From an uncultured Roseateles sp. (GTDB lineage: Bacteria; Pseudomonadota; Gammaproteobacteria; Burkholderiales; Burkholderiaceae_C): a stretch of 64,000 bases of DNA. This document shows positions 1-64,000 of the stretch, one piece after another. Below the pieces are notes generated by a model, which saw only the letters and a program-made list of their open reading frames with translations, was not told the origin of the DNA and did not search any database. The stretch covers positions 62,001 through 126,000 of the forward strand of contig NZ_CAMFJS010000009.1 in assembly GCF_945956965.1 (NCBI RefSeq). The letters are read 5' to 3'. A program made the translations under genes and the position numbers. Each line of letters starts with the position of its first letter. Position 1 is the first letter of the stretch.

Positions 1-1
1 A

Positions 2-1030
2 GCCACGGTCGCTGCGCGTTATGACCACTACAGCGACTTCGGCTCCACCTTCAACCCGCGTGTGACCATGCGCTACCAGCCCAGCCGCGAACTGATGTTC
101 CGCGCTGCGGCCGGCACCGGTTTCCGCGCGCCGACGCTGTGGGACGTGAACTCGCCCTCGTCCTTCTCCAACACCGCCGACACGGTGCAAGACCCGAACT
201 GCCCGGTGGCCTCGGAAATCAACGGCCGTTGCAACTCGCAGCTGCCCACGCAGTCCATGGCCGCTGCCAACCTGAAGCCAGAGAAGAGCCGTCAGGCGTC
301 TGTCGGCATGGTGTTCGAGCCCAACTCGGCCATCTCGATGACGCTGGACTACTGGACCATCGAGAAGACCGATCAGATCGGCGTGATCGCCGCTGAAAAC
401 TTGCTGACCACGCCTGACCTGGTGAGCCGCTTCAGCAACCGCATCAAGCGCAATGCTGCCGGCTTCATCCTGTATGTCGAAACCCCGGTGGACAACCTGG
501 GCAAGCTGCAGACTTCGGGCTGGGACTTTGACCTGCGTGGCCGCATCGGCCTGGGCGACGCTGGCCGCTTGAATCTGGGCCTCGGCGGCACCTATGTCAG
601 CAAGTACGACGCACAGAAGTACGCTGGCGGCCCTTACGGCGGTTTCGCCGGCACGGGCGGCGACGGCTCGGTGGCGCCGACACCGCGTTGGCAGCATGTG
701 GCCAGCGCCGAGTGGGCGTATGGCAATCTGGCCCTGGTGCTGGAAAACGTCTACACCCGTGGCTGGACCGAGTCGGCCTCTTCGGTGGCGGCCAATATTG
801 GTGTTGACGCGCCGCATGAAGTGAAGAACTCCAGCCGCTTCAATCTGTCGGGCACCTACAAGGGCATCAAGAACCTGACCCTGCGTCTGGGTGTGCGCAA
901 TCTGCTGGATACCGAGCCGCCTTACGTCGCCTCCTCGTCCTACGGTTCGCACGCAGCCGGCTATGCCGCTTCCTTCACCGATCCGCGTGGCCGCTTCATC
1001 TACGGCAACGTCGCTTACCAGTTCAAGTAA
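2..1030 (+). CDS. TonB-dependent receptor, C-terminal part (5' end outside window)
   Basis: The reading frame is open from the left edge and ends at TAA 1028-1030, so this is the last 342 residues of a larger protein. The visible part is rich in alternating aromatic/polar beta strands. It contains a FRAAAGTGFRAPT segment (about residues 33-45 of the visible part) typical of TonB-dependent outer-membrane receptors, and it ends in the usual C-terminal beta strand with terminal aromatic (YGNVAYQFK). Such proteins import siderophores, vitamins or oligosaccharides across the outer membrane using TonB energy. The plug domain lies outside the window and the substrate cannot be told. A strong terminator follows 45 bases downstream. 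Confidence 0.9.
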   Translation, partial: ATVAARYDHYSDFGSTFNPRVTMRYQPSRELMFRAAAGTGFRAPTLWDVNSPSSFSNTADTVQDPNCPVASEINGRCNSQLPTQSMAAANLKPEKSRQASVGMVFEPNSAISMTLDYWTIEKTDQIGVIAAENLLTTPDLVSRFSNRIKRNAAGFILYVETPVDNLGKLQTSGWDFDLRGRIGLGDAGRLNLGLGGTYVSKYDAQKYAGGPYGGFAGTGGDGSVAPTPRWQHVASAEWAYGNLALVLENVYTRGWTESASSVAANIGVDAPHEVKNSSRFNLSGTYKGIKNLTLRLGVRNLLDTEPPYVASSSYGSHAAGYAASFTDPRGRFIYGNVAYQFK

Positions 1031-1074
1031 GACCGTTGAAGGTGCTCAGGTCTTGATGGCCTGAGGCAAGACCT

Positions 1075-1106
1075 GACCCCTGCTGGGTAACCGGCGGGGG
1101 TCTTTT
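1075..1106 (+). terminator. Intrinsic terminator after the TonB-dependent receptor
   Basis: A 12-bp stem (1075-1086 with 1091-1102, two G-T wobbles) closes a GTAA tetraloop and is followed by TTTT at 1103-1106. A second hairpin, 1048-1055 with 1067-1074 (AGGTCTTG/CAAGACCT), sits just before it and can extend into the terminator stem, so the two compete. The site also lies between convergent genes, with glpK ending at 1122. Confidence 0.85.
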
Positions 1107-1121
1107 CATTTGGGCTAGCGT

Positions 1122-2618
<1,497 letters not shown>

Positions 2619-2654
2619 GAGGAAGGGCGCAACCGTTGGCGCTAGGATGGCGTG

Positions 2655-4232
2655 ATGAATGATTTTGACGTATTGGTGGTGGGTGGTGGCATCAACGGCG
2701 TGGGGATTGCACGCGATCTCGCCGGGCGTGGCTGGCGGGTGCTGCTGGCCGAGGCGCAGGACTTCGCCTCGCACACCTCGTCCTCCTCGACCAAGCTGAT
2801 CCACGGCGGCCTGCGCTACTTGGAGTACTACGAGTTTTCGCTGGTGCGCAAGGCCTTGCAAGAGCGCGAAGTGCTGCTCAAAAGCGCCCCGCACATCATG
2901 CATGCCCTGCGCTTTGTGATGCCGCATGACGCGGCCATGCGCCCGGCCTGGATGATTCGCATGGGCTTGTTCCTTTACGACCACCTGGCGCGGCGCGAGT
3001 GGCTGCCCGGCTCCAGCGGCGTCAATCTGCGGCGCAGCAAATTGGGCACGCCGCTGAAGACCCAGTACCGGCGCGGCTTTGTCTATTCCGACGGCTGGGT
3101 GGACGACGCCCGGCTGGTCATGCTCAATGCCGTGGACGCGCGCGACAAAGGTGCCGAGCTGCTCAGCCGCAGCCCGGTGACCTCCGTGCAGCGCGGGGCC
3201 CAAGGCTGGACGGCACGCATCCAGACCCCGCAAGGCGAACGCGTGGTGCAGGCCCGCGCCTTGGTCAACGCCGCCGGCCCCTGGGCCGAGCGCTTTTTGC
3301 GCGAGGTGGCCCTGCCGGCCGCGGGCGAGCCGCTGGCCACCAAGAGCCTGCGCCTGGTCAAGGGCAGCCATATCGTGGTCAAGCGCTGCTTCGAGCATGA
3401 CCATGCCTACATCTTTCAAAACCCCGATAAACGCATCGTCTTCGCGATTCCCTACGAGGGCGACTTCACCCTGATCGGCACCACCGATGTGGAGGTGCCC
3501 GGCAGCACGCTGGACGGCTTCGCCAAGGCGCAGATTGACGAAGCCGAGGTGGCGTATTTGTGCGAGCAAGCCAGCCGTTACTTCACCAAGCCGGTCACCC
3601 CGGCCGATGTGGTGTGGACTTATGCCGGCGTGCGCCCGCTGCTGGACGACGCCTCGGGCGACCCCTCCGCCGTGACGCGCGACTATCTGCTGGAAACCCA
3701 CCGCGATGGCGCGCCGCTGCTGACCGTGTGGGGCGGCAAGATCACCACCTTCCGCAAGCTGGCCGAGGACGCGGCCGATCTGGTCGGCAAGATGCTGGGT
3801 GGCGCGCCGCGCCCGGCCTGGACCGAGCAGGCTTTTTTGCCCGGCGGTGATTTTTCGGAGTGGATCTCGCGCCAGCAGATCAAACCGCAAACCCCCGCTC
3901 CGCGCCTGGACCCCAAGCTGGAGTACGAGGCCTTGGTGGCCGCGCTGCGCCTGCGCCATGCCTATCTGCCGGTGTCACTGGCACGGCGCCTGGCGCGGGC
4001 TTACGGCGCGCGCCTGACGCAGTTGCTGGGCTCGGCCACCCAGCTCAGCGACCTGGGCGCGGAAGTGGCGCCGGGCCTGTTCGAGGCCGAGCTGCGCTAT
4101 CTGCAGCAGCATGAGTGGGCCAGCTGCGCCGACGATGTGCTGTGGCGCCGCAGCAAGCTGGGCTTGCACTGCACGCCGGCGCAGCGTGAGCAGGTGGCGG
4201 CCTGGTTCAGCGCCCAGGCGTCGGCCGCCTGA
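2655..4232 (+). CDS. glpD: Aerobic glycerol-3-phosphate dehydrogenase GlpD
   Basis: This gene encodes 525 residues. The enzyme is an FAD flavoprotein that oxidises sn-glycerol 3-phosphate to dihydroxyacetone phosphate at the inner membrane and passes electrons to quinone. The FAD-binding Rossmann motif [10 protein letters not shown] is at residues 8-17. [21 protein letters not shown] is the GlpD signature, and GTTDVEV with WTYAGVRPL follow as in the family. The start is ATG 2655 with AGGA at 2644-2647; GTG at 2652 is a possible alternative adding one residue. It is divergent from glpK with a very short shared regulatory gap. Length and motifs match the aerobic GlpD rather than the anaerobic GlpA. 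Confidence 0.96.
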
Positions 4233-4456
4233 GGCTTCACAAGGCGCGCTGACTGCGCCGCAGCGCGAGCAGCAGGCCAACTGGCGCTGCTCTTGCCACT
4301 GAAAGCCCAGGCAAACGCCCCCTGGCGGTGCAGCCTGCGCTACCTCGGCCAAGGGCTTTGCGCGGCGGCTTCTCCGCAGAGAGACTGCGCCGCGTTGCAG
4401 TTCATTTGCAGCCCCAGACCATGCGGGAGGCATGGCTGCAAGCCCTGAGAGTTGTC

Positions 4457-6508
4457 ATGAAAACACGCGCCCACCGAACCCGCCCCTGCCTGGCGCCCGC
4501 CTTGTTGCTGGCCTTGCTGCAGGCCGCCCATGCCGAGCCGCAGGCGCCAATCGCCAAGCCCAGCACTGAACCGGCCGCCGAGCCTGCAGCTGACCGCAAT
4601 GCCGAAAAGCTCGCGCCGGTCACCGTCAGCGCCGCCCGCCCGCAGGCCAGCAAGCAGGTGCTGACGCGGGAAGAACTCAGCAAGCTGCCCGGCGGCGGCA
4701 ACGACCCCATGCGGGCCATGCAGACCCTGCCCGGCGTGGTGGCCACCAGCGACGGCAATGCTGCGCCGGCCATTCGCGGCTCGCGCCCCGGCGACAACAG
4801 CTACTACATCGACTTTCTGCCGGTGGGCTATGTCTTCCACCTCGGCGGCTTCGTCAGCACCGTGCATGCCGATCTGGTGCAGCAGTTCGACCTCTATACC
4901 GGCGCCTTCGGCCCCGAGTACGACGATGTGCATGGCGGCATCGTTGATGTGCAGCTGCGCAAGCCGCGAACGGACAAATTTGGCGGCAGCATCAGCACCA
5001 GTCTGACCGGTGCCGACCTGCTGCTCGAAGGCCCGGTCAATGACACGCAGAGCTTTTACTTCGCCGCCAAGCGCAGCTATTTCGACCTCTTCATTCGCGG
5101 CAAGAAGACTGACGAAGAAAGCGGCCTGATCTACGCCGCGCCCAAGTACCACGACTACCAGGGCCGCTACCTCTGGAAGCTCAACCCCGACAACGAGCTG
5201 AGCTTCTACGCCCTGGGCGCGGCGGACGAAATCAACTACTCGGTGCCGGCCGATACGCGGCTGGGCCAGCAGCAGCCGGCGCTGGTGGGCGACTCTTCCG
5301 CCAAGTACGGCAGCAATACCCAAGCCCTGGTGTGGGACAGCCGCATCAGCCCGCAAATCAGCAACAAGCTGGCCCTGGGCCATTGGTCTTCCAGTAACCG
5401 CAGCAAGGCAGGGCTGGCGGCCGATGTGGACATCAAGACCGAGAACCTTTTTGCCCGCGAGCAACTGCGCCTGCGCGTGGCCGAGGATCATGAGCTGACC
5501 CTGGGGACGATTTTGTTCTCGCAGAAATACCAGCTGGGCCTGGACCTGCTGGATGCGCGCTGCACCGAGTTCGACCCCAACTGCGACATCAGCAGCGGCC
5601 AACGCGTCAAGCTGCAGGAAAGGCTCACCGTCAACTACGCCAATCTCTATGCCAAGGACCGCTGGCAGATCAGCCCCGAGCTGGCCGCCACCTTTGGCCT
5701 GCACCTCACCCGCGACGGCTACCTCAAGCAAAACTATGCCGAGCCGCGCCTGGGCCTGGAATGGCATGCGCTGAAGAACACCACCTTCACCCTGGCCCTG
5801 GGCAAACACAATGCGTTCCCCGATGGCGCCCAGGTGCTGCCCGGCATCGGCAACCCCAAGCTGGAACATGTGCGGGCCAAGGCCGCGGTGCTGGGGGTGA
5901 ACCAGCGCCTGGCCGAAGGCTGGTCCGTCAAGGCGGAAACCTATGTGAAGCGGCTCAGCGGCTTCGGCATCAGCGACCCCGCGCTGAACTACATCAACGG
6001 CGGCAGCGGTGATGCCACCGGCCTGGAGCTGTTCGTCAAGAAAGACGCGCTCGATTCCAAGTTCTCCGGCTGGGCCTCGGTGAGCCTGTCACGCTCACAG
6101 CGCAAGAATGATCTGACCGGCCAGCAGTTCCGCTTTGAGTACGACCAGCCGGTGGTGGTCAATCTGGTGGGCCAGTACAAATACTCCGACAGCTGGCAGT
6201 TCGGCGCCAAGTGGAGTTATCACAGCGGCAATCGCTATACCCCGGTGGTGGGCAGCCGCACCGATGCCGGCGGCCGCATCCTGCCGGTCTACGGCGAGAT
6301 CAACTCAGAGCGCCTGCCGGCCTATCACCGCCTGGATTTGCGCGCCGACTGGATCGTCACGCCGCGCCTGAGCTACTCCTTCGAGCTGATCAATGCCTAC
6401 GGTCACGAGAATGTGGAGGGCTACCAGTACTCGGCCGACTACAAGGCGCGCAAGAAGGAGGTGGGCTTCGGCCTGATGCCCAATGTGGGGCTGAACTACA
6501 AGTTCTGA
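4457..6508 (+). CDS. TonB-dependent receptor with plug domain
   Basis: This gene encodes 683 residues. An N-terminal signal peptide (MKTRAHRTRPCLAPALLLAL..., cleavage after AHA near residue 24) is followed by an Ala/Pro/Glu-rich linker. The plug domain covers about residues 55-185 and includes LPGVVATSDGNAAPAIRG, then YYIDFLPVGYVFHLGG. The rest is a beta barrel ending in aromatic NVGLNYKF, the usual outer-membrane C-terminus. It should import a ligand using TonB energy; the substrate is not evident. No cobalamin riboswitch or iron-box sequence was recognised in the 224 bases upstream. It lies on the same strand as glpD but with a gap that suggests its own promoter. The in-frame sequence upstream of 4457 lacks signal-peptide character. 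Confidence 0.9.
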   Translation: MKTRAHRTRPCLAPALLLALLQAAHAEPQAPIAKPSTEPAAEPAADRNAEKLAPVTVSAARPQASKQVLTREELSKLPGGGNDPMRAMQTLPGVVATSDGNAAPAIRGSRPGDNSYYIDFLPVGYVFHLGGFVSTVHADLVQQFDLYTGAFGPEYDDVHGGIVDVQLRKPRTDKFGGSISTSLTGADLLLEGPVNDTQSFYFAAKRSYFDLFIRGKKTDEESGLIYAAPKYHDYQGRYLWKLNPDNELSFYALGAADEINYSVPADTRLGQQQPALVGDSSAKYGSNTQALVWDSRISPQISNKLALGHWSSSNRSKAGLAADVDIKTENLFAREQLRLRVAEDHELTLGTILFSQKYQLGLDLLDARCTEFDPNCDISSGQRVKLQERLTVNYANLYAKDRWQISPELAATFGLHLTRDGYLKQNYAEPRLGLEWHALKNTTFTLALGKHNAFPDGAQVLPGIGNPKLEHVRAKAAVLGVNQRLAEGWSVKAETYVKRLSGFGISDPALNYINGGSGDATGLELFVKKDALDSKFSGWASVSLSRSQRKNDLTGQQFRFEYDQPVVVNLVGQYKYSDSWQFGAKWSYHSGNRYTPVVGSRTDAGGRILPVYGEINSERLPAYHRLDLRADWIVTPRLSYSFELINAYGHENVEGYQYSADYKARKKEVGFGLMPNVGLNYKF

Positions 6509-6520
6509 ACGCAGCTCAGC

Positions 6521-7054
6521 TCAATCCCTGAACGGCCGGGTCGGGAACACCATGCTCTGGCTGGTGCGCAGCACCGTGCCGTTCTGGAAGTGCACATTGA
6601 AGCGCATGGGGTAGCCGGTCTGGTCGGGTTCGATATTCCAGTCCCACACATCTTCATTGCTATTGCTGAAGTAGACGCGGCTGCGCTCGCGGCCGAGGAT
6701 GCGGCTGACTTGTTCGGGCGTCATGCCCACTTCGATGCGGGCGCGCTGCGGCGGCGACAGGCCGTCCAGCACGCTCAGCACCTTGTCGTTCGCATCCACG
6801 GTAATCATCATGCAGCGGGTGCCGAAAGGCTGCTGCGGGTACTCCATCGTTTGCGTGCCATCGGCATTGGGCCAGACCCGGCCCGGCTGGCCCTGGGCTG
6901 CGCGCAACTGGGCGCCGGTGCTGATGCCGGGCTGCACACCGCTGAAATTGCCGGGTAGCTGGGCGCAGGCGCTCAGCAGTCCGGTCAGCAAAGCGGCCAG
7001 CAGCAGGGCCGAGGCGGGGCGGGCATTGCGGTGGGTGTGAGCTTGGGCGTTCAT
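6521..7054 (-). CDS. Outer-membrane-type lipoprotein with SmpA/BamE-like fold
   Basis: This gene encodes 177 residues. The signal sequence ends in the lipobox LLSAC, with the lipidated Cys at residue 30. The mature part contains a segment EVGMTPEQVSRILGRE followed by DVWDWNI and MRFNVHFQNGTVLRTSQSM. This resembles the SmpA/OmlA (BamE-like) repeat in which a short helix with a G-T-P-x-Q pattern precedes antiparallel strands. A similar but weaker GISTGAQLRAAQG unit occurs earlier. ATG 7052-7054 was chosen because it directly precedes the signal peptide. The gene is convergent with the receptor ending at 6508. Family assignment is from sequence pattern only; a role in envelope assembly is inference. 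Confidence 0.8.
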   Translation of the reverse strand: MNAQAHTHRNARPASALLLAALLTGLLSACAQLPGNFSGVQPGISTGAQLRAAQGQPGRVWPNADGTQTMEYPQQPFGTRCMMITVDANDKVLSVLDGLSPPQRARIEVGMTPEQVSRILGRERSRVYFSNSNEDVWDWNIEPDQTGYPMRFNVHFQNGTVLRTSQSMVFPTRPFRD

Positions 7055-7212
7055 GGCGGGCCTTCGCAAGCGGCTGAGGGAGTGAATACTGCTGTCATTC
7101 TGAAGCATGCGGCGCGCTCGCGCACGGCTGGCGCTATCCCTTCAAAGGGTCACATAAATGCAGGCTTGGGGGCATACTCGAACGCACCATCGACGGCCCC
7201 CCGGGAGTCTTC

Positions 7213-8301
7213 ATGCCACGCATCAGCCCCGTCTCGCGCAAGCCCACGGCCACGGCCACGGCCACGGCCAAGCCCGCGCCCAAAGCGATCAACCTCGCCC
7301 TGCAAGGCGGTGGCTCGCATGGCGCCTTCACCTGGGGCGTGCTGGATGCTTTGCTGGCGGATGGCCGCTTGCACATCGACGCCGTCAGCGCCACCAGTGC
7401 CGGCAGCCTCAATGCCGTGGCCCTGGCGGACGGGCTGCGGCGTGGCGGCCCGGATGGCGCACGCCAGGCCCTGCATGAGCTGTGGTCGGCCGTGGCCCAG
7501 GCCGGGCGCGTCAATCCCCTGCTGCCCGCGCCTTGGCTGGAGACCTTTATGCATGGCTTGTCCCACGCGCTACCGCCTGAATGGTCGCCGCTGCAGATGT
7601 GGGCCTCAGCCATGACGCAGCTGCTCTCGCCCTACCAATTCAACCCGCTCAATATCAACCCTTTGCGCGCCATTGTGCAAAGCCAGTTCGACTTCGAGGC
7701 CTTGCAGCAAGAGGCGCCCTTCAAGCTCTTTCTCAGCGCCACCAATGTCGAGACCGGCAAGATCCGCGTCTTCACCGGCAGCGGCATCACGCCCGACGCG
7801 GTGCTGGCCAGCGCCTGCTTGCCCACGCTGTTCCAGGCGGTGGAGATCGAGGGCGAGTTTTTCTGGGACGGCGGCTTCATGGGCAACCCGGCCATCTTCC
7901 CGCTGATCTATGCCGATGTGGCGGCCGATGTGCTGATCGTGCACGTCAACCCGGTGCTGCGCAAAGGCGTGCCGCGCAGCGCGGCCGAGATTGCCAACCG
8001 CGTCAATGAGATCAGCTTCAACTCCTCGCTGATGCGCGAGATGCGCGCCATCGCCTTCGTCACCGGCCTGATCGACCGCGGCCGGCTCGACCCCCATGAC
8101 GCCCGCCGCATGCGCATCCACTCCATCCGCTGCGACGCGCTGATGGCCGCCCAAGGCGTCACTACCAAGATGGACACCGACTGGGCCTTTCTGTGCCGCC
8201 TGCGCGATGCCGGCCATGCGCAGGCGCAAGCCTGGTTAGCTCAGCATCTGGACGAGGTGGGCCAGCGCTCCAGCGTGGATATCCGCGCTGAATTTCTCTA
8301 G
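7213..8301 (+). CDS. Patatin-like phospholipase family protein
   Basis: This gene encodes 362 residues. Patatin-like proteins are Ser-Asp dyad lipid acyl hydrolases. The oxyanion-hole motif LALQGGGSHGAF is at about residues 30-41, the nucleophile elbow is SATSAGS (about 60-66), and the catalytic Asp lies in WDGGFMGNP (about 217-225). In the elbow the usual first Gly of GxSxG is Ala. The start ATG 7213 has GGGAG at 7203-7207. Residues 12-19 are a Thr/Ala stretch (TATATATA) encoded by a perfect hexanucleotide repeat. No signal peptide is visible, so a cytoplasmic or membrane-associated location is likely. The gene is divergent from the lipoprotein gene at 7054. Confidence 0.9.
   Translation: MPRISPVSRKPTATATATAKPAPKAINLALQGGGSHGAFTWGVLDALLADGRLHIDAVSATSAGSLNAVALADGLRRGGPDGARQALHELWSAVAQAGRVNPLLPAPWLETFMHGLSHALPPEWSPLQMWASAMTQLLSPYQFNPLNINPLRAIVQSQFDFEALQQEAPFKLFLSATNVETGKIRVFTGSGITPDAVLASACLPTLFQAVEIEGEFFWDGGFMGNPAIFPLIYADVAADVLIVHVNPVLRKGVPRSAAEIANRVNEISFNSSLMREMRAIAFVTGLIDRGRLDPHDARRMRIHSIRCDALMAAQGVTTKMDTDWAFLCRLRDAGHAQAQAWLAQHLDEVGQRSSVDIRAEFL
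7245..7270 (+). repeat. CACGGC hexanucleotide tandem repeat in the patatin-like gene
   Basis: Four perfect CACGGC units (7245-7268) plus two bases lie within codons 11-19 and encode alternating Thr and Ala. The unit length is a multiple of three, so slippage would lengthen or shorten the N-terminal arm without a frameshift. Confidence 0.85.
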
Positions 8302-8383
8302 GGTTTTCTAGCGGTCGGTGACAGTCGGGCTCGGTGCTTGCAATGCGCTACGCTTGCGCCAAATTTCAAAGCCAGCACCTGCC

Positions 8384-9343
8384 GTGAACACAGCCCCCCC
8401 CGCCTCTGAATCCCTGCCCGCCGCCTTCGACGCGCGCGCCTGGGTCACGCCCGAAGACCTGAATGTGACGCCCAGCCTGCTGGGCCTGCCCCTGGCCACG
8501 CCCAAACAGCGCGCATTGGCCATGGGCATTGACCTCGCGGTGCTGGTGCCCTTTTCCAATCTGGGCAATTTCTTTTTGTTGATGGCCATTGGCGCGGGCT
8601 TTTTGCTGCTGCTGCGGCACCGCGCCGCGCAAGCCAACCCTGCCGGGCCAAAGCGGCGGCAAGTGGGGCTGTGGATCTTGCTGGCTTTCAGCCTGAGCTT
8701 GGGGCTGCCGCAGGCCTGGGATGATTGGCATGCGCCCGAACCGGTCAAGTACGGCAAAGCGTTGCCGGGTGCGAGCGATGGTGAAGAGAGCGAAGATGCA
8801 CCGGCCAGTGGCGCTCAAGTTACTGCCACTGAGGTGAGTGCTGATCCGTCCGCGCCGGGTGCCTCGGCAGCCGCCGCCGCCGTCCCCGCCTCGGCCGCAG
8901 CGCTGACGGCGCAGCAGCAAGAGCAGAAGAAACAAGCGCAGCACATCGCCCGCCTGGAGGCGCAGGTCAAGGCTCAGCAAGCGGAGATCCAGGCGCATCA
9001 CTTTGACCCGCGCGCCGCGTTCAAGCGCATCGTCAACGAGGTGGGCTTGAGCTACTTCTGGGCGCTGCTCTACTTTTCCCTCCTGCCGGTCTTTTGGCCG
9101 GGCCAAACCCTGGGCAAGAAGCTGCTGGGCCTGAAGGTGGTGGAGCTGACCGGCAAGACGCTGACGCCGATGATTTGCTTCAAGCGCTATGGTGGCTACG
9201 CTGCCGGTATGGCCACGGGCATGACCGGTTTTGTTCAGCTGTTTTGGGACAGCAATCGCCAGGCGATTCAGGACAAGACGGCGCACACGGTGGTGATTGA
9301 TGCGCGGAGCAGCAAGCGGCTGGCGTTGCCGGAAGCGGCTTGA
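8384..9343 (+). CDS. RDD-family membrane protein
   Basis: This gene encodes 319 residues from GTG 8384. The RDD domain is split. The first part has PKQRALAMGIDLAVLVPFSN with the conserved Arg and Asp, then a membrane segment FFLLMAIGAGFLLLLRH. After a long Ala/Ser/Gln-rich insert with a predicted coiled-coil stretch (TAQQQEQKKQAQHIARLEAQ...) comes the second part, with PGQTLGKKLLGLKVVELTGK and the closing SNRQAIQDKTAHTVVI. RDD proteins are small multi-span membrane proteins; some act in ion transport, but most are uncharacterised. The start is uncertain: GTG 8318 would add 22 residues that look non-coding, and neither site has a clear Shine-Dalgarno. It is followed by a large repeat element. 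Confidence 0.82.
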   Translation: MNTAPPASESLPAAFDARAWVTPEDLNVTPSLLGLPLATPKQRALAMGIDLAVLVPFSNLGNFFLLMAIGAGFLLLLRHRAAQANPAGPKRRQVGLWILLAFSLSLGLPQAWDDWHAPEPVKYGKALPGASDGEESEDAPASGAQVTATEVSADPSAPGASAAAAAVPASAAALTAQQQEQKKQAQHIARLEAQVKAQQAEIQAHHFDPRAAFKRIVNEVGLSYFWALLYFSLLPVFWPGQTLGKKLLGLKVVELTGKTLTPMICFKRYGGYAAGMATGMTGFVQLFWDSNRQAIQDKTAHTVVIDARSSKRLALPEAA

Positions 9344-9407
9344 GGCTTGGTTTAGGCTTGGGGTAGGTTTCTGACTAACTGCCGGTTGGCGTGGTTGACG
9401 TTGGGTT

Positions 9408-10125
9408 GCCGGGATTTCGCCCCGGCGGGCGACCTTCTTTCTTGGGTGCCCAAGAAAGAAGGCAAAGAAGCCGCTCAGTCGCTGGCAGGCGCCTGAGCCT
9501 TCGGCAGCCGTCGCAAGCGCTGCTTGCTCGGTGCAGCCTCAGCCCCGAATGCCTGGCCCCTGCGGGGTCCGCTGCGGTGCTCGACTTTGGCGGGCCGCGC
9601 CCAACTCACTGCGCTACGCTCCGTTCAGACAAAGGGCGCGAAGTCAGCCCTTGAAGGCGCTTCGCGCCGCCCGCCAAAGCCTGCGCTCCTCGCCCAGGCA
9701 ACACGGGGAACCCCACACGGCTCGCTGCGCTTCGCCTCGGCCAAAACCAAGGCCAAACTCAAGCCGGAGCCTAAATCAAAGTCGTAGCCGTAGCCGTAGC
9801 TCTAGCTCTAGCTGCTGCCCAAGTCATCAGCGCGGCGCGTTTAGCGCGCCGCCCCTCAAGCCGATGAGCAGCGAGGCGTGACTGTATTCAGTCCCGTTGA
9901 GCCTGGGTGAGGAGCGGAAGGTTTCTTGGGCGTCGCGAAGCGACTTCAAGGGCTAGCTTCGCGCCCCTTGTTTGAACGGAGCGTAGCGCAGTGAGTTGGG
10001 CGCGGCCCAAGGAACCTGAGCACCGCAACGGACCCCGCAGGGGCCAGGCGTCGGGTCGCCTTCTTTTGCTCACTTTTCTTGGCGAAGCAAGAAAAGTGAG
10101 TCGCCCTCCGGGGCGAAATCCCGGC
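9408..10125. repeat. Palindromic repeat element, copy 1
   Basis: This is a 718-bp non-coding element. Its ends are 26-bp inverted repeats (9408-9433 and 10100-10125, 25/26 complementary, outer bases GCCGGGATTTCGCC). Just inside each end is a hairpin: 9434-9463 at the left, where CTTCTTTCTTGGG pairs with its complement, and 10069-10100 at the right, with a 13-bp perfect stem and GCGAAG loop. The two arms are inverted relatives over most of their length; the best block is 9592-9643 against 9957-10008 (50/52 complementary). A short period-6 core (about 9740-9820) separates them. A second copy lies at 13060-13769 in the same orientation. Reading frames inside it are artefacts. No transposase and no clear target duplication is visible. 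Confidence 0.85.
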
Positions 10126-10233
10126 TGGGCCTTGGCACTAGCGCCAAATGCGCGAGTACAAGGAGAGCCAGGCTAAGTGCAATGAACTCAACTCGGCGGA
10201 CGTCCGCCCGCCGACCAGTTCAACACTACAAAC

Positions 10234-11031
10234 TCAAAACGCCGGCACCACCGCGCCCTTGTACTTCGTCTCAATGAACTTCTTCACCTCAGGCGTTTGC
10301 AAGGCCGCAGCCAGCTTCTTGATGCCATCGCTGTTCTGGTTATCAGCACGCGCAACCAGGAAGTTAGCGTAAGGCGACTGCGCGCCCTCAATCGCCAGGG
10401 CGTCCTTGGCTGGGGTCAGCTTGGCTTCCAAAGCGTAGTTGGTGTTGATCAAGGCCAGGTCCACTTGGGGCAGGATGCGCGGCAGGGTGGCGGCTTCGAT
10501 TTCGCGGAACTTCAGCTTCTTGCTGTTCTCCACGATGTCTTTGGGCGTAGCCAGAATGTTGTTGATGTCCTTCAGCTTGATCACGCCAGCACGCGCGAGC
10601 AACACCAGGGCGCGGCCGCCGTTGGTGGGGTCATTGGGCAGGGCCACGGTGGCGCCCACGGGCAGGTCGGCCAGGCTCTTGTGCTTGGTCGAGTAGGCGC
10701 CGAAAGGCTCCACATGCACGGCGGCCACTGGCACCAAGTTCGTGCCCTTGCCCTTGTTGAACTCGGCCAGATAAGGCTTGTGCTGGAAGAAGTTGGCGTC
10801 CAGGCGCTTCTCGGCCACTTGCACATTGGGCTGCACATAGTCGGTGAAGACCTTGATCTCCAGCTCCACACCTTGCTGGGCCAGGCCAGGCTTGACGAAC
10901 TCCAGCAGCTCCGCATGCGGCACGGCGGTGGCGGCGATGCTCAGCTTCTCGGCCCAGGCGCTGGCGCCCAGGCTCAAGAGGGCGGCGCTCAGAACGGCGG
11001 TGAGCAGGGTCGATGGGGTCTTGCGCTTCAT
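10234..11031 (-). CDS. metQ: Methionine ABC transporter substrate-binding protein MetQ
   Basis: This gene encodes 265 residues of the NLPA/MetQ family, the periplasmic receptor for D/L-methionine. An N-terminal signal peptide (KRKTPSTLLTAVLSAALL...) ends in ASAWA. There is no lipobox Cys, so it is predicted to be a soluble periplasmic protein rather than a lipoprotein, unlike E. coli MetQ. Family features include VPHAELLEFVKPGLAQQGV, FFQHKPYLAEFN, VALPNDPTNGGRALVLL and INTNYALEA. It is the last gene of the leftward metN-metI-metQ set, with a gap of 111 bases after metI. A perfect GGCGGACGTCCGCC palindrome (10195-10208) lies just downstream and may end the transcript. Confidence 0.95.
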   Translation of the reverse strand: MKRKTPSTLLTAVLSAALLSLGASAWAEKLSIAATAVPHAELLEFVKPGLAQQGVELEIKVFTDYVQPNVQVAEKRLDANFFQHKPYLAEFNKGKGTNLVPVAAVHVEPFGAYSTKHKSLADLPVGATVALPNDPTNGGRALVLLARAGVIKLKDINNILATPKDIVENSKKLKFREIEAATLPRILPQVDLALINTNYALEAKLTPAKDALAIEGAQSPYANFLVARADNQNSDGIKKLAAALQTPEVKKFIETKYKGAVVPAF

Positions 11032-11142
11032 GTTGGTGTTCCCTTTGGATGTGGGTGAGAGAAAGGAAAAGAGGAAGAGAAAAATGAGCTTGTGGCTCGG
11101 TGGAAATCGAATGCTTGGTGTGAAACGGCTTGGCCAATCAGC

Positions 11143-11808
11143 TCAACGGCGATTCAGCCGCCTAACCGCCCAATCCCCCAGCATCTGCAGCAGCTGTACC
11201 AAGACCAAGAGCAGGGCCACGGTGACCAACATCACCTCGGTCTGGAAGCGTTGGTAGCCGAAGCGGATGGCCAGGTCACCCAGGCCGCCGCCGCCGATCA
11301 CGCCGGACATGGCGGTGTAGCCCACCAGGGTGATGGCTGTGACCGTCAGCGCCGACAAAATGCCGGGCAGGGCTTCGGGCAAAAGCGCTTGGGTGACGAT
11401 CTGGCGCGGGCTGGCGCCCATGGCAAGGCCTGCCTCAACGATGCCGCGATCCACCCCGCGCAAAGCCGCTTCCACCAATCGGGCGAAGAAGGGCGTGGCC
11501 CCCACCACCAGTGGCGGGATGGCGCCGGCCACGCCCAGCGAGGTGCCCGTCACCAGCAAGGTGAAGGGGATCAGCAAGATCAGCAGAATCACAAAGGGCA
11601 GCGAGCGCAGCACATTCACCACCAGCGAGAGCAGGCCGTAGGCGCGCGGCGAGTCCAGCAACTGGCCGCGGTCCAGCAAGAACAGCAGCACGCCCAGGGG
11701 CAGGCCCAACAGGGTGGTGAAGAGCAGGGCGCCGCCCAGCATCAGCAAGGTGTCGACGCTGGCCGTGCCGATTTCGGCCCAGTCCATGGTCAGCAGAATT
11801 TCGGTCAT
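11143..11808 (-). CDS. metI: Methionine ABC transporter permease MetI
   Basis: This gene encodes 221 residues, a typical MetI length. It is an inner-membrane permease with about five hydrophobic spans, beginning with DTLLMLGGALLFTTLLGLPLGVLLF. The EAA loop that contacts the ATPase is visible as EAGLAMGASPRQIVTQALLPEALPGIL. It forms the MetN2I2 methionine importer together with the neighbouring metN (33 bases upstream) and metQ. ATG 11806-11808 is the natural start. Confidence 0.95.
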   Translation of the reverse strand: MTEILLTMDWAEIGTASVDTLLMLGGALLFTTLLGLPLGVLLFLLDRGQLLDSPRAYGLLSLVVNVLRSLPFVILLILLIPFTLLVTGTSLGVAGAIPPLVVGATPFFARLVEAALRGVDRGIVEAGLAMGASPRQIVTQALLPEALPGILSALTVTAITLVGYTAMSGVIGGGGLGDLAIRFGYQRFQTEVMLVTVALLLVLVQLLQMLGDWAVRRLNRR

Positions 11809-11841
11809 GGTTCTTACTTTTTCTTCTTGTTGTCAGGGCAA

Positions 11842-12870
11842 TCAGCGCAGCACTTCAACGCGCACGCCGCGCTCGGCCAGCAGGGCTTGCGCGCCGGCCA
11901 AGTCACCGCCCGTAACGGCAATCGTTAGCTGACCGTAGGGCGTGCTTTTGATGCGGTCGATGCGGCCATGCAAGATGCCGAAGTCGATGCCGCTGCGCCG
12001 CGCCACCTCGCCCAGCAAGGGCTCGTAGGTGTGCTCGCCCTGGAAGGTCAGGCGCAGTAAGCGGCCTGGTACATGGGCGTAGTCTTCGTTCAGCTCGTTC
12101 TCGTCGATCTTTTCGGCTTCTTGCACAAAGCGGCGCGTCACCGCGTGCTGGGGATGCAAAAAGACCTCGGCCACCGGGCCAACTTCTACCACCCGCCCGA
12201 CCTCCAGCACCGCCACCCGGTCGCAGATGCGGCGCACCACATCCATCTCGTGGGTGATCAGCACAATGGCCAGTCCCAGCTCGCGGTTCAGCTGGGCCAG
12301 CAGGTCCAGGATGGCGCGGGTGGTTTGCGGGTCCAGCGCGCTGGTGGCTTCGTCGCACAGCAGCAGCTCCGGGCCGGTGGCCAGGGCGCGGGCAATGCCC
12401 ACGCGCTGTTTTTGTCCGCCCGAAAGCTGAGTCGGATATTTGTGGCCCTGGTCGGCCAGGCCCACGCGGGCCAGCAGTTCCGCCACTCGCGGCGCGATCT
12501 TCTCGGTGGGCCAGTGGGCGATGCGCAGCGGCCAGGCGATGTTCTCGGCCACGGTGCGCGAGCCCAGCAAATTGAAGTGCTGAAAAATCATGCCGATGCG
12601 CTGGCGTGCGCTGCGCAGCTGCGCGTCGTCCAGGCTCAGCAGGTCTTGGCCGGCAACGCGCACACTGCCGCTGTCGGGCCGCTCCAGCAGATTGAGCACG
12701 CGCAGCAAGGTGGATTTGCCCGCGCCCGAGTGCCCGATGATGCCGAACACTTCGCCCGCTTTGACGCTGAGGCTGATGCCGTCCAGCGCGGTGACGACTT
12801 GTTTTGCGTCGCTGCAGCCGCCTTTTTTGTTGGCGCCGAAGCGTTTATGAATGTCTTGGAGTTCGATCAC
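11842..12870 (-). CDS. metN: Methionine ABC transporter ATP-binding protein MetN
   Basis: This gene encodes 342 residues. Walker A is GHSGAGKST, the ABC signature is [15 protein letters not shown], and Walker B with switch is [12 protein letters not shown]...LITHEMD. The C-terminal 100 residues form the NIL regulatory domain that binds methionine and inhibits transport in MetN proteins. The start is GTG at 12868-12870 and no good Shine-Dalgarno precedes it, because the upstream message is C-rich. An unusual 13-residue insert with Lys and Cys ([13 protein letters not shown]) sits after the first strand. A weak promoter-like pair, TTGGGG and TAGGAT spaced 16 bp on the minus strand, lies upstream. 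Confidence 0.95.
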
Positions 12871-12959
12871 GGGGGAGGGAGGGGGCGTTCAGGTGGGCTG
12901 GGGGCGCCCGACCTTTTTGGGCTAAGGCAGCCATCCTAGTGAAAACCCTCGATTCCCCA

Positions 12960-12986
12960 AGAATTCATTGGTAATAAGCAAATTCT
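12960..12986. promoter_or_regulatory. AGAATT/AATTCT inverted repeat upstream of metN
   Basis: A perfect 6-bp inverted repeat (12960-12965 and 12981-12986) with a 15-bp spacer sits in the only AT-rich stretch between metN and the second repeat element, about 90 bases from the metN start. It could be an operator for methionine-responsive control, but it matches no site I can name. Confidence 0.25.
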
Positions 12987-13059
12987 GGGCGATTGGTGGA
13001 GTTGGGGCTTGGGTGCTTTTGGGCTGGTTGAGCGAGGGTGGGCTTGTGTGAAGGGTGGT

Positions 13060-13769
13060 GCCGGGATTTCGCCCCGGCAGGCGACCTTCTTTCTTGGGCG
13101 CCCAAGAAAGAAGGCAAAGAAACCGCCCCGAATGCCTGGCCCCTTCGGGGTCCGCTGCGGTGCTCGACTTTGGCGGGCCGCGCCCAACTCACTGCGCTAC
13201 GCTCCGTTCAGACAAAGGGCGCGAAGTCAGCCCTTGAAGGCGCTTCGCGCCGCCCGCCAAAGCCTGCGCTCCTCGCCCAGGCAACACGGGGAACCCCACA
13301 CGGCTCGCTACGCGTCGCCTCGGTCGAAAACCAAAACCAAAACCAAAACCAAAACCAAAGCTAAAGCTAAAGCTAAAGCTAAAGCTAAAGCCAAGGCCAA
13401 GGCCAAGGCCAAACTCAAGCCGAAACCAAAGTCGTAGCCGTAGCCGTAGTTGTCGCCGACGCCGACGCCATCAGCGCGGCGCGTTTAGCGCGCCGCCCCT
13501 CAAGCCGATGCGCAGCGAGGCGTGACTGTCTTCAGTCCCGTTGAGCCTGGGTGAGGAGCGGAAGGTTTCTTGGGCGTCGCGAAGCGACTTCAAGGGCTAG
13601 CTTCGCGCCCCTTGTTTGAACGGAGCGTAGCGCAGTGAGTTGGGCGCGGCCCAAGGAACCTGAGCACCGCAACGGACCCCGCAGGGGCCAGGCGTCGGGT
13701 CGCCTTCTTTTGCTTACTTTTCTTGGCGAAGCAAGAAAAGTGAGTCGCCCGCCGGGGCGAAATCCCGGC
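13060..13769. repeat. Palindromic repeat element, copy 2
   Basis: This is a 710-bp element in the same orientation as copy 1. Terminal inverted repeats are 13060-13085 and 13744-13769. The right arm (13469-13769) differs from the copy-1 right arm at 4 of 301 positions with no indel. The left-arm block 13126-13323 differs at 3 of 198. Copy 1 carries about 70 extra bases near 9471-9542, while copy 2 has a much longer hexanucleotide core. Beyond the right end, AACCCAAC is the inverse of GTTGGGTT just outside the left end of copy 1. The pair brackets metNIQ. No protein of its own is encoded. Confidence 0.85.
13327..13446 (+). repeat. Drifting hexanucleotide array in repeat element copy 2
   Basis: Twenty consecutive hexamers in one phase: AAAACC x5, AAAGCT x5, AAAGCC x1, AAGGCC x3, then six diverged units ending in TAGCCG x2. 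The array sits exactly between the two inverted arms. Read in one frame it would give Lys-Thr/Lys-Ala repeats, but there is no gene context for translation. Confidence 0.9.
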
Positions 13770-13840
13770 AACCCAACTTCGACTCAACCAACCTGAAGTT
13801 AGACCACCAAGAACAAAGGCAACTACACCCGTCTCGGCCT

Positions 13841-14215
13841 TCAAGGCAAGAAGAAATACACCTCCGCAATCAAGCCCTCCCGGCATCGATACACCACCGC
13901 CACCTGCTGCACACCCTCACCCCGGCCATGCACCCGCTCATGGTCAATCACCGTATCGCCCATCACGATGCGCTGTGTCACTTCCGCCTGCACTTGCGGG
14001 GCGGCAAAAGGGCCTTGGCGGTAAAGCTCACGAAAGGCCGCGCGGCCTTGCAACTGCGGCTCCAAGGGCAATTGCGCCGCGCCGTTGGCCAAGCGCCAAA
14101 CCCGCACATCCTCGCTGTAGCAGGCCACAAAGGCCTCCAGATCCTTCGCGTTGTAGGCCAGCAATTGGGCTTGGGCCAGTTCTTCCGCCGTACGCACCAT
14201 CGTCGTCTTGCTCAT
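13841..14215 (-). CDS. SnoaL-like / NTF2-fold protein
   Basis: This gene encodes 124 residues. The pattern AQLLAYNAKDLEAFVACYSEDVRVW, then LQGRAAFRELY, and the C-terminal VVYRCREGLIAEVYFF fits the SnoaL-like/steroid-isomerase-like NTF2 superfamily, small cone-shaped domains that bind hydrophobic ligands or act as isomerases. The substrate is unknown. The start ATG 14213-14215 was chosen because GGAGG lies 8 bases upstream; several earlier in-frame ATGs lack this. It is downstream of the K+ channel gene on the same strand with a gap of about 35 bases, so the two may be co-transcribed. Confidence 0.8.
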   Translation of the reverse strand: MSKTTMVRTAEELAQAQLLAYNAKDLEAFVACYSEDVRVWRLANGAAQLPLEPQLQGRAAFRELYRQGPFAAPQVQAEVTQRIVMGDTVIDHERVHGRGEGVQQVAVVYRCREGLIAEVYFFLP

Positions 14216-14250
14216 CCCCTGGGCCTCCATCGATTCACTCATTCGTTCAT

Positions 14251-15222
14251 TCACTCGCTGTGATACGCGGGCAACTTAGCCCCGCAGTTGCGGCAAAACT
14301 TCGAGTCCGGTTGATGCCCCTCGGTCAGGCACTCATGGCAGGTGCGCGTTGTCGTCTTGGGTGGGAACTGAAAGCGCTGGGCGCTCATCTCGGCCGTCAC
14401 GATGCCGGTCGGCACCGCCAGCACGCCCCAGCCCATCAACATCATCAGCGAGGCAATCGCGCGGCCCAAATCCGTCTTGGGCGTCAGGTCGCCATAGCCC
14501 ACCGTGGTCAGCGTGGTGATGGCCCAGTACACGCCCACCGGGATGCTGGTGAAACCATGCTCCGGCCCCTCCACGATGAACATCACCGTGCCCATGATCA
14601 GCACCACCATCAGCACGGCCGACAAGAACACAAAAATCTTGCGCCCGCTGGCTCGCAAGGCCCGGCCCAGGCTGATGTATTCCTGCAGATAAGCCTGCAG
14701 CTTGAGGATACGAAACACCCGCATCAGGCGCAGCACCCGCACATCCACCAGCGCATACAAGCTGGGCTCAAAAATCGCGAGGTAAGTGGGCAGCACCGCC
14801 AGCAAATCCACCAGGCCGTAAAAGCTCAGCGCATAGCGCAGCGGGTGGCGCACACACAGCAGGCGCAAGACGTACTCCGCCGTGAAGGCCGCGGTGAAGA
14901 AATACTCAAAGCCCGTGAGCCAGGGGCCGTAGCGGCTGCGCAAATTGCCCACGCTTTCCAGCATCACCAGGGCCACGCTCAGCAGCACCATCAGGATCAG
15001 CGCCAAATCAAAGCGCCGCCCGGCCCGCGTGTCGGCCTCAAAAATGATGGTGTAGCAACGCAGGCGCCAGCCGCTCAGGGGCTTACCGAATTCGTTAGGT
15101 GAGGTGCTGCCGGCTGCATTGGCTGCAGCGGCTCTGCCTGCGCCGGCCCGAGCGGCCGAAGGCTGGTGCGCCGCAGGGGCGGCGGAAGTGCGAGAAGCGG
15201 GGGAGGAATTTTTGCGCGCCAT
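14251..15222 (-). CDS. Voltage-gated K+ channel-like ion transporter with C-terminal zinc ribbon
   Basis: This gene encodes 323 residues. After a disordered Ala/Ser-rich N-terminus (about 1-50) come S1-S4 spans. S4 is RVLRLMRVFRILKL (162-175) with Arg every third residue, typical of voltage sensors. S5, the pore helix and the selectivity filter TTVGYGD (239-245) follow, then S6 with VPTGIVTAEM. The TVGYGD filter indicates K+ selectivity. The tail has C295-x2-C298 and C310-x2-C313, a zinc-ribbon pattern (CHEC...CRNC). A short cytoplasmic zinc ribbon after S6 is seen in some bacterial Kv-like proteins but is not a classical RCK or cNMP domain. The gene precedes the SnoaL-like gene. Confidence 0.92.
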   Translation of the reverse strand: MARKNSSPASRTSAAPAAHQPSAARAGAGRAAAANAAGSTSPNEFGKPLSGWRLRCYTIIFEADTRAGRRFDLALILMVLLSVALVMLESVGNLRSRYGPWLTGFEYFFTAAFTAEYVLRLLCVRHPLRYALSFYGLVDLLAVLPTYLAIFEPSLYALVDVRVLRLMRVFRILKLQAYLQEYISLGRALRASGRKIFVFLSAVLMVVLIMGTVMFIVEGPEHGFTSIPVGVYWAITTLTTVGYGDLTPKTDLGRAIASLMMLMGWGVLAVPTGIVTAEMSAQRFQFPPKTTTRTCHECLTEGHQPDSKFCRNCGAKLPAYHSE

Positions 15223-15275
15223 CCCCCAAGCCTAACTGAGGCCGGGCTGTGAACCGGCCAACTCAGCAACGTGAA

Positions 15276-15653
15276 TCAGGGGCCGTCGTTCTCAACTTGA
15301 GGGTCAGCACTTGGGTAGAGTGACTCCACTTTGCCTGCATTAGAGAAGAGCAGCACTACGCCCTTGATGACAGTGTCTTTGGTCGGCATCGGCACAGTCA
15401 GCTGGTTGTTCACTGCAGGCGAAAAGTTGTTAGCCGACTGTACCGGGTCAGCACCCAGGGTCTTGTAGGTCGCGCTGATCAGCACCAGATCGGTGGTCTG
15501 GATCAGTGCAAAAGTGCAGCCGCCAGCTGATTTTCCAATGGACAGGGGAAGCTTCGCTGGCACGGTGCCCTCGGCATCCTCGAAATACCAGCAGCGCGCA
15601 AAGCGGCCGGTGAGGTTATCCAATTCGGCTTTGACGTAATACGTATTGGTCAT
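15276..15653 (-). CDS. Hypothetical protein next to kinase/sigma pair
   Basis: This gene encodes 125 residues from ATG 15651-15653, with AGGA two to five bases before the start and GGGACC upstream. No family was recognised. The sequence looks like a compact beta-rich protein (TNTYYVKAELDNLTGRF..., CWYFEDAEGTVPAKLP, GCTFALIQTTDLVLISATYKTL). There is no signal peptide or membrane span. Its third-codon GC is lower than that of neighbours, which hints at a different origin. It lies 79 bases downstream of the Ser/Thr kinase gene on the same strand and may belong to that transcript. Confidence 0.6.
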   Translation of the reverse strand: MTNTYYVKAELDNLTGRFARCWYFEDAEGTVPAKLPLSIGKSAGGCTFALIQTTDLVLISATYKTLGADPVQSANNFSPAVNNQLTVPMPTKDTVIKGVVLLFSNAGKVESLYPSADPQVENDGP

Positions 15654-15732
15654 CTTCCTGGGTCCCTTACTTTTTCGAATTTCGTTCTGGATTGAGCGGC
15701 AGTCAGGACGCACGGCCCCGGCTGGATCAGGA

Positions 15733-18504
15733 TTAAGAACCGAGCTTGTGGCGCACCCAGTCTTGTTCTACTTGCACATCGCTTGCTCGGCCCAGGCAGG
15801 AATGTGCCTGGACCCAGGCCTGGGTGATCTCGTAATGAACTTGCAAAAGCGCCTTCAATCCGCTGAGTTCCGTGACCACCATCTCGCATTGCTCTATTCT
15901 TTGATCCGAATGGCTCATGCCGCCATGCAAGGAGGCCATGGCGAGTCTTGTTTGAGCTCTGGCGGTGAGCAGCAGCAGGTCGGTCGGCTGTTGGCTTAAG
16001 CCCTTGCTCACCGACTCCAATACTTCCACCAAGGGCGCGATTGACGCTTCGTATCTACCATGAGTCTCCAGATGACGGGTCAATGCCAAAGTGATCTGCA
16101 CGAGAACAGGTAAGCGCCGAAGCCGTGCAGATGCAGAGGCGCTTTGGTCCAAGGCACTCAAACGCTCCAGTTGCTGCCTCAGTTCAAGCTCAAGCGTGCT
16201 TTGGGGCGCGACTTGCGTGAGTTCAAAATCGACGAGCACTGACTGGAATTGCCATCTCCAGTTCTTGGGCTCGTGTTTCAAAAGATCAGCAAGTGCGCGC
16301 GCAGCAAACTGCAATTGTTCTTTGGCCTGGTCAATTTGTTTGAGTTGACGCAACGCTTGCGCGGACTTGCCGCGCATCACCGCCTCGTTGTAAGCCCATT
16401 TCAGATCGGATGGTGCGCGAGATCGAGCCAGGGCAATGCCATTGAGACCTATTTCGTAGAACGCCAGCGCTTCTTTGAAGCGCCCTTGCCAACTCAGGGT
16501 GGAGGCTAGCCAACTGAGGCTGTCAGCCCAAGATCCGCGCAAACTCTGATCAAGCGGTTTGATCTTTAATGCTTGATCTTTCAATTCAATGGATTTGCGG
16601 AACTTCGCTTCAGCTCCCGACAAATCGCCACTCTCCAACAGAACAGAGCCCAAGCTGTTCTCAGCGTAAGACAGTTCAACAAGGGGATCAAACTCGCCTG
16701 GCGCAGTTGCCAGCCACTCTTCACAGCTGCGGCGGTAGTCCTCCCAGTCGGCGCGTGCAAGCCTAAATTGCCGCTTGGTGAAATGAACTTGACCCATCCA
16801 AAACGAGGCAGTCCCTTGGGCTTTGCGCCACTCGATCGCGAGACCTTGGTCGGGCGGCGGGCCAGCGAGCAATTTCCGTGCGGCCTCCAAGGGATCCATT
16901 GCTGCATCAAGCTCATGCTTGGATACAGCGACTTCACCCAATACCGTCAATGCCTTGGCCCGTTGAAGGATGCTGTGAGGGCTGGCCTGCGCCTCAGGTG
17001 AGGCGCGCAGATGGGCCAGGGATTTGGCGCCCACGTCATTGAGCAGTTCCAAGCGGCCGATGGGGCGCAGCTTGTCGGCAAAGTCGCCGAGCAGATAACC
17101 CAGTAAATCATCGGCATCGGCGCTGCGCTGCTGGGCAATCTTCTCAGCCCGCTCAGCCCGCCAGGCTTGGGCCAGGCTGAGGCTGGTCAGGCCAGCCAAG
17201 GACAGGGTGGCAGCAGCTCCCGCAGCCACCCCCCAACGATGCCGCCGCACAAACTTGGCCGTGCGGTAGTAGGCACTGTCCGGCCTGGCGCTGATCGGCT
17301 CATGCGCCAGCCAGCGGCGCAGCTCTTCGCTCAGGGCGGCGGCATTGGCGTAACGCTCGGCGGGCACTTTCTTGAGCGCCTTGGCGACGATGGTGTCCAG
17401 GTCGCCGCGCAGTTCGCGGGCGGCTCTCTTTTTGCTGAGGTCTTGCGCTTTGCCTTCCGCACTCTTGCCGCGCACGGCGTCGGAGAGTTTTTTGGGTTCC
17501 ACCTCGACGATGCCGCGCATGCGCTCTAGCGGGGTGGTGTTGGCGTCGTTTTCGTTGGTGGCGGTGGGGTGGCGGCCGCTGAGCAGCAAGTAGAGCAACA
17601 CGCCCAGGGCGTAAACGTCGGTGGCGGTGGTGACTTCGCTGCCTTGCACTTGCTCGGGTGCGGCGTAGCGGGGCGTGAAGGCGCGGCCGGCTTGCTGGGT
17701 GAGTTCGGAGGCGGCGCCGGCACTGGTGGCTGAACCCGCACCTGAACCCCCAGCAGCCGCGCCCGCCTCATCGCTGGCTTCCAGCAGCTTGGCGATGCCG
17801 AAGTCCAGCAGCTTGACCTCGCCGTTAGCGGTCACGAGGATGTTGGACGGCTTCAGGTCGCGGTGCAGGATCAGCCGCGTGTGGGCGTGGGCCACGGCGG
17901 CCAGCACATCGCGAAACAGCAGCACGCGGGCGCGGGTGTCCAGGCCATGGCTGTCGCAGTATTGGTCGATGGGTTGGCCGGCGATGTATTCCAGCACCAG
18001 ATAGGGCGCTTTGCTTTCGGCGGCCAGGCCGGCGTCCAGCAGGCGGGCGATGTGCGGGTGGGCCAGGCGGGCGAGGATTTGCCCTTCGCGGGCGAAGCGG
18101 CCGGCGTCCCCCGGGCCGACGAGGCCGGCCGAGAGGAATTTGATCGCCACCTCGCCCTCGAAGCGCCCGTCGGTGCGCCGCGCCAGCCACACCGCGCCCA
18201 TGCCGCCGTGGCCAATCTCGCGCACCAGGGTGTAGGCGCCCACCAGTTGGCCGGCGGCCAGGGTGTGGGCGGCCAGGCCGAGCAAGGGCGTGGCCAGATA
18301 GTCGGCCGCCTCTTGCTTGGCCTGGCGGGCCAGCAGCTCGGCCAGGTCGGCGGCCAGCTCGGGGTCCTGGCGGTGCAGAGCCATCAGGCGGCTGGCGCGG
18401 GCGCTGAGGTCCAGGTCCAGCAATTCGTCCAGCAAGGGGCTGAGCTCGGGCCAGCGGGCTTTGTTGATGATGCGCTTGGCTTGACTCATCGGGGGGCAAT
18501 TCAC
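15733..18504 (-). CDS. Membrane-anchored Ser/Thr protein kinase with C-terminal helical repeats
   Basis: This gene encodes 923 residues from GTG 18504, or 918 from ATG 18489. The Hanks-type kinase domain is at about residues 91-400: glycine loop GHGGMGAV (98-105), VAIK Lys122, HRDLKPSN with Asp216, DFG 234-236 and APE 282-284. All catalytic residues are present. A single hydrophobic span (about 424-446, GVAAGAAATLSLAGLTSLSLA) follows. The remaining 470 residues are alpha-helical, TPR-like and predicted outside the cytoplasm, where they could sense a signal. The start overlaps the sigma-factor stop as GTGA, implying translational coupling. The kinase probably acts on that sigma factor. Confidence 0.92.
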   Translation of the reverse strand: MNCPPMSQAKRIINKARWPELSPLLDELLDLDLSARASRLMALHRQDPELAADLAELLARQAKQEAADYLATPLLGLAAHTLAAGQLVGAYTLVREIGHGGMGAVWLARRTDGRFEGEVAIKFLSAGLVGPGDAGRFAREGQILARLAHPHIARLLDAGLAAESKAPYLVLEYIAGQPIDQYCDSHGLDTRARVLLFRDVLAAVAHAHTRLILHRDLKPSNILVTANGEVKLLDFGIAKLLEASDEAGAAAGGSGAGSATSAGAASELTQQAGRAFTPRYAAPEQVQGSEVTTATDVYALGVLLYLLLSGRHPTATNENDANTTPLERMRGIVEVEPKKLSDAVRGKSAEGKAQDLSKKRAARELRGDLDTIVAKALKKVPAERYANAAALSEELRRWLAHEPISARPDSAYYRTAKFVRRHRWGVAAGAAATLSLAGLTSLSLAQAWRAERAEKIAQQRSADADDLLGYLLGDFADKLRPIGRLELLNDVGAKSLAHLRASPEAQASPHSILQRAKALTVLGEVAVSKHELDAAMDPLEAARKLLAGPPPDQGLAIEWRKAQGTASFWMGQVHFTKRQFRLARADWEDYRRSCEEWLATAPGEFDPLVELSYAENSLGSVLLESGDLSGAEAKFRKSIELKDQALKIKPLDQSLRGSWADSLSWLASTLSWQGRFKEALAFYEIGLNGIALARSRAPSDLKWAYNEAVMRGKSAQALRQLKQIDQAKEQLQFAARALADLLKHEPKNWRWQFQSVLVDFELTQVAPQSTLELELRQQLERLSALDQSASASARLRRLPVLVQITLALTRHLETHGRYEASIAPLVEVLESVSKGLSQQPTDLLLLTARAQTRLAMASLHGGMSHSDQRIEQCEMVVTELSGLKALLQVHYEITQAWVQAHSCLGRASDVQVEQDWVRHKLGS

Positions 18505-19067
18505 TCTTGCAGGGCGAGGGAGAGAAACAGCCGGGCTTTTTGCCAGTCGCGCTGCACGGTGCGTTCGGTCAGGCCCAGGGCCTCGGCGATTTCGGCCTCC
18601 AGCAGGCCGCCGAAGTAGCGCATTTCCACTACCTGGGCCAGGCGCGGCTCCAGTGCGGCCAATTCGTCCAGGGCTTCATGCACGCGCAGGATTTCCTCGT
18701 CGCGCTGCTGGGGCAGCTCGGCATGGGCGGTGTTGAGGGTGATGTGGGTTTGCCCGCCGCCACGGCGCTCGGCGCTGGCGGCGCGCACCAGGTCGATGAC
18801 GATGTGGTGCATGGTTTTGGCGGCGTAGGCCAGGAAGTGGCGGCGGTCGGCAAAGTCCAGCCCGGCTTGGGCTTGCAGGCGCAGATAGGTTTCGTGTACC
18901 AGGCCGGTGGCGTCCAGCAGGGTCAGCTCGCCGGATTTGTGCAGGCGGCTGCGTGCCAGGCGCTGCATTTCGCCATACAAAAGGCTGAGCGCGCGCTCGC
19001 CGGCCTGGGTGTCGCCCGCGGCGGCGGCTTGCAGCATCTGGGTGATGTCGCTGGCGCTGGTGTTCAC
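18501..19067 (-). CDS. ECF-like sigma factor of the kinase-associated type (TIGR02999-like)
   Basis: This gene encodes 188 residues from GTG 19065-19067, chosen because GAGG lies 5 bases upstream. Region 2 is at about residues 25-100 and region 4 at about 135-185 (LAQVVEMRYFGGLLEAEIAEALGLTERTVQRDWQKARLFL, a helix-turn-helix). The motif that is DAED in ordinary ECF factors reads DATGLVHETYLRL, with Thr54 in it. No anti-sigma gene is adjacent; instead a Ser/Thr kinase overlaps the stop codon. In the EcfP/PknT pair of Vibrio parahaemolyticus and EcfK/PknS of Xanthomonas, related sigma factors are activated by kinase phosphorylation. The same mode is inferred here. Confidence 0.88.
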   Translation of the reverse strand: MNTSASDITQMLQAAAAGDTQAGERALSLLYGEMQRLARSRLHKSGELTLLDATGLVHETYLRLQAQAGLDFADRRHFLAYAAKTMHHIVIDLVRAASAERRGGGQTHITLNTAHAELPQQRDEEILRVHEALDELAALEPRLAQVVEMRYFGGLLEAEIAEALGLTERTVQRDWQKARLFLSLALQE

Positions 19068-19386
19068 GTGGTCCTCAATCCCTCGGTGTCCGTTTGTTTT
19101 TCTCGCCGTCACCCTGCGGCCAGGGGGCGGCTGCGGGTGACGTAGGGGCAGGTCTTGCCCGGGTGGCGTGGCGCCTTTGCCTTCACTCTAGCGCCTGGCT
19201 TGCAGGGGCGGCAGTGCCGGCTAAAAAAATTTGCAATTTGGATGTCGGGTTTTTCGGTGGCATTCCGTTTTAAGCAGTGAGGGCATGTTTGCGTAGCTAG
19301 GTCTGGGGAGGCCTGCATGGAGAACGCACTGCGCAGGCATGGCCTCAATCCATTGCAGAAGAAACGAAAACACGAGTTCGCCGCGC
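19068..19386. other. Divergent intergenic region between sigma factor and GGDEF-like gene
   Basis: About 320 bases without a supported gene. They contain an AT-rich tract (about 19221-19245, with seven consecutive A) that is the best place for a promoter serving the sigma/kinase transcript, but no convincing -35/-10 pair or known operator was found. A 79-codon antisense frame here has no coding character. Confidence 0.5.
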
Positions 19387-19938
19387 ATGTTTCAGCCCTC
19401 CGACAATGCCATCACCTCGGCCCCTGCCGCAGCACGTTTGAGCTTGGTGGCAACGCCCGCGCCAGCCGGCGCACGCAAGCGCCCGGGCCGGCCGGAGATT
19501 TTGAGCGTGGCCGACGAGGCGGGCTTGCTGCAATTGCTGCAACGCGAGTTGGTGGCCAGCAGGCGCTGCGGCGCCGAGCCGGCCTTGTTGCTGATCGCCA
19601 TTCAGGGCTTGAGCAGCCACGGCCAGCAACTCGTCACCCCCGCCCATTTGAACGGCGCGCGCCACGCCTTGGGCGAGCGCCTGCGCGGCCGGGTGCGCAG
19701 CCATGATGTGGTGGTTCGGCTGGACGCCGGCCAGTACGCGGTGATCCTGGGCAATATGGCCCAGGCCCGGCCCGAGTTGGTGCAGCAGCGTTTGCAGCAG
19801 CAACTGGGGGGCACTTACGAGATCGAGGGCCAGTGCGTCAGCCTGAGCCTGCGCATGGCCAGCGCTTGCGGGGAGCGTCAACGCCTCAGCGCGGCGGAAT
19901 TGCTGGCGCTGGCGCAGGCGCGCTTGCAAGGCCGCTAG
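19387..19938 (+). CDS. Degenerate GGDEF-domain protein
   Basis: This gene encodes 183 residues from ATG 19387; ATG 19339 is a possible earlier start. The fold pattern of a diguanylate cyclase is visible: ALLLIAIQGLSSHGQQLV (first strand and helix), LNGARHALGERLRGRVRSHDVVVRLDAGQYAVILG (active-site hairpin), then QLGGTYEIEGQCVSLSLRMASA. The signature loop that should be GGDEF or GGEEF reads DAGQY, and the metal-binding Asp of the first strand is missing. The domain is therefore not expected to make c-di-GMP and may bind nucleotide or act as a regulatory partner. It is divergent from the sigma/kinase operon. Confidence 0.7.
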   Translation: MFQPSDNAITSAPAAARLSLVATPAPAGARKRPGRPEILSVADEAGLLQLLQRELVASRRCGAEPALLLIAIQGLSSHGQQLVTPAHLNGARHALGERLRGRVRSHDVVVRLDAGQYAVILGNMAQARPELVQQRLQQQLGGTYEIEGQCVSLSLRMASACGERQRLSAAELLALAQARLQGR

Positions 19939-20091
19939 TTGGCGGCCTAGCCCTTCTTGCCCTTGCAGGGCGAATAGCGCCCGTCCGACACCTTGGCTGC
20001 TGCGCTTGGGCGCGGCAAATGCGCCGAAACGAGGGCCTCCGTTCTTGCGAATCGACTAAGCTTGCGGGCTGCGAACACCATCAACAGCCTC

Positions 20092-21816
20092 ATGTTCAAG
20101 CTCAAAATTTCATTCGTCCTGCTGGCCAGCAGCGCCCTCTTGGGTTGCGCGTCCGGTGGCAAGCCCGCGGCCTCGGCCGCCAGCGCCGACACGGCCCCGC
20201 TGATCGCCAAGGCGAGCCAGCAAGTGGCGCCGCCCAAGTTGATCGTCTTCATGGTGGTGGACGGCCTGCCGATGCGCCAGGTGCTGAACTACCGTGATCA
20301 GTTGCAGCCCGATGGCTTCAAGCGCTTTCTCGACCGCGGCACCTGGTTTGCCAATGCCCATTACGGCCATGGCCACACCGTCACGGCGGCCGGCCATGCG
20401 GTGATGTTGACCGGCGCCTACCCGCAGCGCACCAGCATCATCAGCAATGAATGGCGCGACCCCAAGACCGGCGAAATGGTCTATTGCACCCAGGACGCGG
20501 CGCACAGCTATATCGACAACAAGACCGCCCCGCTGGCCGGCACCAGCCCACGCAATCTGCGCGCCGAAACGGTGGGCGATGTGCTGCGCGGCGTGGACCC
20601 TGCGGCCAAGGTGATTGCCATATCCGGCAAAGACCGCGGCGCCATTCTGCCCGCCGGCCACAAAGGCACGGCCTATATGTATATGAGTGAGACGGGCCAG
20701 TTCGCCTCGAGCACTTACTACATGCCCAGCCACCCGCAATGGGTCAAGGACTTCAATGCCGCCAAGCCGGCTGACGCCTTCTTCGGCAAGGCCTGGGCGC
20801 CGCTGCTGCCTGAAGCGGCCTATGCCCGCTCGGTGCCGGACGGCCAGTTCTGGCAAGTCAACGCCGGCAATGGCAACAAGCTGCCGGCCATCTTGGGTGA
20901 CAAGCACGAGAAGCCCGGCCCCTTGTTCTACGCCAACATCCTGCCTTCACCCTTTGGTGACGAGCTGACGCTGGCCTTTGCCCGCGCCGCCATCGAGGGC
21001 GAGGGCCTGGGCGGCGGCGTGCGCGCCAAGACCGATATCTTGTCGGTGAGCCTGTCCAGCCATGACTATGTGAACCATGCCTTCGGGCCGGAGTCGCGCC
21101 TCTCGCACGACCACTTCCTGCACCTGGACCGCTATCTGCAAGGCTTCTTCCAGTATCTGGACGCCAAGGTCGGTGCCGGCAACTATGTGGCCGTGCTGAC
21201 CGCCGACCACGGCTTTGCCGATACGCCCGAATGGGCCAAGTCCCAGGGCCGTGATGCGGACCGCATCAACCCGGCGCAAGTGCTGTCTTGGGTGAACAGC
21301 GGTTTGGTGAAGAAGTTTGGCGAGGGCCGCTGGGCCACCGCTTTCTCGGCCGCCGGCATTTTGTTTGACGACAAGTTGATGGCGGCCAAGGGCGTGAAGC
21401 CCGCCGATGTCTACGAAGAAACCAAGGCTTTGCTGCTGCAAATGAATGGCGTGGCCGATGTCTTCACCCTGGCGCAACTGCAGGGCACGGACACGCAGAC
21501 GCCTTATCTGGCGGCGATGCGCAAGTCCTGGCACCCGGATGTGGCCGCGCCGGTGCAGATCGTGGTCAAGCCGGGTTGGTTGTTCGGCTCCCGCGTCGGC
21601 GGCAGCTCGCATGGCACGCCGTATGAGTACGACACCCATGTGCCCATCTTGAGCTGGGGCCCGGCCTGGGTGGGCCGTGGTGAAGTGAAAACGCCGGTGG
21701 AGGTGGCTGACATTGCGCCGACCCTGGCGAACATCTTGCATGTGCGCACGCCCGCGCAAGCGCAGGGTCGGGTCTTGCCTTTGCCGCCAGCGACTGTGGC
21801 CGCGGAACTGAAGTAA
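20092..21816 (+). CDS. PafA-like alkaline phosphatase / phosphodiesterase lipoprotein
   Basis: This gene encodes 574 residues. The signal peptide ends in the lipobox SALLGC, with lipidated Cys19. Alkaline-phosphatase superfamily metal ligands are visible in VVDGLP (Asp57), SSHDYVNHAFGP and TADHGFAD. The nucleophile is probably Thr98 in TAAGHAVMLTG. The trio Asn119 (SNEW), Lys180 and Arg182 (GKDRGAI) matches the Asn/Lys/Arg active-site set of the phosphate-irrepressible phosphomonoesterase PafA, favouring monoesterase over diesterase activity. It would hydrolyse phosphate esters at the cell envelope. ATG 20092 precedes the signal peptide directly; the upstream in-frame extension does not look coding. 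Confidence 0.88.
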   Translation: MFKLKISFVLLASSALLGCASGGKPAASAASADTAPLIAKASQQVAPPKLIVFMVVDGLPMRQVLNYRDQLQPDGFKRFLDRGTWFANAHYGHGHTVTAAGHAVMLTGAYPQRTSIISNEWRDPKTGEMVYCTQDAAHSYIDNKTAPLAGTSPRNLRAETVGDVLRGVDPAAKVIAISGKDRGAILPAGHKGTAYMYMSETGQFASSTYYMPSHPQWVKDFNAAKPADAFFGKAWAPLLPEAAYARSVPDGQFWQVNAGNGNKLPAILGDKHEKPGPLFYANILPSPFGDELTLAFARAAIEGEGLGGGVRAKTDILSVSLSSHDYVNHAFGPESRLSHDHFLHLDRYLQGFFQYLDAKVGAGNYVAVLTADHGFADTPEWAKSQGRDADRINPAQVLSWVNSGLVKKFGEGRWATAFSAAGILFDDKLMAAKGVKPADVYEETKALLLQMNGVADVFTLAQLQGTDTQTPYLAAMRKSWHPDVAAPVQIVVKPGWLFGSRVGGSSHGTPYEYDTHVPILSWGPAWVGRGEVKTPVEVADIAPTLANILHVRTPAQAQGRVLPLPPATVAAELK

Positions 21817-21840
21817 TTGTTTTGCAGCGCCCTGGCTCGG

Positions 21841-22680
21841 CTATTCCAGGCTGAGCTGGGGGTAGCGGGCGATGATTTCCGCCATCGCCCCCTCGCGCCG
21901 CATGGCGTCGAAGGCTTGTTGCAGCCTGTGGCGCATGGCGGGCTCGGTGGCCAGGCTCAGCGCCATCGATGAGGCAGATTCGCGCAGCTTCAAGACCGGC
22001 TCAATGTCGGCAATGTTGTAGCCATGCTGCTTGAGCACGGCCGGCGCCAGCGCCCGGCTGATGGCTAGCAACTCGACCCGATCGGAGAACAGGCGCCTCA
22101 GGGCAATGCCGTAATCGGCGCTGCGGTCGAGGTGCTGCTCACTGTCCAGCCCCAGGGCGAGCATTTCGCGCTCGGAGATGTCGCCCATCACCACGGCCGT
22201 GCGGTATTGGCGCGTGTCCTGCGCCATGCTGACGTTGACATCAGGCCTGGCCTTGCGGCGGTAAATCATGCCTTGGCGTTTGGCGATGGTGCCCAGCCAG
22301 TAGAAGGCTTTCTCGCGCTCGGGCAGGCGCACGATGGTGGGGATCAGCACCGCTGAGTTGCCCCGTGCCTTGGCCAGCACCCGCTGCCAAGACGAAAACT
22401 CGAATCTGCCGCTCAGTTCGGCCCGGCGCAGCAGCTCGCGCACCAATTCCACCGAATAGCCGGCGGGCTCGCCCTGCGCATCGCGGAAAGAAAAGGGCGG
22501 CAATTCCTCCAGCATCACGCTCAGGCTGGCTTCGCTTTCCCCCGCGCTGGTGGCCAGAGTGGTTGCCACGCCCAGCATGCCCGCTGCAGCGGCCAGCCAG
22601 TGGCGTCGCGTCAGACCAAGCTGCGCCCCGCCGTGACCGGTGTCGCCGAGGGGGGGATTTATGCGGGCGAGGTCTGACAT
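21841..22680 (-). CDS. Periplasmic solute-binding protein, SBP_bac_3-like
   Basis: This gene encodes 279 residues from ATG 22678-22680. A twin-arginine-type signal (LTRRHWLAAAAGMLGVATTLATSAG) suggests Tat export. The mature part follows the amino-acid-binding (family 3) pattern: LEELPPFSFRDAQGEPAGYSVELVRELLRRA, then IPTIVRLPEREKAFYWLGTI and a C-terminal AFDAMRREGAMAEIIARYP. No ABC permease or ATPase is adjacent, so it may be an orphan receptor or sensor input rather than part of a transporter. The gene is convergent with the phosphatase and divergent from the hemolysin III gene; ligand unknown. Confidence 0.85.
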   Translation of the reverse strand: MSDLARINPPLGDTGHGGAQLGLTRRHWLAAAAGMLGVATTLATSAGESEASLSVMLEELPPFSFRDAQGEPAGYSVELVRELLRRAELSGRFEFSSWQRVLAKARGNSAVLIPTIVRLPEREKAFYWLGTIAKRQGMIYRRKARPDVNVSMAQDTRQYRTAVVMGDISEREMLALGLDSEQHLDRSADYGIALRRLFSDRVELLAISRALAPAVLKQHGYNIADIEPVLKLRESASSMALSLATEPAMRHRLQQAFDAMRREGAMAEIIARYPQLSLE

Positions 22681-22750
22681 GGCGCAAGTGCTGGGCAAAT
22701 CGAAAGGGCCTTGTCGTCAACGGTCACAAGAAGACTGCAAGAATGCCTGC

Positions 22751-23389
22751 ATGAGCGCACGAAATCAATCTTTGGGCGAGGAGATTGCCAACGCCATCAG
22801 TCATGGCCTGGGCTTTTTGCTGGCCGTGGCGTCTTTGCCCATCCTCAGCATCGCTGCGGCGCGGCAGGGCGAAACACGCCATGTGGTGGCGGCCTGTGTG
22901 TTCTCGCTCACCATGATGCTGCTGTATCTGGTCTCCACGTTGTTCCACGCCATGCCGGAGGGCCGCGCCAAGCTGTGGCTGAACCGGCTGGATCACGCCG
23001 CCATCTATTTGTTCATCGCCGGCAGCTACACGCCTTTCGCCTTGGGCGTTCTGCATGGGGCCTGGGGCTGGACGCTGTTTGGCCTGGTGTGGGCATTTGC
23101 CGGCCTGGGCGTGACGGCCAAGCTGTTCAACCGCCTGCGCCACCCGCTGTGGTCCACCGGGCTGTATGTGGCGATGGGCTGGCTGGTGATCTTCGCCCTG
23201 GGGCCTTTGACGGCGCGCATGGCCCCCGCAGGCCTGGCCTGGCTGGTGGCGGGCGGCGCGGCTTACACCTTGGGCGCCATCGTGTTCCTGCTGGATGGCC
23301 GTATTCGCTACGGCCATTTCATCTGGCACTTGTTTGTGCTCGCGGGCAGCGGCTGCCACTTCTTCGCCGCGCTTTGGTACGCGGTTTAG
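22751..23389 (+). CDS. Hemolysin III / PAQR-family membrane protein
   Basis: This gene encodes 212 residues with seven hydrophobic spans, as in the hemolysin III/YqfA family. Characteristic motifs are EIANAISHGLGFLLA (first span), STLFHAMP, LDHAAIYLFIAGSYTPF and the final GHFIWHLFVLAGSGCHFFA. These conserved Ser, Asp and His residues form a zinc site in PAQR-type proteins. The molecular role in bacteria is unsettled; links to membrane fluidity exist for the superfamily. The start ATG 22751 fits homologues; the longer upstream frame overlaps the solute-binding gene's start and is rejected. Confidence 0.93.
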   Translation: MSARNQSLGEEIANAISHGLGFLLAVASLPILSIAAARQGETRHVVAACVFSLTMMLLYLVSTLFHAMPEGRAKLWLNRLDHAAIYLFIAGSYTPFALGVLHGAWGWTLFGLVWAFAGLGVTAKLFNRLRHPLWSTGLYVAMGWLVIFALGPLTARMAPAGLAWLVAGGAAYTLGAIVFLLDGRIRYGHFIWHLFVLAGSGCHFFAALWYAV

Positions 23390-23408
23390 AACAGGTTTTG
23401 TTGGCCCC

Positions 23409-24332
23409 TCATTCAGCCAGCACGTAGCGATTGCGGCCGGCCAGCTTGGCGCCGTAGAGCGCTGCATCGGCGCGGCACAGCAGGGTTTCGGTGCTTTCGC
23501 CCCAGCTGGCTTGGGCCAGGCCGACCGAGCAGTGATAGCCCAGCTCCGGGTGATCGGGCAGGGGCCGGGCTTGGCGTACCCGCTCCAACAAACGTTCGAC
23601 GATGGCCTGCGCCTGGGGCAGGCCGGCGGCGGGCAGGATCAGCAAGAACTCGTCCCCGCCCAGGCGGGCGCAGCCGTCCTCGCGGCGGCTGCTGGCCTGG
23701 AGTTGGCGGGCGAAGTCGATCAGGGCCATATCGCCGGCCGCGTGGCCGAGGCGGTCGTTGATCTGCTTGAAATCATCCAGGTCGAGCAGGGCGACGCAAA
23801 GCGGCCAGGGTTCGCTGTCCATCAAGGCCTGATCCAGCAGTTGCAGGCCGTGGCGGCGGTTGCTCAGGCCGGTCAGGGCGTCGGTATTGGCGGCGGCCAG
23901 GGCTTTGATATGGGCTTGGCGCAGGGCGCGGCCTTCCTGGCGCAGGCCGCTGATATCGCTGGCGACGCACAGCATCCAGCCTTGCTGCTGAACGCTTTCG
24001 GTCATCCAGATCCAGCGCCCGTCACACAGATCGGCCTCGAAGGCGCGGTGGGCGGTCTTGCCGCGGCGGGAGTGCACATTGGCGATCCAGGCCTCGATGT
24101 CCTGGGTTTCGATGAAGGCGCCACGCCGGTGGGCGTAGTTGTCACGCATCATGTCGGCCCAGCTCATGGGCCGGTCGGTCGTTACCGCATAGGCGGCGCG
24201 GAATGCGCGGTTGGCGTAGCGCAGCATGTCCTGCGCATCAAACAGCGCCACCAGCAAGGGGCTGTCTTCGTGCATACCGAGCAAGATGCTGGCCAGTTCA
24301 TCCTGCGTTTGCAGGCCTTGCATGTCGCTCAT
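23409..24332 (-). CDS. Diguanylate cyclase with N-terminal PAS domain
   Basis: This gene encodes 307 residues. A PAS-like sensor is at about residues 20-135 (LVALFDAQDMLRYANRAFRAAYAV...GWMLCVASDIS). The GGDEF domain spans about 150-307: DALTGLSNRRH, LDLDDFKQINDRLGHAAGD, and the intact active site RLGGDEFLLIL. An RxxD allosteric inhibitory site (RRED) sits five residues before GGDEF, so product feedback is predicted. No transmembrane span is seen; it is likely cytoplasmic. The start ATG 24330-24332 has GGAGG at a 5-base spacing. It lies downstream of the DUF2807 gene on the same strand and may be co-transcribed with it. Confidence 0.95.
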   Translation of the reverse strand: MSDMQGLQTQDELASILLGMHEDSPLLVALFDAQDMLRYANRAFRAAYAVTTDRPMSWADMMRDNYAHRRGAFIETQDIEAWIANVHSRRGKTAHRAFEADLCDGRWIWMTESVQQQGWMLCVASDISGLRQEGRALRQAHIKALAAANTDALTGLSNRRHGLQLLDQALMDSEPWPLCVALLDLDDFKQINDRLGHAAGDMALIDFARQLQASSRREDGCARLGGDEFLLILPAAGLPQAQAIVERLLERVRQARPLPDHPELGYHCSVGLAQASWGESTETLLCRADAALYGAKLAGRNRYVLAE

Positions 24333-24407
24333 CGACACCTCCACAGAATGGCCCTATTCTGAGCCAATCAGCGGTGCCCGGCGGGAAAGTCTGGTGGCTG
24401 GCGCGCC

Positions 24408-25211
24408 TCAGCGGCGGCGGATCTCGCCTGAGCCGCTGACGTTTTGTTTGAGCACCGGGCGGCCGGCGTAGCTCAAGTCGCCCGAGCCTTGCAGGGTGGC
24501 ATCGAGGTTTTGCGTGAGGCCCAGGTTCAGGTCGCCCGAACCGCTCAGCTGGGCTTTTGTGCTGCTGCCGTTGAGGCTGCGCGCATCCACATCGCCTGAA
24601 CCTTGCAGCAGCCAGTTTTGCCGCTCGGCGCGACCGGCCACCGTGCAGTCGCCCGAACCGGACAGCTTGGCGTCGAGCTCGTTCACATCCAACAAGCCGA
24701 TGCGCAAGTCGCCCGAACCGTTCAGGTTCAGGCTGAGCTTGTCGCCCTTGAATTTGTCGATGGCGATATCGCCGGAACCGTTGGACACCAGGGCTTGCAG
24801 GTTCTTGCTGTCCACCCACACGGTGGGGGCGTAGCGGGTGCTGAAGCCCGCGCCGGGCTGCAGGCGCAGAATCAGGGTGTCGTCTTCGACACGGGTGTCG
24901 ATCAGAGGCTCGATATTGTCATCCGCCGAAACGCGAGCCGCATCGCTGCTGGCCTGGCTCAGGCGCACATTCATCGGGCCTTCGAGCCGCAGCTTGCTGA
25001 AGGGGCGCAGGGTGCGCGCTTTCTCAACGATCACGCCCGAGCCCTTGATCCGCTTGCCGGCGGGGCCGTAGTCCGTCGGGCCGCTGAAGCTGGCCGTCCA
25101 GCTATTGCCGTGGTTCTTGATGCGCAATTCCCAATCATTGCTCTCGGCGGCGTGGCTGAGCCCGGTCAGGGCGAGCAGGGCGGTGGCGGCGATCAGTTTG
25201 AACTTGGGCAT
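24408..25211 (-). CDS. Exported DUF2807 (head GIN-type) protein
   Basis: This gene encodes 267 residues. It has a cleavable signal peptide (PKFKLIAATALLALTGLSHA). The DUF2807 beta-solenoid-like part (about 60-267) has the motif GSGD recurring as NGSGDIAI, NGSGDLRIG, SGSGDCTV, QGSGDVDA, SGSGDLNLG and QGSGDLSYAG, and ends SGSGEIRRR. This is the typical repeat in which each turn ends with Gly-Ser-Gly-Asp. The function of the family is unknown; the protein is periplasmic or surface exposed. AGGAG lies 7 bases before ATG 25211. The diguanylate cyclase gene follows 75 bases downstream. Confidence 0.9.
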   Translation of the reverse strand: MPKFKLIAATALLALTGLSHAAESNDWELRIKNHGNSWTASFSGPTDYGPAGKRIKGSGVIVEKARTLRPFSKLRLEGPMNVRLSQASSDAARVSADDNIEPLIDTRVEDDTLILRLQPGAGFSTRYAPTVWVDSKNLQALVSNGSGDIAIDKFKGDKLSLNLNGSGDLRIGLLDVNELDAKLSGSGDCTVAGRAERQNWLLQGSGDVDARSLNGSSTKAQLSGSGDLNLGLTQNLDATLQGSGDLSYAGRPVLKQNVSGSGEIRRR

Positions 25212-25399
25212 GGGGCAGCTCCTTGGCGTGACGGGTGACAAGCGGTGGTGCCGTTGAGGTCACCAGGAAAGGGTGAGAATTGCCCGCAGTGTCGTGTTGA
25301 CCCTGCCGCCGCGCCTAGCGGGACGCGACAGGCCGCACAATCCGCGGCACAGACGGTAGCGCCGCTGGGTTTGGAGCAGAACAGCAAAAGGAGCCCAAG

Positions 25400-26284
25400 A
25401 TGAAATGGGAAGGTCAGCGCGAGAGCGAGAACGTCCAGGATTTCCGGGATAGCAGCGGTGGGGGTGGTGGGGGCGGCGGCTTTGGCGGAGGCCGCGGCAT
25501 CGGTTTGGGCGGCATCGTCATCGCTTTGCTGGCATCCTGGGCCTTTGGCATTAATCCCATGACGGTGCTGGGCTTGCTCAATGGCGGCGGGGTGCCGCAG
25601 TCCGCGCCCGCGGCCTCGCATGCGCCGGGGGCCAAGCCGCAAGATGCCGGCGCGCGCTTTGTCGGCGTGGTGCTGGCCGATACCGAAGACGTGTGGGGCA
25701 GCTATTTCGCCGCCCAAAATCAGCAATACGCGGCGCCCAAGCTGAGCCTGTTTCGCGGCAGCTACAAGACCGCCTGCGGCATGGGCGAGTCGGCCATGGG
25801 GCCGTTTTACTGCCCGGCTGACCGCACGGTCTATATCGACCTGGCTTTCTACGACACCTTGCGCACCCGCTTGGGCGCGCCGGGTGACTTCGCCCAAGCC
25901 TATGTGATTGCCCACGAAGTTGGTCACCACTTACAGAATTTGCAAGGCACGACCGAGAAGTTGGATCGTGCCCGCCAGCGGGTGTCCGAACGTGACTACA
26001 ACGCGCTGAGCGTGCGCCTGGAGCTACAGGCGGATTGCTATGCCGGCGTGTGGGCCAAGCTCTCGCAGCAAAGCAAGGGTTGGCTGGAGCAGGGCGACAT
26101 CGAGGAAGCGCTCAATGCCGCCGCTCAAATTGGTGACGACAAATTGCAGCGCCAGGCGCAGGGCCGTGTCGTGCCCGAGAGTTTCACCCACGGCAGCAGC
26201 GAGCAGCGTGTGCGCTGGTTCAAGACCGGCTTGGCGACGGGTGAGTTGAAGGCTTGCAACACCTTTGGCGCCGGCGCTGTTTGA
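25400..26284 (+). CDS. YpfJ-family neutral zinc metallopeptidase
   Basis: This gene encodes 294 residues. The N-terminus [17 protein letters not shown] and the Gly-rich stretch (about 19-40) followed by one membrane span are typical of the YpfJ/zinc-metallopeptidase (PF04228) family. The zincin motif HEVGHH begins at His172 and the downstream [12 protein letters not shown] supplies the third ligand region. It is likely anchored in the inner membrane with the catalytic part outside. AGGAG stands 6 bases before ATG 25400. The substrate is not known. Confidence 0.94.
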
Positions 26285-26340
26285 GCTTGGCGCAGGGAGA
26301 ATTCCCGATTTGCCGAAATATCTGCTCAATTCCAGGGACA

Positions 26341-26360
26341 CCACCCGTTCAAGGGGGTGG
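26341..26360 (+). terminator. Hairpin downstream of the zinc peptidase gene
   Basis: CCACCC (26341-26346) pairs with GGGTGG (26355-26360) around an 8-base loop. It has no T-run, so it is a weak terminator candidate. In the same gap the sequence CGCAGGGAGAA occurs twice (about 26291 and 26459); the second copy serves as ribosome-binding site of the next gene. Confidence 0.35.
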
Positions 26361-26473
26361 CGCGCGATGGCGGCAGTGTGCGTTGTGTGGAACACTCCTC
26401 CCAAAGTCTCACCGCTCGACTCTAGTCCTCTTGCGCTAGGTCAGGTACCGATAAGCCGCAGGGAGAAATTGTC

Positions 26474-27079
26474 ATGAACCAGCATCAACAACAGCCGCTT
26501 GATTCAGGCCAAGAGCCCGCCATGCCCCAAGTCGCCGCTACAGCCGCGTCTCGCTTGGAAGCTCGTCGCCGCCTGCTCAAGGGTGGTCTGGCGCTGGCGC
26601 CGGTGGCCATGACCGTCACCAGCCGTCCTGTGCTGGGTGCTAACCTCGAATGCCATGGCCCGACCGGCTTTCAGTCGGCCAATGTCAGCCGGGCTGTGGG
26701 CAAGACTGTGGACTTGGCTTGCGGCACGCGCAAGCGCCCAGCGGATTGGGCCGTGCCGGGCACGACTTACCCCTCAGGCTTCAATTCTGGAACCTTGTTC
26801 GCGACGTATTTCGCGAACGGTGGATTTGCCAACGGCACCACCTTCGGCAATATCCTGGCGATGAGCGCAGGCTCCTCGGTGAATACTCAAATCGCCCAAT
26901 TGGTGGTCGCGGCGATTCTGAATTCGGTCACCACCACCGTGCCATCGCGGGCGCAGATCATTGCGCTGTGGAATGGTCACGTGAACAAGAATTACAGCCC
27001 TTCTGGTGAAGCGCCCTGGGATGATGCCAAGATCATCAAGTACCTGAACTACACCATGGGTGTGATCGTCAGCTTCTGA
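26474..27079 (+). CDS. Exported twin-Arg protein of the HprK-related cassette, function unknown
   Basis: This gene encodes 201 residues. The first 30 residues are polar (Gln-rich); then RRRLLKGGLALAPVAMTVTSRPVLGA (31-56) forms a twin-arginine-like export signal. The mature part begins near Asn57 and has only two cysteines, Cys60 (LECHG) and Cys83 (LACGTRKRP). It continues through a Gly/Asn/Thr/Phe-rich middle (FATYFANGGFANGTTFGNILA) to an Ile/Val-rich end. No enzyme motif is recognised. It has AGGGAG 8 bases before ATG 26474. It is followed after 28 bases by the PqqD-like, HprK-like and nucleotidyltransferase genes, so it is a candidate target of that system; this is inference. Confidence 0.8.
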   Translation: MNQHQQQPLDSGQEPAMPQVAATAASRLEARRRLLKGGLALAPVAMTVTSRPVLGANLECHGPTGFQSANVSRAVGKTVDLACGTRKRPADWAVPGTTYPSGFNSGTLFATYFANGGFANGTTFGNILAMSAGSSVNTQIAQLVVAAILNSVTTTVPSRAQIIALWNGHVNKNYSPSGEAPWDDAKIIKYLNYTMGVIVSF

Positions 27080-27107
27080 TCACAGGCGACGAAGTCCAGG
27101 GTCGGGC

Positions 27108-27401
27108 GTGCCGGAGGCACAAACACATCAATGGCGGGTGCTGAATTCGGCATCCTTGCGCATGCGCCTGCTTGATGAGCAGCAGTTGGTGTTCAATGAG
27201 CTGACGGGAGACACCCATTTGCTCTCCTTCAGCGGCCAGGAATTGCTGAGCCTGCTGGTCGAATCCTCTCCCCAAGCCTGGACCAGTTCCGCCTTGAGCC
27301 AGGCGCTGCTGGGGGAAAGCGACGCGGCGCTGGAAGCGCGCATCACGCAAAACCTGAACTATCTCGAGCAGCTTGGCTTGATCGAGCAATTGCCCTCGTG
27401 A
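27108..27401 (+). CDS. PqqD-like peptide-binding protein of the HPr-rel-A system
   Basis: This gene encodes 97 residues from GTG 27108 (AGGG about 7 bases upstream). The pattern WRVLNSASLRMRLLDEQQLVFNELTGDTHLLSFSGQELL and the C-terminal ARITQNLNYLEQLGLIEQL follow the PqqD winged-helix fold (RRE, RiPP recognition element) as found in the HPr-rel-A variant. PqqD-type domains bind leader peptides for modifying enzymes. The gene ends in a GTGA overlap with the HprK-like kinase gene, so the two are translationally coupled. Confidence 0.88.
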   Translation: MPEAQTHQWRVLNSASLRMRLLDEQQLVFNELTGDTHLLSFSGQELLSLLVESSPQAWTSSALSQALLGESDAALEARITQNLNYLEQLGLIEQLPS

Positions 27402-28321
27402 GACTGGCGCAACTGCAGGCTGCGGCCCTGAGATCTGCCTTGCGCGGCGAGGGCTTGTTGATCCGCACCGGCCCGGTGCTGGTGCGCATCCGCTCCCAGC
27501 TCGACAGCGTGGCCGACGCGCTGGCTACGCTTTACGCCGATCAAACCCTGGGCACGGCCGAGGAATTTTGCGATTTCGACACTCGCATTGACGCGGTGGA
27601 CGGTCTGCGCCACTGGTTGCGGCCGCAGGCGCAGTTCTCGTTTGAAGGCATCCGGCCCTTCAAGCCCATGGCTTTGCCCCATGCCTCGGCCATGCTGGAA
27701 TGGGGCTTGAACTGGTGTGTGTCCGGGCACTGCCACCAATACATCATCATTCACGCGGCGGTGGTCGAGCGCGGTGGCCGAGCCATGGTGCTGCCGGCGC
27801 CGCCCGGCTCCGGCAAGAGCACTTTGTGCGCCGGGCTGGTGAATCGGGGCTGGCGCTTGCTGTCGGATGAGCTGACCTTGATCGACCCGCAAACCGGCGA
27901 GCTGGTGCCGCTGGCCCGGCCCGTTAGCTTGAAGAACCGTTCCATCGAGGTCATCAAGGCCTTTGCGCCGCAGGCCGTGTTCGGCCCGCTGACGCGGGAT
28001 ACGGTCAAGGGCACGGTCGCGCATATGAAGCCGCCCACCGACAGCGTCTTGCGCAATACCGAGCGGGCGCGGCTGGCCTGGGTGGTGTTCCCGCGCTATG
28101 TGGCCGGCAGCCCAGTGACGCCCAAGCCTTTGCCGCGCGCCGAGGCCATGATGGCCTTGGTGGACAACGCCTTCAACTACCACTTGCACGGCCGCCAGGG
28201 CTTTGAGACCTTGGTGGATCGCGTGGCCGCCTCGCATTGCTTGCGCTTTAAGTACAGCGATCTGGAGCAGGCCTGCCAATTCTTCACCCAGCTGGCGGAT
28301 GCCGCGGAGGTGTCGCTATGA
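27398..28321 (+). CDS. HprK-related kinase A
   Basis: This gene encodes 307 residues from GTG 27398, overlapping the previous stop by 4 bases. The domain resembles HPr kinase/phosphorylase: Walker A APPGSGKSTL (about residues 132-141), then GWRLLSDELTLIDPQTGELVPLARPVSLKNRSIEVI. There is no N-terminal HprK domain and no phosphotransferase genes nearby, so a role in sugar PTS control is unlikely. HprK-related kinase A proteins (TIGR04352) are defined by co-occurrence with a PqqD-like protein and a nucleotidyltransferase, exactly the arrangement here. The substrate is unknown, probably a protein or peptide. It ends in an ATGA overlap with the next gene. Confidence 0.9.
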   Translation: MRLAQLQAAALRSALRGEGLLIRTGPVLVRIRSQLDSVADALATLYADQTLGTAEEFCDFDTRIDAVDGLRHWLRPQAQFSFEGIRPFKPMALPHASAMLEWGLNWCVSGHCHQYIIIHAAVVERGGRAMVLPAPPGSGKSTLCAGLVNRGWRLLSDELTLIDPQTGELVPLARPVSLKNRSIEVIKAFAPQAVFGPLTRDTVKGTVAHMKPPTDSVLRNTERARLAWVVFPRYVAGSPVTPKPLPRAEAMMALVDNAFNYHLHGRQGFETLVDRVAASHCLRFKYSDLEQACQFFTQLADAAEVSL

Positions 28322-29421
28322 GCCTCGGTCCGAGCTTGCTGGTGCAGGCCCTGGCGCGGCCGCAAGACTGCCTGGGCTGGACACTGCGGCAATGGGAGTT
28401 GCTGCTGCAACAAGGCCGGCGCGCCAATCTGCTGGGCCGCTTGGAGGTTGCCTTTGAGCGCGCTGGGGTGCTGACGCAGCTGCCGCCCGGCCCGCAAAAG
28501 CATTTCGATTCGGTGCGCCGCGTGGCCGACAGTCAGCGCCGCGCCGTGCGCTGGGAGGCCCGCAAGATCGCCCAAGCCTTGCAAGATCTCAAGATGCCGG
28601 TGGTGGTGCTCAAGGGCGCGGCTTACGCCTTGAGCGAGCTGCCGCTGGCGCAGGGGCGTTTGTTCTCGGATGTGGACATTCTGGTGCCGCGTGAGCGTTT
28701 GCCCGGCGTCGAGGCCTCCTTGATGGCCGAGGGCTGGCAGACCGGTCACCATGACGCTTACGACCAGCGCTACTACCGAGAATGGATGCACGAGATCCCG
28801 CCGCTGCAGCATGTGCTGCGTGAGACGGTGATCGATGTCCATCACAACATCTTGCCGCTGAGCGGGCGCATCCAGGTCGATGCGGCCAAGCTCTTGGCGA
28901 AGGCCCTGCCCATTGCTGGCTGGCCGGGGCTGTACCGCCTGGCCGATGTGGACATGGTTCTGCACAGCGCTTGCCACCTTTTCCTTGATGGCGAGTTCGA
29001 CAAGGGCTTGCGGGACCTGCTGGACCTGGACGGCTTGCTGCGCCACTTCAGTACCACGCCCGATTTCTGGCCTGCGCTCAGCGCGCGTGCCTTTGAGTTG
29101 GGCCTGGCCCGGGTGCTGTTCTACGCCTTGCGCTACACCGGCCTGGTGCTGCACACACCCATGCCCGCGATCAACGGTGATTTGCTTCAAGCTGGGCCTT
29201 CGGCCGGGGTACTGAGGCTGATGGATGCGGTGTTCCTGCGCGCCCTGCAGCCCGACCACCCCAGCTGCGAGGACGGCTGGACCGGCAGCGCGCGGCGCTT
29301 TTTGTATCTGCGCGCGCACTGGATGCGCATGCCCTTGGGGCTGCTGCTGCCGCATCTGCTGCGCAAGGCGCTGCGGCGCGAGCCCAGCGATGAAGCTACG
29401 CCCGCGGCACCTGCCGCCTAG
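28318..29421 (+). CDS. Nucleotidyltransferase-family protein of the HPr-rel-A system
   Basis: This gene encodes 367 residues. The NTP_transf_5 pattern is clear: VVVLKGAAYALSELPLAQGRLFSDVDILVPRERL (about 92-125), where SDVDILV carries the metal-binding DxD. A helical C-terminal half includes DMVLHSACHLFLDGEFDKGLRDLLDLDGLL. Such proteins transfer a nucleotide or related group to a protein or metabolite; the acceptor here is unknown. ATG 28318 overlaps the kinase stop by 4 bases, so PqqD-like, kinase and transferase are made from one message. The gene ends 72 bases before pssA. Confidence 0.88.
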   Translation: MSLGPSLLVQALARPQDCLGWTLRQWELLLQQGRRANLLGRLEVAFERAGVLTQLPPGPQKHFDSVRRVADSQRRAVRWEARKIAQALQDLKMPVVVLKGAAYALSELPLAQGRLFSDVDILVPRERLPGVEASLMAEGWQTGHHDAYDQRYYREWMHEIPPLQHVLRETVIDVHHNILPLSGRIQVDAAKLLAKALPIAGWPGLYRLADVDMVLHSACHLFLDGEFDKGLRDLLDLDGLLRHFSTTPDFWPALSARAFELGLARVLFYALRYTGLVLHTPMPAINGDLLQAGPSAGVLRLMDAVFLRALQPDHPSCEDGWTGSARRFLYLRAHWMRMPLGLLLPHLLRKALRREPSDEATPAAPAA

Positions 29422-29493
29422 CCGCTTCTGTCGTGCGGCCAGGTCACTGGCTTGTCCTCCCGCCTGCCCGCTCCCATCGCTTATGCTTTGCGC

Positions 29494-30114
29494 ATGAAGC
29501 CACGCAACAAACCTTTCGCCATGATTCGCGAGTTCCATCTCGCCGACTGGTTCACCCTGGGCAATGCCTGCGCCGGCATGGGCGCCCTGTTTTCGGTGAT
29601 GTCTTTTCTGCAGACCGGCCAGATCCTGCACATCTACTACGCCTGCGCCCTGATCCCGGTGGCCTTTGTCTTCGATGTGCTGGACGGCCGCATCGCGCGC
29701 TGGCGCCAGCAGCAATCGGTGCTGGGGCGTGAGCTGGACTCTTTGGCCGACGTCATCTCCTTCGGCGTGGCGCCCGCGGCCATCGCTTATGCCTGCGGCA
29801 TGCAGGGCTTGTACGACCGCATCATCTTGGTCTTCTTCGTGGCTTGCGGTGTCTCGCGCCTGGCCCGCTTCAACATCACCGCCGAAGCACTCAGCGAAGG
29901 TGGCAGCAAGGTCAAATATTTCGAGGGCACACCCATCCCCACCTCTTTGCTGCTGGTGATCGTGCTGGCCGTGGCCGCCATGCAAGGTGCCATTGGCGAT
30001 CAGATGTGGGGCGGCAAGCTGGACCTGTTCGGTTTTTACTTGCACCCGCTGGCGCTGATGTACGCGGTGTCGGGCTCGCTGATGGTGAGCCGGATTCGGA
30101 TTCCCAAAATCTGA
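29494..30114 (+). CDS. pssA: CDP-diacylglycerol-serine O-phosphatidyltransferase PssA
   Basis: This gene encodes 206 residues with about six membrane spans. The CDP-alcohol phosphotransferase motif DG-x2-AR-x8-G-x3-D-x3-D is complete: DGRIARWRQQQSVLGRELDSLAD (about residues 65-87). The enzyme makes phosphatidylserine from CDP-diacylglycerol and serine, the step towards phosphatidylethanolamine, in the inner membrane. KVKYFEGTPIP is typical of the bacterial type II PssA subgroup. ATG 29494 was chosen; ATG 29521 (MIREFHLADW) is a plausible shorter start. It is convergent with the DUF2917 gene, with a CGACTGA/TCAGTCG palindrome (30139-30153) between them. Confidence 0.93.
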   Translation: MKPRNKPFAMIREFHLADWFTLGNACAGMGALFSVMSFLQTGQILHIYYACALIPVAFVFDVLDGRIARWRQQQSVLGRELDSLADVISFGVAPAAIAYACGMQGLYDRIILVFFVACGVSRLARFNITAEALSEGGSKVKYFEGTPIPTSLLLVIVLAVAAMQGAIGDQMWGGKLDLFGFYLHPLALMYAVSGSLMVSRIRIPKI

Positions 30115-30154
30115 GGCTTGAGTTCGCGGTTCTTGCCCCGACTGACTCAGTCGC

Positions 30155-30439
30155 TCAAGTCAAACTCAGCCGCACCCCGGCCGCCCCGGCCGCGCTCAGG
30201 TAAAAGCGCGCCGGGCCCAGCAAATGCATGTGCTGGCCGGCCTGAATGAACACATCGTCCGGCTTGCCCTGTTCGGTCAGCCACAGGCAGCCATGGCTGA
30301 CGCGTAAGGTGCGCGATTGCCAGGCGCGCAGCGGCAGTGCCAACGGCGCCTGGGCGGCAGCAAGATGAAGCTCGGCTTGGCGCTGTGAACCTGGCAGCGT
30401 GGCGGCGGAAGGCGCATCGGTTCTGAGTAAGGTGTCCAT
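30155..30439 (-). CDS. DUF2917 domain protein
   Basis: This gene encodes 94 residues from ATG 30437-30439. The central part LRAWQSRTLRVSHGCLWLTEQGKPDDVFIQAGQHMHLLGPARFYLSA is the DUF2917 signature, a small beta-rich domain that resembles a cupin-like half barrel. The function is not known. There is no signal peptide. It is divergent from a MocR-type regulator gene starting at 30593, which in other Burkholderiales also often neighbours DUF2917 genes, so the regulator may control it. Confidence 0.85.
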   Translation of the reverse strand: MDTLLRTDAPSAATLPGSQRQAELHLAAAQAPLALPLRAWQSRTLRVSHGCLWLTEQGKPDDVFIQAGQHMHLLGPARFYLSAAGAAGVRLSLT

Positions 30440-30550
30440 GGCTGCCAGCTTGCGCCCAGCACGCCGGCGGCAACAGAGGCACAGCCGCCCCAAGCGGGCA
30501 AGCACAGGCGAGCGTTTTGGCGGCACTGTGTTGGCCGGCTTTGCCCTCAT

Positions 30551-30583
30551 CTGTATTGCATGTAAGCGCGGCGTACCGTACAG
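30551..30583. promoter_or_regulatory. CTGTA/TACAG inverted repeat in the MocR-DUF2917 divergent region
   Basis: CTGTA (30551-30555) and TACAG (30579-30583) form an inverted pair. Between them are TGTATTGCATGTA (direct TGTA repeats) and CGTACCGTAC (direct CGTAC repeats). The position just before the regulator start makes an autoregulatory operator plausible; MocR proteins commonly bind direct repeats in such divergent gaps. Confidence 0.3.
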
Positions 30584-30592
30584 AATCGGGCC

Positions 30593-32047
30593 ATGACCGA
30601 TTCAAACCGCAGCGAGCCGCTCTATCTTCAAATTGCCGACCGGCTGGCGCGCTCCATTCGCGCGGGCACCCTGGCGCGGGGTGAGCGCATGCCCTCGGTG
30701 CGGGACTTGGCGCGCCAGGAGGGCGTCTCGCAATCCACCGTTGTGCAGGCCTATCACTGGCTGGAAGATGCCCGGCTGATCCACGCCAAGCCGCGCTCGG
30801 GCTACTTTGTGCAAAGCCGCCCTGAACCCTTGCCCGAGCCCAAGGCCTCGCGCCCCAGCGGGCGCTGCTGCTCGGTGCGGGTGGGCGATTTGGGCCGCGA
30901 GGTGCTGAATCTGGCCGCGCAGCAAAACATGGTCTCCTTCGGCGCGGCCTGCCCGGGGCCGGAGATGTTCGACCAGGAACGCGTGCGCCGCGCCCTGACC
31001 CGGGTGGTGACGCGCCAGCGTGATCTGCTCTGCACCTACCCGCTGGGCTCGGGGCGCGAAGAGGCGCGCCGCGCCGTGGCCCGGCATGGCCTGAGCCTGG
31101 GCTGCGTGCTGCATGCCGACGACATCGTCATGACCAATGGCTGCATGGAGTCCGTCACCCTGTGCCTGAAGACGGTCACCCAGCCCGGCGATGTGGTGGC
31201 GCTGGAGTCGCCCACTTACTTCGGCTTTTTGGAGATTCTGCAAAGCCTGCATCTGCGCGCGCTGGAGATTCCCACCCACCCGCGCCACGGCATCTCGGTG
31301 GACGCGCTGCAACTGGCGCTGGAGACGCAAGACGTCAAGGCCGTGCTGGTGGTGCCTACGCTGTCCAACCCGCTGGGCGCCTGCATGCCGGTGCTGGAGC
31401 GTAAGCGCTTAGCTCAGCTGGTGGCCGCGCATGACATCGCCTTGATCGAGGATGTGATCTACAACGACCTGGCCGAGCAGGACGACAAGCGCCGCGCCGT
31501 CAAATCCTTCGACACCACCGGCCATGTGATGCTGTGCGGCTCCTTCAACAAAACCCTGGCGCCGGGCCTGCGCCTGGGTTGGGTGGAGGCGGGCCGCTGG
31601 TCCGCGCCGCTGCGCAAGATCAAGGACGTGCAGTCGGGCGCGCAAACCGCCGTGCTGGAAGTGGCGCTGGCCGATCTGCTGAGCCAGGCCGGCAACGAGG
31701 CCGCGCTGCGCCAGATGCGCGCCAGCATCGCCGCGCGGGTGGACGAGGCACGCGGCTTGATCGCCCAGAGCTTCCCCAAGGGCACCCGCGTTACCGACCC
31801 GGCGGGCGGCTACATCCTGTGGGTGGAGCTGCCCGGCGGCTTGGATGCGGTGGCGCTTTACGAGGCCTGCTTGGCCGAAAACATCTGCATCGCGCCCGGC
31901 CAAATGTTCAGCGTTAGCCCGCGCTTCCGCTCCTTTATTCGCCTGGGCGTGGGTGGCCGTTGGGGGCCGGAGCACCCGGCCGCGCTGCGCCGCATCGGCG
32001 CCCTGGTTCAGGCCCTGCTCGACGCGCCGGGCTTGGCGGCGGCCTGA
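30593..32047 (+). CDS. MocR/PdxR-type GntR-family regulator with aminotransferase domain
   Basis: This gene encodes 484 residues. An N-terminal GntR winged helix (about 7-75: EPLYLQIADRLARSIRAGTLARGERMPSVRDLARQEGVSQSTVVQAYHWLE) is followed by a fold-type I aminotransferase-like domain (about 110-480). PLP-binding features are SNPLGACMPV, the Asp/Tyr of IEDVIYNDL and Lys320 in CGSFNKTLAPGLRLGW. Such proteins sense PLP or an amino-acid adduct and regulate a divergent neighbour. Its 3' end overlaps the convergent DMT gene by 40 bases. Confidence 0.93.
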   Translation: MTDSNRSEPLYLQIADRLARSIRAGTLARGERMPSVRDLARQEGVSQSTVVQAYHWLEDARLIHAKPRSGYFVQSRPEPLPEPKASRPSGRCCSVRVGDLGREVLNLAAQQNMVSFGAACPGPEMFDQERVRRALTRVVTRQRDLLCTYPLGSGREEARRAVARHGLSLGCVLHADDIVMTNGCMESVTLCLKTVTQPGDVVALESPTYFGFLEILQSLHLRALEIPTHPRHGISVDALQLALETQDVKAVLVVPTLSNPLGACMPVLERKRLAQLVAAHDIALIEDVIYNDLAEQDDKRRAVKSFDTTGHVMLCGSFNKTLAPGLRLGWVEAGRWSAPLRKIKDVQSGAQTAVLEVALADLLSQAGNEAALRQMRASIAARVDEARGLIAQSFPKGTRVTDPAGGYILWVELPGGLDAVALYEACLAENICIAPGQMFSVSPRFRSFIRLGVGGRWGPEHPAALRRIGALVQALLDAPGLAAA

Positions 32048-32994
32048 GGCTTGATGCGCAGCGCCCACCACACGCCACTCACCAGCAGGGCGATGCCCAG
32101 CAAGGTCAAGGGCGCGGGTGCCTGGCCGCTGAGCGTGAAGGCATAGGCCAGCGCCGACAGGGTTTCGAACACGATCAGCTGCCCGACGATATTGGTGGGC
32201 AGGCGCTGGCTGGCCTCGTTCCAGCACAGGGTGCCCACCCAGGAGGCGAACAGGCCCACGGCCAGCATCAAGCCGACAAAAGCCCAGGGCCTCGGGCCCA
32301 GCGGCAAGCTGAAGTCTGCGGGCAAGGGCGGCAGCCCGGCGCTGTGCAGGCCCAGCATCAGCGCGCCGCCCAGCAAAGACATTGGCAAGGTCACCAAGCC
32401 CTGGGCGGTGGCCCAGGCGCGTGGGCTGCGGTCCGCGTGCGCGCGCAGCCAATCAGCATTGCGAATCGGGTACCAAGTCCAGCAGGCCACGGCAGCCACG
32501 GCCAGCAGGGCACCTTCCAGGTAATGCTGGAAATTGGCCTGCGGCTTGGCGGCGAGCTGGCTCAGCTCGGTCTGATTGACGCAGGCAATGCCCAGCGCGA
32601 TCAAAGCCAGCGAGGGCGCCAGCCGCGCCCAGGGCAGCAGACCGTCGCGCGCGCGATTGCGCCGGTTGGAGATCACGGCTATCACCACCGGCAGCGTGCC
32701 GATGATGACGGTCGGCAGCGGCCCGCCGGCGCGCTGAATCGCGGCCGCCAGGCACAGGTAGTAGAGGAAGTTGCCGATCGCGCTGAGCTTGCAGGCTTCC
32801 AGCCAATCCGCGGCTTTGAGCTCGCGCAGGGTGGCGCGGTCCATCAAGGCCAGCGGCAGGGCGATCAAGCCAAAGGCCAGGTAACGGCCCACCACCAGCA
32901 TCGCGGCCGGATAGTCCGGCAAGAGCAGGGGCGCCACAAACACCAAGCCCCACATCAGGCCGGCGCCCAGGGCAAACAAGAATCCTATCCACAT
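32008..32994 (-). CDS. DMT-family (EamA) transporter
   Basis: This gene encodes 328 residues with about ten hydrophobic spans arranged as two EamA repeats (first: WIGFLFALGAGLMWGLVFVAPLLLPDYPAAML...; second starts near EGALLAVAAVACWTWYPIRNADW). Family members export amino acids or other metabolites. The substrate is not determined. ATG 32992-32994 begins 66 bases after a minus-strand hairpin with a T-run (33060-33098), an arrangement typical of a gene controlled by transcription attenuation. The 3' end overlaps the MocR gene. Confidence 0.9.
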   Translation of the reverse strand: MWIGFLFALGAGLMWGLVFVAPLLLPDYPAAMLVVGRYLAFGLIALPLALMDRATLRELKAADWLEACKLSAIGNFLYYLCLAAAIQRAGGPLPTVIIGTLPVVIAVISNRRNRARDGLLPWARLAPSLALIALGIACVNQTELSQLAAKPQANFQHYLEGALLAVAAVACWTWYPIRNADWLRAHADRSPRAWATAQGLVTLPMSLLGGALMLGLHSAGLPPLPADFSLPLGPRPWAFVGLMLAVGLFASWVGTLCWNEASQRLPTNIVGQLIVFETLSALAYAFTLSGQAPAPLTLLGIALLVSGVWWALRIKPQAAAKPGASSRA

Positions 32995-33059
32995 GGGCGC
33001 AGTGTGCCTTGGCTCAGCGGCCTCAGTGCCGCTTGGCGCAGCGAAGTTTTTCGCCGGCC

Positions 33060-33098
33060 CAAAAAGAGAAACCGGACATCACGATGGCGATGTCCGGT
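33060..33098 (-). terminator. Intrinsic terminator in leader of DMT transporter gene
   Basis: On the minus strand a 10-bp perfect stem (33098-33089 with 33080-33071, ACCGGACATC/GATGTCCGGT, 8-base loop) is followed by TTCTCTTTTT (33070-33061). It ends 66 bases before the transporter ATG. Upstream, 33099-33372 has no gene but contains further pairing segments, such as ACAGGG/CCCTGT (minus strand, around 33175 and 33150) and GGCTC/GAGCC. The terminator may end a small RNA or work as an attenuator. Confidence 0.75.
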
Positions 33099-33372
33099 CC
33101 TCGGCTCGGCTGGCTTGCCCTGCCACAAAGGCGGGACTGGCTGGCACAGGGTCCCTTACGGGCTCCTCCCCCTGTTGTCTGAGCCTGCATTGTCTGAAAT
33201 CGGTATGACAGTGGTGCTGTGGTTTGCCCTTGATTCTGTAACGTGCGGGCGATATGCGAACAAACAGGGGATTGACTGGCCATGGATTGGGGTTGCCCAA
33301 AGAAGTCTTGAGCGCCGGGCCGCTGGGCGCAATCCTGTTGAGCGCCCTCCAGGCAGTGCTGGCGCTGCAGGC

Positions 33373-33660
33373 TTAAAGCGCCTGGCTTGCTGCTCTCACC
33401 CATTCCGATGGGGCGATGCCAAACAAACCTTCTGCGCAGGCCAGGGCCTCTTCCACAGTTTCATGCCAAGAGTCCGCGGCGTAGCGCTGATCCAAGGATT
33501 GGTAGATCAGCAGGAAGTTCTTGTTGCCATCGCTGGTGATCTCAAACCGGAACGCCAGTTCGAGGGCGTTGTCATCATCCAGATCAGCCGGCGACCAGCC
33601 GCTATTGGGGTGGCCGAGGATGCGGATGACTCGGCTCGGGATGCTTGCGTAGGATTTCAT
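33373..33660 (-). CDS. Hypothetical small protein
   Basis: This gene encodes 95 residues from ATG 33658-33660. It begins MKSYASIPSRVIRILGHPNSGWSPADLDDDNALELAFRFEITSDGNKNFLLIYQS and ends in a helix rich in Ala and Glu (TVEEALACAEGLFGIAPSEW). It is soluble, acidic and without a signal. I do not recognise the family; the Glu/Asp-rich start and single globular length suggest a small regulatory or immunity-like protein, but nothing nearby supports this. Confidence 0.65.
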   Translation of the reverse strand: MKSYASIPSRVIRILGHPNSGWSPADLDDDNALELAFRFEITSDGNKNFLLIYQSLDQRYAADSWHETVEEALACAEGLFGIAPSEWVRAASQAL

Positions 33661-33731
33661 TGTTGGGCTTAAACGTTGGCGCTCAGCTGACGCCTTAGGC
33701 GGGCGGATGGAGCCGCATGGTCAGGGGCGAT

Positions 33732-34061
33732 TTACCAGGGGGCCTTATCTGTCCATCTAGGCCAGTCGGCAGAAGTCTCAGCATTCACTCTTGAGAGGCG
33801 CCAAACTGCATAGACAGCAATGGCCGCTATCAACGCTGGGAACAAATAGCTTGAACTCCAAAAGGGTAGCCCGGCAACAAACAGGACAGCCAGAGCGACA
33901 GACCAAAGCTGAAGGTCAATCCTTTTCGTGAATTCCACTTCCGCCCTTGAAACGGTGCGGAAAAGCCGAACGCCACACTCCGGGCAGGTCAGTTGAAATA
34001 TCCCTTTGAATCTATGGCGCAGATCAACGCGGTATTTTGGGCACTGGTAGTTCATCGCCAT
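33732..34061 (-). CDS. Small membrane protein with residual zinc-ribbon motif
   Basis: This gene encodes 109 residues from ATG 34059-34061 (MAMNYQCPKY). An N-terminal segment has CP-K-Y and then TCPECGVRLF, a zinc-ribbon pattern in which the second Cys of the first knuckle is replaced by Tyr. Two membrane spans follow (LQLWSVALAVLFVAGLPFW and YLFPALIAAIAVYAVW). It is probably an inner-membrane protein with a cytoplasmic N-terminus. Function unknown. It starts just upstream of, but is not coupled to, the glcF end at 34089. Confidence 0.65.
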   Translation of the reverse strand: MAMNYQCPKYRVDLRHRFKGIFQLTCPECGVRLFRTVSRAEVEFTKRIDLQLWSVALAVLFVAGLPFWSSSYLFPALIAAIAVYAVWRLSRVNAETSADWPRWTDKAPW

Positions 34062-34088
34062 TTAACTCTGATTGCTAGGGACAAGTTC

Positions 34089-35351
34089 TCAGGCGCCAGG
34101 CAAGCAATCCGCCAAGACCTCAACCCAATGCCGCACCGGCGTGCTGGTGCCGCTTTGCAAGTGCTGGATGCAACCGATATTGGCCGAGACAATGGTCTGC
34201 GCATGCAGGGGCGCCAGGGCTTGCAGCTTCTGGTCGCGCAGCTGTTTGGACAGCGCCGGCTGCAAGACCGAGTAAGTGCCCGCCGAGCCGCAGCACAGAT
34301 GGCTGTCGCAGCTAGCCAGTTTGACTTCGAAGCCTAGGGCGCGTAGGCCTTGCTCGACACCGCCGCGCAGCTGTTGGCCGTGCTGCAGGGTGCAGGGCGG
34401 GTGATAGGCCAGCTTCTCGCGCGGCGTGTCTTGTTGCTGCGCCCCCAGCTGCGGCAGCAGCAGGGGCACCAAGTCGGGCAGCAGCTCGCTGAGGTCGCGG
34501 GTGATGGCGCTGATCTGCGCGGCCTTGTCGGCATAGTCGGGGTCATGGGCCAGGGCGTGGCCGTAGTCCTTCACCGTGACGCCGCAGCCTGAGGCGTTCA
34601 TCACCAGGGCCTCGATCTTGCCGGCCTCGGTCAGCCCGGCCACCAGCGGCCACCAGGCGTCGATATTGCGGCGCATATCGGCCAGGCCACCCATCTGGTC
34701 ATTCAAATGGCTGCGGATGGCGCCGCAGCAGCCGGCACCATCGGCCACCAGGGTCTGAATGCCGGCGGCGTCCAGCACGCGCGCCGTGGCGCTATTGATA
34801 TTGGGCGCCATGCTGGGCTGCACACAGCCCAGCAACAAGCCCATCTTGCGCGGGTGCTGCTTGCGGGGCCAGTCATGCGCGCTGGCGGGGGCTTTACCTG
34901 GCACTTTGTCTTGCAGGGCGGCGGGCAGCAGGGGGCGCACCAGCTTACCCAGGCGCATGGCCGGCTCGAAGGCGGGCGAGGTCAGGCCTTCTTTCAACAG
35001 CCAGCGCACGGCGCGTTCCCCGGCGGGGCGCTCGACCTTAGCCTCGACAATGCCGCGGCCGATCTCCAGCAACTGGCCGTACTGCACGCCGGAAGGGCAG
35101 GTGCTTTCGCAGTTGCGGCAGGTCAGGCAGCGGTCCAGATGCAGCTGGGTGCTGCGCGTGGGCTCGGCGCCTTCCAGCACTTGCTTGATCAGGTAGATGC
35201 GGCCGCGCGGGCCGTCCAGCTCATCGCCCAGCAGCTGATAGGTCGGGCAGGTGGCGGTGCAAAAACCGCAATGCACGCAGCGGCTCAAAATGGCCTGGGC
35301 CGCCTTGCCGTGGCTGGTGCCGCTGAACTCTTCGGCGAGTTGGGTTTGCAT
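34089..35351 (-). CDS. glcF: Glycolate oxidase iron-sulfur subunit GlcF
   Basis: This gene encodes 420 residues. Two 4Fe-4S motifs lie at the N-terminus (CVHCGFCTATCP and CLTCRNCESTCP), followed by two CCG-type domains (GAGCCGAIRSH and HLCCGSAGTYSVLQP). GlcF passes electrons from the flavoprotein subunits GlcD/GlcE to the quinone pool during glycolate oxidation. The ATG shares one base with the stop of the methyltransferase gene (TGATG), so translation is coupled. It is the last gene of the glc cluster. Confidence 0.95.
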   Translation of the reverse strand: MQTQLAEEFSGTSHGKAAQAILSRCVHCGFCTATCPTYQLLGDELDGPRGRIYLIKQVLEGAEPTRSTQLHLDRCLTCRNCESTCPSGVQYGQLLEIGRGIVEAKVERPAGERAVRWLLKEGLTSPAFEPAMRLGKLVRPLLPAALQDKVPGKAPASAHDWPRKQHPRKMGLLLGCVQPSMAPNINSATARVLDAAGIQTLVADGAGCCGAIRSHLNDQMGGLADMRRNIDAWWPLVAGLTEAGKIEALVMNASGCGVTVKDYGHALAHDPDYADKAAQISAITRDLSELLPDLVPLLLPQLGAQQQDTPREKLAYHPPCTLQHGQQLRGGVEQGLRALGFEVKLASCDSHLCCGSAGTYSVLQPALSKQLRDQKLQALAPLHAQTIVSANIGCIQHLQSGTSTPVRHWVEVLADCLPGA

Positions 35352-36049
35352 CAGGCGCTTTCCTGTCGTACGCGGTAGCTGAGGGTCCAGAAATAGTCCA
35401 GCTCACGCCATTGAATCTCGTCGGCCATGCCGGCCAGCAAGCGGCGCATCTGCGCTTCGCTGGGGAAGTTTTTCAGCACCTCGTGCTGGCTGCCGTCGCT
35501 GAGGCTGCGCAGCTGATAGCCATTGCCTTCCGCGTCTTTGCGGCTGATGGGCGAGCTGTCGCCTTCCACAAAGCGGTTGTCCATCAGCACCACGCGGGCG
35601 CCGTCTTGCAACTGGCTGTGCAGGCCCTGCAGCCATTCACGCTGGCGGGACTTGGGTACGTGCGAAAACCACAGGCCGGCAAAGCCGGCATCAAACGGCG
35701 AGGGCGTGCCCGCCGCCACCACGCCGGGCGCGTAGGCGTCGGCCAGCATGAAGGCGACCTTGTCGAAGTCCAGCGCTTTGCTGCGGGCCTGCGCCAGCAC
35801 CTCGGGGTTGATGTCGGTGCCTAGCCAGCGCTGCGCTTTGGCGGTGGCTGCGGGCAGCCAATAGCCGGTGCCGGTGGCAATCTCCAGCACCGTGCGGCCG
35901 CTGAACTGCTGGCGCAGCCAGGCTTTGATCTCGGCCAGATTGGCCTGCCGATGCGGCTTCTCAAACACCGCCTCATATTCCTTGGCGCGCTGGGCGTAGT
36001 AGCGCTGCATGGCCAGATTGCTGGGATCCTGCGGCTCAGAGTCCGGCAT
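35351..36049 (-). CDS. Class I SAM-dependent methyltransferase inside the glc operon
   Basis: This gene encodes 232 residues from ATG 36047-36049 with GGAGG 4 bases upstream. The SAM-binding motif I is TVLEIATGTGYWLP (about 56-69); motif II acidic residue is in LGTDINPEVL. A later segment FAGLWFSHVPKSRQREWL continues the Rossmann fold. The start overlaps the glcE 3' end by 14 bases and the stop overlaps the glcF start by 1 base, so it is made together with glycolate oxidase. The substrate is unknown; resemblance to small-molecule methyltransferases only. Confidence 0.9.
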   Translation of the reverse strand: MPDSEPQDPSNLAMQRYYAQRAKEYEAVFEKPHRQANLAEIKAWLRQQFSGRTVLEIATGTGYWLPAATAKAQRWLGTDINPEVLAQARSKALDFDKVAFMLADAYAPGVVAAGTPSPFDAGFAGLWFSHVPKSRQREWLQGLHSQLQDGARVVLMDNRFVEGDSSPISRKDAEGNGYQLRSLSDGSQHEVLKNFPSEAQMRRLLAGMADEIQWRELDYFWTLSYRVRQESA

Positions 36050-37133
36050 AGAGCCTCCCCGGATTGAAGATCCCTTGCGGATCGAATGATTTTTTGAGTT
36101 CACGATGAATGCGCAACAGGGGCGGCGAGAGCGGTGCGAAAACGCCCGCGCTTTTGTCCGTGGCGCGGAACAAGCTGGCGTGGCCGCCCACTTGCGCGGC
36201 GGCCTCGCGCACCTGCGCGGCGGGCATGGCGGTGGTGAGCCAGCGCTGGGCGCCACCCCATTCCAGCAATTGCTCGCCGTGCAGCTTGTCCAGCGCGGGC
36301 GCGGTCTGCGGCACGCTCAGGCGCCACAAGGCGGCGCCGCCTTGCACGGCCCGCTGGGCGGCCTGAAAGAACTCATCGCTCTGGTCGCGCAGGCCCTGCC
36401 AGAAGGGTTTGGCCAGCTCGGGAGCGATCAGCTCGCCACCCAGGCTCTGGCGGGCCGCGTCCACCGCCGCTTGCGCACCACTCAGGCGCAGCAGCAGGGC
36501 GCCATCCCACCAGGCGCTGGCATTGATGGGCAGGGGCAGGCCACCCCAGCGATTGAGCTGGTTGAGCGCATGCGCCTGGCTCTGCTCGAAACGCAAAGTG
36601 GCCTCGGCCACCGGCAGTGGCAGCACCTTCAGCGAGACCTCCAGAATCACGCCCAGAATGCCCATGGAGCCGGCAATCAGGCGCGAGACGTCGTAGCCCG
36701 CCACATTCTTCATCACCGTGCCGCCGAAGTTCAGCGCCTCGGCCTGGCCGTTGAGCAGGGTCAGGCCCAGCACATGCTCGCGCAGAGCCCCCATGCTGGC
36801 GCGGGCCGGGCCGCTCAGGCCGCAGGCCACCATGCCGCCCACCGTGCCTTGGCCGCCGAAGCGGGGCGGCTCAAAAGCCAGTTGCTGGTTTTGCTCGGCC
36901 AGCACCTGCTCCAGCTCGGCCAGCGGCGTGCCGGCCTTGACCGTCACCACCAGCTCGCTGGGCTCATAGCTGCTGATGCCGCGCAGGCTGGCGAAATCGC
37001 CGATGCGCAGGGGCAAGCCTTGCGGCACTTCGCCGTAAAAGGACTTGCTGCCCGAGCCCAGCAGCTGCACCGGGGCGTGCTCGGCGGCGGCGCTGCGGAT
37101 GTGTTCTTGAATCTCCGTCAAGGCAAGTGTCAT
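36036..37133 (-). CDS. glcE: Glycolate oxidase FAD-binding subunit GlcE
   Basis: This gene encodes 365 residues. The FAD_binding_4 pattern is visible in the LGSGSKSFYGE segment, PPRFGGQGTVGGMVACGLSGPARA and GGTVMKNVAGYDVSRLIAGSMG. GlcE is a GlcD-like subunit without the C-terminal catalytic half and works with GlcD and GlcF in oxidation of glycolate to glyoxylate. It starts 3 bases after the glcD stop. Its 3' end overlaps the methyltransferase start by 14 bases. Confidence 0.95.
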   Translation of the reverse strand: MTLALTEIQEHIRSAAAEHAPVQLLGSGSKSFYGEVPQGLPLRIGDFASLRGISSYEPSELVVTVKAGTPLAELEQVLAEQNQQLAFEPPRFGGQGTVGGMVACGLSGPARASMGALREHVLGLTLLNGQAEALNFGGTVMKNVAGYDVSRLIAGSMGILGVILEVSLKVLPLPVAEATLRFEQSQAHALNQLNRWGGLPLPINASAWWDGALLLRLSGAQAAVDAARQSLGGELIAPELAKPFWQGLRDQSDEFFQAAQRAVQGGAALWRLSVPQTAPALDKLHGEQLLEWGGAQRWLTTAMPAAQVREAAAQVGGHASLFRATDKSAGVFAPLSPPLLRIHRELKKSFDPQGIFNPGRLYAGL

Positions 37134-37136
37134 CAG

Positions 37137-38687
37137 TCAAAACCTCGGCAAATCGGGATGGGCCAGCAGGCCGCGGCTGACATGCATGCGGCCGTATTCG
37201 GCGCAGCGGTGCAGGGTCGGGATGACCTTGCCGGGGTTGAGCAGCTCGGCGCCATCAAAGGCGCGTTTGACGGCCATCATCTGCTCCCGCTCGGCGGCGG
37301 AAAACTGCACGCACATGCTGTTGAGCTTTTCGATGCCCACGCCGTGCTCGCCGGTCACCGTGCCGCCCAGGGCGACGCTGGTTTCCAGAATCTCGGCGCC
37401 AAACTCCTCGCAGCGGCGCAGCTGGTCGGGGTCGGAACCGTCAAACAGAATCAGCGGGTGCAGATTGCCGTCACCGGCGTGGAAGACATTGGCGCAGCGC
37501 AGCTGGTACTTCTTTTCCATCTCGGCAATGGCCAGCAGGATGGCGGCCAGGTTTTTGCGCGGGATGGTGGAGTCCATGCACATGTAGTCGGGGCTGATGC
37601 GGCCCGACGCGGGGAATGCATTCTTGCGCCCACTCCAGAAACGCAAACGCTGCGCCTCATCGGCACTCACTTCGATGCGGCTGGCGCCGCTGCTCAGCAA
37701 CACGGCCTGCATGCGCTCGATTTCTTCGGCCACTTCTTCGGCGGTGCCGTCGCTCTCGCACAGCAAAATAGCTTCGGCTGTCAGGTCGTAGCCGGCATGC
37801 ACAAAGTCCTCCACGGCCGCGGTCATGGGCTTGTCCATCATCTCCAGGCCGGCCGGGATGATGCCCGCGGCGATGATATTGGCCACCGCCGCACCGGCTT
37901 TGCGCACATCGTCAAAGCTGGCCATGATGCAGCGCGCCAGCTGGGGTTTGGGCGTGAGTTTGACGGTCACCTCGGTCGTCACCGCCAGCATGCCTTCGCT
38001 GCCGACGATCAGGCTCAGCAAGTCCAGGCCCGGCGCGTCCAGCGCTGCGCCGCCGAACTCCACCGCCTCGCCCTCCATGGTGAAGCCACGCACAGCTAAC
38101 ACGTTATGCAAGGTGAGGCCATATTTGAGGCAGTGCACGCCACCGGAGTTCTCGGCCACATTGCCGCCGATGGTGCAGGCGATCTGGCTGCTGGGGTCGG
38201 GGGCGTAGTAAAGGCCGTGCACGGCCGCGGCTTCCGAGATGGCCAGATTGCGCACCCCGCATTGCACACGGGCGGTGCGCGCCACCGGATCGATCTGCAC
38301 GATCTGCTTGAACTTGGCCAAGCTCAGCGTCACGCCCGTCGCATGTGGCATGGCGCCACCCGACAGCCCGGTGCCCGCACCCCGCGCCACCACCGGCACG
38401 CCCAGCGCGAAGCAGCTGCGCAAAATGGCGGCGACCTGTTCTTCGGTTTCCGGCAAGGCCACCACCAGGGGGCGTTGGCGGTAGGCGGTCAAGCCGTCGC
38501 ATTCATAGGGCACCGTGTCCTCGGCATGCCAGAGTAGGGCATGGCTGGGCAGGTGTTTGGACAGCGCGGCGACCACGCGGGCCTGCGCCTGCACACGCTG
38601 GGTGGGGTCGATCACGGCAGAGGCGCTTTGGGCCGCCTTGGCGCCAGATTCGTCGGTGGCGCCAGTGGCGCTAGTGGCTGCGTTCAC
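37137..38687 (-). CDS. glcD: Glycolate oxidase subunit GlcD
   Basis: This gene encodes 516 residues. The FAD-binding PCMH domain is about 60-250 (VVARGAGTGLSGGAMPH, DPSSQIACTIGGNVAENSGGVHCLKYG) and the FAD-oxidase C-domain follows (NVFHAGDGNLHP, GGTVTGEHGVGIEKL). It oxidises glycolate (and possibly D-lactate) to glyoxylate. The start is GTG at 38685-38687; the first 35 residues are Ala/Ser-rich. phaM ends 14 bases upstream on the same strand, so read-through from phaM is possible. Confidence 0.95.
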   Translation of the reverse strand: MNAATSATGATDESGAKAAQSASAVIDPTQRVQAQARVVAALSKHLPSHALLWHAEDTVPYECDGLTAYRQRPLVVALPETEEQVAAILRSCFALGVPVVARGAGTGLSGGAMPHATGVTLSLAKFKQIVQIDPVARTARVQCGVRNLAISEAAAVHGLYYAPDPSSQIACTIGGNVAENSGGVHCLKYGLTLHNVLAVRGFTMEGEAVEFGGAALDAPGLDLLSLIVGSEGMLAVTTEVTVKLTPKPQLARCIMASFDDVRKAGAAVANIIAAGIIPAGLEMMDKPMTAAVEDFVHAGYDLTAEAILLCESDGTAEEVAEEIERMQAVLLSSGASRIEVSADEAQRLRFWSGRKNAFPASGRISPDYMCMDSTIPRKNLAAILLAIAEMEKKYQLRCANVFHAGDGNLHPLILFDGSDPDQLRRCEEFGAEILETSVALGGTVTGEHGVGIEKLNSMCVQFSAAEREQMMAVKRAFDGAELLNPGKVIPTLHRCAEYGRMHVSRGLLAHPDLPRF

Positions 38688-38701
38688 GGGCGGGTGGCCT
38701 C

Positions 38702-39469
38702 TCAGGGCTTGCTATTCTTTACGGCGTTGCGCACCGCGGGCTTGTGGGTGCTTGCCTTGGCAGCGGGTTTGGCCGCCAGGCTTTTGCTGACCGACTCCAC
38801 CATGCTGCCGGCCACGGCGCCGGGCACAGCCGCGGCTTTGCGCAAGGTGTCGCCCGCAGCGTCAAACGACTGTTTGACGATGGCGCCGGCCAGGTTCTTG
38901 GCCGCGTCGGTGGCGTTTTCTTTCATCGCCGTGGCGGCCAGCTGGGTGAACTGCTGGCTCAGCGCGCCCCACCATTGCAGGGGGTCCACGGCGGCCGGGA
39001 TGGCCGGCGCAGCGGCCGCTGCTGTTGAAGACTTCTCGGCCTTGGCTTTGGTGGCGGGTTTGGGCGCTGGCGCCGGGGCGGCCGTTTTGGGCAGAGCCTG
39101 CGCGGCAGCGGCCATCACTTCCGGCGGGATGCCGGGCATGGCCGGCCAGGCGGGGGTGGACATGGCCTCGGCGGTGGGCAGCTTGAGGGCATTGCTTAGC
39201 TCGGCCAGCGGCACGTTCAGCGACTTCAGCGTTGACAAGGTCATGCGCTGCACCTCCAGGGCCTGGATGGTGGCGCCCAGCATGCGGGCGTTTTGTTCCA
39301 GCCAGAACTGAACGGTGCGCAGCTCTTCGATGCGCTTGCCCAGCTCTTCCGGGTTGAGCGTCGGCGCCACCCACTGGCCGATGCCGGGCAAGGCGGCCCC
39401 GGCGTTCTTCACCAAGCCTTGCAGAAAATCAAAACCGGGGACGAATTTGCTGAAGCTGTTGTCGGCCAT
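38702..39469 (-). CDS. phaM: PhaM-type polyhydroxyalkanoate granule regulatory protein
   Basis: This gene encodes 255 residues. The N-terminus (FVPGFDFLQGLVKNAG...WVAPTLNPEELGKRIEELRTVQFWLEQNARMLGATIQALEVQRMTLSTLKS, about 8-90) is the conserved PhaM block, which in Ralstonia activates PHB synthase and links granules to DNA. The C-terminus is Lys/Ala/Pro-rich (KPAAKASTHKPAVRNAVKNSKP), a histone-H1-like tail able to bind DNA. ATG 39469 has AAGGAG 9 bases upstream. Its presence implies PHB storage. Confidence 0.9.
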   Translation of the reverse strand: MADNSFSKFVPGFDFLQGLVKNAGAALPGIGQWVAPTLNPEELGKRIEELRTVQFWLEQNARMLGATIQALEVQRMTLSTLKSLNVPLAELSNALKLPTAEAMSTPAWPAMPGIPPEVMAAAAQALPKTAAPAPAPKPATKAKAEKSSTAAAAAPAIPAAVDPLQWWGALSQQFTQLAATAMKENATDAAKNLAGAIVKQSFDAAGDTLRKAAAVPGAVAGSMVESVSKSLAAKPAAKASTHKPAVRNAVKNSKP

Positions 39470-39496
39470 GCTTTTGTGCTCCTTCAAGAGGGTCGT

Positions 39497-40477
39497 TCAA
39501 TGCGAGGGGGAAGACGCGGGCTGATGGTACGACGGATGCAATTGCTGCACCTCGAAGCCGTGCTCTTGCTGCAACAGCAAGGGCAGGGCGCGCGGCCCGC
39601 TCAGGTGCAAGCTGCCAACGGCGGCCAGCACCCGCCGGCCCTGCCCGTGCAGGGCGGCAATGCGCTCGGCCAGGCCGGGATTGCGCTCGTCGTTGAGGGC
39701 GCGCAGCTCGGCGCGGTCTTGCGCGTTGCCCACGCACTCGCACCAGTCCGCGTAACGGCTCAGGGTGGCCATATCGCTGCTGGCCCAGGCCTGCGCCAGG
39801 CGGCGCGTGCTCTTGCGCAGCTGGCCTTGTTCCAGCTGTTGCAGGCCTTTGCGCAGCTGGGCTTGCGCTTCCTGGGGATCGGCGGGCAGCAAGGCTAGCA
39901 GCTGGGTGTCCACGCTTTCCAGGGCATGAATGGGCACGCCGCTTTGGTGGGCCCAAGTGCTCAGCATCAGCTCCTGGCCGAAGCTGGGGTCCATGCCGTC
40001 CCAGCGGGCGTCCAGGGCCATGTAATTGCTCAGCTGCAGCAAGGGATGCAGATGGGCCAGCGCTTGGTCCGGCAGGCAAGCGGCGCGTGCCTGGGCGGCC
40101 AGGCGCTTTTGCAGCGCGGCGCTGGCTTGGAAGGGGCGGGCATGTTGGGGTGGCGTGCTCAGGGCTTGCAAGGTGGCGGGGTCGCTGAGGTCCAACTCCA
40201 GGGCCAGGCTGTCGCTTTGCGCCATGGCTTCGCGCAGCAGCGGGCCAGGGAAGAACCAGGCCATGCGGCCGATGTGCAGGGTGCCGTAGAGATAAGAGTC
40301 ATGGCCGCCCTTGCGCAGGCGGTAGAGAAAGCCGCGGTCGGGCGCGGCCGCGGCCAACTCGGCGGCTTGCGTTGCGCTGGGCAAGGCGGTTTGTGGCGGG
40401 CAGCGTGTTTTGGCCTGGGCCGGCGGCAGCGGCAGGCTCAGCGCCAGGGCGAGGATGAAGCTTGACAGCGCCTTCAT
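39497..40477 (-). CDS. TraB/GumN family protein
   Basis: This gene encodes 326 residues. A signal peptide (MKALSSFILALALSLPLPPAQA) is followed by the TraB/GumN core: SYLYGTLHIG near the start, LELDLSD, and a C-terminal VLAAVGSLHLSGPRALPLLL. The paired GTLH/GSLH motifs are the metal-ligand positions of this Tiki-like fold, so protease activity is possible but unproven. Its start overlaps the retropepsin-like gene stop by 4 bases (ATGA), indicating a two-gene operon of exported or anchored putative proteases. Confidence 0.9.
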   Translation of the reverse strand: MKALSSFILALALSLPLPPAQAKTRCPPQTALPSATQAAELAAAAPDRGFLYRLRKGGHDSYLYGTLHIGRMAWFFPGPLLREAMAQSDSLALELDLSDPATLQALSTPPQHARPFQASAALQKRLAAQARAACLPDQALAHLHPLLQLSNYMALDARWDGMDPSFGQELMLSTWAHQSGVPIHALESVDTQLLALLPADPQEAQAQLRKGLQQLEQGQLRKSTRRLAQAWASSDMATLSRYADWCECVGNAQDRAELRALNDERNPGLAERIAALHGQGRRVLAAVGSLHLSGPRALPLLLQQEHGFEVQQLHPSYHQPASSPSH

Positions 40478-40977
40478 GGCTTGGCGCTGCGGATCAAGAG
40501 TTCGCCGCCATGCTGGGTGAAGCTCAGCTTGGACAAGATGTCCATGCCCAGCAAGGGCGCATCGAGCGCGGGCAGCACGGTGACGGGTAGGCGCTGTGCG
40601 TTCACGCCGCCTTGCAAGCGCACATCGGCGCGGGCCCGGTAGCCCCGCGCCACGCCGCCGGCGGTGTTGGAGGCCACCTCGGCTTCGGCGCTTAAGCCCA
40701 CTTGCTCGGCCAGGGCCTGGGGCAGGGCGGTGCTGGTGGCGCCAGTGTCAACCAGAAAGTCCACCGCCACACCGTTGACCTCGCCGGGCCAGTGGAAATG
40801 GCCGTCACTGGCGCGGCGCAAGGTGATCTCACCGCCCTTGATGGACACCAGGCTTTGCTTTTGCTCGCGCTCCCAGGCCTTGAAACCCAGGAACACCAGC
40901 AGCATCAGCAAAAGCCAGATGGTGGCGAGTTTGAAATAGCTGGGGAGTTCTTTGTGGGGGCTGTCGGCATGGCTCAT
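40474..40977 (-). CDS. Retropepsin-like aspartic protease, membrane anchored
   Basis: This gene encodes 167 residues from ATG 40975-40977. One membrane span (LATIWLLLMLLVFLGFKAW, about 18-36) anchors it. The TIGR02281-type clan AA domain follows, with the active-site DTG in VDFLVDTGATSTALP and the flap/hydrophobic end LGMDILSKLSF. As in this bacterial family there is one DTG per chain, so it should act as a dimer facing the periplasm. It is the first gene of a short operon with traB/gumN. Confidence 0.9.
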   Translation of the reverse strand: MSHADSPHKELPSYFKLATIWLLLMLLVFLGFKAWEREQKQSLVSIKGGEITLRRASDGHFHWPGEVNGVAVDFLVDTGATSTALPQALAEQVGLSAEAEVASNTAGGVARGYRARADVRLQGGVNAQRLPVTVLPALDAPLLGMDILSKLSFTQHGGELLIRSAKP

Positions 40978-41047
40978 GCCGACACGATGCCAGATTTTTG
41001 TGGCGGCAGAAGGCGCTGGCGGCAGGTTTTCGCCACTCGGGGTGCAC

Positions 41048-41087
41048 AAAAGAACAAGGCCAGCCGGACTTTCGTCCTGCTGGCCTT
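41048..41087 (-). terminator. Intrinsic terminator of the amt operon
   Basis: AAGGCCAGC (41056-41064) pairs with GCTGGCCTT (41079-41087); GGAC/GTCC extends the stem to a TTTC loop. On the minus strand the stem is followed by a T-rich run (TTGTTCTTTTG). It separates amt from the retropepsin-like gene. Confidence 0.85.
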
Positions 41088-41183
41088 GCGGTGTGGTGGC
41101 GACTAACTAACGCGCTAACTCATCAGTCACCGCCTCGGCGCGCCAAGCCATGCTGGCGGGCCGGGCTGAGGGATCACTTGTGA

Positions 41184-42737
41184 TTACTTGTGATAGGCGG
41201 TCTCGCCGTGCGAGCTGATGTCCAGACCTTCGCGCTCTTCTTCTTCCGTCACGCGCAGGCCGATCACCAGGTCCACCACCTTGTAGGCGATCACCGAGAC
41301 GACTGCCGACCAGACCACCGTCACGCCAACCGCCTTGGCTTGCACCAGGACTTGGGCGGCGATGGAGTAGGCATCGGCCGTCACCGTCGTGGCCGTGACC
41401 CAGTCACCCACAAAGCTGGGGCCGCCCAGGGCTGGGGAGTTGAACACGCCGGTCAGCAGGGCGCCGATGATGCCGCCCACGCCGTGGACGCCGAAGACGT
41501 CCAGCGAGTCGTCAGCACCCAACATCTTCTTCAGGCCGGACACACCCCACAGGCAAGCGAAGCCGGCGATGATGCCGATCACCAAGGCGCCGCCGATGCC
41601 GACGTTGCCGGCTGCAGGCGTGATGGCCACCAGGCCAGCCACAGCTCCCGAAGCCGCACCCAGCATCGAAGCCTTGCCCTTGTGCAGCGCTTCACCGACC
41701 GACCATGCCAGCACGGCAGCGGCCGTGGCGACAAAGGTGTTCATGAAGGCCAGGGCGGCAAAGCCGTTGGCTTCCAGAGCGGAGCCGGCGTTGAAGCCGA
41801 ACCAGCCCACCCACAGCAGCGAGGCGCCAACCATGGTCAGTGTCAGGCTGTGCGGGGTGAAGGCTTCCTTGCCGTAACCGACGCGCTTGCCGATCATGAA
41901 GGCACCCACCAGGCCCGCCACAGCGGCGTTGATGTGCACCACGGTGCCGCCGGCGAAGTCCAGCGCGCCCCATTGCCAGATCATGCCGGCGGTGCTGTTG
42001 ACCTTGTCGACCACATCGGCGCCGGTGTAGGCGTCAGGGCCTGCCCAGAACCAGACCATGTGGGCGATCGGCAGATAGCTGAAGGTGAACCACAGGGCCA
42101 GGAAGGCCAGCACGGCGGAGAACTTGGCGCGCTCGGCGAAGGCGCCGATGATCAAGCAAGCGGTGATGCCGGCGAAGGTGGCCTGGAAGGCGGCGAACAC
42201 CATTTCCGGAATGACCACGCCCTTGCTGAAAGTGGCTGCGTTGGCGAAGGTGCCGGTGGCGTTGTCCCAGATGCCCTTCATGAACAAGCGGTCAGTGCCA
42301 CCGATGAACTGGTTGCCTTCGGTGAAAGCGAGGCTGTAGCCGTAAAGCACCCACAGCACCACGATCAGGGAGAAGGCCACCATCACCTGCATCAGCACCG
42401 ACAGCATGTTCTTGCTGCGCACCAGGCCGCCGTAGAACAGGGCAAGACCTGGCACCGTCATCATGATGACCAGCAGGGTGGACAGCATCATCCAGGTGGT
42501 GTCGCCCTTGTTGGGCACCAGCACCGGGGCAGATGCGGCTTCGGCAGGAGCGGAAGCCGCGGCTTCAGCGACCGGAGCGGGCGCGGCAGCCGGCGCAGGC
42601 GCCGAAGCGGTGTCAGCGGCGACAGCGCTGGCGGTAGCGGCCGCAGAGGCCGCGGCACTGGCGGTGTCTTGGGCCCAGGCGGCAGGTGCAACAAGCACCG
42701 TGGCGGCCAAGGCCAGACTGGCAAAGAGTTTCTTCAT
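41184..42737 (-). CDS. amt: Ammonium transporter Amt
   Basis: This gene encodes 517 residues. It has a signal peptide and an unusually long Ala/Pro/Ser-rich periplasmic arm (about 24-75), then eleven membrane spans. Amt signatures are MLSTLLVIMMTVPGLALFYGGLVRSKNML, the AGGTVVHINAA block with one of the pore histidines and DVFGVHGVGGIIGALLTGVF with the second. It moves ammonium into the cell. The C-terminus EEEEREGLDISSHGETAYH is the PII-binding tail. It is 70 bases after glnK and GGAG is 8 bases before ATG 42737. A 10-bp direct repeat (CTTGTGATTA-type) spans its stop codon. Confidence 0.95.
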   Translation of the reverse strand: MKKLFASLALAATVLVAPAAWAQDTASAAASAAATASAVAADTASAPAPAAAPAPVAEAAASAPAEAASAPVLVPNKGDTTWMMLSTLLVIMMTVPGLALFYGGLVRSKNMLSVLMQVMVAFSLIVVLWVLYGYSLAFTEGNQFIGGTDRLFMKGIWDNATGTFANAATFSKGVVIPEMVFAAFQATFAGITACLIIGAFAERAKFSAVLAFLALWFTFSYLPIAHMVWFWAGPDAYTGADVVDKVNSTAGMIWQWGALDFAGGTVVHINAAVAGLVGAFMIGKRVGYGKEAFTPHSLTLTMVGASLLWVGWFGFNAGSALEANGFAALAFMNTFVATAAAVLAWSVGEALHKGKASMLGAASGAVAGLVAITPAAGNVGIGGALVIGIIAGFACLWGVSGLKKMLGADDSLDVFGVHGVGGIIGALLTGVFNSPALGGPSFVGDWVTATTVTADAYSIAAQVLVQAKAVGVTVVWSAVVSVIAYKVVDLVIGLRVTEEEEREGLDISSHGETAYHK

Positions 42738-42807
42738 ATTCGAGTCTCCAGACGGGAGCAAATTGAGCGTTGAGCGTATGGAATCGAGCGCTGGCGCGCC
42801 CTTCGCT

Positions 42808-43961
<1,154 letters not shown>

Positions 43962-44031
43962 GGTGAAACTCCTGGCAGTTTTCGGATTTAAGGGAGAGAA
44001 CAAGCTTGGCGAAACACTTCGCTACAGGCAT

Positions 44032-44047
44032 TGCAGCTTCCGTGCCA
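44032..44047 (-). promoter_or_regulatory. Sigma-54 promoter of the torF-like/glnK/amt operon
   Basis: The minus strand reads TGGCACGGAAGCTGCA, matching the -24/-12 consensus TGGCACG-N4-TTGCA at all but one position and with the essential GG-N10-GC spacing. It lies about 70 bases before the first ATG. An NtrC-like site GCACC-N5-GGGTG (44157-44171) lies about 120 bases upstream. Nitrogen-limitation control by NtrC is therefore expected. Confidence 0.85.
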
Positions 44048-44271
44048 ACTAGAACCATGGCCCGCCTGGGCGTTCAAATCTCACGCCATCCCCCGGGTCT
44101 GCCCTGAGTTGGCCCGCCCCTCTCAGCGTTTACCCTGGCTGACGTGGGCGATGGGCGCACCAGCAAGGGTGTCGCGTACAAAGCCCTCTGCATCATCTTG
44201 GTGCGCGCACCGCCGCTGTGCGCCAGCACTGGCAAAAGCTGTTGTCAGCGCTCACAAGGGAGTGTTTTGGC

Positions 44272-45795
44272 ATGTCACTCGCCCTGCTTCATAGCCGCTC
44301 GCTCGATGGCATGAGCGCCGTCGCCGTCAGCGTGGAGGTCCACCTGGCCAATGGCCTGCCCAGTTTTACTTTGGTGGGTTTGGCGGATACCGAGGTCAAA
44401 GAGGCCCGGGAACGTGTGCGGGCGGCTTTGCTCAACAGCGGTCTGAGCTTTCCCCACAACAAACGCATCACGGTGAATTTGGCGCCGGCTGAGTTGCCCA
44501 AGGAGGGTGGCCGCTTTGATTTGCCAATTGCGCTGGGCCTGCTGGCCGCCAGCGGGCAGATTGATGCGGCGAGGCTGGCCGAGCTGGAATGTGCCGGTGA
44601 GTTGTCGCTGGGCGGGGAGCTGCGCCCCATTCGTGGTGCCCTGGCCATGAGTTTGGCAATCAGCCAGGCGCAACACCAGGGCGGCCCGGCCCGCGCCCTG
44701 CTGCTGCCCAAGGACAGTGCGGCCGAAGCGGCCTTGGTGGAGGATGTGCAAGTGTTGGCCGCAGGCCATTTGCTGGAGGTGGTGGCGGCGCTGCAGCCGG
44801 CGAGCGAGGAGGCCTTGCCGCGCGCGCAAGCCCTACCGCGCCTGTCAGAGGCTGCAGGCCCCGATCTGCGCGATATCAAAGGTCAGGCCGGCGCCAAGCG
44901 GGCCTTGGAGGTGGCTGCGGCCGGCGAGCATTCCCTGCTCTTGGTTGGCCCGCCAGGCACCGGTAAGTCCATGCTGGCCCAGCGTTTGCCGGGCTTGCTA
45001 CCCCCTTTGAGCAAAGAAGAGGCCCTGGCCTCGGCCGCAGTGCTGAGCCTGGTCGGCCAGTTTCAGCCGCAGCGTTGGGCGCAACGGGCGATGCGCAGCC
45101 CGCATCACACCGCTTCGGCCGTAGCCCTGGTGGGCGGCGGCTCGCCCCCTCGGCCGGGCGAAATCTCACTGGCCTTGCATGGTGTTTTGTTTCTGGACGA
45201 ATTGCCGGAATTTAATCGTCAGGCCTTGGAGGCTTTGCGTGAGCCCTTGGAAACCGGACGCATATTGATCTCGCGGGCGGCGCGGCAGTCGGAGTTCCCG
45301 GCACGCTTTCAGCTAGTGGCGGCCATGAACCCTTGCCCATGCGGGCAATTAGGCAATGCGGCCCAGACCTGCCGCTGCACGCCCGATCAAGTCAGCCGTT
45401 ATCAGGGGCGACTGAGCGGCCCCTTTCTGGACCGGCTCGATATCTCCATCGAGGTGCCGGCCGTGCCGCCCGCCGTGCTGGCGGCTCAGCCCGCTGGCGA
45501 AGCCAGCGCCACGGTGGCCGCTCGGGTGGCGCGGGCGCGTCAGCTGGCCTTGCAGCGCCAGGCTTGCAGCAATGCGCGTTTGTCGGTGGCCCAGCTGGAT
45601 CATTTTGCGCGGGCCGAGCCTGCGGCTCTGGCCTTCCTGCAAAAAGCGGCCGAGCGCCTGGCCTGGTCGGCCCGCAGCTACCACCGCATTTTGCGGGTGG
45701 CGCGCAGCATCGCGGATTTGGCCGCCGCCGAGCAAATTCAAAGCGCCCACATGGCCGAGGCGGTGCAGCTGCGGCGTGGGCTGGGCAAGAGTTGA
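44272..45795 (+). CDS. comM: ComM / YifB-family Mg chelatase-like helicase
   Basis: This gene encodes 507 residues. An N-terminal Lon-like domain (MSLALLHSRSLDGMSAVAVSVEVHLANGLPSFTLVGLADTEVKEARERVRAAL) precedes an AAA+ ATPase (Walker A VGPPGTGKSML about residues 240-250, Walker B VLFLDELPEF) and a C-terminal Mg-chelatase-like domain. A CxCG-x-CRC cysteine cluster (NPCPCGQLGNAAQTCRC) lies in the ATPase. ComM is a hexameric branch-migration helicase used in natural transformation. AGGGAG precedes ATG 44272. Confidence 0.95.
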   Translation: MSLALLHSRSLDGMSAVAVSVEVHLANGLPSFTLVGLADTEVKEARERVRAALLNSGLSFPHNKRITVNLAPAELPKEGGRFDLPIALGLLAASGQIDAARLAELECAGELSLGGELRPIRGALAMSLAISQAQHQGGPARALLLPKDSAAEAALVEDVQVLAAGHLLEVVAALQPASEEALPRAQALPRLSEAAGPDLRDIKGQAGAKRALEVAAAGEHSLLLVGPPGTGKSMLAQRLPGLLPPLSKEEALASAAVLSLVGQFQPQRWAQRAMRSPHHTASAVALVGGGSPPRPGEISLALHGVLFLDELPEFNRQALEALREPLETGRILISRAARQSEFPARFQLVAAMNPCPCGQLGNAAQTCRCTPDQVSRYQGRLSGPFLDRLDISIEVPAVPPAVLAAQPAGEASATVAARVARARQLALQRQACSNARLSVAQLDHFARAEPAALAFLQKAAERLAWSARSYHRILRVARSIADLAAAEQIQSAHMAEAVQLRRGLGKS

Positions 45796-45844
45796 GCTTA
45801 TGAGGATGGGTGCGCCGCGAACCCAGCGGCCTCGGCAATGAACA

Positions 45845-45862
45845 AAGCCCCTTTCGGGGCTT
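45845..45862. terminator. Bidirectional terminator between comM and glycine-zipper gene
   Basis: AAGCCCC (45845-45851) and GGGGCTT (45856-45862) pair around a TTTC loop between two convergent genes. Short A/T flanks support weak termination in both directions. Confidence 0.7.
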
Positions 45863-45917
45863 CGATGAATTTGAGCAGGCCGGTTGGCGGCGAGCTCATT
45901 GCGAGCTCGCTGCGGCC

Positions 45918-46631
45918 TCACATCGGCGTCAGTTCGCCGTCGCGCACGCGCACCATGTCATTGACGCGCACGCGCGGGGCTTCGGAATACTCGTAGCTGC
46001 GGGTGCTGTTGTCCGAGAAGCTCACTTTGACCACCCAGACGGTGCGGGCGTTGCGCTTCTTCTCCATCTCGTTACCAAAGTAGCCGCCGGCCGCTGCCGC
46101 GCCCACGGTGGCCAGCTTCTTGCCATTGCCACCGCCCACTTGGTTGCCCAACAGGCCACCCAGAACGGCACCACCCACGGCGCCCAGGCCGCTGGCTTGG
46201 CCCTCATGCACGACTTGCTTGACGGACAAGACGGTGGCGCAATCCTCGCACCGCGCTACTGGCTTGCTGGGTTCCGGTTCGGCTGCGGCCATATGCGTCT
46301 CGGCCACCGGCGCAGGTGCTGCTTGATGGCTGGCGGGCTTGCTTGGCTTGATGGCCGGCTTGGCGCTCGGCTGAGCCTCCGCCAGCCTGGGCGTGGCCGA
46401 AGCCGCCACGTTGCTGGGCAGGGCGCTCAGGGCGGTCGCTGCCTCAGTACTGCTGGCCGCAGCTGCGAGGGCGGCGCTGCTGTTCACGGCCGCAACAGGC
46501 TGGGCAAGCTCATTGGCTGCCGTGCTCGATTGCGAGCGGCCCAAGGCATACACCCCGGCCAACAAGGCGGCCAGCAAGGCGATGCCGATATAGCGTTGTG
46601 AGGCGGAACTGGAAACGGAAGAATTTGTCAT
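45918..46631 (-). CDS. Glycine-zipper 2TM-domain membrane protein
   Basis: This gene encodes 237 residues from ATG 46629-46631. An N-terminal membrane anchor (YIGIALLAALLAGVYALG) is followed by a long Ala/Ser/Pro linker and then the SlyB-like Gly-zipper: GLGAVGGAVLGGLLGNQVGGGNGKKLATVGAAAAGGYFGNEMEKKR (about 140-190). A C-terminal basic beta domain VWVVKVSFSDNSTRSYEYSEAPRVRVNDMVRVRDGELT follows. There is a single CEDC pair before the zipper. The role is probably in the envelope. Confidence 0.88.
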   Translation of the reverse strand: MTNSSVSSSASQRYIGIALLAALLAGVYALGRSQSSTAANELAQPVAAVNSSAALAAAASSTEAATALSALPSNVAASATPRLAEAQPSAKPAIKPSKPASHQAAPAPVAETHMAAAEPEPSKPVARCEDCATVLSVKQVVHEGQASGLGAVGGAVLGGLLGNQVGGGNGKKLATVGAAAAGGYFGNEMEKKRNARTVWVVKVSFSDNSTRSYEYSEAPRVRVNDMVRVRDGELTPM

Positions 46632-46718
46632 GGGCGGAAAGTAGCGAGAAAAACAGTAATGGCAAACCCCTAGTTCGGAGCATGCCATGCCTCTCCCGCC
46701 ATTTGGCTGAAACGCCCA

Positions 46719-46751
46719 CTCAGCTTGTAAGTACTTGCAAGCCAGGCTGAG
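46719..46751. terminator. Compound hairpin downstream of metH (C-terminal part)
   Basis: CTCAGC (46719-46724) pairs with GCTGAG (46746-46751) and encloses a second near-palindrome (CTTGTAAGTACTTGCAAG). It has no T-run, so termination strength is doubtful. Confidence 0.35.
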
Positions 46752-46758
46752 CCTCTCC

Positions 46759-49497
<2,739 letters not shown>

Positions 49498-49517
49498 GGC
49501 GGACCTCAAGAGACGGT

Positions 49518-49540
49518 GGGCCGCAAACTCACCGCGGCCC
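49518..49540 (-). promoter_or_regulatory. Hairpin between SAH riboswitch and metH start
   Basis: A perfect 7-bp stem (GGGCCGC/GCGGCCC, 49518-49524 with 49534-49540) lies after the riboswitch and ends about 20 bases before the metH ATG. It may be part of the expression platform. Confidence 0.6.
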
Positions 49541-49555
49541 AAAGGATAGGGATTC

Positions 49556-49639
49556 GGTGAGCGTCGTTACTGGGCGCCAGCGGCACCCTTGTCCAAGCCT
49601 GGCAAACCCTTGACGGTTTGTCGCAACGCTCCTTGAACC
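49556..49639 (-). ncRNA. SAH (S-adenosylhomocysteine) riboswitch
   Basis: Minus strand, read from 49639 to 49556. It contains CAAGGAGCGTTGC, a P2 hairpin AAACC/GGTTT, CCAGGCTTGG and AACGACGCTCACC, the conserved order of SAH riboswitches. P1 pairs TCAAG with CTTGGA. The pseudoknot pairs GAGCGT with ACGCTC. A TAAAAT hexamer at 49648-49653 (minus) puts the transcript start just at its 5' end. High SAH should turn metH expression on. Confidence 0.88.
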
Positions 49640-49790
49640 AGGGCGCGATTTTACGCACAGGCATGGGCTTCAATCGCGCCCCATTCAAGCCGCTGCGCCA
49701 GATGCCGACAAAATAGCGTCCTGCCGCGCTGCGGCCATCGATGCCGCGCCCGCGATCACGCAGCGCAAAACGACAACAAACGAGCCCACT

Positions 49791-50981
49791 TTGGATCTGA
49801 TTCCCTTTCCCCCTGTTGCCCTGCGCTTTGGCCAAGAGCTGCCCTATTCCGTGCGGGATGCCGAGGGCAAGCTGCTGATTGCCAAGGGCCATGTCTTGCT
49901 CGACAGCCCGCAGGTGCGCCAGATGATTGTTCGCGGCGTTTGGGTGCAGGCCCATGAAACCAAGGAATATCAAAAAGCCTTGGCCCATAAGATGGACACC
50001 TTGATGCACCAAGGCGCCGCGCTGGGCGCCATCATCAAGGCTGAAGCCGAGCTCAAGACCGAGCGCCAGCTGCGCCCCGAACTGGGCCCGCAAGCCGCCT
50101 GGGCCGATTTGCGCGTGCATGCCGCCAGCGTCTTGCGCGAGCCGCGCGTGGAGGACTTCAAACCCCGCTTCCAGCAGCTGCACAACGAGGCGCTGGAGCG
50201 CCTGCTGCGCCAGCCCGATGCCACGCTGATGCTGCTGATCTTCGACGCCAGCATGGACTTCAACCAGTACAGCGCGCGCCACGCCATGCTGTGCCAGGTG
50301 CTGGCCGAGCTGTGCGCCCGCCAGCTGGGCTTGCCCGATGAGCAGCGCCTGGCCCTGACCCAGGCGGCGCTGAGCATGAATATCGGCATCACCGCTTTGC
50401 AAGATCGTCTGGCCGCGCAGCAAGACCCGCCCTCGGAGGCGCAGCGCCGCGATTTGATGGGCCATGGCGACCGCAGCGCCGAGCTGCTCTACAGCCTGGG
50501 CGTGCGCTCCGAGCTTTGGCTGCAAACCGTGCGCCTGCATCATGAGGCCGGCCCCGGCCCGCTGGCCGAGCGCGCGCCCGCCGAGCATCTGGCCCGCTTG
50601 CTGCGCCGCATCGACAGCTTTGCCGCCCGCCTCAGCCCGCGCCGCTCACGCCTGGCGCTGCCCGGCGCCTCGGCCAGCCGCTCGGTCTATCTGGATGAGT
50701 TGCGCCAGCCCGATGAGGCCGGCGTGGCCATCGTCAAAACCCTGGGGCTGTACCCGCCTGGCAGCTTGGTGCGCCTGGCCAATGGCGAGGTGGGCATGGT
50801 GTTCAAGCGCGGCCACAGCGCCACCGAGCCCATGGTGGCGGCCCTGCTGGGCAAGAGTGGCAATCCCTTGAGCGAACCGGTGCCGCGCGACACCCGCTTA
50901 GCCAGCCAGGCCATCGCCGCCAGCCTGGCGCCACATGAAATGAAGCTGCTGGTGACGATGGAAAAGCTCTTGCGGCTCTAA
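49791..50981 (+). CDS. Degenerate HD-domain (HD-GYP-like) protein
   Basis: This gene encodes 396 residues from TTG 49791 (MDLIPFPPVALRFGQELPYSVRDAEGKLLIAKGH). A helical domain resembling HD-GYP phosphodiesterases covers about 140-300: YSARHAMLCQVLAELCARQLGL, then LTQAALSMNIGITALQDRLA where HD-GYP proteins have LLHDIGK, and LQTVRLHHEAGPG where they have HHERxDGxGYP. The metal-binding His-Asp pair is replaced by Met-Asn, so c-di-GMP hydrolysis is unlikely; regulatory use is inferred. The start lacks a clear Shine-Dalgarno. It separates the two metH halves. Confidence 0.8.
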   Translation: MDLIPFPPVALRFGQELPYSVRDAEGKLLIAKGHVLLDSPQVRQMIVRGVWVQAHETKEYQKALAHKMDTLMHQGAALGAIIKAEAELKTERQLRPELGPQAAWADLRVHAASVLREPRVEDFKPRFQQLHNEALERLLRQPDATLMLLIFDASMDFNQYSARHAMLCQVLAELCARQLGLPDEQRLALTQAALSMNIGITALQDRLAAQQDPPSEAQRRDLMGHGDRSAELLYSLGVRSELWLQTVRLHHEAGPGPLAERAPAEHLARLLRRIDSFAARLSPRRSRLALPGASASRSVYLDELRQPDEAGVAIVKTLGLYPPGSLVRLANGEVGMVFKRGHSATEPMVAALLGKSGNPLSEPVPRDTRLASQAIAASLAPHEMKLLVTMEKLLRL

Positions 50982-51000
50982 GCCCGCAAGAGGCGGGGCT
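50981..51000. terminator. Hairpin at convergent stops of HD gene and metH (N-terminal part)
   Basis: AGCCC (50981-50985) and GGGCT (50996-51000) pair, extended by GC/GC with one bulged G. The stem includes the last bases of both stop regions. It could end transcripts in both directions, but it lacks a T-run. Confidence 0.4.
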
Positions 51001-52064
51001 CAGGCCTCGACGAGATTGCTGAAGAACTTGTCCCCGCTGACCCGCGGCTTGTAGGCCGACACCTGCTTGGCAATCGCCGCAATGTGCGCGGGCGTGGTGC
51101 CGCAGCAGCCGCCGGCGATATTGAGGAAACCGCTCTTGGCGAACTCGCTCATCAGCCGGCCGGTCACGTCCGGTGTCTCGTCAAAGCCGGTGTCGCTCAT
51201 CGGGTTGGGCAGGCCGGCGTTCGGGTAGCAGCTGATCGCCACCTCGCCGGCGGCCTTGGACAGCTCCTCGATATAGGGCCGCATCAGCGTGGCGCCCAGG
51301 GCGCAATTCAGGCCGATGGCCAGGGGCTTGGCGTGGCGCACCGAATGCCAGAAGGCGGTGACGGTTTGGCCCGAAAGAATGCGGCCCGAGGCGTCGGTAA
51401 CGGTGCCGGAGATGATGACCGGCAGGCGCTCGCCCGTGTCTTCCATCAACTCGTCCAGGGCGAAGATGGCGGCCTTGGCGTTGAGCGTGTCGAAGATGGT
51501 TTCCACCAGGAACAGATCAACCCCGCCTTCCAGCAAACCCTTGGCCTGCTCGTAATAGGCGGCACGCAAGGTGTCGAAGTCGACATTGCGGGCACCGGGG
51601 TCGTTCACATCCGGGCTGATGGAGGCGGTGCGCGGAGTCGGGCCTAAGGCGCCAGCGGCAAAGCGGGGCTTGTCCGGCGTGCTGTATTCGTCGCAGGCCT
51701 GGCGCGCGATCTTGGCGGCGGCCACGTTCATCTCGTAGGCCAAGGCCTCCAGGCCGTAGTCTTCCTGCGCCACCGAGGTGGTGCCAAAGGTATTGGTCTC
51801 GATGATGTCGGCGCCGGCGGCCAGGTACTGCTCGTGAATTTCCAGAATCACATCCGGCCGGGTCAGCACCAGCAGATCGTTATTGCCCTTCAAGTCCTTG
51901 GGATGGTCGGCGAAACGCGTGCCGCGGAAGTCCGCTTCGGTGAGCTTGTAGCGCTGGATCATGGTGCCCATGGCCCCGTCCAGAATGGCGATGCGCTGCT
52001 GCAAGATGGCGGGCAGGGCGGCGCCGCGGCTGTAAGGCGAGGGGGTCGTGGTCGGTGCGTTCAT
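51000..52064 (-). CDS. metH: Methionine synthase MetH, homocysteine-binding part
   Basis: This gene encodes 354 residues. It is the zinc-dependent homocysteine S-methyltransferase module only: [15 protein letters not shown] at the start, [40 protein letters not shown] and the zinc-ligand [11 protein letters not shown] near the end. With the product of 46759-49497 it completes a split MetH that makes methionine from homocysteine. It has no riboswitch of its own that I can see. The start is ATG 52062-52064. Confidence 0.95.
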
Positions 52065-52203
52065 GCCCGCATTGTAGGAAGGCGGGGAAGACCCCGGGGC
52101 AAGGGCGCCCTAAAGCCAGTGTGCTGGCGAGCGCCAGAGCCTCAAAAATGGGGCATCTGGCGGCGGGCGGCATTGCTTGAGCAGCCTGCACACCCGCAGC
52201 AAG

Positions 52204-52224
52204 CGGCAAGCCTCAGGCTTGCCG
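52204..52224 (-). terminator. Hairpin after proQ gene
   Basis: CGGCAAGCC (52204-52212) pairs perfectly with GGCTTGCCG (52216-52224) around TCA. It lies 11 bases after the proQ stop. No run of T follows on the minus strand, so termination is uncertain. Confidence 0.5.
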
Positions 52225-52234
52225 GCTTGTTGGC

Positions 52235-53101
52235 TTAGCGTGCGCCGGGAGCGCGGCCGCGTGGGCCGCGTTGTTCGCGGCCATCCCCACGGCCATCACC
52301 GCGACCGGCAGGGCGGCCTGCGCCACGACCTTCACTGCGACCATCACCGCGGCCTTCCGGGCGACCCCGGCCTGGCCCGCGCGGGCCCGCATTGGCCGGG
52401 CGCGCTTCACGCACCGGCTGAGCGGCACGCTCGGCCCGGGCGATTTCCAGCAGGCCGGGCAATTCGGCTTCCGTCACGCCCTTGAGCACGCAGAAGTTGG
52501 GCAGGGTCAGCGTAGTGCGTTCGAAATCGTGCAGCAGGCCGGCGCGGTTGCGCGCCTGGGTCTGGGCCAGATCGCGCTCAGCCTGCTCGGCGGCTTGACG
52601 TTCTTGTTGCAGGCCACGGCGGCGGGCCAGCTCTTCGCGGGCGGCCAGGCGGTGCTCTTCGCTCAACTCGGCCACGGGCTGGCCGTCCAGGTCAAAGCGG
52701 TGCGTGGCTTTGCCCAGGGCGATCAGATAGCCGGTGTTGCCGGTATGGCGACGCAGAAAGCTCGACAGCTGGGCCTTGCTGAACTGGGCCGGAGCGCGCT
52801 CTTGAATATCAGCCTGGATGCGTAGCTTCAGGGGCTTGAAGCCACCGCCGCCGAAGATGGCCGGGAACAGCGCCTTGAGCTTGGCCGCGCATTCGGCGGG
52901 CGACATCTCGGGCGCGGCCTTGGCGGCGGGGGCGGCCGCTGGCGCAGCGTCGCCCTCAGCCGGGGCAAGATCGGACGCTGCAGCTGCGTCACTGGCAGCC
53001 GCTGGTGCGGCGGCAACAGGGGTCTCGGCAGCTGGGGCGGAGGCCTCGTTCGAACCCTCAGGGGCGTTCAAATCGGCGGTCTCAAGAGAAGAATCAGTCA
53101 T
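52235..53101 (-). CDS. proQ: ProQ/FinO-domain RNA chaperone with Arg/Gly-rich tail
   Basis: This gene encodes 288 residues from ATG 53099-53101. A disordered Ala/Pro/Glu N-terminus (about 1-70) precedes the FinO domain (about 75-175): AAKLKALFPAIF, KPLKLRIQADIQERAP, FSKAQLSSFLRRHTGNTGYLIAL. A coiled Gln/Glu/Arg helix (about 180-215) follows, and the last 45 residues are repeats of GRG with Asp, Glu and Pro (GRGRPEGRGDGRSEGRG...). FinO domains bind structured RNA; the RGG-like tail should add nonspecific RNA binding. It is longer than E. coli ProQ and lacks its Tudor-like domain. Confidence 0.88.
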   Translation of the reverse strand: MTDSSLETADLNAPEGSNEASAPAAETPVAAAPAAASDAAAASDLAPAEGDAAPAAAPAAKAAPEMSPAECAAKLKALFPAIFGGGGFKPLKLRIQADIQERAPAQFSKAQLSSFLRRHTGNTGYLIALGKATHRFDLDGQPVAELSEEHRLAAREELARRRGLQQERQAAEQAERDLAQTQARNRAGLLHDFERTTLTLPNFCVLKGVTEAELPGLLEIARAERAAQPVREARPANAGPRGPGRGRPEGRGDGRSEGRGAGRPAGRGDGRGDGREQRGPRGRAPGAR

Positions 53102-53219
53102 GGCAGGCGCGCTAGTGCGGCAAAAGTTCAAGCCGCTATTGTCCACCGCCGCGGCCGCTCGTTCCCAGGCTTTGCAATTCAGCCCCTGCTAAAGGCTTCA
53201 CCGCTCACGTGGCGCCGCC

Positions 53220-53906
53220 TCAAAGCCCGCCGAAAACCTTCTTGAGAATCGCACTGCCGGTGCCCAGCGGGTCTTTGCGGATCTTGCGTTCTTCCTCGGC
53301 AATCATCAGGAACAGGCCGTCCAAGGCCCGGCCGGTGACGTATTGCTGCAGATTGGCATCCTGGCTTTTGATCAGGCCCAGGCCGGCGGCTTTGCCGGCC
53401 ACGGCGTTGTACTTGTCGGCCAGCGCCACTTTCTCGGTGGCGTGGGTGACGATGGGCAAAAACTGCTTGCTGAGCGGCTCACGCGTTTTGCTGACGAAGA
53501 ACTGCGTCACCGAGTCGTCGCCGCCTTGCAGCAGGCGCACGCCGTCTTCCACGCTCATGGACTTGATGGCCGAGCTCAGCAGCGGCCGAGCCGCTGGCAC
53601 GGCGGCTTCCGCGGCGCGGTTCATGGCCGTCAGCAACTCCTCGACCTGCTGGCCCTGGCCCATCATCTTGAGCAGCTGCACGCCGTCTTTGAGCTGACCG
53701 GGCAGCTCAATGCGCACCGCGGGGTTGCCCAGAAAACCGTCTTTCCTGCCCAGGTTGGCGATGGCTGCATCGGCCCCGCGGGCCAGGGCCGCGCGGATCC
53801 CCGAGGCGGCATCGCCTTCGCTGACGGCCGCCCAGCTTGGCCGCAGCGCGAGCAAGGCCGGCAACAAAAGCAGGGTTCGGCGGTGGTGTTGGTGGCGCAA
53901 GCTCAT
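53220..53906 (-). CDS. DUF4197 exported protein
   Basis: This gene encodes 228 residues. A signal peptide (RTLLLLPALLALRPSWA) is followed by an almost all-helical DUF4197 domain: ASGIRAALARGADAAIANLGRKDGFLGNPAVRIELPGQLK and the closing DGLFLMIAEEERKIRKDPLGTGSAILKKVFGGL, which is the family hallmark. Function unknown; probably periplasmic. It begins 2 bases after the FAH-family stop with GGAG 8 bases before ATG 53906, so both genes form one operon. Confidence 0.9.
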   Translation of the reverse strand: MSLRHQHHRRTLLLLPALLALRPSWAAVSEGDAASGIRAALARGADAAIANLGRKDGFLGNPAVRIELPGQLKDGVQLLKMMGQGQQVEELLTAMNRAAEAAVPAARPLLSSAIKSMSVEDGVRLLQGGDDSVTQFFVSKTREPLSKQFLPIVTHATEKVALADKYNAVAGKAAGLGLIKSQDANLQQYVTGRALDGLFLMIAEEERKIRKDPLGTGSAILKKVFGGL

Positions 53907-53908
53907 GC

Positions 53909-54922
53909 TCAGATCTCCGGGGTGGGTTTGTCCAGCGCTTCATGCAGGGAGACGACATCTTGGTCGATGGCGCCGAACATGCTCAGGCCATCGCGGCCCT
54001 TCATCTCGATGCGGATGCTGTCGCCGAACTTCATGAACTCGGTCTTGGGGGCGCCGCTTTCGATGGTTTCGATGGCGCGCTTCTCGGCAATGCAGCTGTA
54101 GCCACGGCTCCAGTCCTTGTTGCTGACCGTGCCCGAGCCCACGATGCTGCCCGCCCGCACCTGGCGGGTCTTGGCGATGTGGGCAATCAGCTGGCCGAAG
54201 TGGAAGGTCATCTCCGGTCCGGCCTCGCACAGGCCCACCTTGCGGCCATTCCACATCGATTGCAGGCTCAGCTCGACCCTGCCGCCGCGCCAGGCCTCGC
54301 CCAGCTCATCGGGGGTGACGGCCACCGGGCTGAAGGCCGTGGCCGGCTTGCTTTGGAAGAAGCCAAAGCCCTTGGCCAGCTCGGCCGGGATCAGATTGCG
54401 CAGGCTCCAGTCATTGGCCAGCATCAGCAGGCGCACGCCGTCCAAGGCTTGCTCCGGGCTGGCGCCCATGGCCACATCGCCGGTGATCACGGCGATCTCC
54501 GCCTCGAAGTCGATGCCCATGGCTTCGGAGACGAAGCGCGCCGGGTCGCAGGGCCCCAGAAAATCATCGCTGCCGCCTTGGTACATCAAGGGGTCGAGGT
54601 AAAAGCTCTCCGGCACCTCGGCGCCACGCGCCTTGCGCACCAGCTCTACATGGTTGAGATAAGCCGAGCCATCGGCCCATTGGTAAGCGCGTGGCAGCGG
54701 CGCCATGCACAGCTTGGGGTCAAAGTTGAAGGCGTGGCGCAGCTTGCCGTGGTTGAGGCTGATGGACAGCTCCTCCAGCTGTGGGGACAAAAAGCCCCAG
54801 TCGTCCAGCACCTGCTGCAGGCGGGTGGCGATGCCATTGGCGTAATGCGCCTGGCTGAGATCACGCGAGACGACGACCAACTGGCCATCGCGTGAACCGT
54901 CTTTGTAGGTGGCAAGTTTCAT
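53909..54922 (-). CDS. Fumarylacetoacetate hydrolase-family protein
   Basis: This gene encodes 337 residues from ATG 54920-54922. The FAH catalytic domain is in the C-terminal two thirds: DFEAEIAVITGDV (Glu metal ligands), RLLMLANDWSLRNLIPAELAKGFGFFQSKPATAFSPVAVTPDEL and IVGSGTVSNKDWSRGYSCIAEKR. Family members hydrolyse C-C bonds in aromatic degradation, such as fumarylacetoacetate, or act as decarboxylases. No other tyrosine-pathway gene is adjacent, so the substrate is left open. DUF4197 follows in the same operon. Confidence 0.9.
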   Translation of the reverse strand: MKLATYKDGSRDGQLVVVSRDLSQAHYANGIATRLQQVLDDWGFLSPQLEELSISLNHGKLRHAFNFDPKLCMAPLPRAYQWADGSAYLNHVELVRKARGAEVPESFYLDPLMYQGGSDDFLGPCDPARFVSEAMGIDFEAEIAVITGDVAMGASPEQALDGVRLLMLANDWSLRNLIPAELAKGFGFFQSKPATAFSPVAVTPDELGEAWRGGRVELSLQSMWNGRKVGLCEAGPEMTFHFGQLIAHIAKTRQVRAGSIVGSGTVSNKDWSRGYSCIAEKRAIETIESGAPKTEFMKFGDSIRIEMKGRDGLSMFGAIDQDVVSLHEALDKPTPEI

Positions 54923-55072
54923 GGATGCGGCAAGGCTTGCGAAGAAGCGGGAACAATGCAAGTCTCGCATTCTCACCTGCGGCCGCCCGCGCTTTGTCGC
55001 GCCACGCTGTGGGCTCTTGTTGGTTCCTTTGTTCGTTCGCCCCTCGCTCTGCTTGCCGCTCCCGTTCCCGCC

Positions 55073-56137
55073 ATGTCCGTCCGTTCCGCACTCTTGTCGG
55101 CCTTGCCGCGCCGCAGCACCCGCCAAGCCCTGGCCGTGGCTGTGATGCTGAGCCTGCTGGCGCATCTGGCCTTGCTGTTGCCGGCCAAGCCTGCGCCAGC
55201 ACCAGCGAGCGCGGCCCGCAGCGCCAACATCCTGATGGCGCTGCAAACGCGGGCTGTGCAGCCACAGGCAGCCGTACAAAAGCCGGAGGGCAAAAACGCC
55301 CCCGGCCCTGCCGCCAACCGTGCTGCCACCGAGCCCATGCACAGCCAGCGCCTATCGGCAGAGTCAGACCCCGCCCAGGCGACGGTGAAGGCGGCGGCGC
55401 CGCCGCTCACCACCGCCCCTTCGGTGTCCACCGAGGCCCCCGCACTGGCAGCGCTGGCTCCCGCCCGACCCGGCAGCGCACCGCCCAGCGGTGAATGGCA
55501 TTACCTCCTGCGCGCTGGCGAGCGCGAAGGCCAGGCCAAACTGGTTTGGCACAGCGAAGCCGGCCGCTACGCCTTGCGCCTGGAGCGGCAGTTGGAAGGC
55601 CGTGCCCTGCCCAGCTGGCACAGCCAGGGCAGCTTGGACGATTGGGGCCTGGCGCCGCAGCGCTACACCCAGCAGCGCCGGGGCCGCGAGCAGGCGGCCA
55701 TCAACTTCCGGGCCGACGAAGGCCTGCTGAGTTTTTCCGCCAGCACGGCCTTGCTTCCGCTCGAGCCGGGCACGCAAGACCGGCTGAGCTGGTGGTTGCA
55801 GCTCAGCGCCCTGGTTGAGGCCGACCCCGCTTTTTACACCGCCGGCCGCAGCTTCAATTTGCGGGTGGCGGGCGTGCGTGGCGTGGCGCTGGACTGGCCC
55901 TTCGAGGTGCTGGGCCTGGCGCCGCTGGCCCAGGACGATGGCAGCAGCGTGATGGCCTTGCAACTGCGACGCGCAGCCTTGGGCGCCCACAGTGGCGAGG
56001 TTCAGCTGTGGCTGGACCCGGCCCGCCATCACCTGCCGCTGCGCCTGAACTTTGATTTGCCCGATGAGCGGGGCTGGAGTCTGCGCCTCAAACCCGAGGC
56101 ACCGCCGGCGCTTGGCGCCAGCGCCGCTGGCACCTGA
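55073..56137 (+). CDS. DUF3108 protein
   Basis: This gene encodes 354 residues from ATG 55073. A membrane anchor (RQALAVAVMLSLLAHLALLLP, about 16-36) and a long Ala/Pro/Ser linker precede the DUF3108 beta-rich domain (about 140-350): GEWHYLLRAGEREGQAKLVWHSEAGRYALRLERQLEG, SQGSLDDWGLAPQRYTQQRRGREQAAINF and the ending SGEVQLWLDPARHHLPLRLNF. Its job is not known; the domain resembles outer-envelope or lipoprotein-carrier-like folds. It is divergent from the FAH-family gene, with 150 bases between. Confidence 0.88.
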   Translation: MSVRSALLSALPRRSTRQALAVAVMLSLLAHLALLLPAKPAPAPASAARSANILMALQTRAVQPQAAVQKPEGKNAPGPAANRAATEPMHSQRLSAESDPAQATVKAAAPPLTTAPSVSTEAPALAALAPARPGSAPPSGEWHYLLRAGEREGQAKLVWHSEAGRYALRLERQLEGRALPSWHSQGSLDDWGLAPQRYTQQRRGREQAAINFRADEGLLSFSASTALLPLEPGTQDRLSWWLQLSALVEADPAFYTAGRSFNLRVAGVRGVALDWPFEVLGLAPLAQDDGSSVMALQLRRAALGAHSGEVQLWLDPARHHLPLRLNFDLPDERGWSLRLKPEAPPALGASAAGT

Positions 56138-56331
56138 TCTGCGGGGAAACACGCTCCCTCACTTGCGGGAATAGCGTCAATTTTTTGCGTCAGCAACACA
56201 AATTTCCTGATCGAAGCCTCCGAAGTGCCGTGTGATCTGAGACCATTTGTCCATGTGGTGGCGCACACCTTGTGCCGATAAGGCTTGAAAGTGGCGCCGC
56301 TGGCCGCAGTTGATGCTGATAGGAGGTTTCC

Positions 56332-56625
56332 ATGCACATGCTTTACAACTCCCCCAGCTTCAGTGTTGTTAAGTTCGACATCCAGGTCAACGAGCCGCAG
56401 ATGGGCGAGTTCCTGCAAGCCAATCCTGAGTTGCGATTGCATCGCGGGGGCTACGAGATCGTCGACAAATTCAGCCGCAAAGAAATCTTCATCGAAGGCG
56501 CGCTGGCCCAGCAGTTCCAGGATGGGGTTGAGGCCTTGATCGAACAAGACCCGAGCGAAGAAGACCTCGACGACTTCATCGAAAGCTTCGCCAGCATGGG
56601 GCATCAACCCGTCGTCATGCACTGA
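56332..56625 (+). CDS. DUF3567 protein
   Basis: This gene encodes 97 residues. The sequence MHMLYNSPSFSVVKFDIQ...LRLHRGGYEIVDKFSRKEIFIEGALAQQFQDGVEALIEQDPSEEDLDDFIESF is the DUF3567 family almost end to end, small acidic proteins common in Burkholderiales. Function unknown. The start is fixed by a perfect AGGAGG 5 bases before ATG 56332, which suggests strong translation. A TTCACC/GGTGAA hairpin (56647-56662) follows. Confidence 0.93.
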   Translation: MHMLYNSPSFSVVKFDIQVNEPQMGEFLQANPELRLHRGGYEIVDKFSRKEIFIEGALAQQFQDGVEALIEQDPSEEDLDDFIESFASMGHQPVVMH

Positions 56626-56746
56626 AGCCGAGACCGGCGACGAGCCTTCACCGGTGGGTGAAAAAGAGCGCTTGTACTGTGCGCCGAGCTAAGCCAAGAT
56701 CGGGCAGCGCCGGGCTTGGGCCGGCGGCTTGATTGCGAGGGATGCC

Positions 56747-59137
56747 ATGGTGAAGCGCTCAACCGCTGTTGTGAGCCCGACCGCGCCGCGAGGTGCCGCG
56801 CGGCCGCGCGCCGCCGCCGCGAGCAGCGCCGATTTCAAGCAAGAAGGCCGTGTGCTGCCTTCGCCTGGGCTGAAGAACGCCGCCGTGCTTGACCGCATGT
56901 GCTCGCAGTTTGTGTTGACGCTGACCGTCAAACATGCCGGCAAATTCAATCTGCGCCGCGACTTCAACGGGCTGCTGTCCTTCACCGGCCGCCATCTGGT
57001 CTGGCCCGTGCGGGTGCTGGGCCGGCTGCGTGACTACCTCAAGCAGCGCTGCCAGAACAACGAGCTCTGGAGCGGCCACGAAGCCCTCAGCGACGAGGAT
57101 TTCTTGCTGCGCTACGGCGTTTGGACCGGACCTTTTTCCGAGTCCACCTTGTTCTTCTACCTGGACGAATACGTCAAGGACGCGCCCAAGGACATGCTGG
57201 CCCTGCTGGCCACCACCAGCGAATGGCTGGACCGGCAGTTGAAGCGCGAGTCCACTCTGGTCGAAACCAATATCGATTCGCTGGGCAATCTGCTGCAGCT
57301 CAATCCGGCTGAGCGCGCGCTGCTGCTTTACGGCACCCTGGCGCGCTATCAGCGTGAGCTGCGCGGCGCGCTTGTTGAGTTCAAGGTCAATACTGCGCAA
57401 GAAGCCTTCGCCACCATCGCCGCGGTGGCCGGTGTGAATGCCCAGGAAGTGGCCGAGGCTTTGCGCGCCGGCTCGCGGCTGGAGCGCATCGGCATGGTGG
57501 AGAACCTGATCTCCGAGCACAACATCACCGATCTGGCCGACCTGATGAAGGTGAGCGATCAGCTCCCGCCGGTCTTGATGCGCGAATACAAAGGCCCGCA
57601 TGACCTGATGGCGGTGTTCACCCGCCCGGCCTCGAAAAGCAGCTTGACCGCGGCCGATTTTGATTTCGTCAGCGACGACCTGGGCGTGGTGGGCAGTTTG
57701 CTGCGCGAGGCGGTGGCGCGGCATGACGCCGGCGTGAACATCTTGCTCTACGGCCCGCCCGGCACCGGCAAAACTGAGTTGGCCAAGGTGGCCGCACAGG
57801 CGGCGGGGCTGGATCTTTACGAAGTGGAATACGCCGACCGCGATGGCAATTCGCTCTCCGGGCGCGACCGCTATCGCTCGCTGCAGATCAGCCAGGTGTT
57901 CCTCAAGGCCAGCGCCAATGTCGCGCTCTTGTTCGATGAGGTGGAGGACGTGTTCCCGCCGCTGTCGAGCGACACCGCGCAGTTGATGGCGCGCCTGGAT
58001 TCGAGTGGCGAGCAACCGGCCAATGGCTCGGTCAGCGGCAAGGCCTGGGTCAATCAGATTTTGGAAACCAATCCGGTGCCGGTGATCTGGGTCACCAACC
58101 GCATCGAGCAGATCGACCCCGCCTTCCGGCGCCGTTTTCAATATCACCTGGAGCTGAAGTCGCCGCCGCCGGGGGCGCGCCTGCGCCTGGTCAGCACTGC
58201 GTTGGCTGATGTGCCGGTGAGTGAAGGGTTTGCGGCCCGCCTGTCTGAGCGGCGCGGCCTGACCCCGGCGCAGGTGCGCACGGCGGTGCGCTTTGCCCAA
58301 TTGGCCGGCCCGCCTGCGGACTGCGAACGGCTGATCCTGCGCCAGCTTGAAAACGCCGACAAAGCCCTGGGCCATGCTAGCAAGGAGCGTGGCGCCCGTC
58401 CCATGGTGACGCAGTACGCGTTGGATTTGCTCAACTGCGAATCGCGCTTTGAGATCCCTCGCATCGTTGCCGCCCTGCAAAAGCGCAGCAGCGGCAATCT
58501 GTGCTTTTACGGCCCACCGGGCAGCGGCAAGACCGCACTGGCCGAGCACATTGCCCAGAGCTTGCAAAAGCCTTTGATGATCCGCCAGGCCAGTGACTTG
58601 AGTAGCAAATTCGTCGGCGAAACCGAGCAGAACATGGCCCGTATGTTCGAGGCTGCCGCCAGCGAGGGCGCGGTGCTGCTGTTGGACGAGGCCGACAGCT
58701 TTTTGCGCAGCCGCCGCATGGCCGAGCGCAATTACGAGGTCTCCGAGGTCAACGAGATGTTGGCCGGCATGGAGCGATTTGCCGGCGTTTTCATCTGCAC
58801 CACCAATTTGTTTGAAGACCTGGACGAAGCCGCCTTGCGCCGCTTCGCCTTCAAGATTGCCTTCAAGCCGCTGCGCGCCGATCAGCGCGAACGCATGTTC
58901 CGTCGAGAAGCCCTGGGTGACGATGAGGCCGTGCTAGATGCCGATCAAACGGCGCGTTTGGCCGCGCTGGATGTGCTGACGCCGGGGGACTTTGCGGCCG
59001 TGCGCCAGCAGGTGGAAATCCTCGGCGAGCCGCTCACGCCGGATGAGTTTTTATCTCAGCTGGAGGCCGAGCACCGCGGCAAGCCCGGGGTGCGGCAGCG
59101 GCGCGGCATTGGTTTTGCGGCGGCGCTCAAGCATTGA
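56747..59137 (+). CDS. Double-AAA+ ATPase (CDC48-like)
   Basis: This gene encodes 796 residues from ATG 56747 (GAGGG 5 bases upstream). The first 290 residues are helical and without a known domain. AAA domain 1 has Walker A GPPGTGKTEL (about residue 340), Walker B ALLFDEVEDVF and an arginine-finger segment DPAFRRRF. AAA domain 2 has GPPGSGKTAL (about 590), VLLLDEADSFL and sensor CTTNLFEDLDEAALRRF. It resembles VCP/ClpA-like remodelling ATPases, not a protease; the target is unknown. Convergent with a single-receiver protein gene. Confidence 0.9.
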   Translation: MVKRSTAVVSPTAPRGAARPRAAAASSADFKQEGRVLPSPGLKNAAVLDRMCSQFVLTLTVKHAGKFNLRRDFNGLLSFTGRHLVWPVRVLGRLRDYLKQRCQNNELWSGHEALSDEDFLLRYGVWTGPFSESTLFFYLDEYVKDAPKDMLALLATTSEWLDRQLKRESTLVETNIDSLGNLLQLNPAERALLLYGTLARYQRELRGALVEFKVNTAQEAFATIAAVAGVNAQEVAEALRAGSRLERIGMVENLISEHNITDLADLMKVSDQLPPVLMREYKGPHDLMAVFTRPASKSSLTAADFDFVSDDLGVVGSLLREAVARHDAGVNILLYGPPGTGKTELAKVAAQAAGLDLYEVEYADRDGNSLSGRDRYRSLQISQVFLKASANVALLFDEVEDVFPPLSSDTAQLMARLDSSGEQPANGSVSGKAWVNQILETNPVPVIWVTNRIEQIDPAFRRRFQYHLELKSPPPGARLRLVSTALADVPVSEGFAARLSERRGLTPAQVRTAVRFAQLAGPPADCERLILRQLENADKALGHASKERGARPMVTQYALDLLNCESRFEIPRIVAALQKRSSGNLCFYGPPGSGKTALAEHIAQSLQKPLMIRQASDLSSKFVGETEQNMARMFEAAASEGAVLLLDEADSFLRSRRMAERNYEVSEVNEMLAGMERFAGVFICTTNLFEDLDEAALRRFAFKIAFKPLRADQRERMFRREALGDDEAVLDADQTARLAALDVLTPGDFAAVRQQVEILGEPLTPDEFLSQLEAEHRGKPGVRQRRGIGFAAALKH

Positions 59138-59197
59138 TTGCCGGGGCTGAGCGACTGGCGTCGGTCAGCCTTGTTGGCAGGCGTGCCGGCCCCGCGC

Positions 59198-59602
59198 TCA
59201 GGTCCCCTCGGGGTCGACGCTTTCCGTGGGGCGATTGCGCAGCAGCAGTTCGGTCAACTCCAGCAGCTTGGCGGGGCTGAAGGGCTTGGTGAGAAAGATA
59301 TTGGCGCCGGCTTCCAGGGCGCGCGCCTTGGTGGCCGGGCGAATGTCAGCGCTCAGCACCACCACCAAGGCACTGGCCAGGGCGGGATCGGCGCGAATGC
59401 GTTGGCAGACTTCAATCCCGTCCAGTTCGCCGGGCAACATCACATCCAGGAACACCAGATCCGGTCGCAGCGTTTGCGCCAGCGAGAGGCCGAGGCTGCC
59501 GTTGGGCGCCTCGTACAGCGTATGGGTGGATTCTTCCAATGACCAGCGTACCAAGCGACGGATCTCGGCTTGATCTTCGATAAGCAAAATCTTGTGCGGC
59601 AT
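59198..59602 (-). CDS. Single-domain response regulator (CheY-like)
   Basis: This gene encodes 134 residues. A receiver domain only: ILLIEDQAEIRRLVRWSLEE (acidic pair), DLVFLDVMLPGELDGIEV with the phospho-acceptor Asp, VVVLSADI and NIFLTKPFSPAKLLEL with the conserved Lys. There is no output domain, so it acts by protein contact. No histidine kinase is adjacent. The start is ATG 59600-59602. It ends 61 bases from the convergent AAA+ gene. Confidence 0.9.
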   Translation of the reverse strand: MPHKILLIEDQAEIRRLVRWSLEESTHTLYEAPNGSLGLSLAQTLRPDLVFLDVMLPGELDGIEVCQRIRADPALASALVVVLSADIRPATKARALEAGANIFLTKPFSPAKLLELTELLLRNRPTESVDPEGT

Positions 59603-59818
59603 GTCGGAAGGCTCGGCGGAGCACTGAGAATCTTCGCGCATATTACTTTGCAAAAGGGGGCTTGGCATTGGCGCAGGCAGCCCCATGTGAACAACGGCAC
59701 AGGCCTGTCGGGCTTGTGCCTGCCCGCGCCGGTCCTGGCTTGGCTTTTCCTGGCCTAAGCCCGACTGGCTCCTAGAATCACTCCACCTCTTTCGCCTGCT
59801 TCCTCGAGTACATCCGCC

Positions 59819-61108
59819 ATGGTTCCCCACCTCATCACCGCACTGACAGGCCCGATCAATGAGCTGGAGCAGCGCGTGCTCGAATCCATGCCAGCGATTG
59901 AGCGCTGGTTCCGGCTTGAATGGATGGAGCACACGCCGCCTTTCTACAGCTCGGTGGACCTGCGCAACGCCGGCTTCAAGCTGGCGCCTGTGGATACCAA
60001 TCTTTTCCCCGGTGGCTTCAATAATCTGACGCCCGAGATGCTGCCCCTGGCGGTGCAGGCCGCCATGGCCGCCATCGAGAAGATCTGCCCCGAGGCCAAA
60101 AACCTCTTGCTGGTGCCTGAGAACGACACCGGCAACAGCTTTTACCGCAGCAATTTGGCCACCCTGGTGCGCATCTTTACCCAGGCCGGCTTGAATGTGC
60201 GCCTGGGCAGCATGGACCCCGCCGTGGTCGGCCCGACCGAACTGGCCATGGCCGACGGCAGCAGCTTGACCCTGGAGCCACTGCTGCGCACGCGTGGTCG
60301 ACTGGGCTTGAAGGGCTTCGATCCCTGCACGGTCTTGCTCAACAACGATTTGTCGGCCGGCGTGCCGCGCTCGATTGAGCATCTGCATGAGCAGTACCTG
60401 CTGCCGCCCCTGCATGCCGGCTGGCCGACGCGGCGCAAGAGCCAGCATTTCAAGGCCTACGAGGAAGTGGCCAAGAAGTTCTCCAAGCTCCTGGGCATGG
60501 ATCACTGGCTGATCAACCCCGTGTTCACGCCCTTGCAAAGCGCCGACTTCAGCGCCGGCGCGGGGCTGGAGGAGCTGCAAACCCAGGTGGACACCATCCT
60601 CAACAAGACCCGCCGCAAGTACAAGGAATACGGCATCCAGGAGAAGCCCTTTGTGGTCATCAAGCCCGATGCCGGCACCTACGGCATGGGCGTGCTGACC
60701 GTGCGGGACGCCAAGGATCTGGCCGAGCTGGGCCCGCGCAAGCGCTTGGGCCCGGTGGCCGAGGGCGAGGCCGAGCATCAAATCATCGTGCAAGAAGGCG
60801 TGGTCACGCATGAGCGGGTGCATGACGCAGTCGCCGAGCCGGTGGTCTACATGATGGACCGCTATGTGGTGGGCGGCTTCTACCGCGTTCATGCCGACCG
60901 CGGTGTGGATGAGAACCTCAACGCGCCCGGCGCCAGCTTTGTGCCGCTGGCGTTTTCGCAGTCTTCGCAACTGCCGCGCCTGGGTGAGAAGCCCGGTGCC
61001 AGCGCGCCCAACCGTTTTTATATGTACGGCGTGATTGCCCGTTTGGCGATGCTGGCGGCGAGTTACGAGTTGGAAGTCACCGACCCGGAAGCCGAAATCT
61101 ACGCCTGA
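59819..61108 (+). CDS. gshA: Glutamate-cysteine ligase GshA
   Basis: This gene encodes 429 residues of the proteobacterial type first seen in Acidithiobacillus (TIGR02049). Marks of the family are FYSSVDLRNAGFKLAPVDTNLFPGGFNNL, LLVPENDTGNSFY and an ATP-grasp-like C-terminal part KPFVVIKPDAGTYGMGVLTV with VVYMMDRYVVGGFYRVHADRG. It joins glutamate and cysteine, the first step to glutathione. gshB is not in the window. The start is ATG 59819. Kup follows on the same strand. Confidence 0.95.
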   Translation: MVPHLITALTGPINELEQRVLESMPAIERWFRLEWMEHTPPFYSSVDLRNAGFKLAPVDTNLFPGGFNNLTPEMLPLAVQAAMAAIEKICPEAKNLLLVPENDTGNSFYRSNLATLVRIFTQAGLNVRLGSMDPAVVGPTELAMADGSSLTLEPLLRTRGRLGLKGFDPCTVLLNNDLSAGVPRSIEHLHEQYLLPPLHAGWPTRRKSQHFKAYEEVAKKFSKLLGMDHWLINPVFTPLQSADFSAGAGLEELQTQVDTILNKTRRKYKEYGIQEKPFVVIKPDAGTYGMGVLTVRDAKDLAELGPRKRLGPVAEGEAEHQIIVQEGVVTHERVHDAVAEPVVYMMDRYVVGGFYRVHADRGVDENLNAPGASFVPLAFSQSSQLPRLGEKPGASAPNRFYMYGVIARLAMLAASYELEVTDPEAEIYA

Positions 61109-61154
61109 GCGGGTCACTCATTTCTTGCTCCAGGCGCTGCTAAGACATAAAGCG

Positions 61155-61200
61155 GGCGCAGAATGGCCGTTTTGGCTTGCGCGGTGTTTTCGCACACCGC
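61155..61200 (+). promoter_or_regulatory. Leader motif and hairpin upstream of first kup gene
   Basis: GGCGCAGAATGGCCGTTTT (61155-61173) matches the second kup leader (63201-63219) at 16 of 19 bases, and both end exactly 36 bases before the GTG. A perfect hairpin GCGGTGT/ACACCGC (61181-61200) then lies 9 bases before GTG 61210 and could mask the translation start. Confidence 0.6.
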
Positions 61201-61209
61201 CTCGTGCTC

Positions 61210-63102
61210 GTGAGTTCTGCCGACAATAAAAACGCCGCCCATTCACCCTCGGCCATGGCCGGTTTGACTCTGGGGGCCCTGGGCGTCGTTTACGGCGACA
61301 TTGGCACCAGCCCGCTGTACGCCTTGAAAGAGGTGTTCCATGGCGGCCATGTGGCGCCGACGCCCGACAACATCCTGGGCGTGCTCTCGCTGCTGTTCTG
61401 GACGATGACCATCATCGTCTCGCTCAAGTACGTGCTGCTGATTCTGCGTGCCGACAACAATGGCGAAGGCGGCTTGATCGCCATGCTGGCGCTGGCCACC
61501 AATGCGGTGAACGGCAAGCCCGCGCTGCGGCGCCGCTTGATGTTGGTCGGCATGTTCGGCACCGCCATCTTTTTCGGCGATGCGGTCATCACCCCGGCAA
61601 TGACGGTGCTGGGCGCGGTCGAGGGCATTGATGTCTACGCGCCAGAGTTTCACGAGGCCATCTTGCCGCTAACCCTGCTGGTGCTGGCGGGCTTGTTTAC
61701 CGTGCAGCGCATGGGCACGGGCGGCATCGGCAAGGCCTTCGGGCCGGTGATGGTGCTTTGGTTTGCGAGTCTGGCCTTGCTGGGTCTGCCCCATGTGCTG
61801 CAGAACCCGCAGGTCTTGGCGGCCATCAACCCTGCCTATGCCCTGGCTTTTTGCATGACCCACAAACTGGTGGCTTTCATCGCCCTGGGTGCGGTGGTGC
61901 TGGTGGTCACAGGCGGTGAGGCGCTCTATGCCGACTTGGGCCACTTTGGCAAGAAGCCGATCCGTATCGCTTGGTACGGCATCGTCATGCCTTCGCTGGT
62001 GATCAACTATTTCGGCCAAGGGGCGATGCTGCTGGAGAACCCCGAGGGCATCAAGAACCCCTTCTTCTTGCTGGCACCCAGCTGGGCCGAGATTCCCTTG
62101 TTCGTGCTGGCCACGCTGGCGGCCATCGTGGCCTCGCAGGCGCTGATCACGGCGGCGTTTTCGGTCACCAAGCAGGCGGTGCAACTGGGCCTGCTGCCGC
62201 GTATGCGCATCTTGCACACCTCGGTGCGTGACACCGGGCAGATCTATGTGCCCTTTGTGAACTGGGGGCTGTTTGTCTTCATCGTCTTGGCGGTGGTCTT
62301 CTTTGGTTCCTCCAGCAAGCTGGCAGGGGCCTACGGCATTGCCGTCACCATCGACATGACCATCACCACGGTGATGACCTTCTTCGTCATCCGCTATGGC
62401 TGGAAATACCCTTTGCCGCTGTGCATTCTGGCCACGGGCTTTTTCTTCCTCATCGACCTGACCTTCCTGGCCTCCAATATGCTCAAGCTGGTGGCCGGCG
62501 GCTGGTTCCCGTTGATGATAGGCATTGCCATGTTCACCTTGATGCTGACCTGGAAGCAGGGCCGGCGCCTGCTCAGTAATCGCTTGCGTGACGATGCCAT
62601 CGAGCTGAAAAGCTTTCTGGACGCCATCTTCATCAGCCCGCCGCTGCGGGTGCCGGGCACGGCGGTGTTCTTGGCGGCCGAGGCCGGCGTGACGCCGAAC
62701 GCCTTGATGCACAACCTCAAGCACAACAAGATCCTGCATGCGCAGAACCTGTTCGTGACCGTCAAGCACCACGAAGTGCCCTGGGTGGCGCCCGAGCAGC
62801 GCCTGAGTTACGAGAGCCTGGGCCATGACTGCTGGACGGTCAGCCTGCACTTTGGCTTCATGAACGAGCCGGATGTGCCCGAGGCCTTGCAGCTCCTGCG
62901 CCAGCAAGGGGTGCAGATGGAGGAGATGGAGACCAGCTATTTCCTCTCGCGCGATATCGTCATCCCCACCATCGGCAGCGGCATGGCGCTGTGGCGCGAG
63001 AAGCTGTTCGCCAATATGCACCGCAACGCGGCAGCCGCAGCGGACTTCCTGCACCTGCCCACCAACCGGATCGTGGAGTTGGGGTCCAAGGTCGAAATCT
63101 GA
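61210..63102 (+). CDS. kup: KUP-family potassium uptake protein (first copy)
   Basis: This gene encodes 630 residues from GTG 61210. The KUP signature [25 protein letters not shown] is at the start, with [33 protein letters not shown] and [21 protein letters not shown] following. It has twelve membrane spans and a cytoplasmic C-terminus. It moves K+ inward with protons. The GTG start is chosen by analogy with the second copy, which begins with the same Val-Ser-Ser codons. No good Shine-Dalgarno is seen. Confidence 0.96.
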
Positions 63103-63200
63103 GCGCCGCCGGCGCGCTTGTGAGCGGTTCGCACCTTGCCCCTTTCAAATTGCGGCGGCTAGGCAACAGCCGCTGAATTTGATGCGGCGCAGCAAAACAA

Positions 63201-63245
63201 GGCGCAAAATGCCTGTTTTCGATCAAGACGGCGCATCGCGGCGCC
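63201..63245 (+). promoter_or_regulatory. Leader motif and hairpin upstream of second kup gene
   Basis: GGCGCAAAATGCCTGTTTT (63201-63219) repeats the leader block of the first kup at the same distance from the start. A GGCGC/GCGCC hairpin (63230-63234 with 63241-63245) follows, 10 bases before GTG 63256. Confidence 0.6.
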
Positions 63246-63255
63246 GCGCAAATCT

Positions 63256-64000
63256 GTGAGTTCTGAAACAACTGCGCACGGCAAATCGACACTGGCTGGC
63301 TTGACCCTGGGGGCGCTCGGCGTCGTTTACGGCGACATCGGCACCAGCCCGCTCTATGCCTTGAAAGAGGTGTTCAACGCGGGGCATGTGCCGCTCACAC
63401 CGGCCAATATCATCGGCATCTTGTCGCTGGTGTTCTGGACCCTGACCATCGTGGTGTCCTTGAAGTATGTGACCCTGATCATGCGGGCCAGCAACAAGGG
63501 CGAAGGTGGCACCATGGCTTTGCTGGCCCTGGCTGGCACGGCCGTGGCAGACCGGCCGCGTTTGAAGCTGGCCCTGCTCATGATGGGCATTCTGGGTGCG
63601 GCCATGTTTTATGGCGACGGCGTGATCACCCCGGCGATCTCGGTCTTGTCCGCGATCGAAGGCTTGGAGCTGGCCACGCCCGCTTTCAAACCCTATGTGG
63701 TGCCCATCACCTTGGGCATTTTGTTCGGCCTCTACGCCATCCAGAAGCACGGCACCGGCGCCATGGGCGTGGTGTTTGGCCCCATCACCTTGATCTGGTT
63801 CCTGGTGATTGCCTACTTTGGCGTGGTCTGGACCCTGCGCGAGCCGGCCGTGCTGGCCGCTATCAACCCGCTGCTGGCGCTGGAGTTTGCCTTGACCCAC
63901 GGCCATGTCACGCTGGTGGTGCTGGGCGCGGTGTTTCTGTCGGTTACCGGGGCCGAGGCCTTGTATGCCGATATGGGCCACTTCGGTCCCAAGCCCATCC
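63256..64000 (+). CDS. kup: KUP-family potassium uptake protein (second copy, 3' end outside window)
   Basis: The frame is open from GTG 63256 to the right edge, giving 248 residues of an expected 630. It starts [40 protein letters not shown] and keeps [34 protein letters not shown] and [18 protein letters not shown], so it is a paralogue of the gene upstream. The two are tandem and co-directional with 153 bases between. Divergence between the copies is clear along the spans, so the duplication is old. Confidence 0.95.

What the first reader, a model, noticed from the sequence alone, without database searches (positions are those of the whole stretch)
9408..13769. Two direct copies of a 0.7-kb palindromic element bracket metNIQ
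Elements 9408-10125 and 13060-13769 are in the same orientation, with 4 mismatches in 301 bases of right arm and 3 in 198 of left arm. Each has 26-bp terminal inverted repeats, sub-terminal hairpins and inversely related arms, but no transposase. They enclose exactly the methionine ABC operon (metQ, metI, metN). Recombination between them would delete or amplify methionine import as a unit. The near identity of the arms against different cores suggests recent spread or gene conversion. I know of no name for this element.
Basis: partly seen in the sequence, partly recalled or inferred. Interest (0 to 1): 0.85.

Follow-up and report, generated by a model that had tools for sequence, protein, structure and literature searches.

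The report
Folded-arm gene-swapping DNA repeats
The two repeats beside the methionine-uptake genes belong to a widespread, apparently unnamed family of bacterial DNA elements whose mirror-image arms fold into an elaborate shape, and in related species such arms enclose different accessory genes at the same spot.

Summary
In detail: A (9408-10125) and B (13060-13769) are direct copies with 98.5-98.7% identical arms. metNIQ is not their cargo: relative G010 has the same gene order with no element on either side, so A and B flank a resident operon; their arms have since been homogenised. They are cargo-free members of a larger family. Its ~0.26-kb arms lie mostly as outward-facing inverted pairs (58 of 63 neighbours). 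In sister species the interior holds low-GC accessory genes. At one site (bioB/biotin carboxylase) seven arm-bearing genomes hold six unrelated interiors; three relatives are empty. The arms are structured: 16 of 45 predicted pairs show double compensatory changes, and the outward strand folds better. Each tip carries a pseudoknot signature: loop complementary to an adjacent segment (112 tips), stem purine tract mirrored in the linker (114 tips), as a major-groove triple helix needs; none of 500 permutations matched either. A tip model matches 93 of 369 genomes of the class. No Rfam match in the loci tested, and no name in the papers searched. How it moves, and whether the fold acts as RNA or single-stranded DNA, is unknown; no mobilising enzyme was identified.

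The parts
9378..10138 (.). Element A with its possible outer ends (TA at 9376-9377 and 10139-10140; boundary inferred)
   Evidence: TA on both sides is an inference, not a proven target duplication
9408..9740 (.). A, left arm (tip hairpins then arm; extra stretch 9475-9541)
9827..10125 (.). A, right arm
9741..9826 (.). A, core: low-complexity hexamer-like repeats; no credible gene seen
9409..9481 (-). A-left tip, outward-reading match to tip model R1
   Evidence: G000:C9:71409-71481
10050..10124 (+). A-right tip: TCGCC 10056-10060, U-rich linker 10061-10069, hairpin with GGCGA loop to 10100
13060..13799 (.). Element B (right outer end inferred at TA 13800-13801; left outer end undefined)
13060..13323 (.). 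B, left arm
13471..13769 (.). B, right arm
13324..13470 (.). B, core: CCAAAA/AAAGCT/AAGGCC repeats plus a GC hairpin
13061..13133 (-). B-left tip, outward-reading match to tip model R1
   Evidence: G000:C9:75061-75133
13694..13768 (+). B-right tip: TCGCC 13700-13704, linker 13705-13713, hairpin to 13744, then GCCGGG..CCCGGC hairpin
10234..12870 (-). metN-metI-metQ, resident neighbour and not cargo
   Evidence: element-free in G010

Best explanation
A and B are two cargo-free copies of a non-autonomous, palindromic element family. Each element is two inverted ~0.26-kb arms around an exchangeable interior. Each arm encodes the same folded nucleic acid, read outward from interior to tip: a branched, covarying body ending in an H-type pseudoknot whose pyrimidine-rich linker lies as a third strand along the hairpin stem, then a last GC hairpin. 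Shown by sequence: paired architecture, compensatory changes, loop and linker covariation, near-identical copies at different sites, empty sites, and different interiors at the same site. Inferred: elements spread by an enzyme acting in trans that recognises the ends or the fold; once seated, the shared arms let homologous recombination replace the interior with that of another element, as a gene-exchange dock; the same process homogenised A and B and flipped or overwrote the interior of B. metNIQ is merely bracketed.
For: Outward-facing in 58 of 63 neighbouring pairs of tip-model matches, in the 57 of 98 loci that had at least two; convergent arms at every one of the 20 inspected sources except that L017 has one arm and L059 an extra partial one. 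Element-free met locus in G010. Copies L269 and L271, 96% identical over 814 bases at different sites. Site S1 in 16 genomes: empty in 3 (62-68 bp gap); two arms around an interior in 5; one arm plus the same GNAT in 2. Of the 7 interiors only that pair is alike, plus 19-25-residue pieces between G003 and G006; interior GC 0.51-0.54 against 0.63-0.66 outside. S1 left arms of five species are 94.3% alike on average, against 88.4% for left versus right arm of the same element and 82.4% for arms at other sites: at S1 the arms look resident while the interior changed. Fold: 16 of 45 pairs with double changes; tip-loop complementarity mean 4.59 against 3.65, 0 of 500 permutations reached it, 112 tips; mirrored purine tract mean 6.11 against 4.68, highest of 500 permutations 5.04, 114 tips, 105 of them with a run of at least 4; outward strand folds better in two arm sets, -75.0 against -60.3 and -36.1 against -27.2 kcal/mol.
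Against: No transposase or recombinase was tied to the family, and no target-site duplication was proven. Genes also turn over at S1 without arms (G004, G008, G009). In the tree the S1 left arms are a grade, not a supported clade; S1_G005_R is foreign (right arms 87.7% with it, 92.4% without); at S2 the right arms (89.1%) are no more alike than arms of different sites (90.1%). The inner boundary is sharp on the left of S1, but three right arms share some 45 more bases. G003's S1 interior has no clear gene. The wobble count that favours the outward strand (inward reading: 1 G-U, 20 A-C, 36 pairs) left out nine pairs that carry 73 G-U and 2 A-C cells; with helices of four or more pairs it is 28 against 20. 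80 of the tip loci were found with a pattern that itself fixes CTTTCTT, AAGAAAG and GCAAAG. No expression or structure data.
Confidence: 0.58

Rival explanations
1. Ordinary MITE-like or mobile-insertion-cassette elements: an unseen IS transposase moves arms and cargo together, and different interiors at one site are separate insertions into the same preferred target.
For: Terminal symmetry, no transposase in A or B, near-identical copies at different sites, TA next to several ends, S2 right arms no more alike than arms of different sites, cargo bounded by ends as in TIMEs.
Against: S1 left arms are much more alike across species than to the other arm of their own element while the interiors are unrelated. 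Arms of 0.26 kb with a conserved fold exceed a usual transposase binding site (recalled).
Confidence: 0.27
2. The arms act as single-stranded DNA sites (attC-like or triplex-forming), read by a recombinase or replication enzyme, and not as RNA.
For: The mirror-repeat plus palindrome signature also fits intramolecular DNA triplex; G-T pairs form in DNA too (recalled). Nothing here shows transcription.
Against: The preference for one strand and the loop-linker pseudoknot are typical of RNA, though not exclusive to it.
Confidence: 0.3
3. The arms are only bidirectional transcription insulators that accumulated between genes; cargo turnover is ordinary homologous recombination in flanking genes (a minimal-mobile-element process).
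For: Terminator-like hairpins at all four tips read inward. Gene turnover at S1 without arms.
Against: 10 terminator-like hits against 6.0 (sd 2.4) in shuffles is weak. Does not explain copies at new sites or the linker-stem mirror covariation.
Confidence: 0.15

Closest known systems
Minimal mobile elements of Neisseria (PMC3898611, passages read)
   Same: Different whole-gene cassettes between the same two conserved genes in different strains, put down to homologous recombination
   Different: There the cassettes lie between conserved genes; here a dispersed repeat with a conserved fold flanks the cassette and also spreads to new sites
Correia elements and other bacterial MITEs (PMC3898611 passages; PMC2229807 outline and abstract)
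   Same: Non-autonomous repeats; [quoted passage not shown]
   Different: 100-155 bp; the present arms are about 0.26 kb each, structured, and can enclose genes
TIMEs (PMC4133298, abstract and outline) and mobile insertion cassettes (search listings only)
   Same: Inverted ends without a transposase gene that can bound other genes
   Different: TIMEs have 38-bp Tn3-type ends and 5- or 6-bp duplications, which I did not see here
Pseudomonas fluorescens intergenic repeat families and P. putida Ppu-1 (PMC2718517, PMC2267715, passages)
   Same: Dispersed intergenic repeats, some over 300 bp, some with inverted repeats; a Pseudomonas record carries the tip motif (L176)
   Different: Their consensus sequences were not in what I could read, so identity is untested
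RNA pseudoknots with major-groove triplexes (telomerase RNA and SAM-II recalled; guanidine-III riboswitch, start of the PMC5696562 abstract in a listing)
   Same: H-type pseudoknot with a triple helix
   Different: None that I recall sits at both ends of a mobile or cargo-swapping DNA element

Membership tests
MITE / mobile insertion cassette | Terminal inverted repeats, no transposase gene inside | tested here: met
   (A and B and the inspected interiors)
MITE / mobile insertion cassette | Fixed-length target-site duplication | tested here: inconclusive
   TA beside several ends, no duplication proven
MITE / mobile insertion cassette | Ends shared with an autonomous IS | tested here: inconclusive
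   outer ends of L269 gave strong matches only in G010, among ten genus genomes; the loci fetched were checked for element hits, not systematically for transposase genes
Minimal mobile element | Alternative gene cassettes between the same conserved genes | tested here: met
Minimal mobile element | Cassette lies directly between conserved genes, without a dispersed repeat of its own | tested here: not met
Integron gene cassette | Tandem cassettes with one attC each, beside an integrase gene | tested here: not met
   arms come in inverted pairs around each interior; the integrase itself was not searched for
REP/BIME with RAYT | 20-40 bp palindromes beside a Y1 transposase | not tested
   arm length differs; no RAYT search was run
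Any Rfam family | Match at the gathering score | tested here: not met
   (29 loci) found none; window 9000-14400 at E up to 5 gave only Pseudomon-groES, 24 bits against 50, and SNORD48, 17 against 36

The most novel reading that the evidence does not exclude
A previously unnamed class of gene-exchange element, spread across the Gammaproteobacteria in the GTDB sense: two inverted copies of one ornate RNA (or ssDNA) that ends in a triple-helix pseudoknot form a portable dock, and the fold itself is the recognition signal for capture and replacement of the enclosed accessory genes, some of them like candidate defence genes. This would be an integron-like function without integron parts.
Probability: 0.3. 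Interest if true: 0.92.

Novelty: new variant of a known kind. Interest (0 to 1): 0.74.

Why it matters
If right, about a quarter of the sampled genomes of this class carry an unrecognised device for swapping accessory genes, and its arms are a new structured nucleic-acid family with a triple-helix pseudoknot that can be tested directly. It may explain orphan intergenic repeats and spurious short ORFs, and paired tips give a search handle for new cargo genes, a few of which resemble candidate phage-defence genes.

Tried and rejected
metNIQ as cargo of a composite element: rejected, because G010 has the locus without elements. Autonomous copy through the outer ends: strong matches only in G010. 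Plasmids and phages: the window element has only short matches in 2 plasmid and 2 phage records, and the Haemophilus element none in phages. Papers: ten searches, one of them for tip-motif letters (only hit an unrelated worm paper), gave no name; the library lacks most subscription papers. A wobble count on tip hairpins was badly registered and dropped. Twenty loci of G022 have related arm bodies but no tip-model match, so the tip is not universal. L207 and L214, from MAGs labelled Firmicutes groups, may be contamination; they were left out of the model but not out of the tip tests. The S1 clustering first read off the tree was too strong and was replaced by pairwise identities.

Dropped rows: one search used full-length or end-cut matches typed; partial reverse matches (positions 20-51 or less) and the overlapping reverse match in L399 were left out. 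Alignment A2 used 35 of the 42 tips kept (from 180) plus a shorter window piece. A1 used 44 of the 50 arms, filtered from 58. One search aligned 4 of the S1 elements. G022 cores: 26 distinct rows of 36 extracted.
Full report
WHAT IS THERE. The window carries two elements in the same orientation, A at 9408-10125 and B at 13060-13769. Their right arms match at 98.7% over 299 bases and their left arms at 98.5% over 199 bases plus 95.5% over 67. The outermost 26 bases match in 25 of 26. Within one element the arms are inverted, 79-85% complementary. The cores differ and are low-complexity repeats. Between A and B lie metQ, metI and metN; the best NCBIfam matches name them so, below the curated cut-offs.

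COPIES. The own genome has five loci: A, B, C19, C32, and C7 with one arm beside a GNAT gene. Of 39 genomes searched, the own included, 23 match; within the genus 15 of 18. The genus is probably Roseateles: contig lengths in G004 and G010 equal those of records titled Paucibacter sp. KBW04 and Roseateles oligotrophus (inference).

metNIQ IS NOT CARGO. G010 keeps the order RDD gene, metQ, metI, metN, SnoaL-like gene, channel gene, with nothing element-like on either side (gene names). G008 and G004 have elements on both sides. So A and B were inserted beside a resident operon, or were lost in G010. In G008 the two elements are inverted to each other. The window's B-left arm is 99.2% like A-left of G008 but 92.0% like the L-type arm of G008's B; the window's A and B arms are 97.7% and 98.5% alike, those of G008 92.7% and 90.2%. 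A standing risk of losing or amplifying metNIQ was not tested and is not a shared feature, because the orientation differs.

BOUNDARIES. Two copies in G010, L269 and L271, are 96% identical over 814 bases at different places and extend well beyond the tip hairpin. TA flanks several ends, including both inferred ends of A, but no target duplication is proven. Outer-end searches over ten genus genomes found strong matches only in G010 and no autonomous element was recognised; the search for one was not exhaustive.

PAIRED ARMS AND CARGO. In the 20 sources inspected arms face each other in pairs, with interiors from under ten bases to about 2.1 kb; L017 has one arm and L059 an extra partial one. 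Long interiors carry open frames at lower GC. Of ten such proteins five match Pfam: GNAT, Ivy, DUF4326, DUF4440/SnoaL and DUF4357; a DUF488 protein lies beside the DUF4326 one. PADLOC matches: the DUF4357 protein to candidate PDC-S14 (E about 1e-105), the DUF488 protein to PDC-M45C, and weak TIR-like and HNH-type matches; six of ten had none. Outside the genus an HNH gene and an ion-channel-like gene sit between arms. A PADLOC name is a candidate label, not a tested function.

SAME SITE, DIFFERENT INTERIOR. Flank comparison showed that several loci are one site. At S1, between a biotin-synthase-like gene and a biotin carboxylase gene, I read the 16 genus genomes that matched, of 18 searched. 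Three are empty, with 62-68 bp between the genes. Five have two arms around an interior. Two (the own and G007) have one arm and the same GNAT. G010 has another gene plus a cargo-free element, G011 a partial arm, the G014 contig ends inside, and G004, G008 and G009 have other genes and no arm. Of the seven arm-bearing interiors only G000 and G007 are alike, apart from 19-25-residue pieces between G003 and G006; their GC is 0.51-0.54 against 0.63-0.66 outside. G003's interior has no clear gene. S1 left arms of five species average 94.3% identity; left versus right arm of one element 88.4%; S1 left arms versus arms of other sites 82.4%. Arm similarity stops abruptly on the left where the interior begins; on the right three genomes share some 45 bases more (four genomes). 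Against a clean story: S1_G005_R is foreign, S2 right arms are no more alike than arms of different sites, the S1 left arms form a grade in the tree, and S1 also gains genes without arms.

FOLD. In 44 aligned arms RNAalifold gives 45 pairs, 16 with double compensatory changes. In 36 of them the inward reading shows 1 G-U and 20 A-C cells, which would put wobble pairs on the outward strand; the nine pairs I left out carry 73 G-U and 2 A-C cells, so that count alone is weak. Folding both strands afresh gives -75.0 outward against -60.3 inward for these arms and -36.1 against -27.2 for 26 arm cores of another genus. Single-sequence folds were below shuffles for three strands tested, z -3.7, -3.0 and -1.9.

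TIP. On the outward strand the tip reads: TCGCC, a linker such as TTCTTTTGC, then a hairpin whose loop holds GGCGA and whose 3' strand is purine-rich (AAGAAAAG). Over 112 distinct tips, loop and linker-side segment are complementary beyond permutation (4.59 against 3.65; 0 of 500). Over 114 tips the purine tract next to the loop is mirrored in the linker tract, in 13 starting patterns (6.11 against 4.68; maximum of 500 permutations 5.04; 105 of 114 with a run of at least 4). That is what a pyrimidine third strand along the stem of an H-type pseudoknot requires. These sets mix related sequences, and 80 of the loci came from a pattern that fixes part of stem and linker, so the permutations are guides and not exact probabilities; the loop was not fixed by the pattern.

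SPREAD. The tip model matches 93 of 369 genomes of the class, the own included, in 77 of 272 genera. In 98 loci searched with it, 57 have at least two matches, and 58 of the 63 neighbouring pairs face outward. Most of those loci had been found through the pattern or the model.

HOW IT MAY WORK. Shown by sequence: repeat spread, paired arms, different interiors at one site, conserved fold. Inferred: movement in trans, exchange through the shared arms, and a role of the fold in recognition or in protecting a transcript end. Terminator-like hairpins at the four tips, read inward, would insulate the interior (weak against shuffles).

KNOWN KINDS. It works like a minimal mobile element in exchange and like a MITE or insertion cassette in form, but it departs from the first by its dispersed repeat and is unproven on the target duplication of the second. 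No Rfam family matches at the gathering score in 29 loci. No paper found in ten searches names it; Pseudomonas repeat families and Ppu-1 could overlap but their sequences could not be read.

Noticed in passing
9475-9541: Extra stretch of about 67 bases in A's left arm, absent from B, just inside the tip hairpin.
   Followed up: no
L017, L382-L396 (biotin-synthase gene to biotin carboxylase interval): This interval gains and loses genes across the genus even where no arms are present (G004, G008 and G009 carry an open frame of 578-607 codons).
   Followed up: partly
L122-L145 (G022): Another genus of the family carries many elements with a related arm body but a different tip, without a tip-model match.
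   Followed up: partly
L348 6400-7340; L182 1714-2545: Transposase-like sequence next to an element end in G010 and between two arms in L182; IS3- and IS110-like by recall only (no Pfam match for L182; the frame tried in L348 has stops).
   Followed up: partly
L207, L214: Tip motif in MAG contigs labelled Oscillospiraceae and Clostridia; contamination or wider spread.
   Followed up: no
about 12948-12987: A stretch upstream of metN stays conserved in the four genomes compared; possibly the metN control region, with B inserted beyond it.
   Followed up: no
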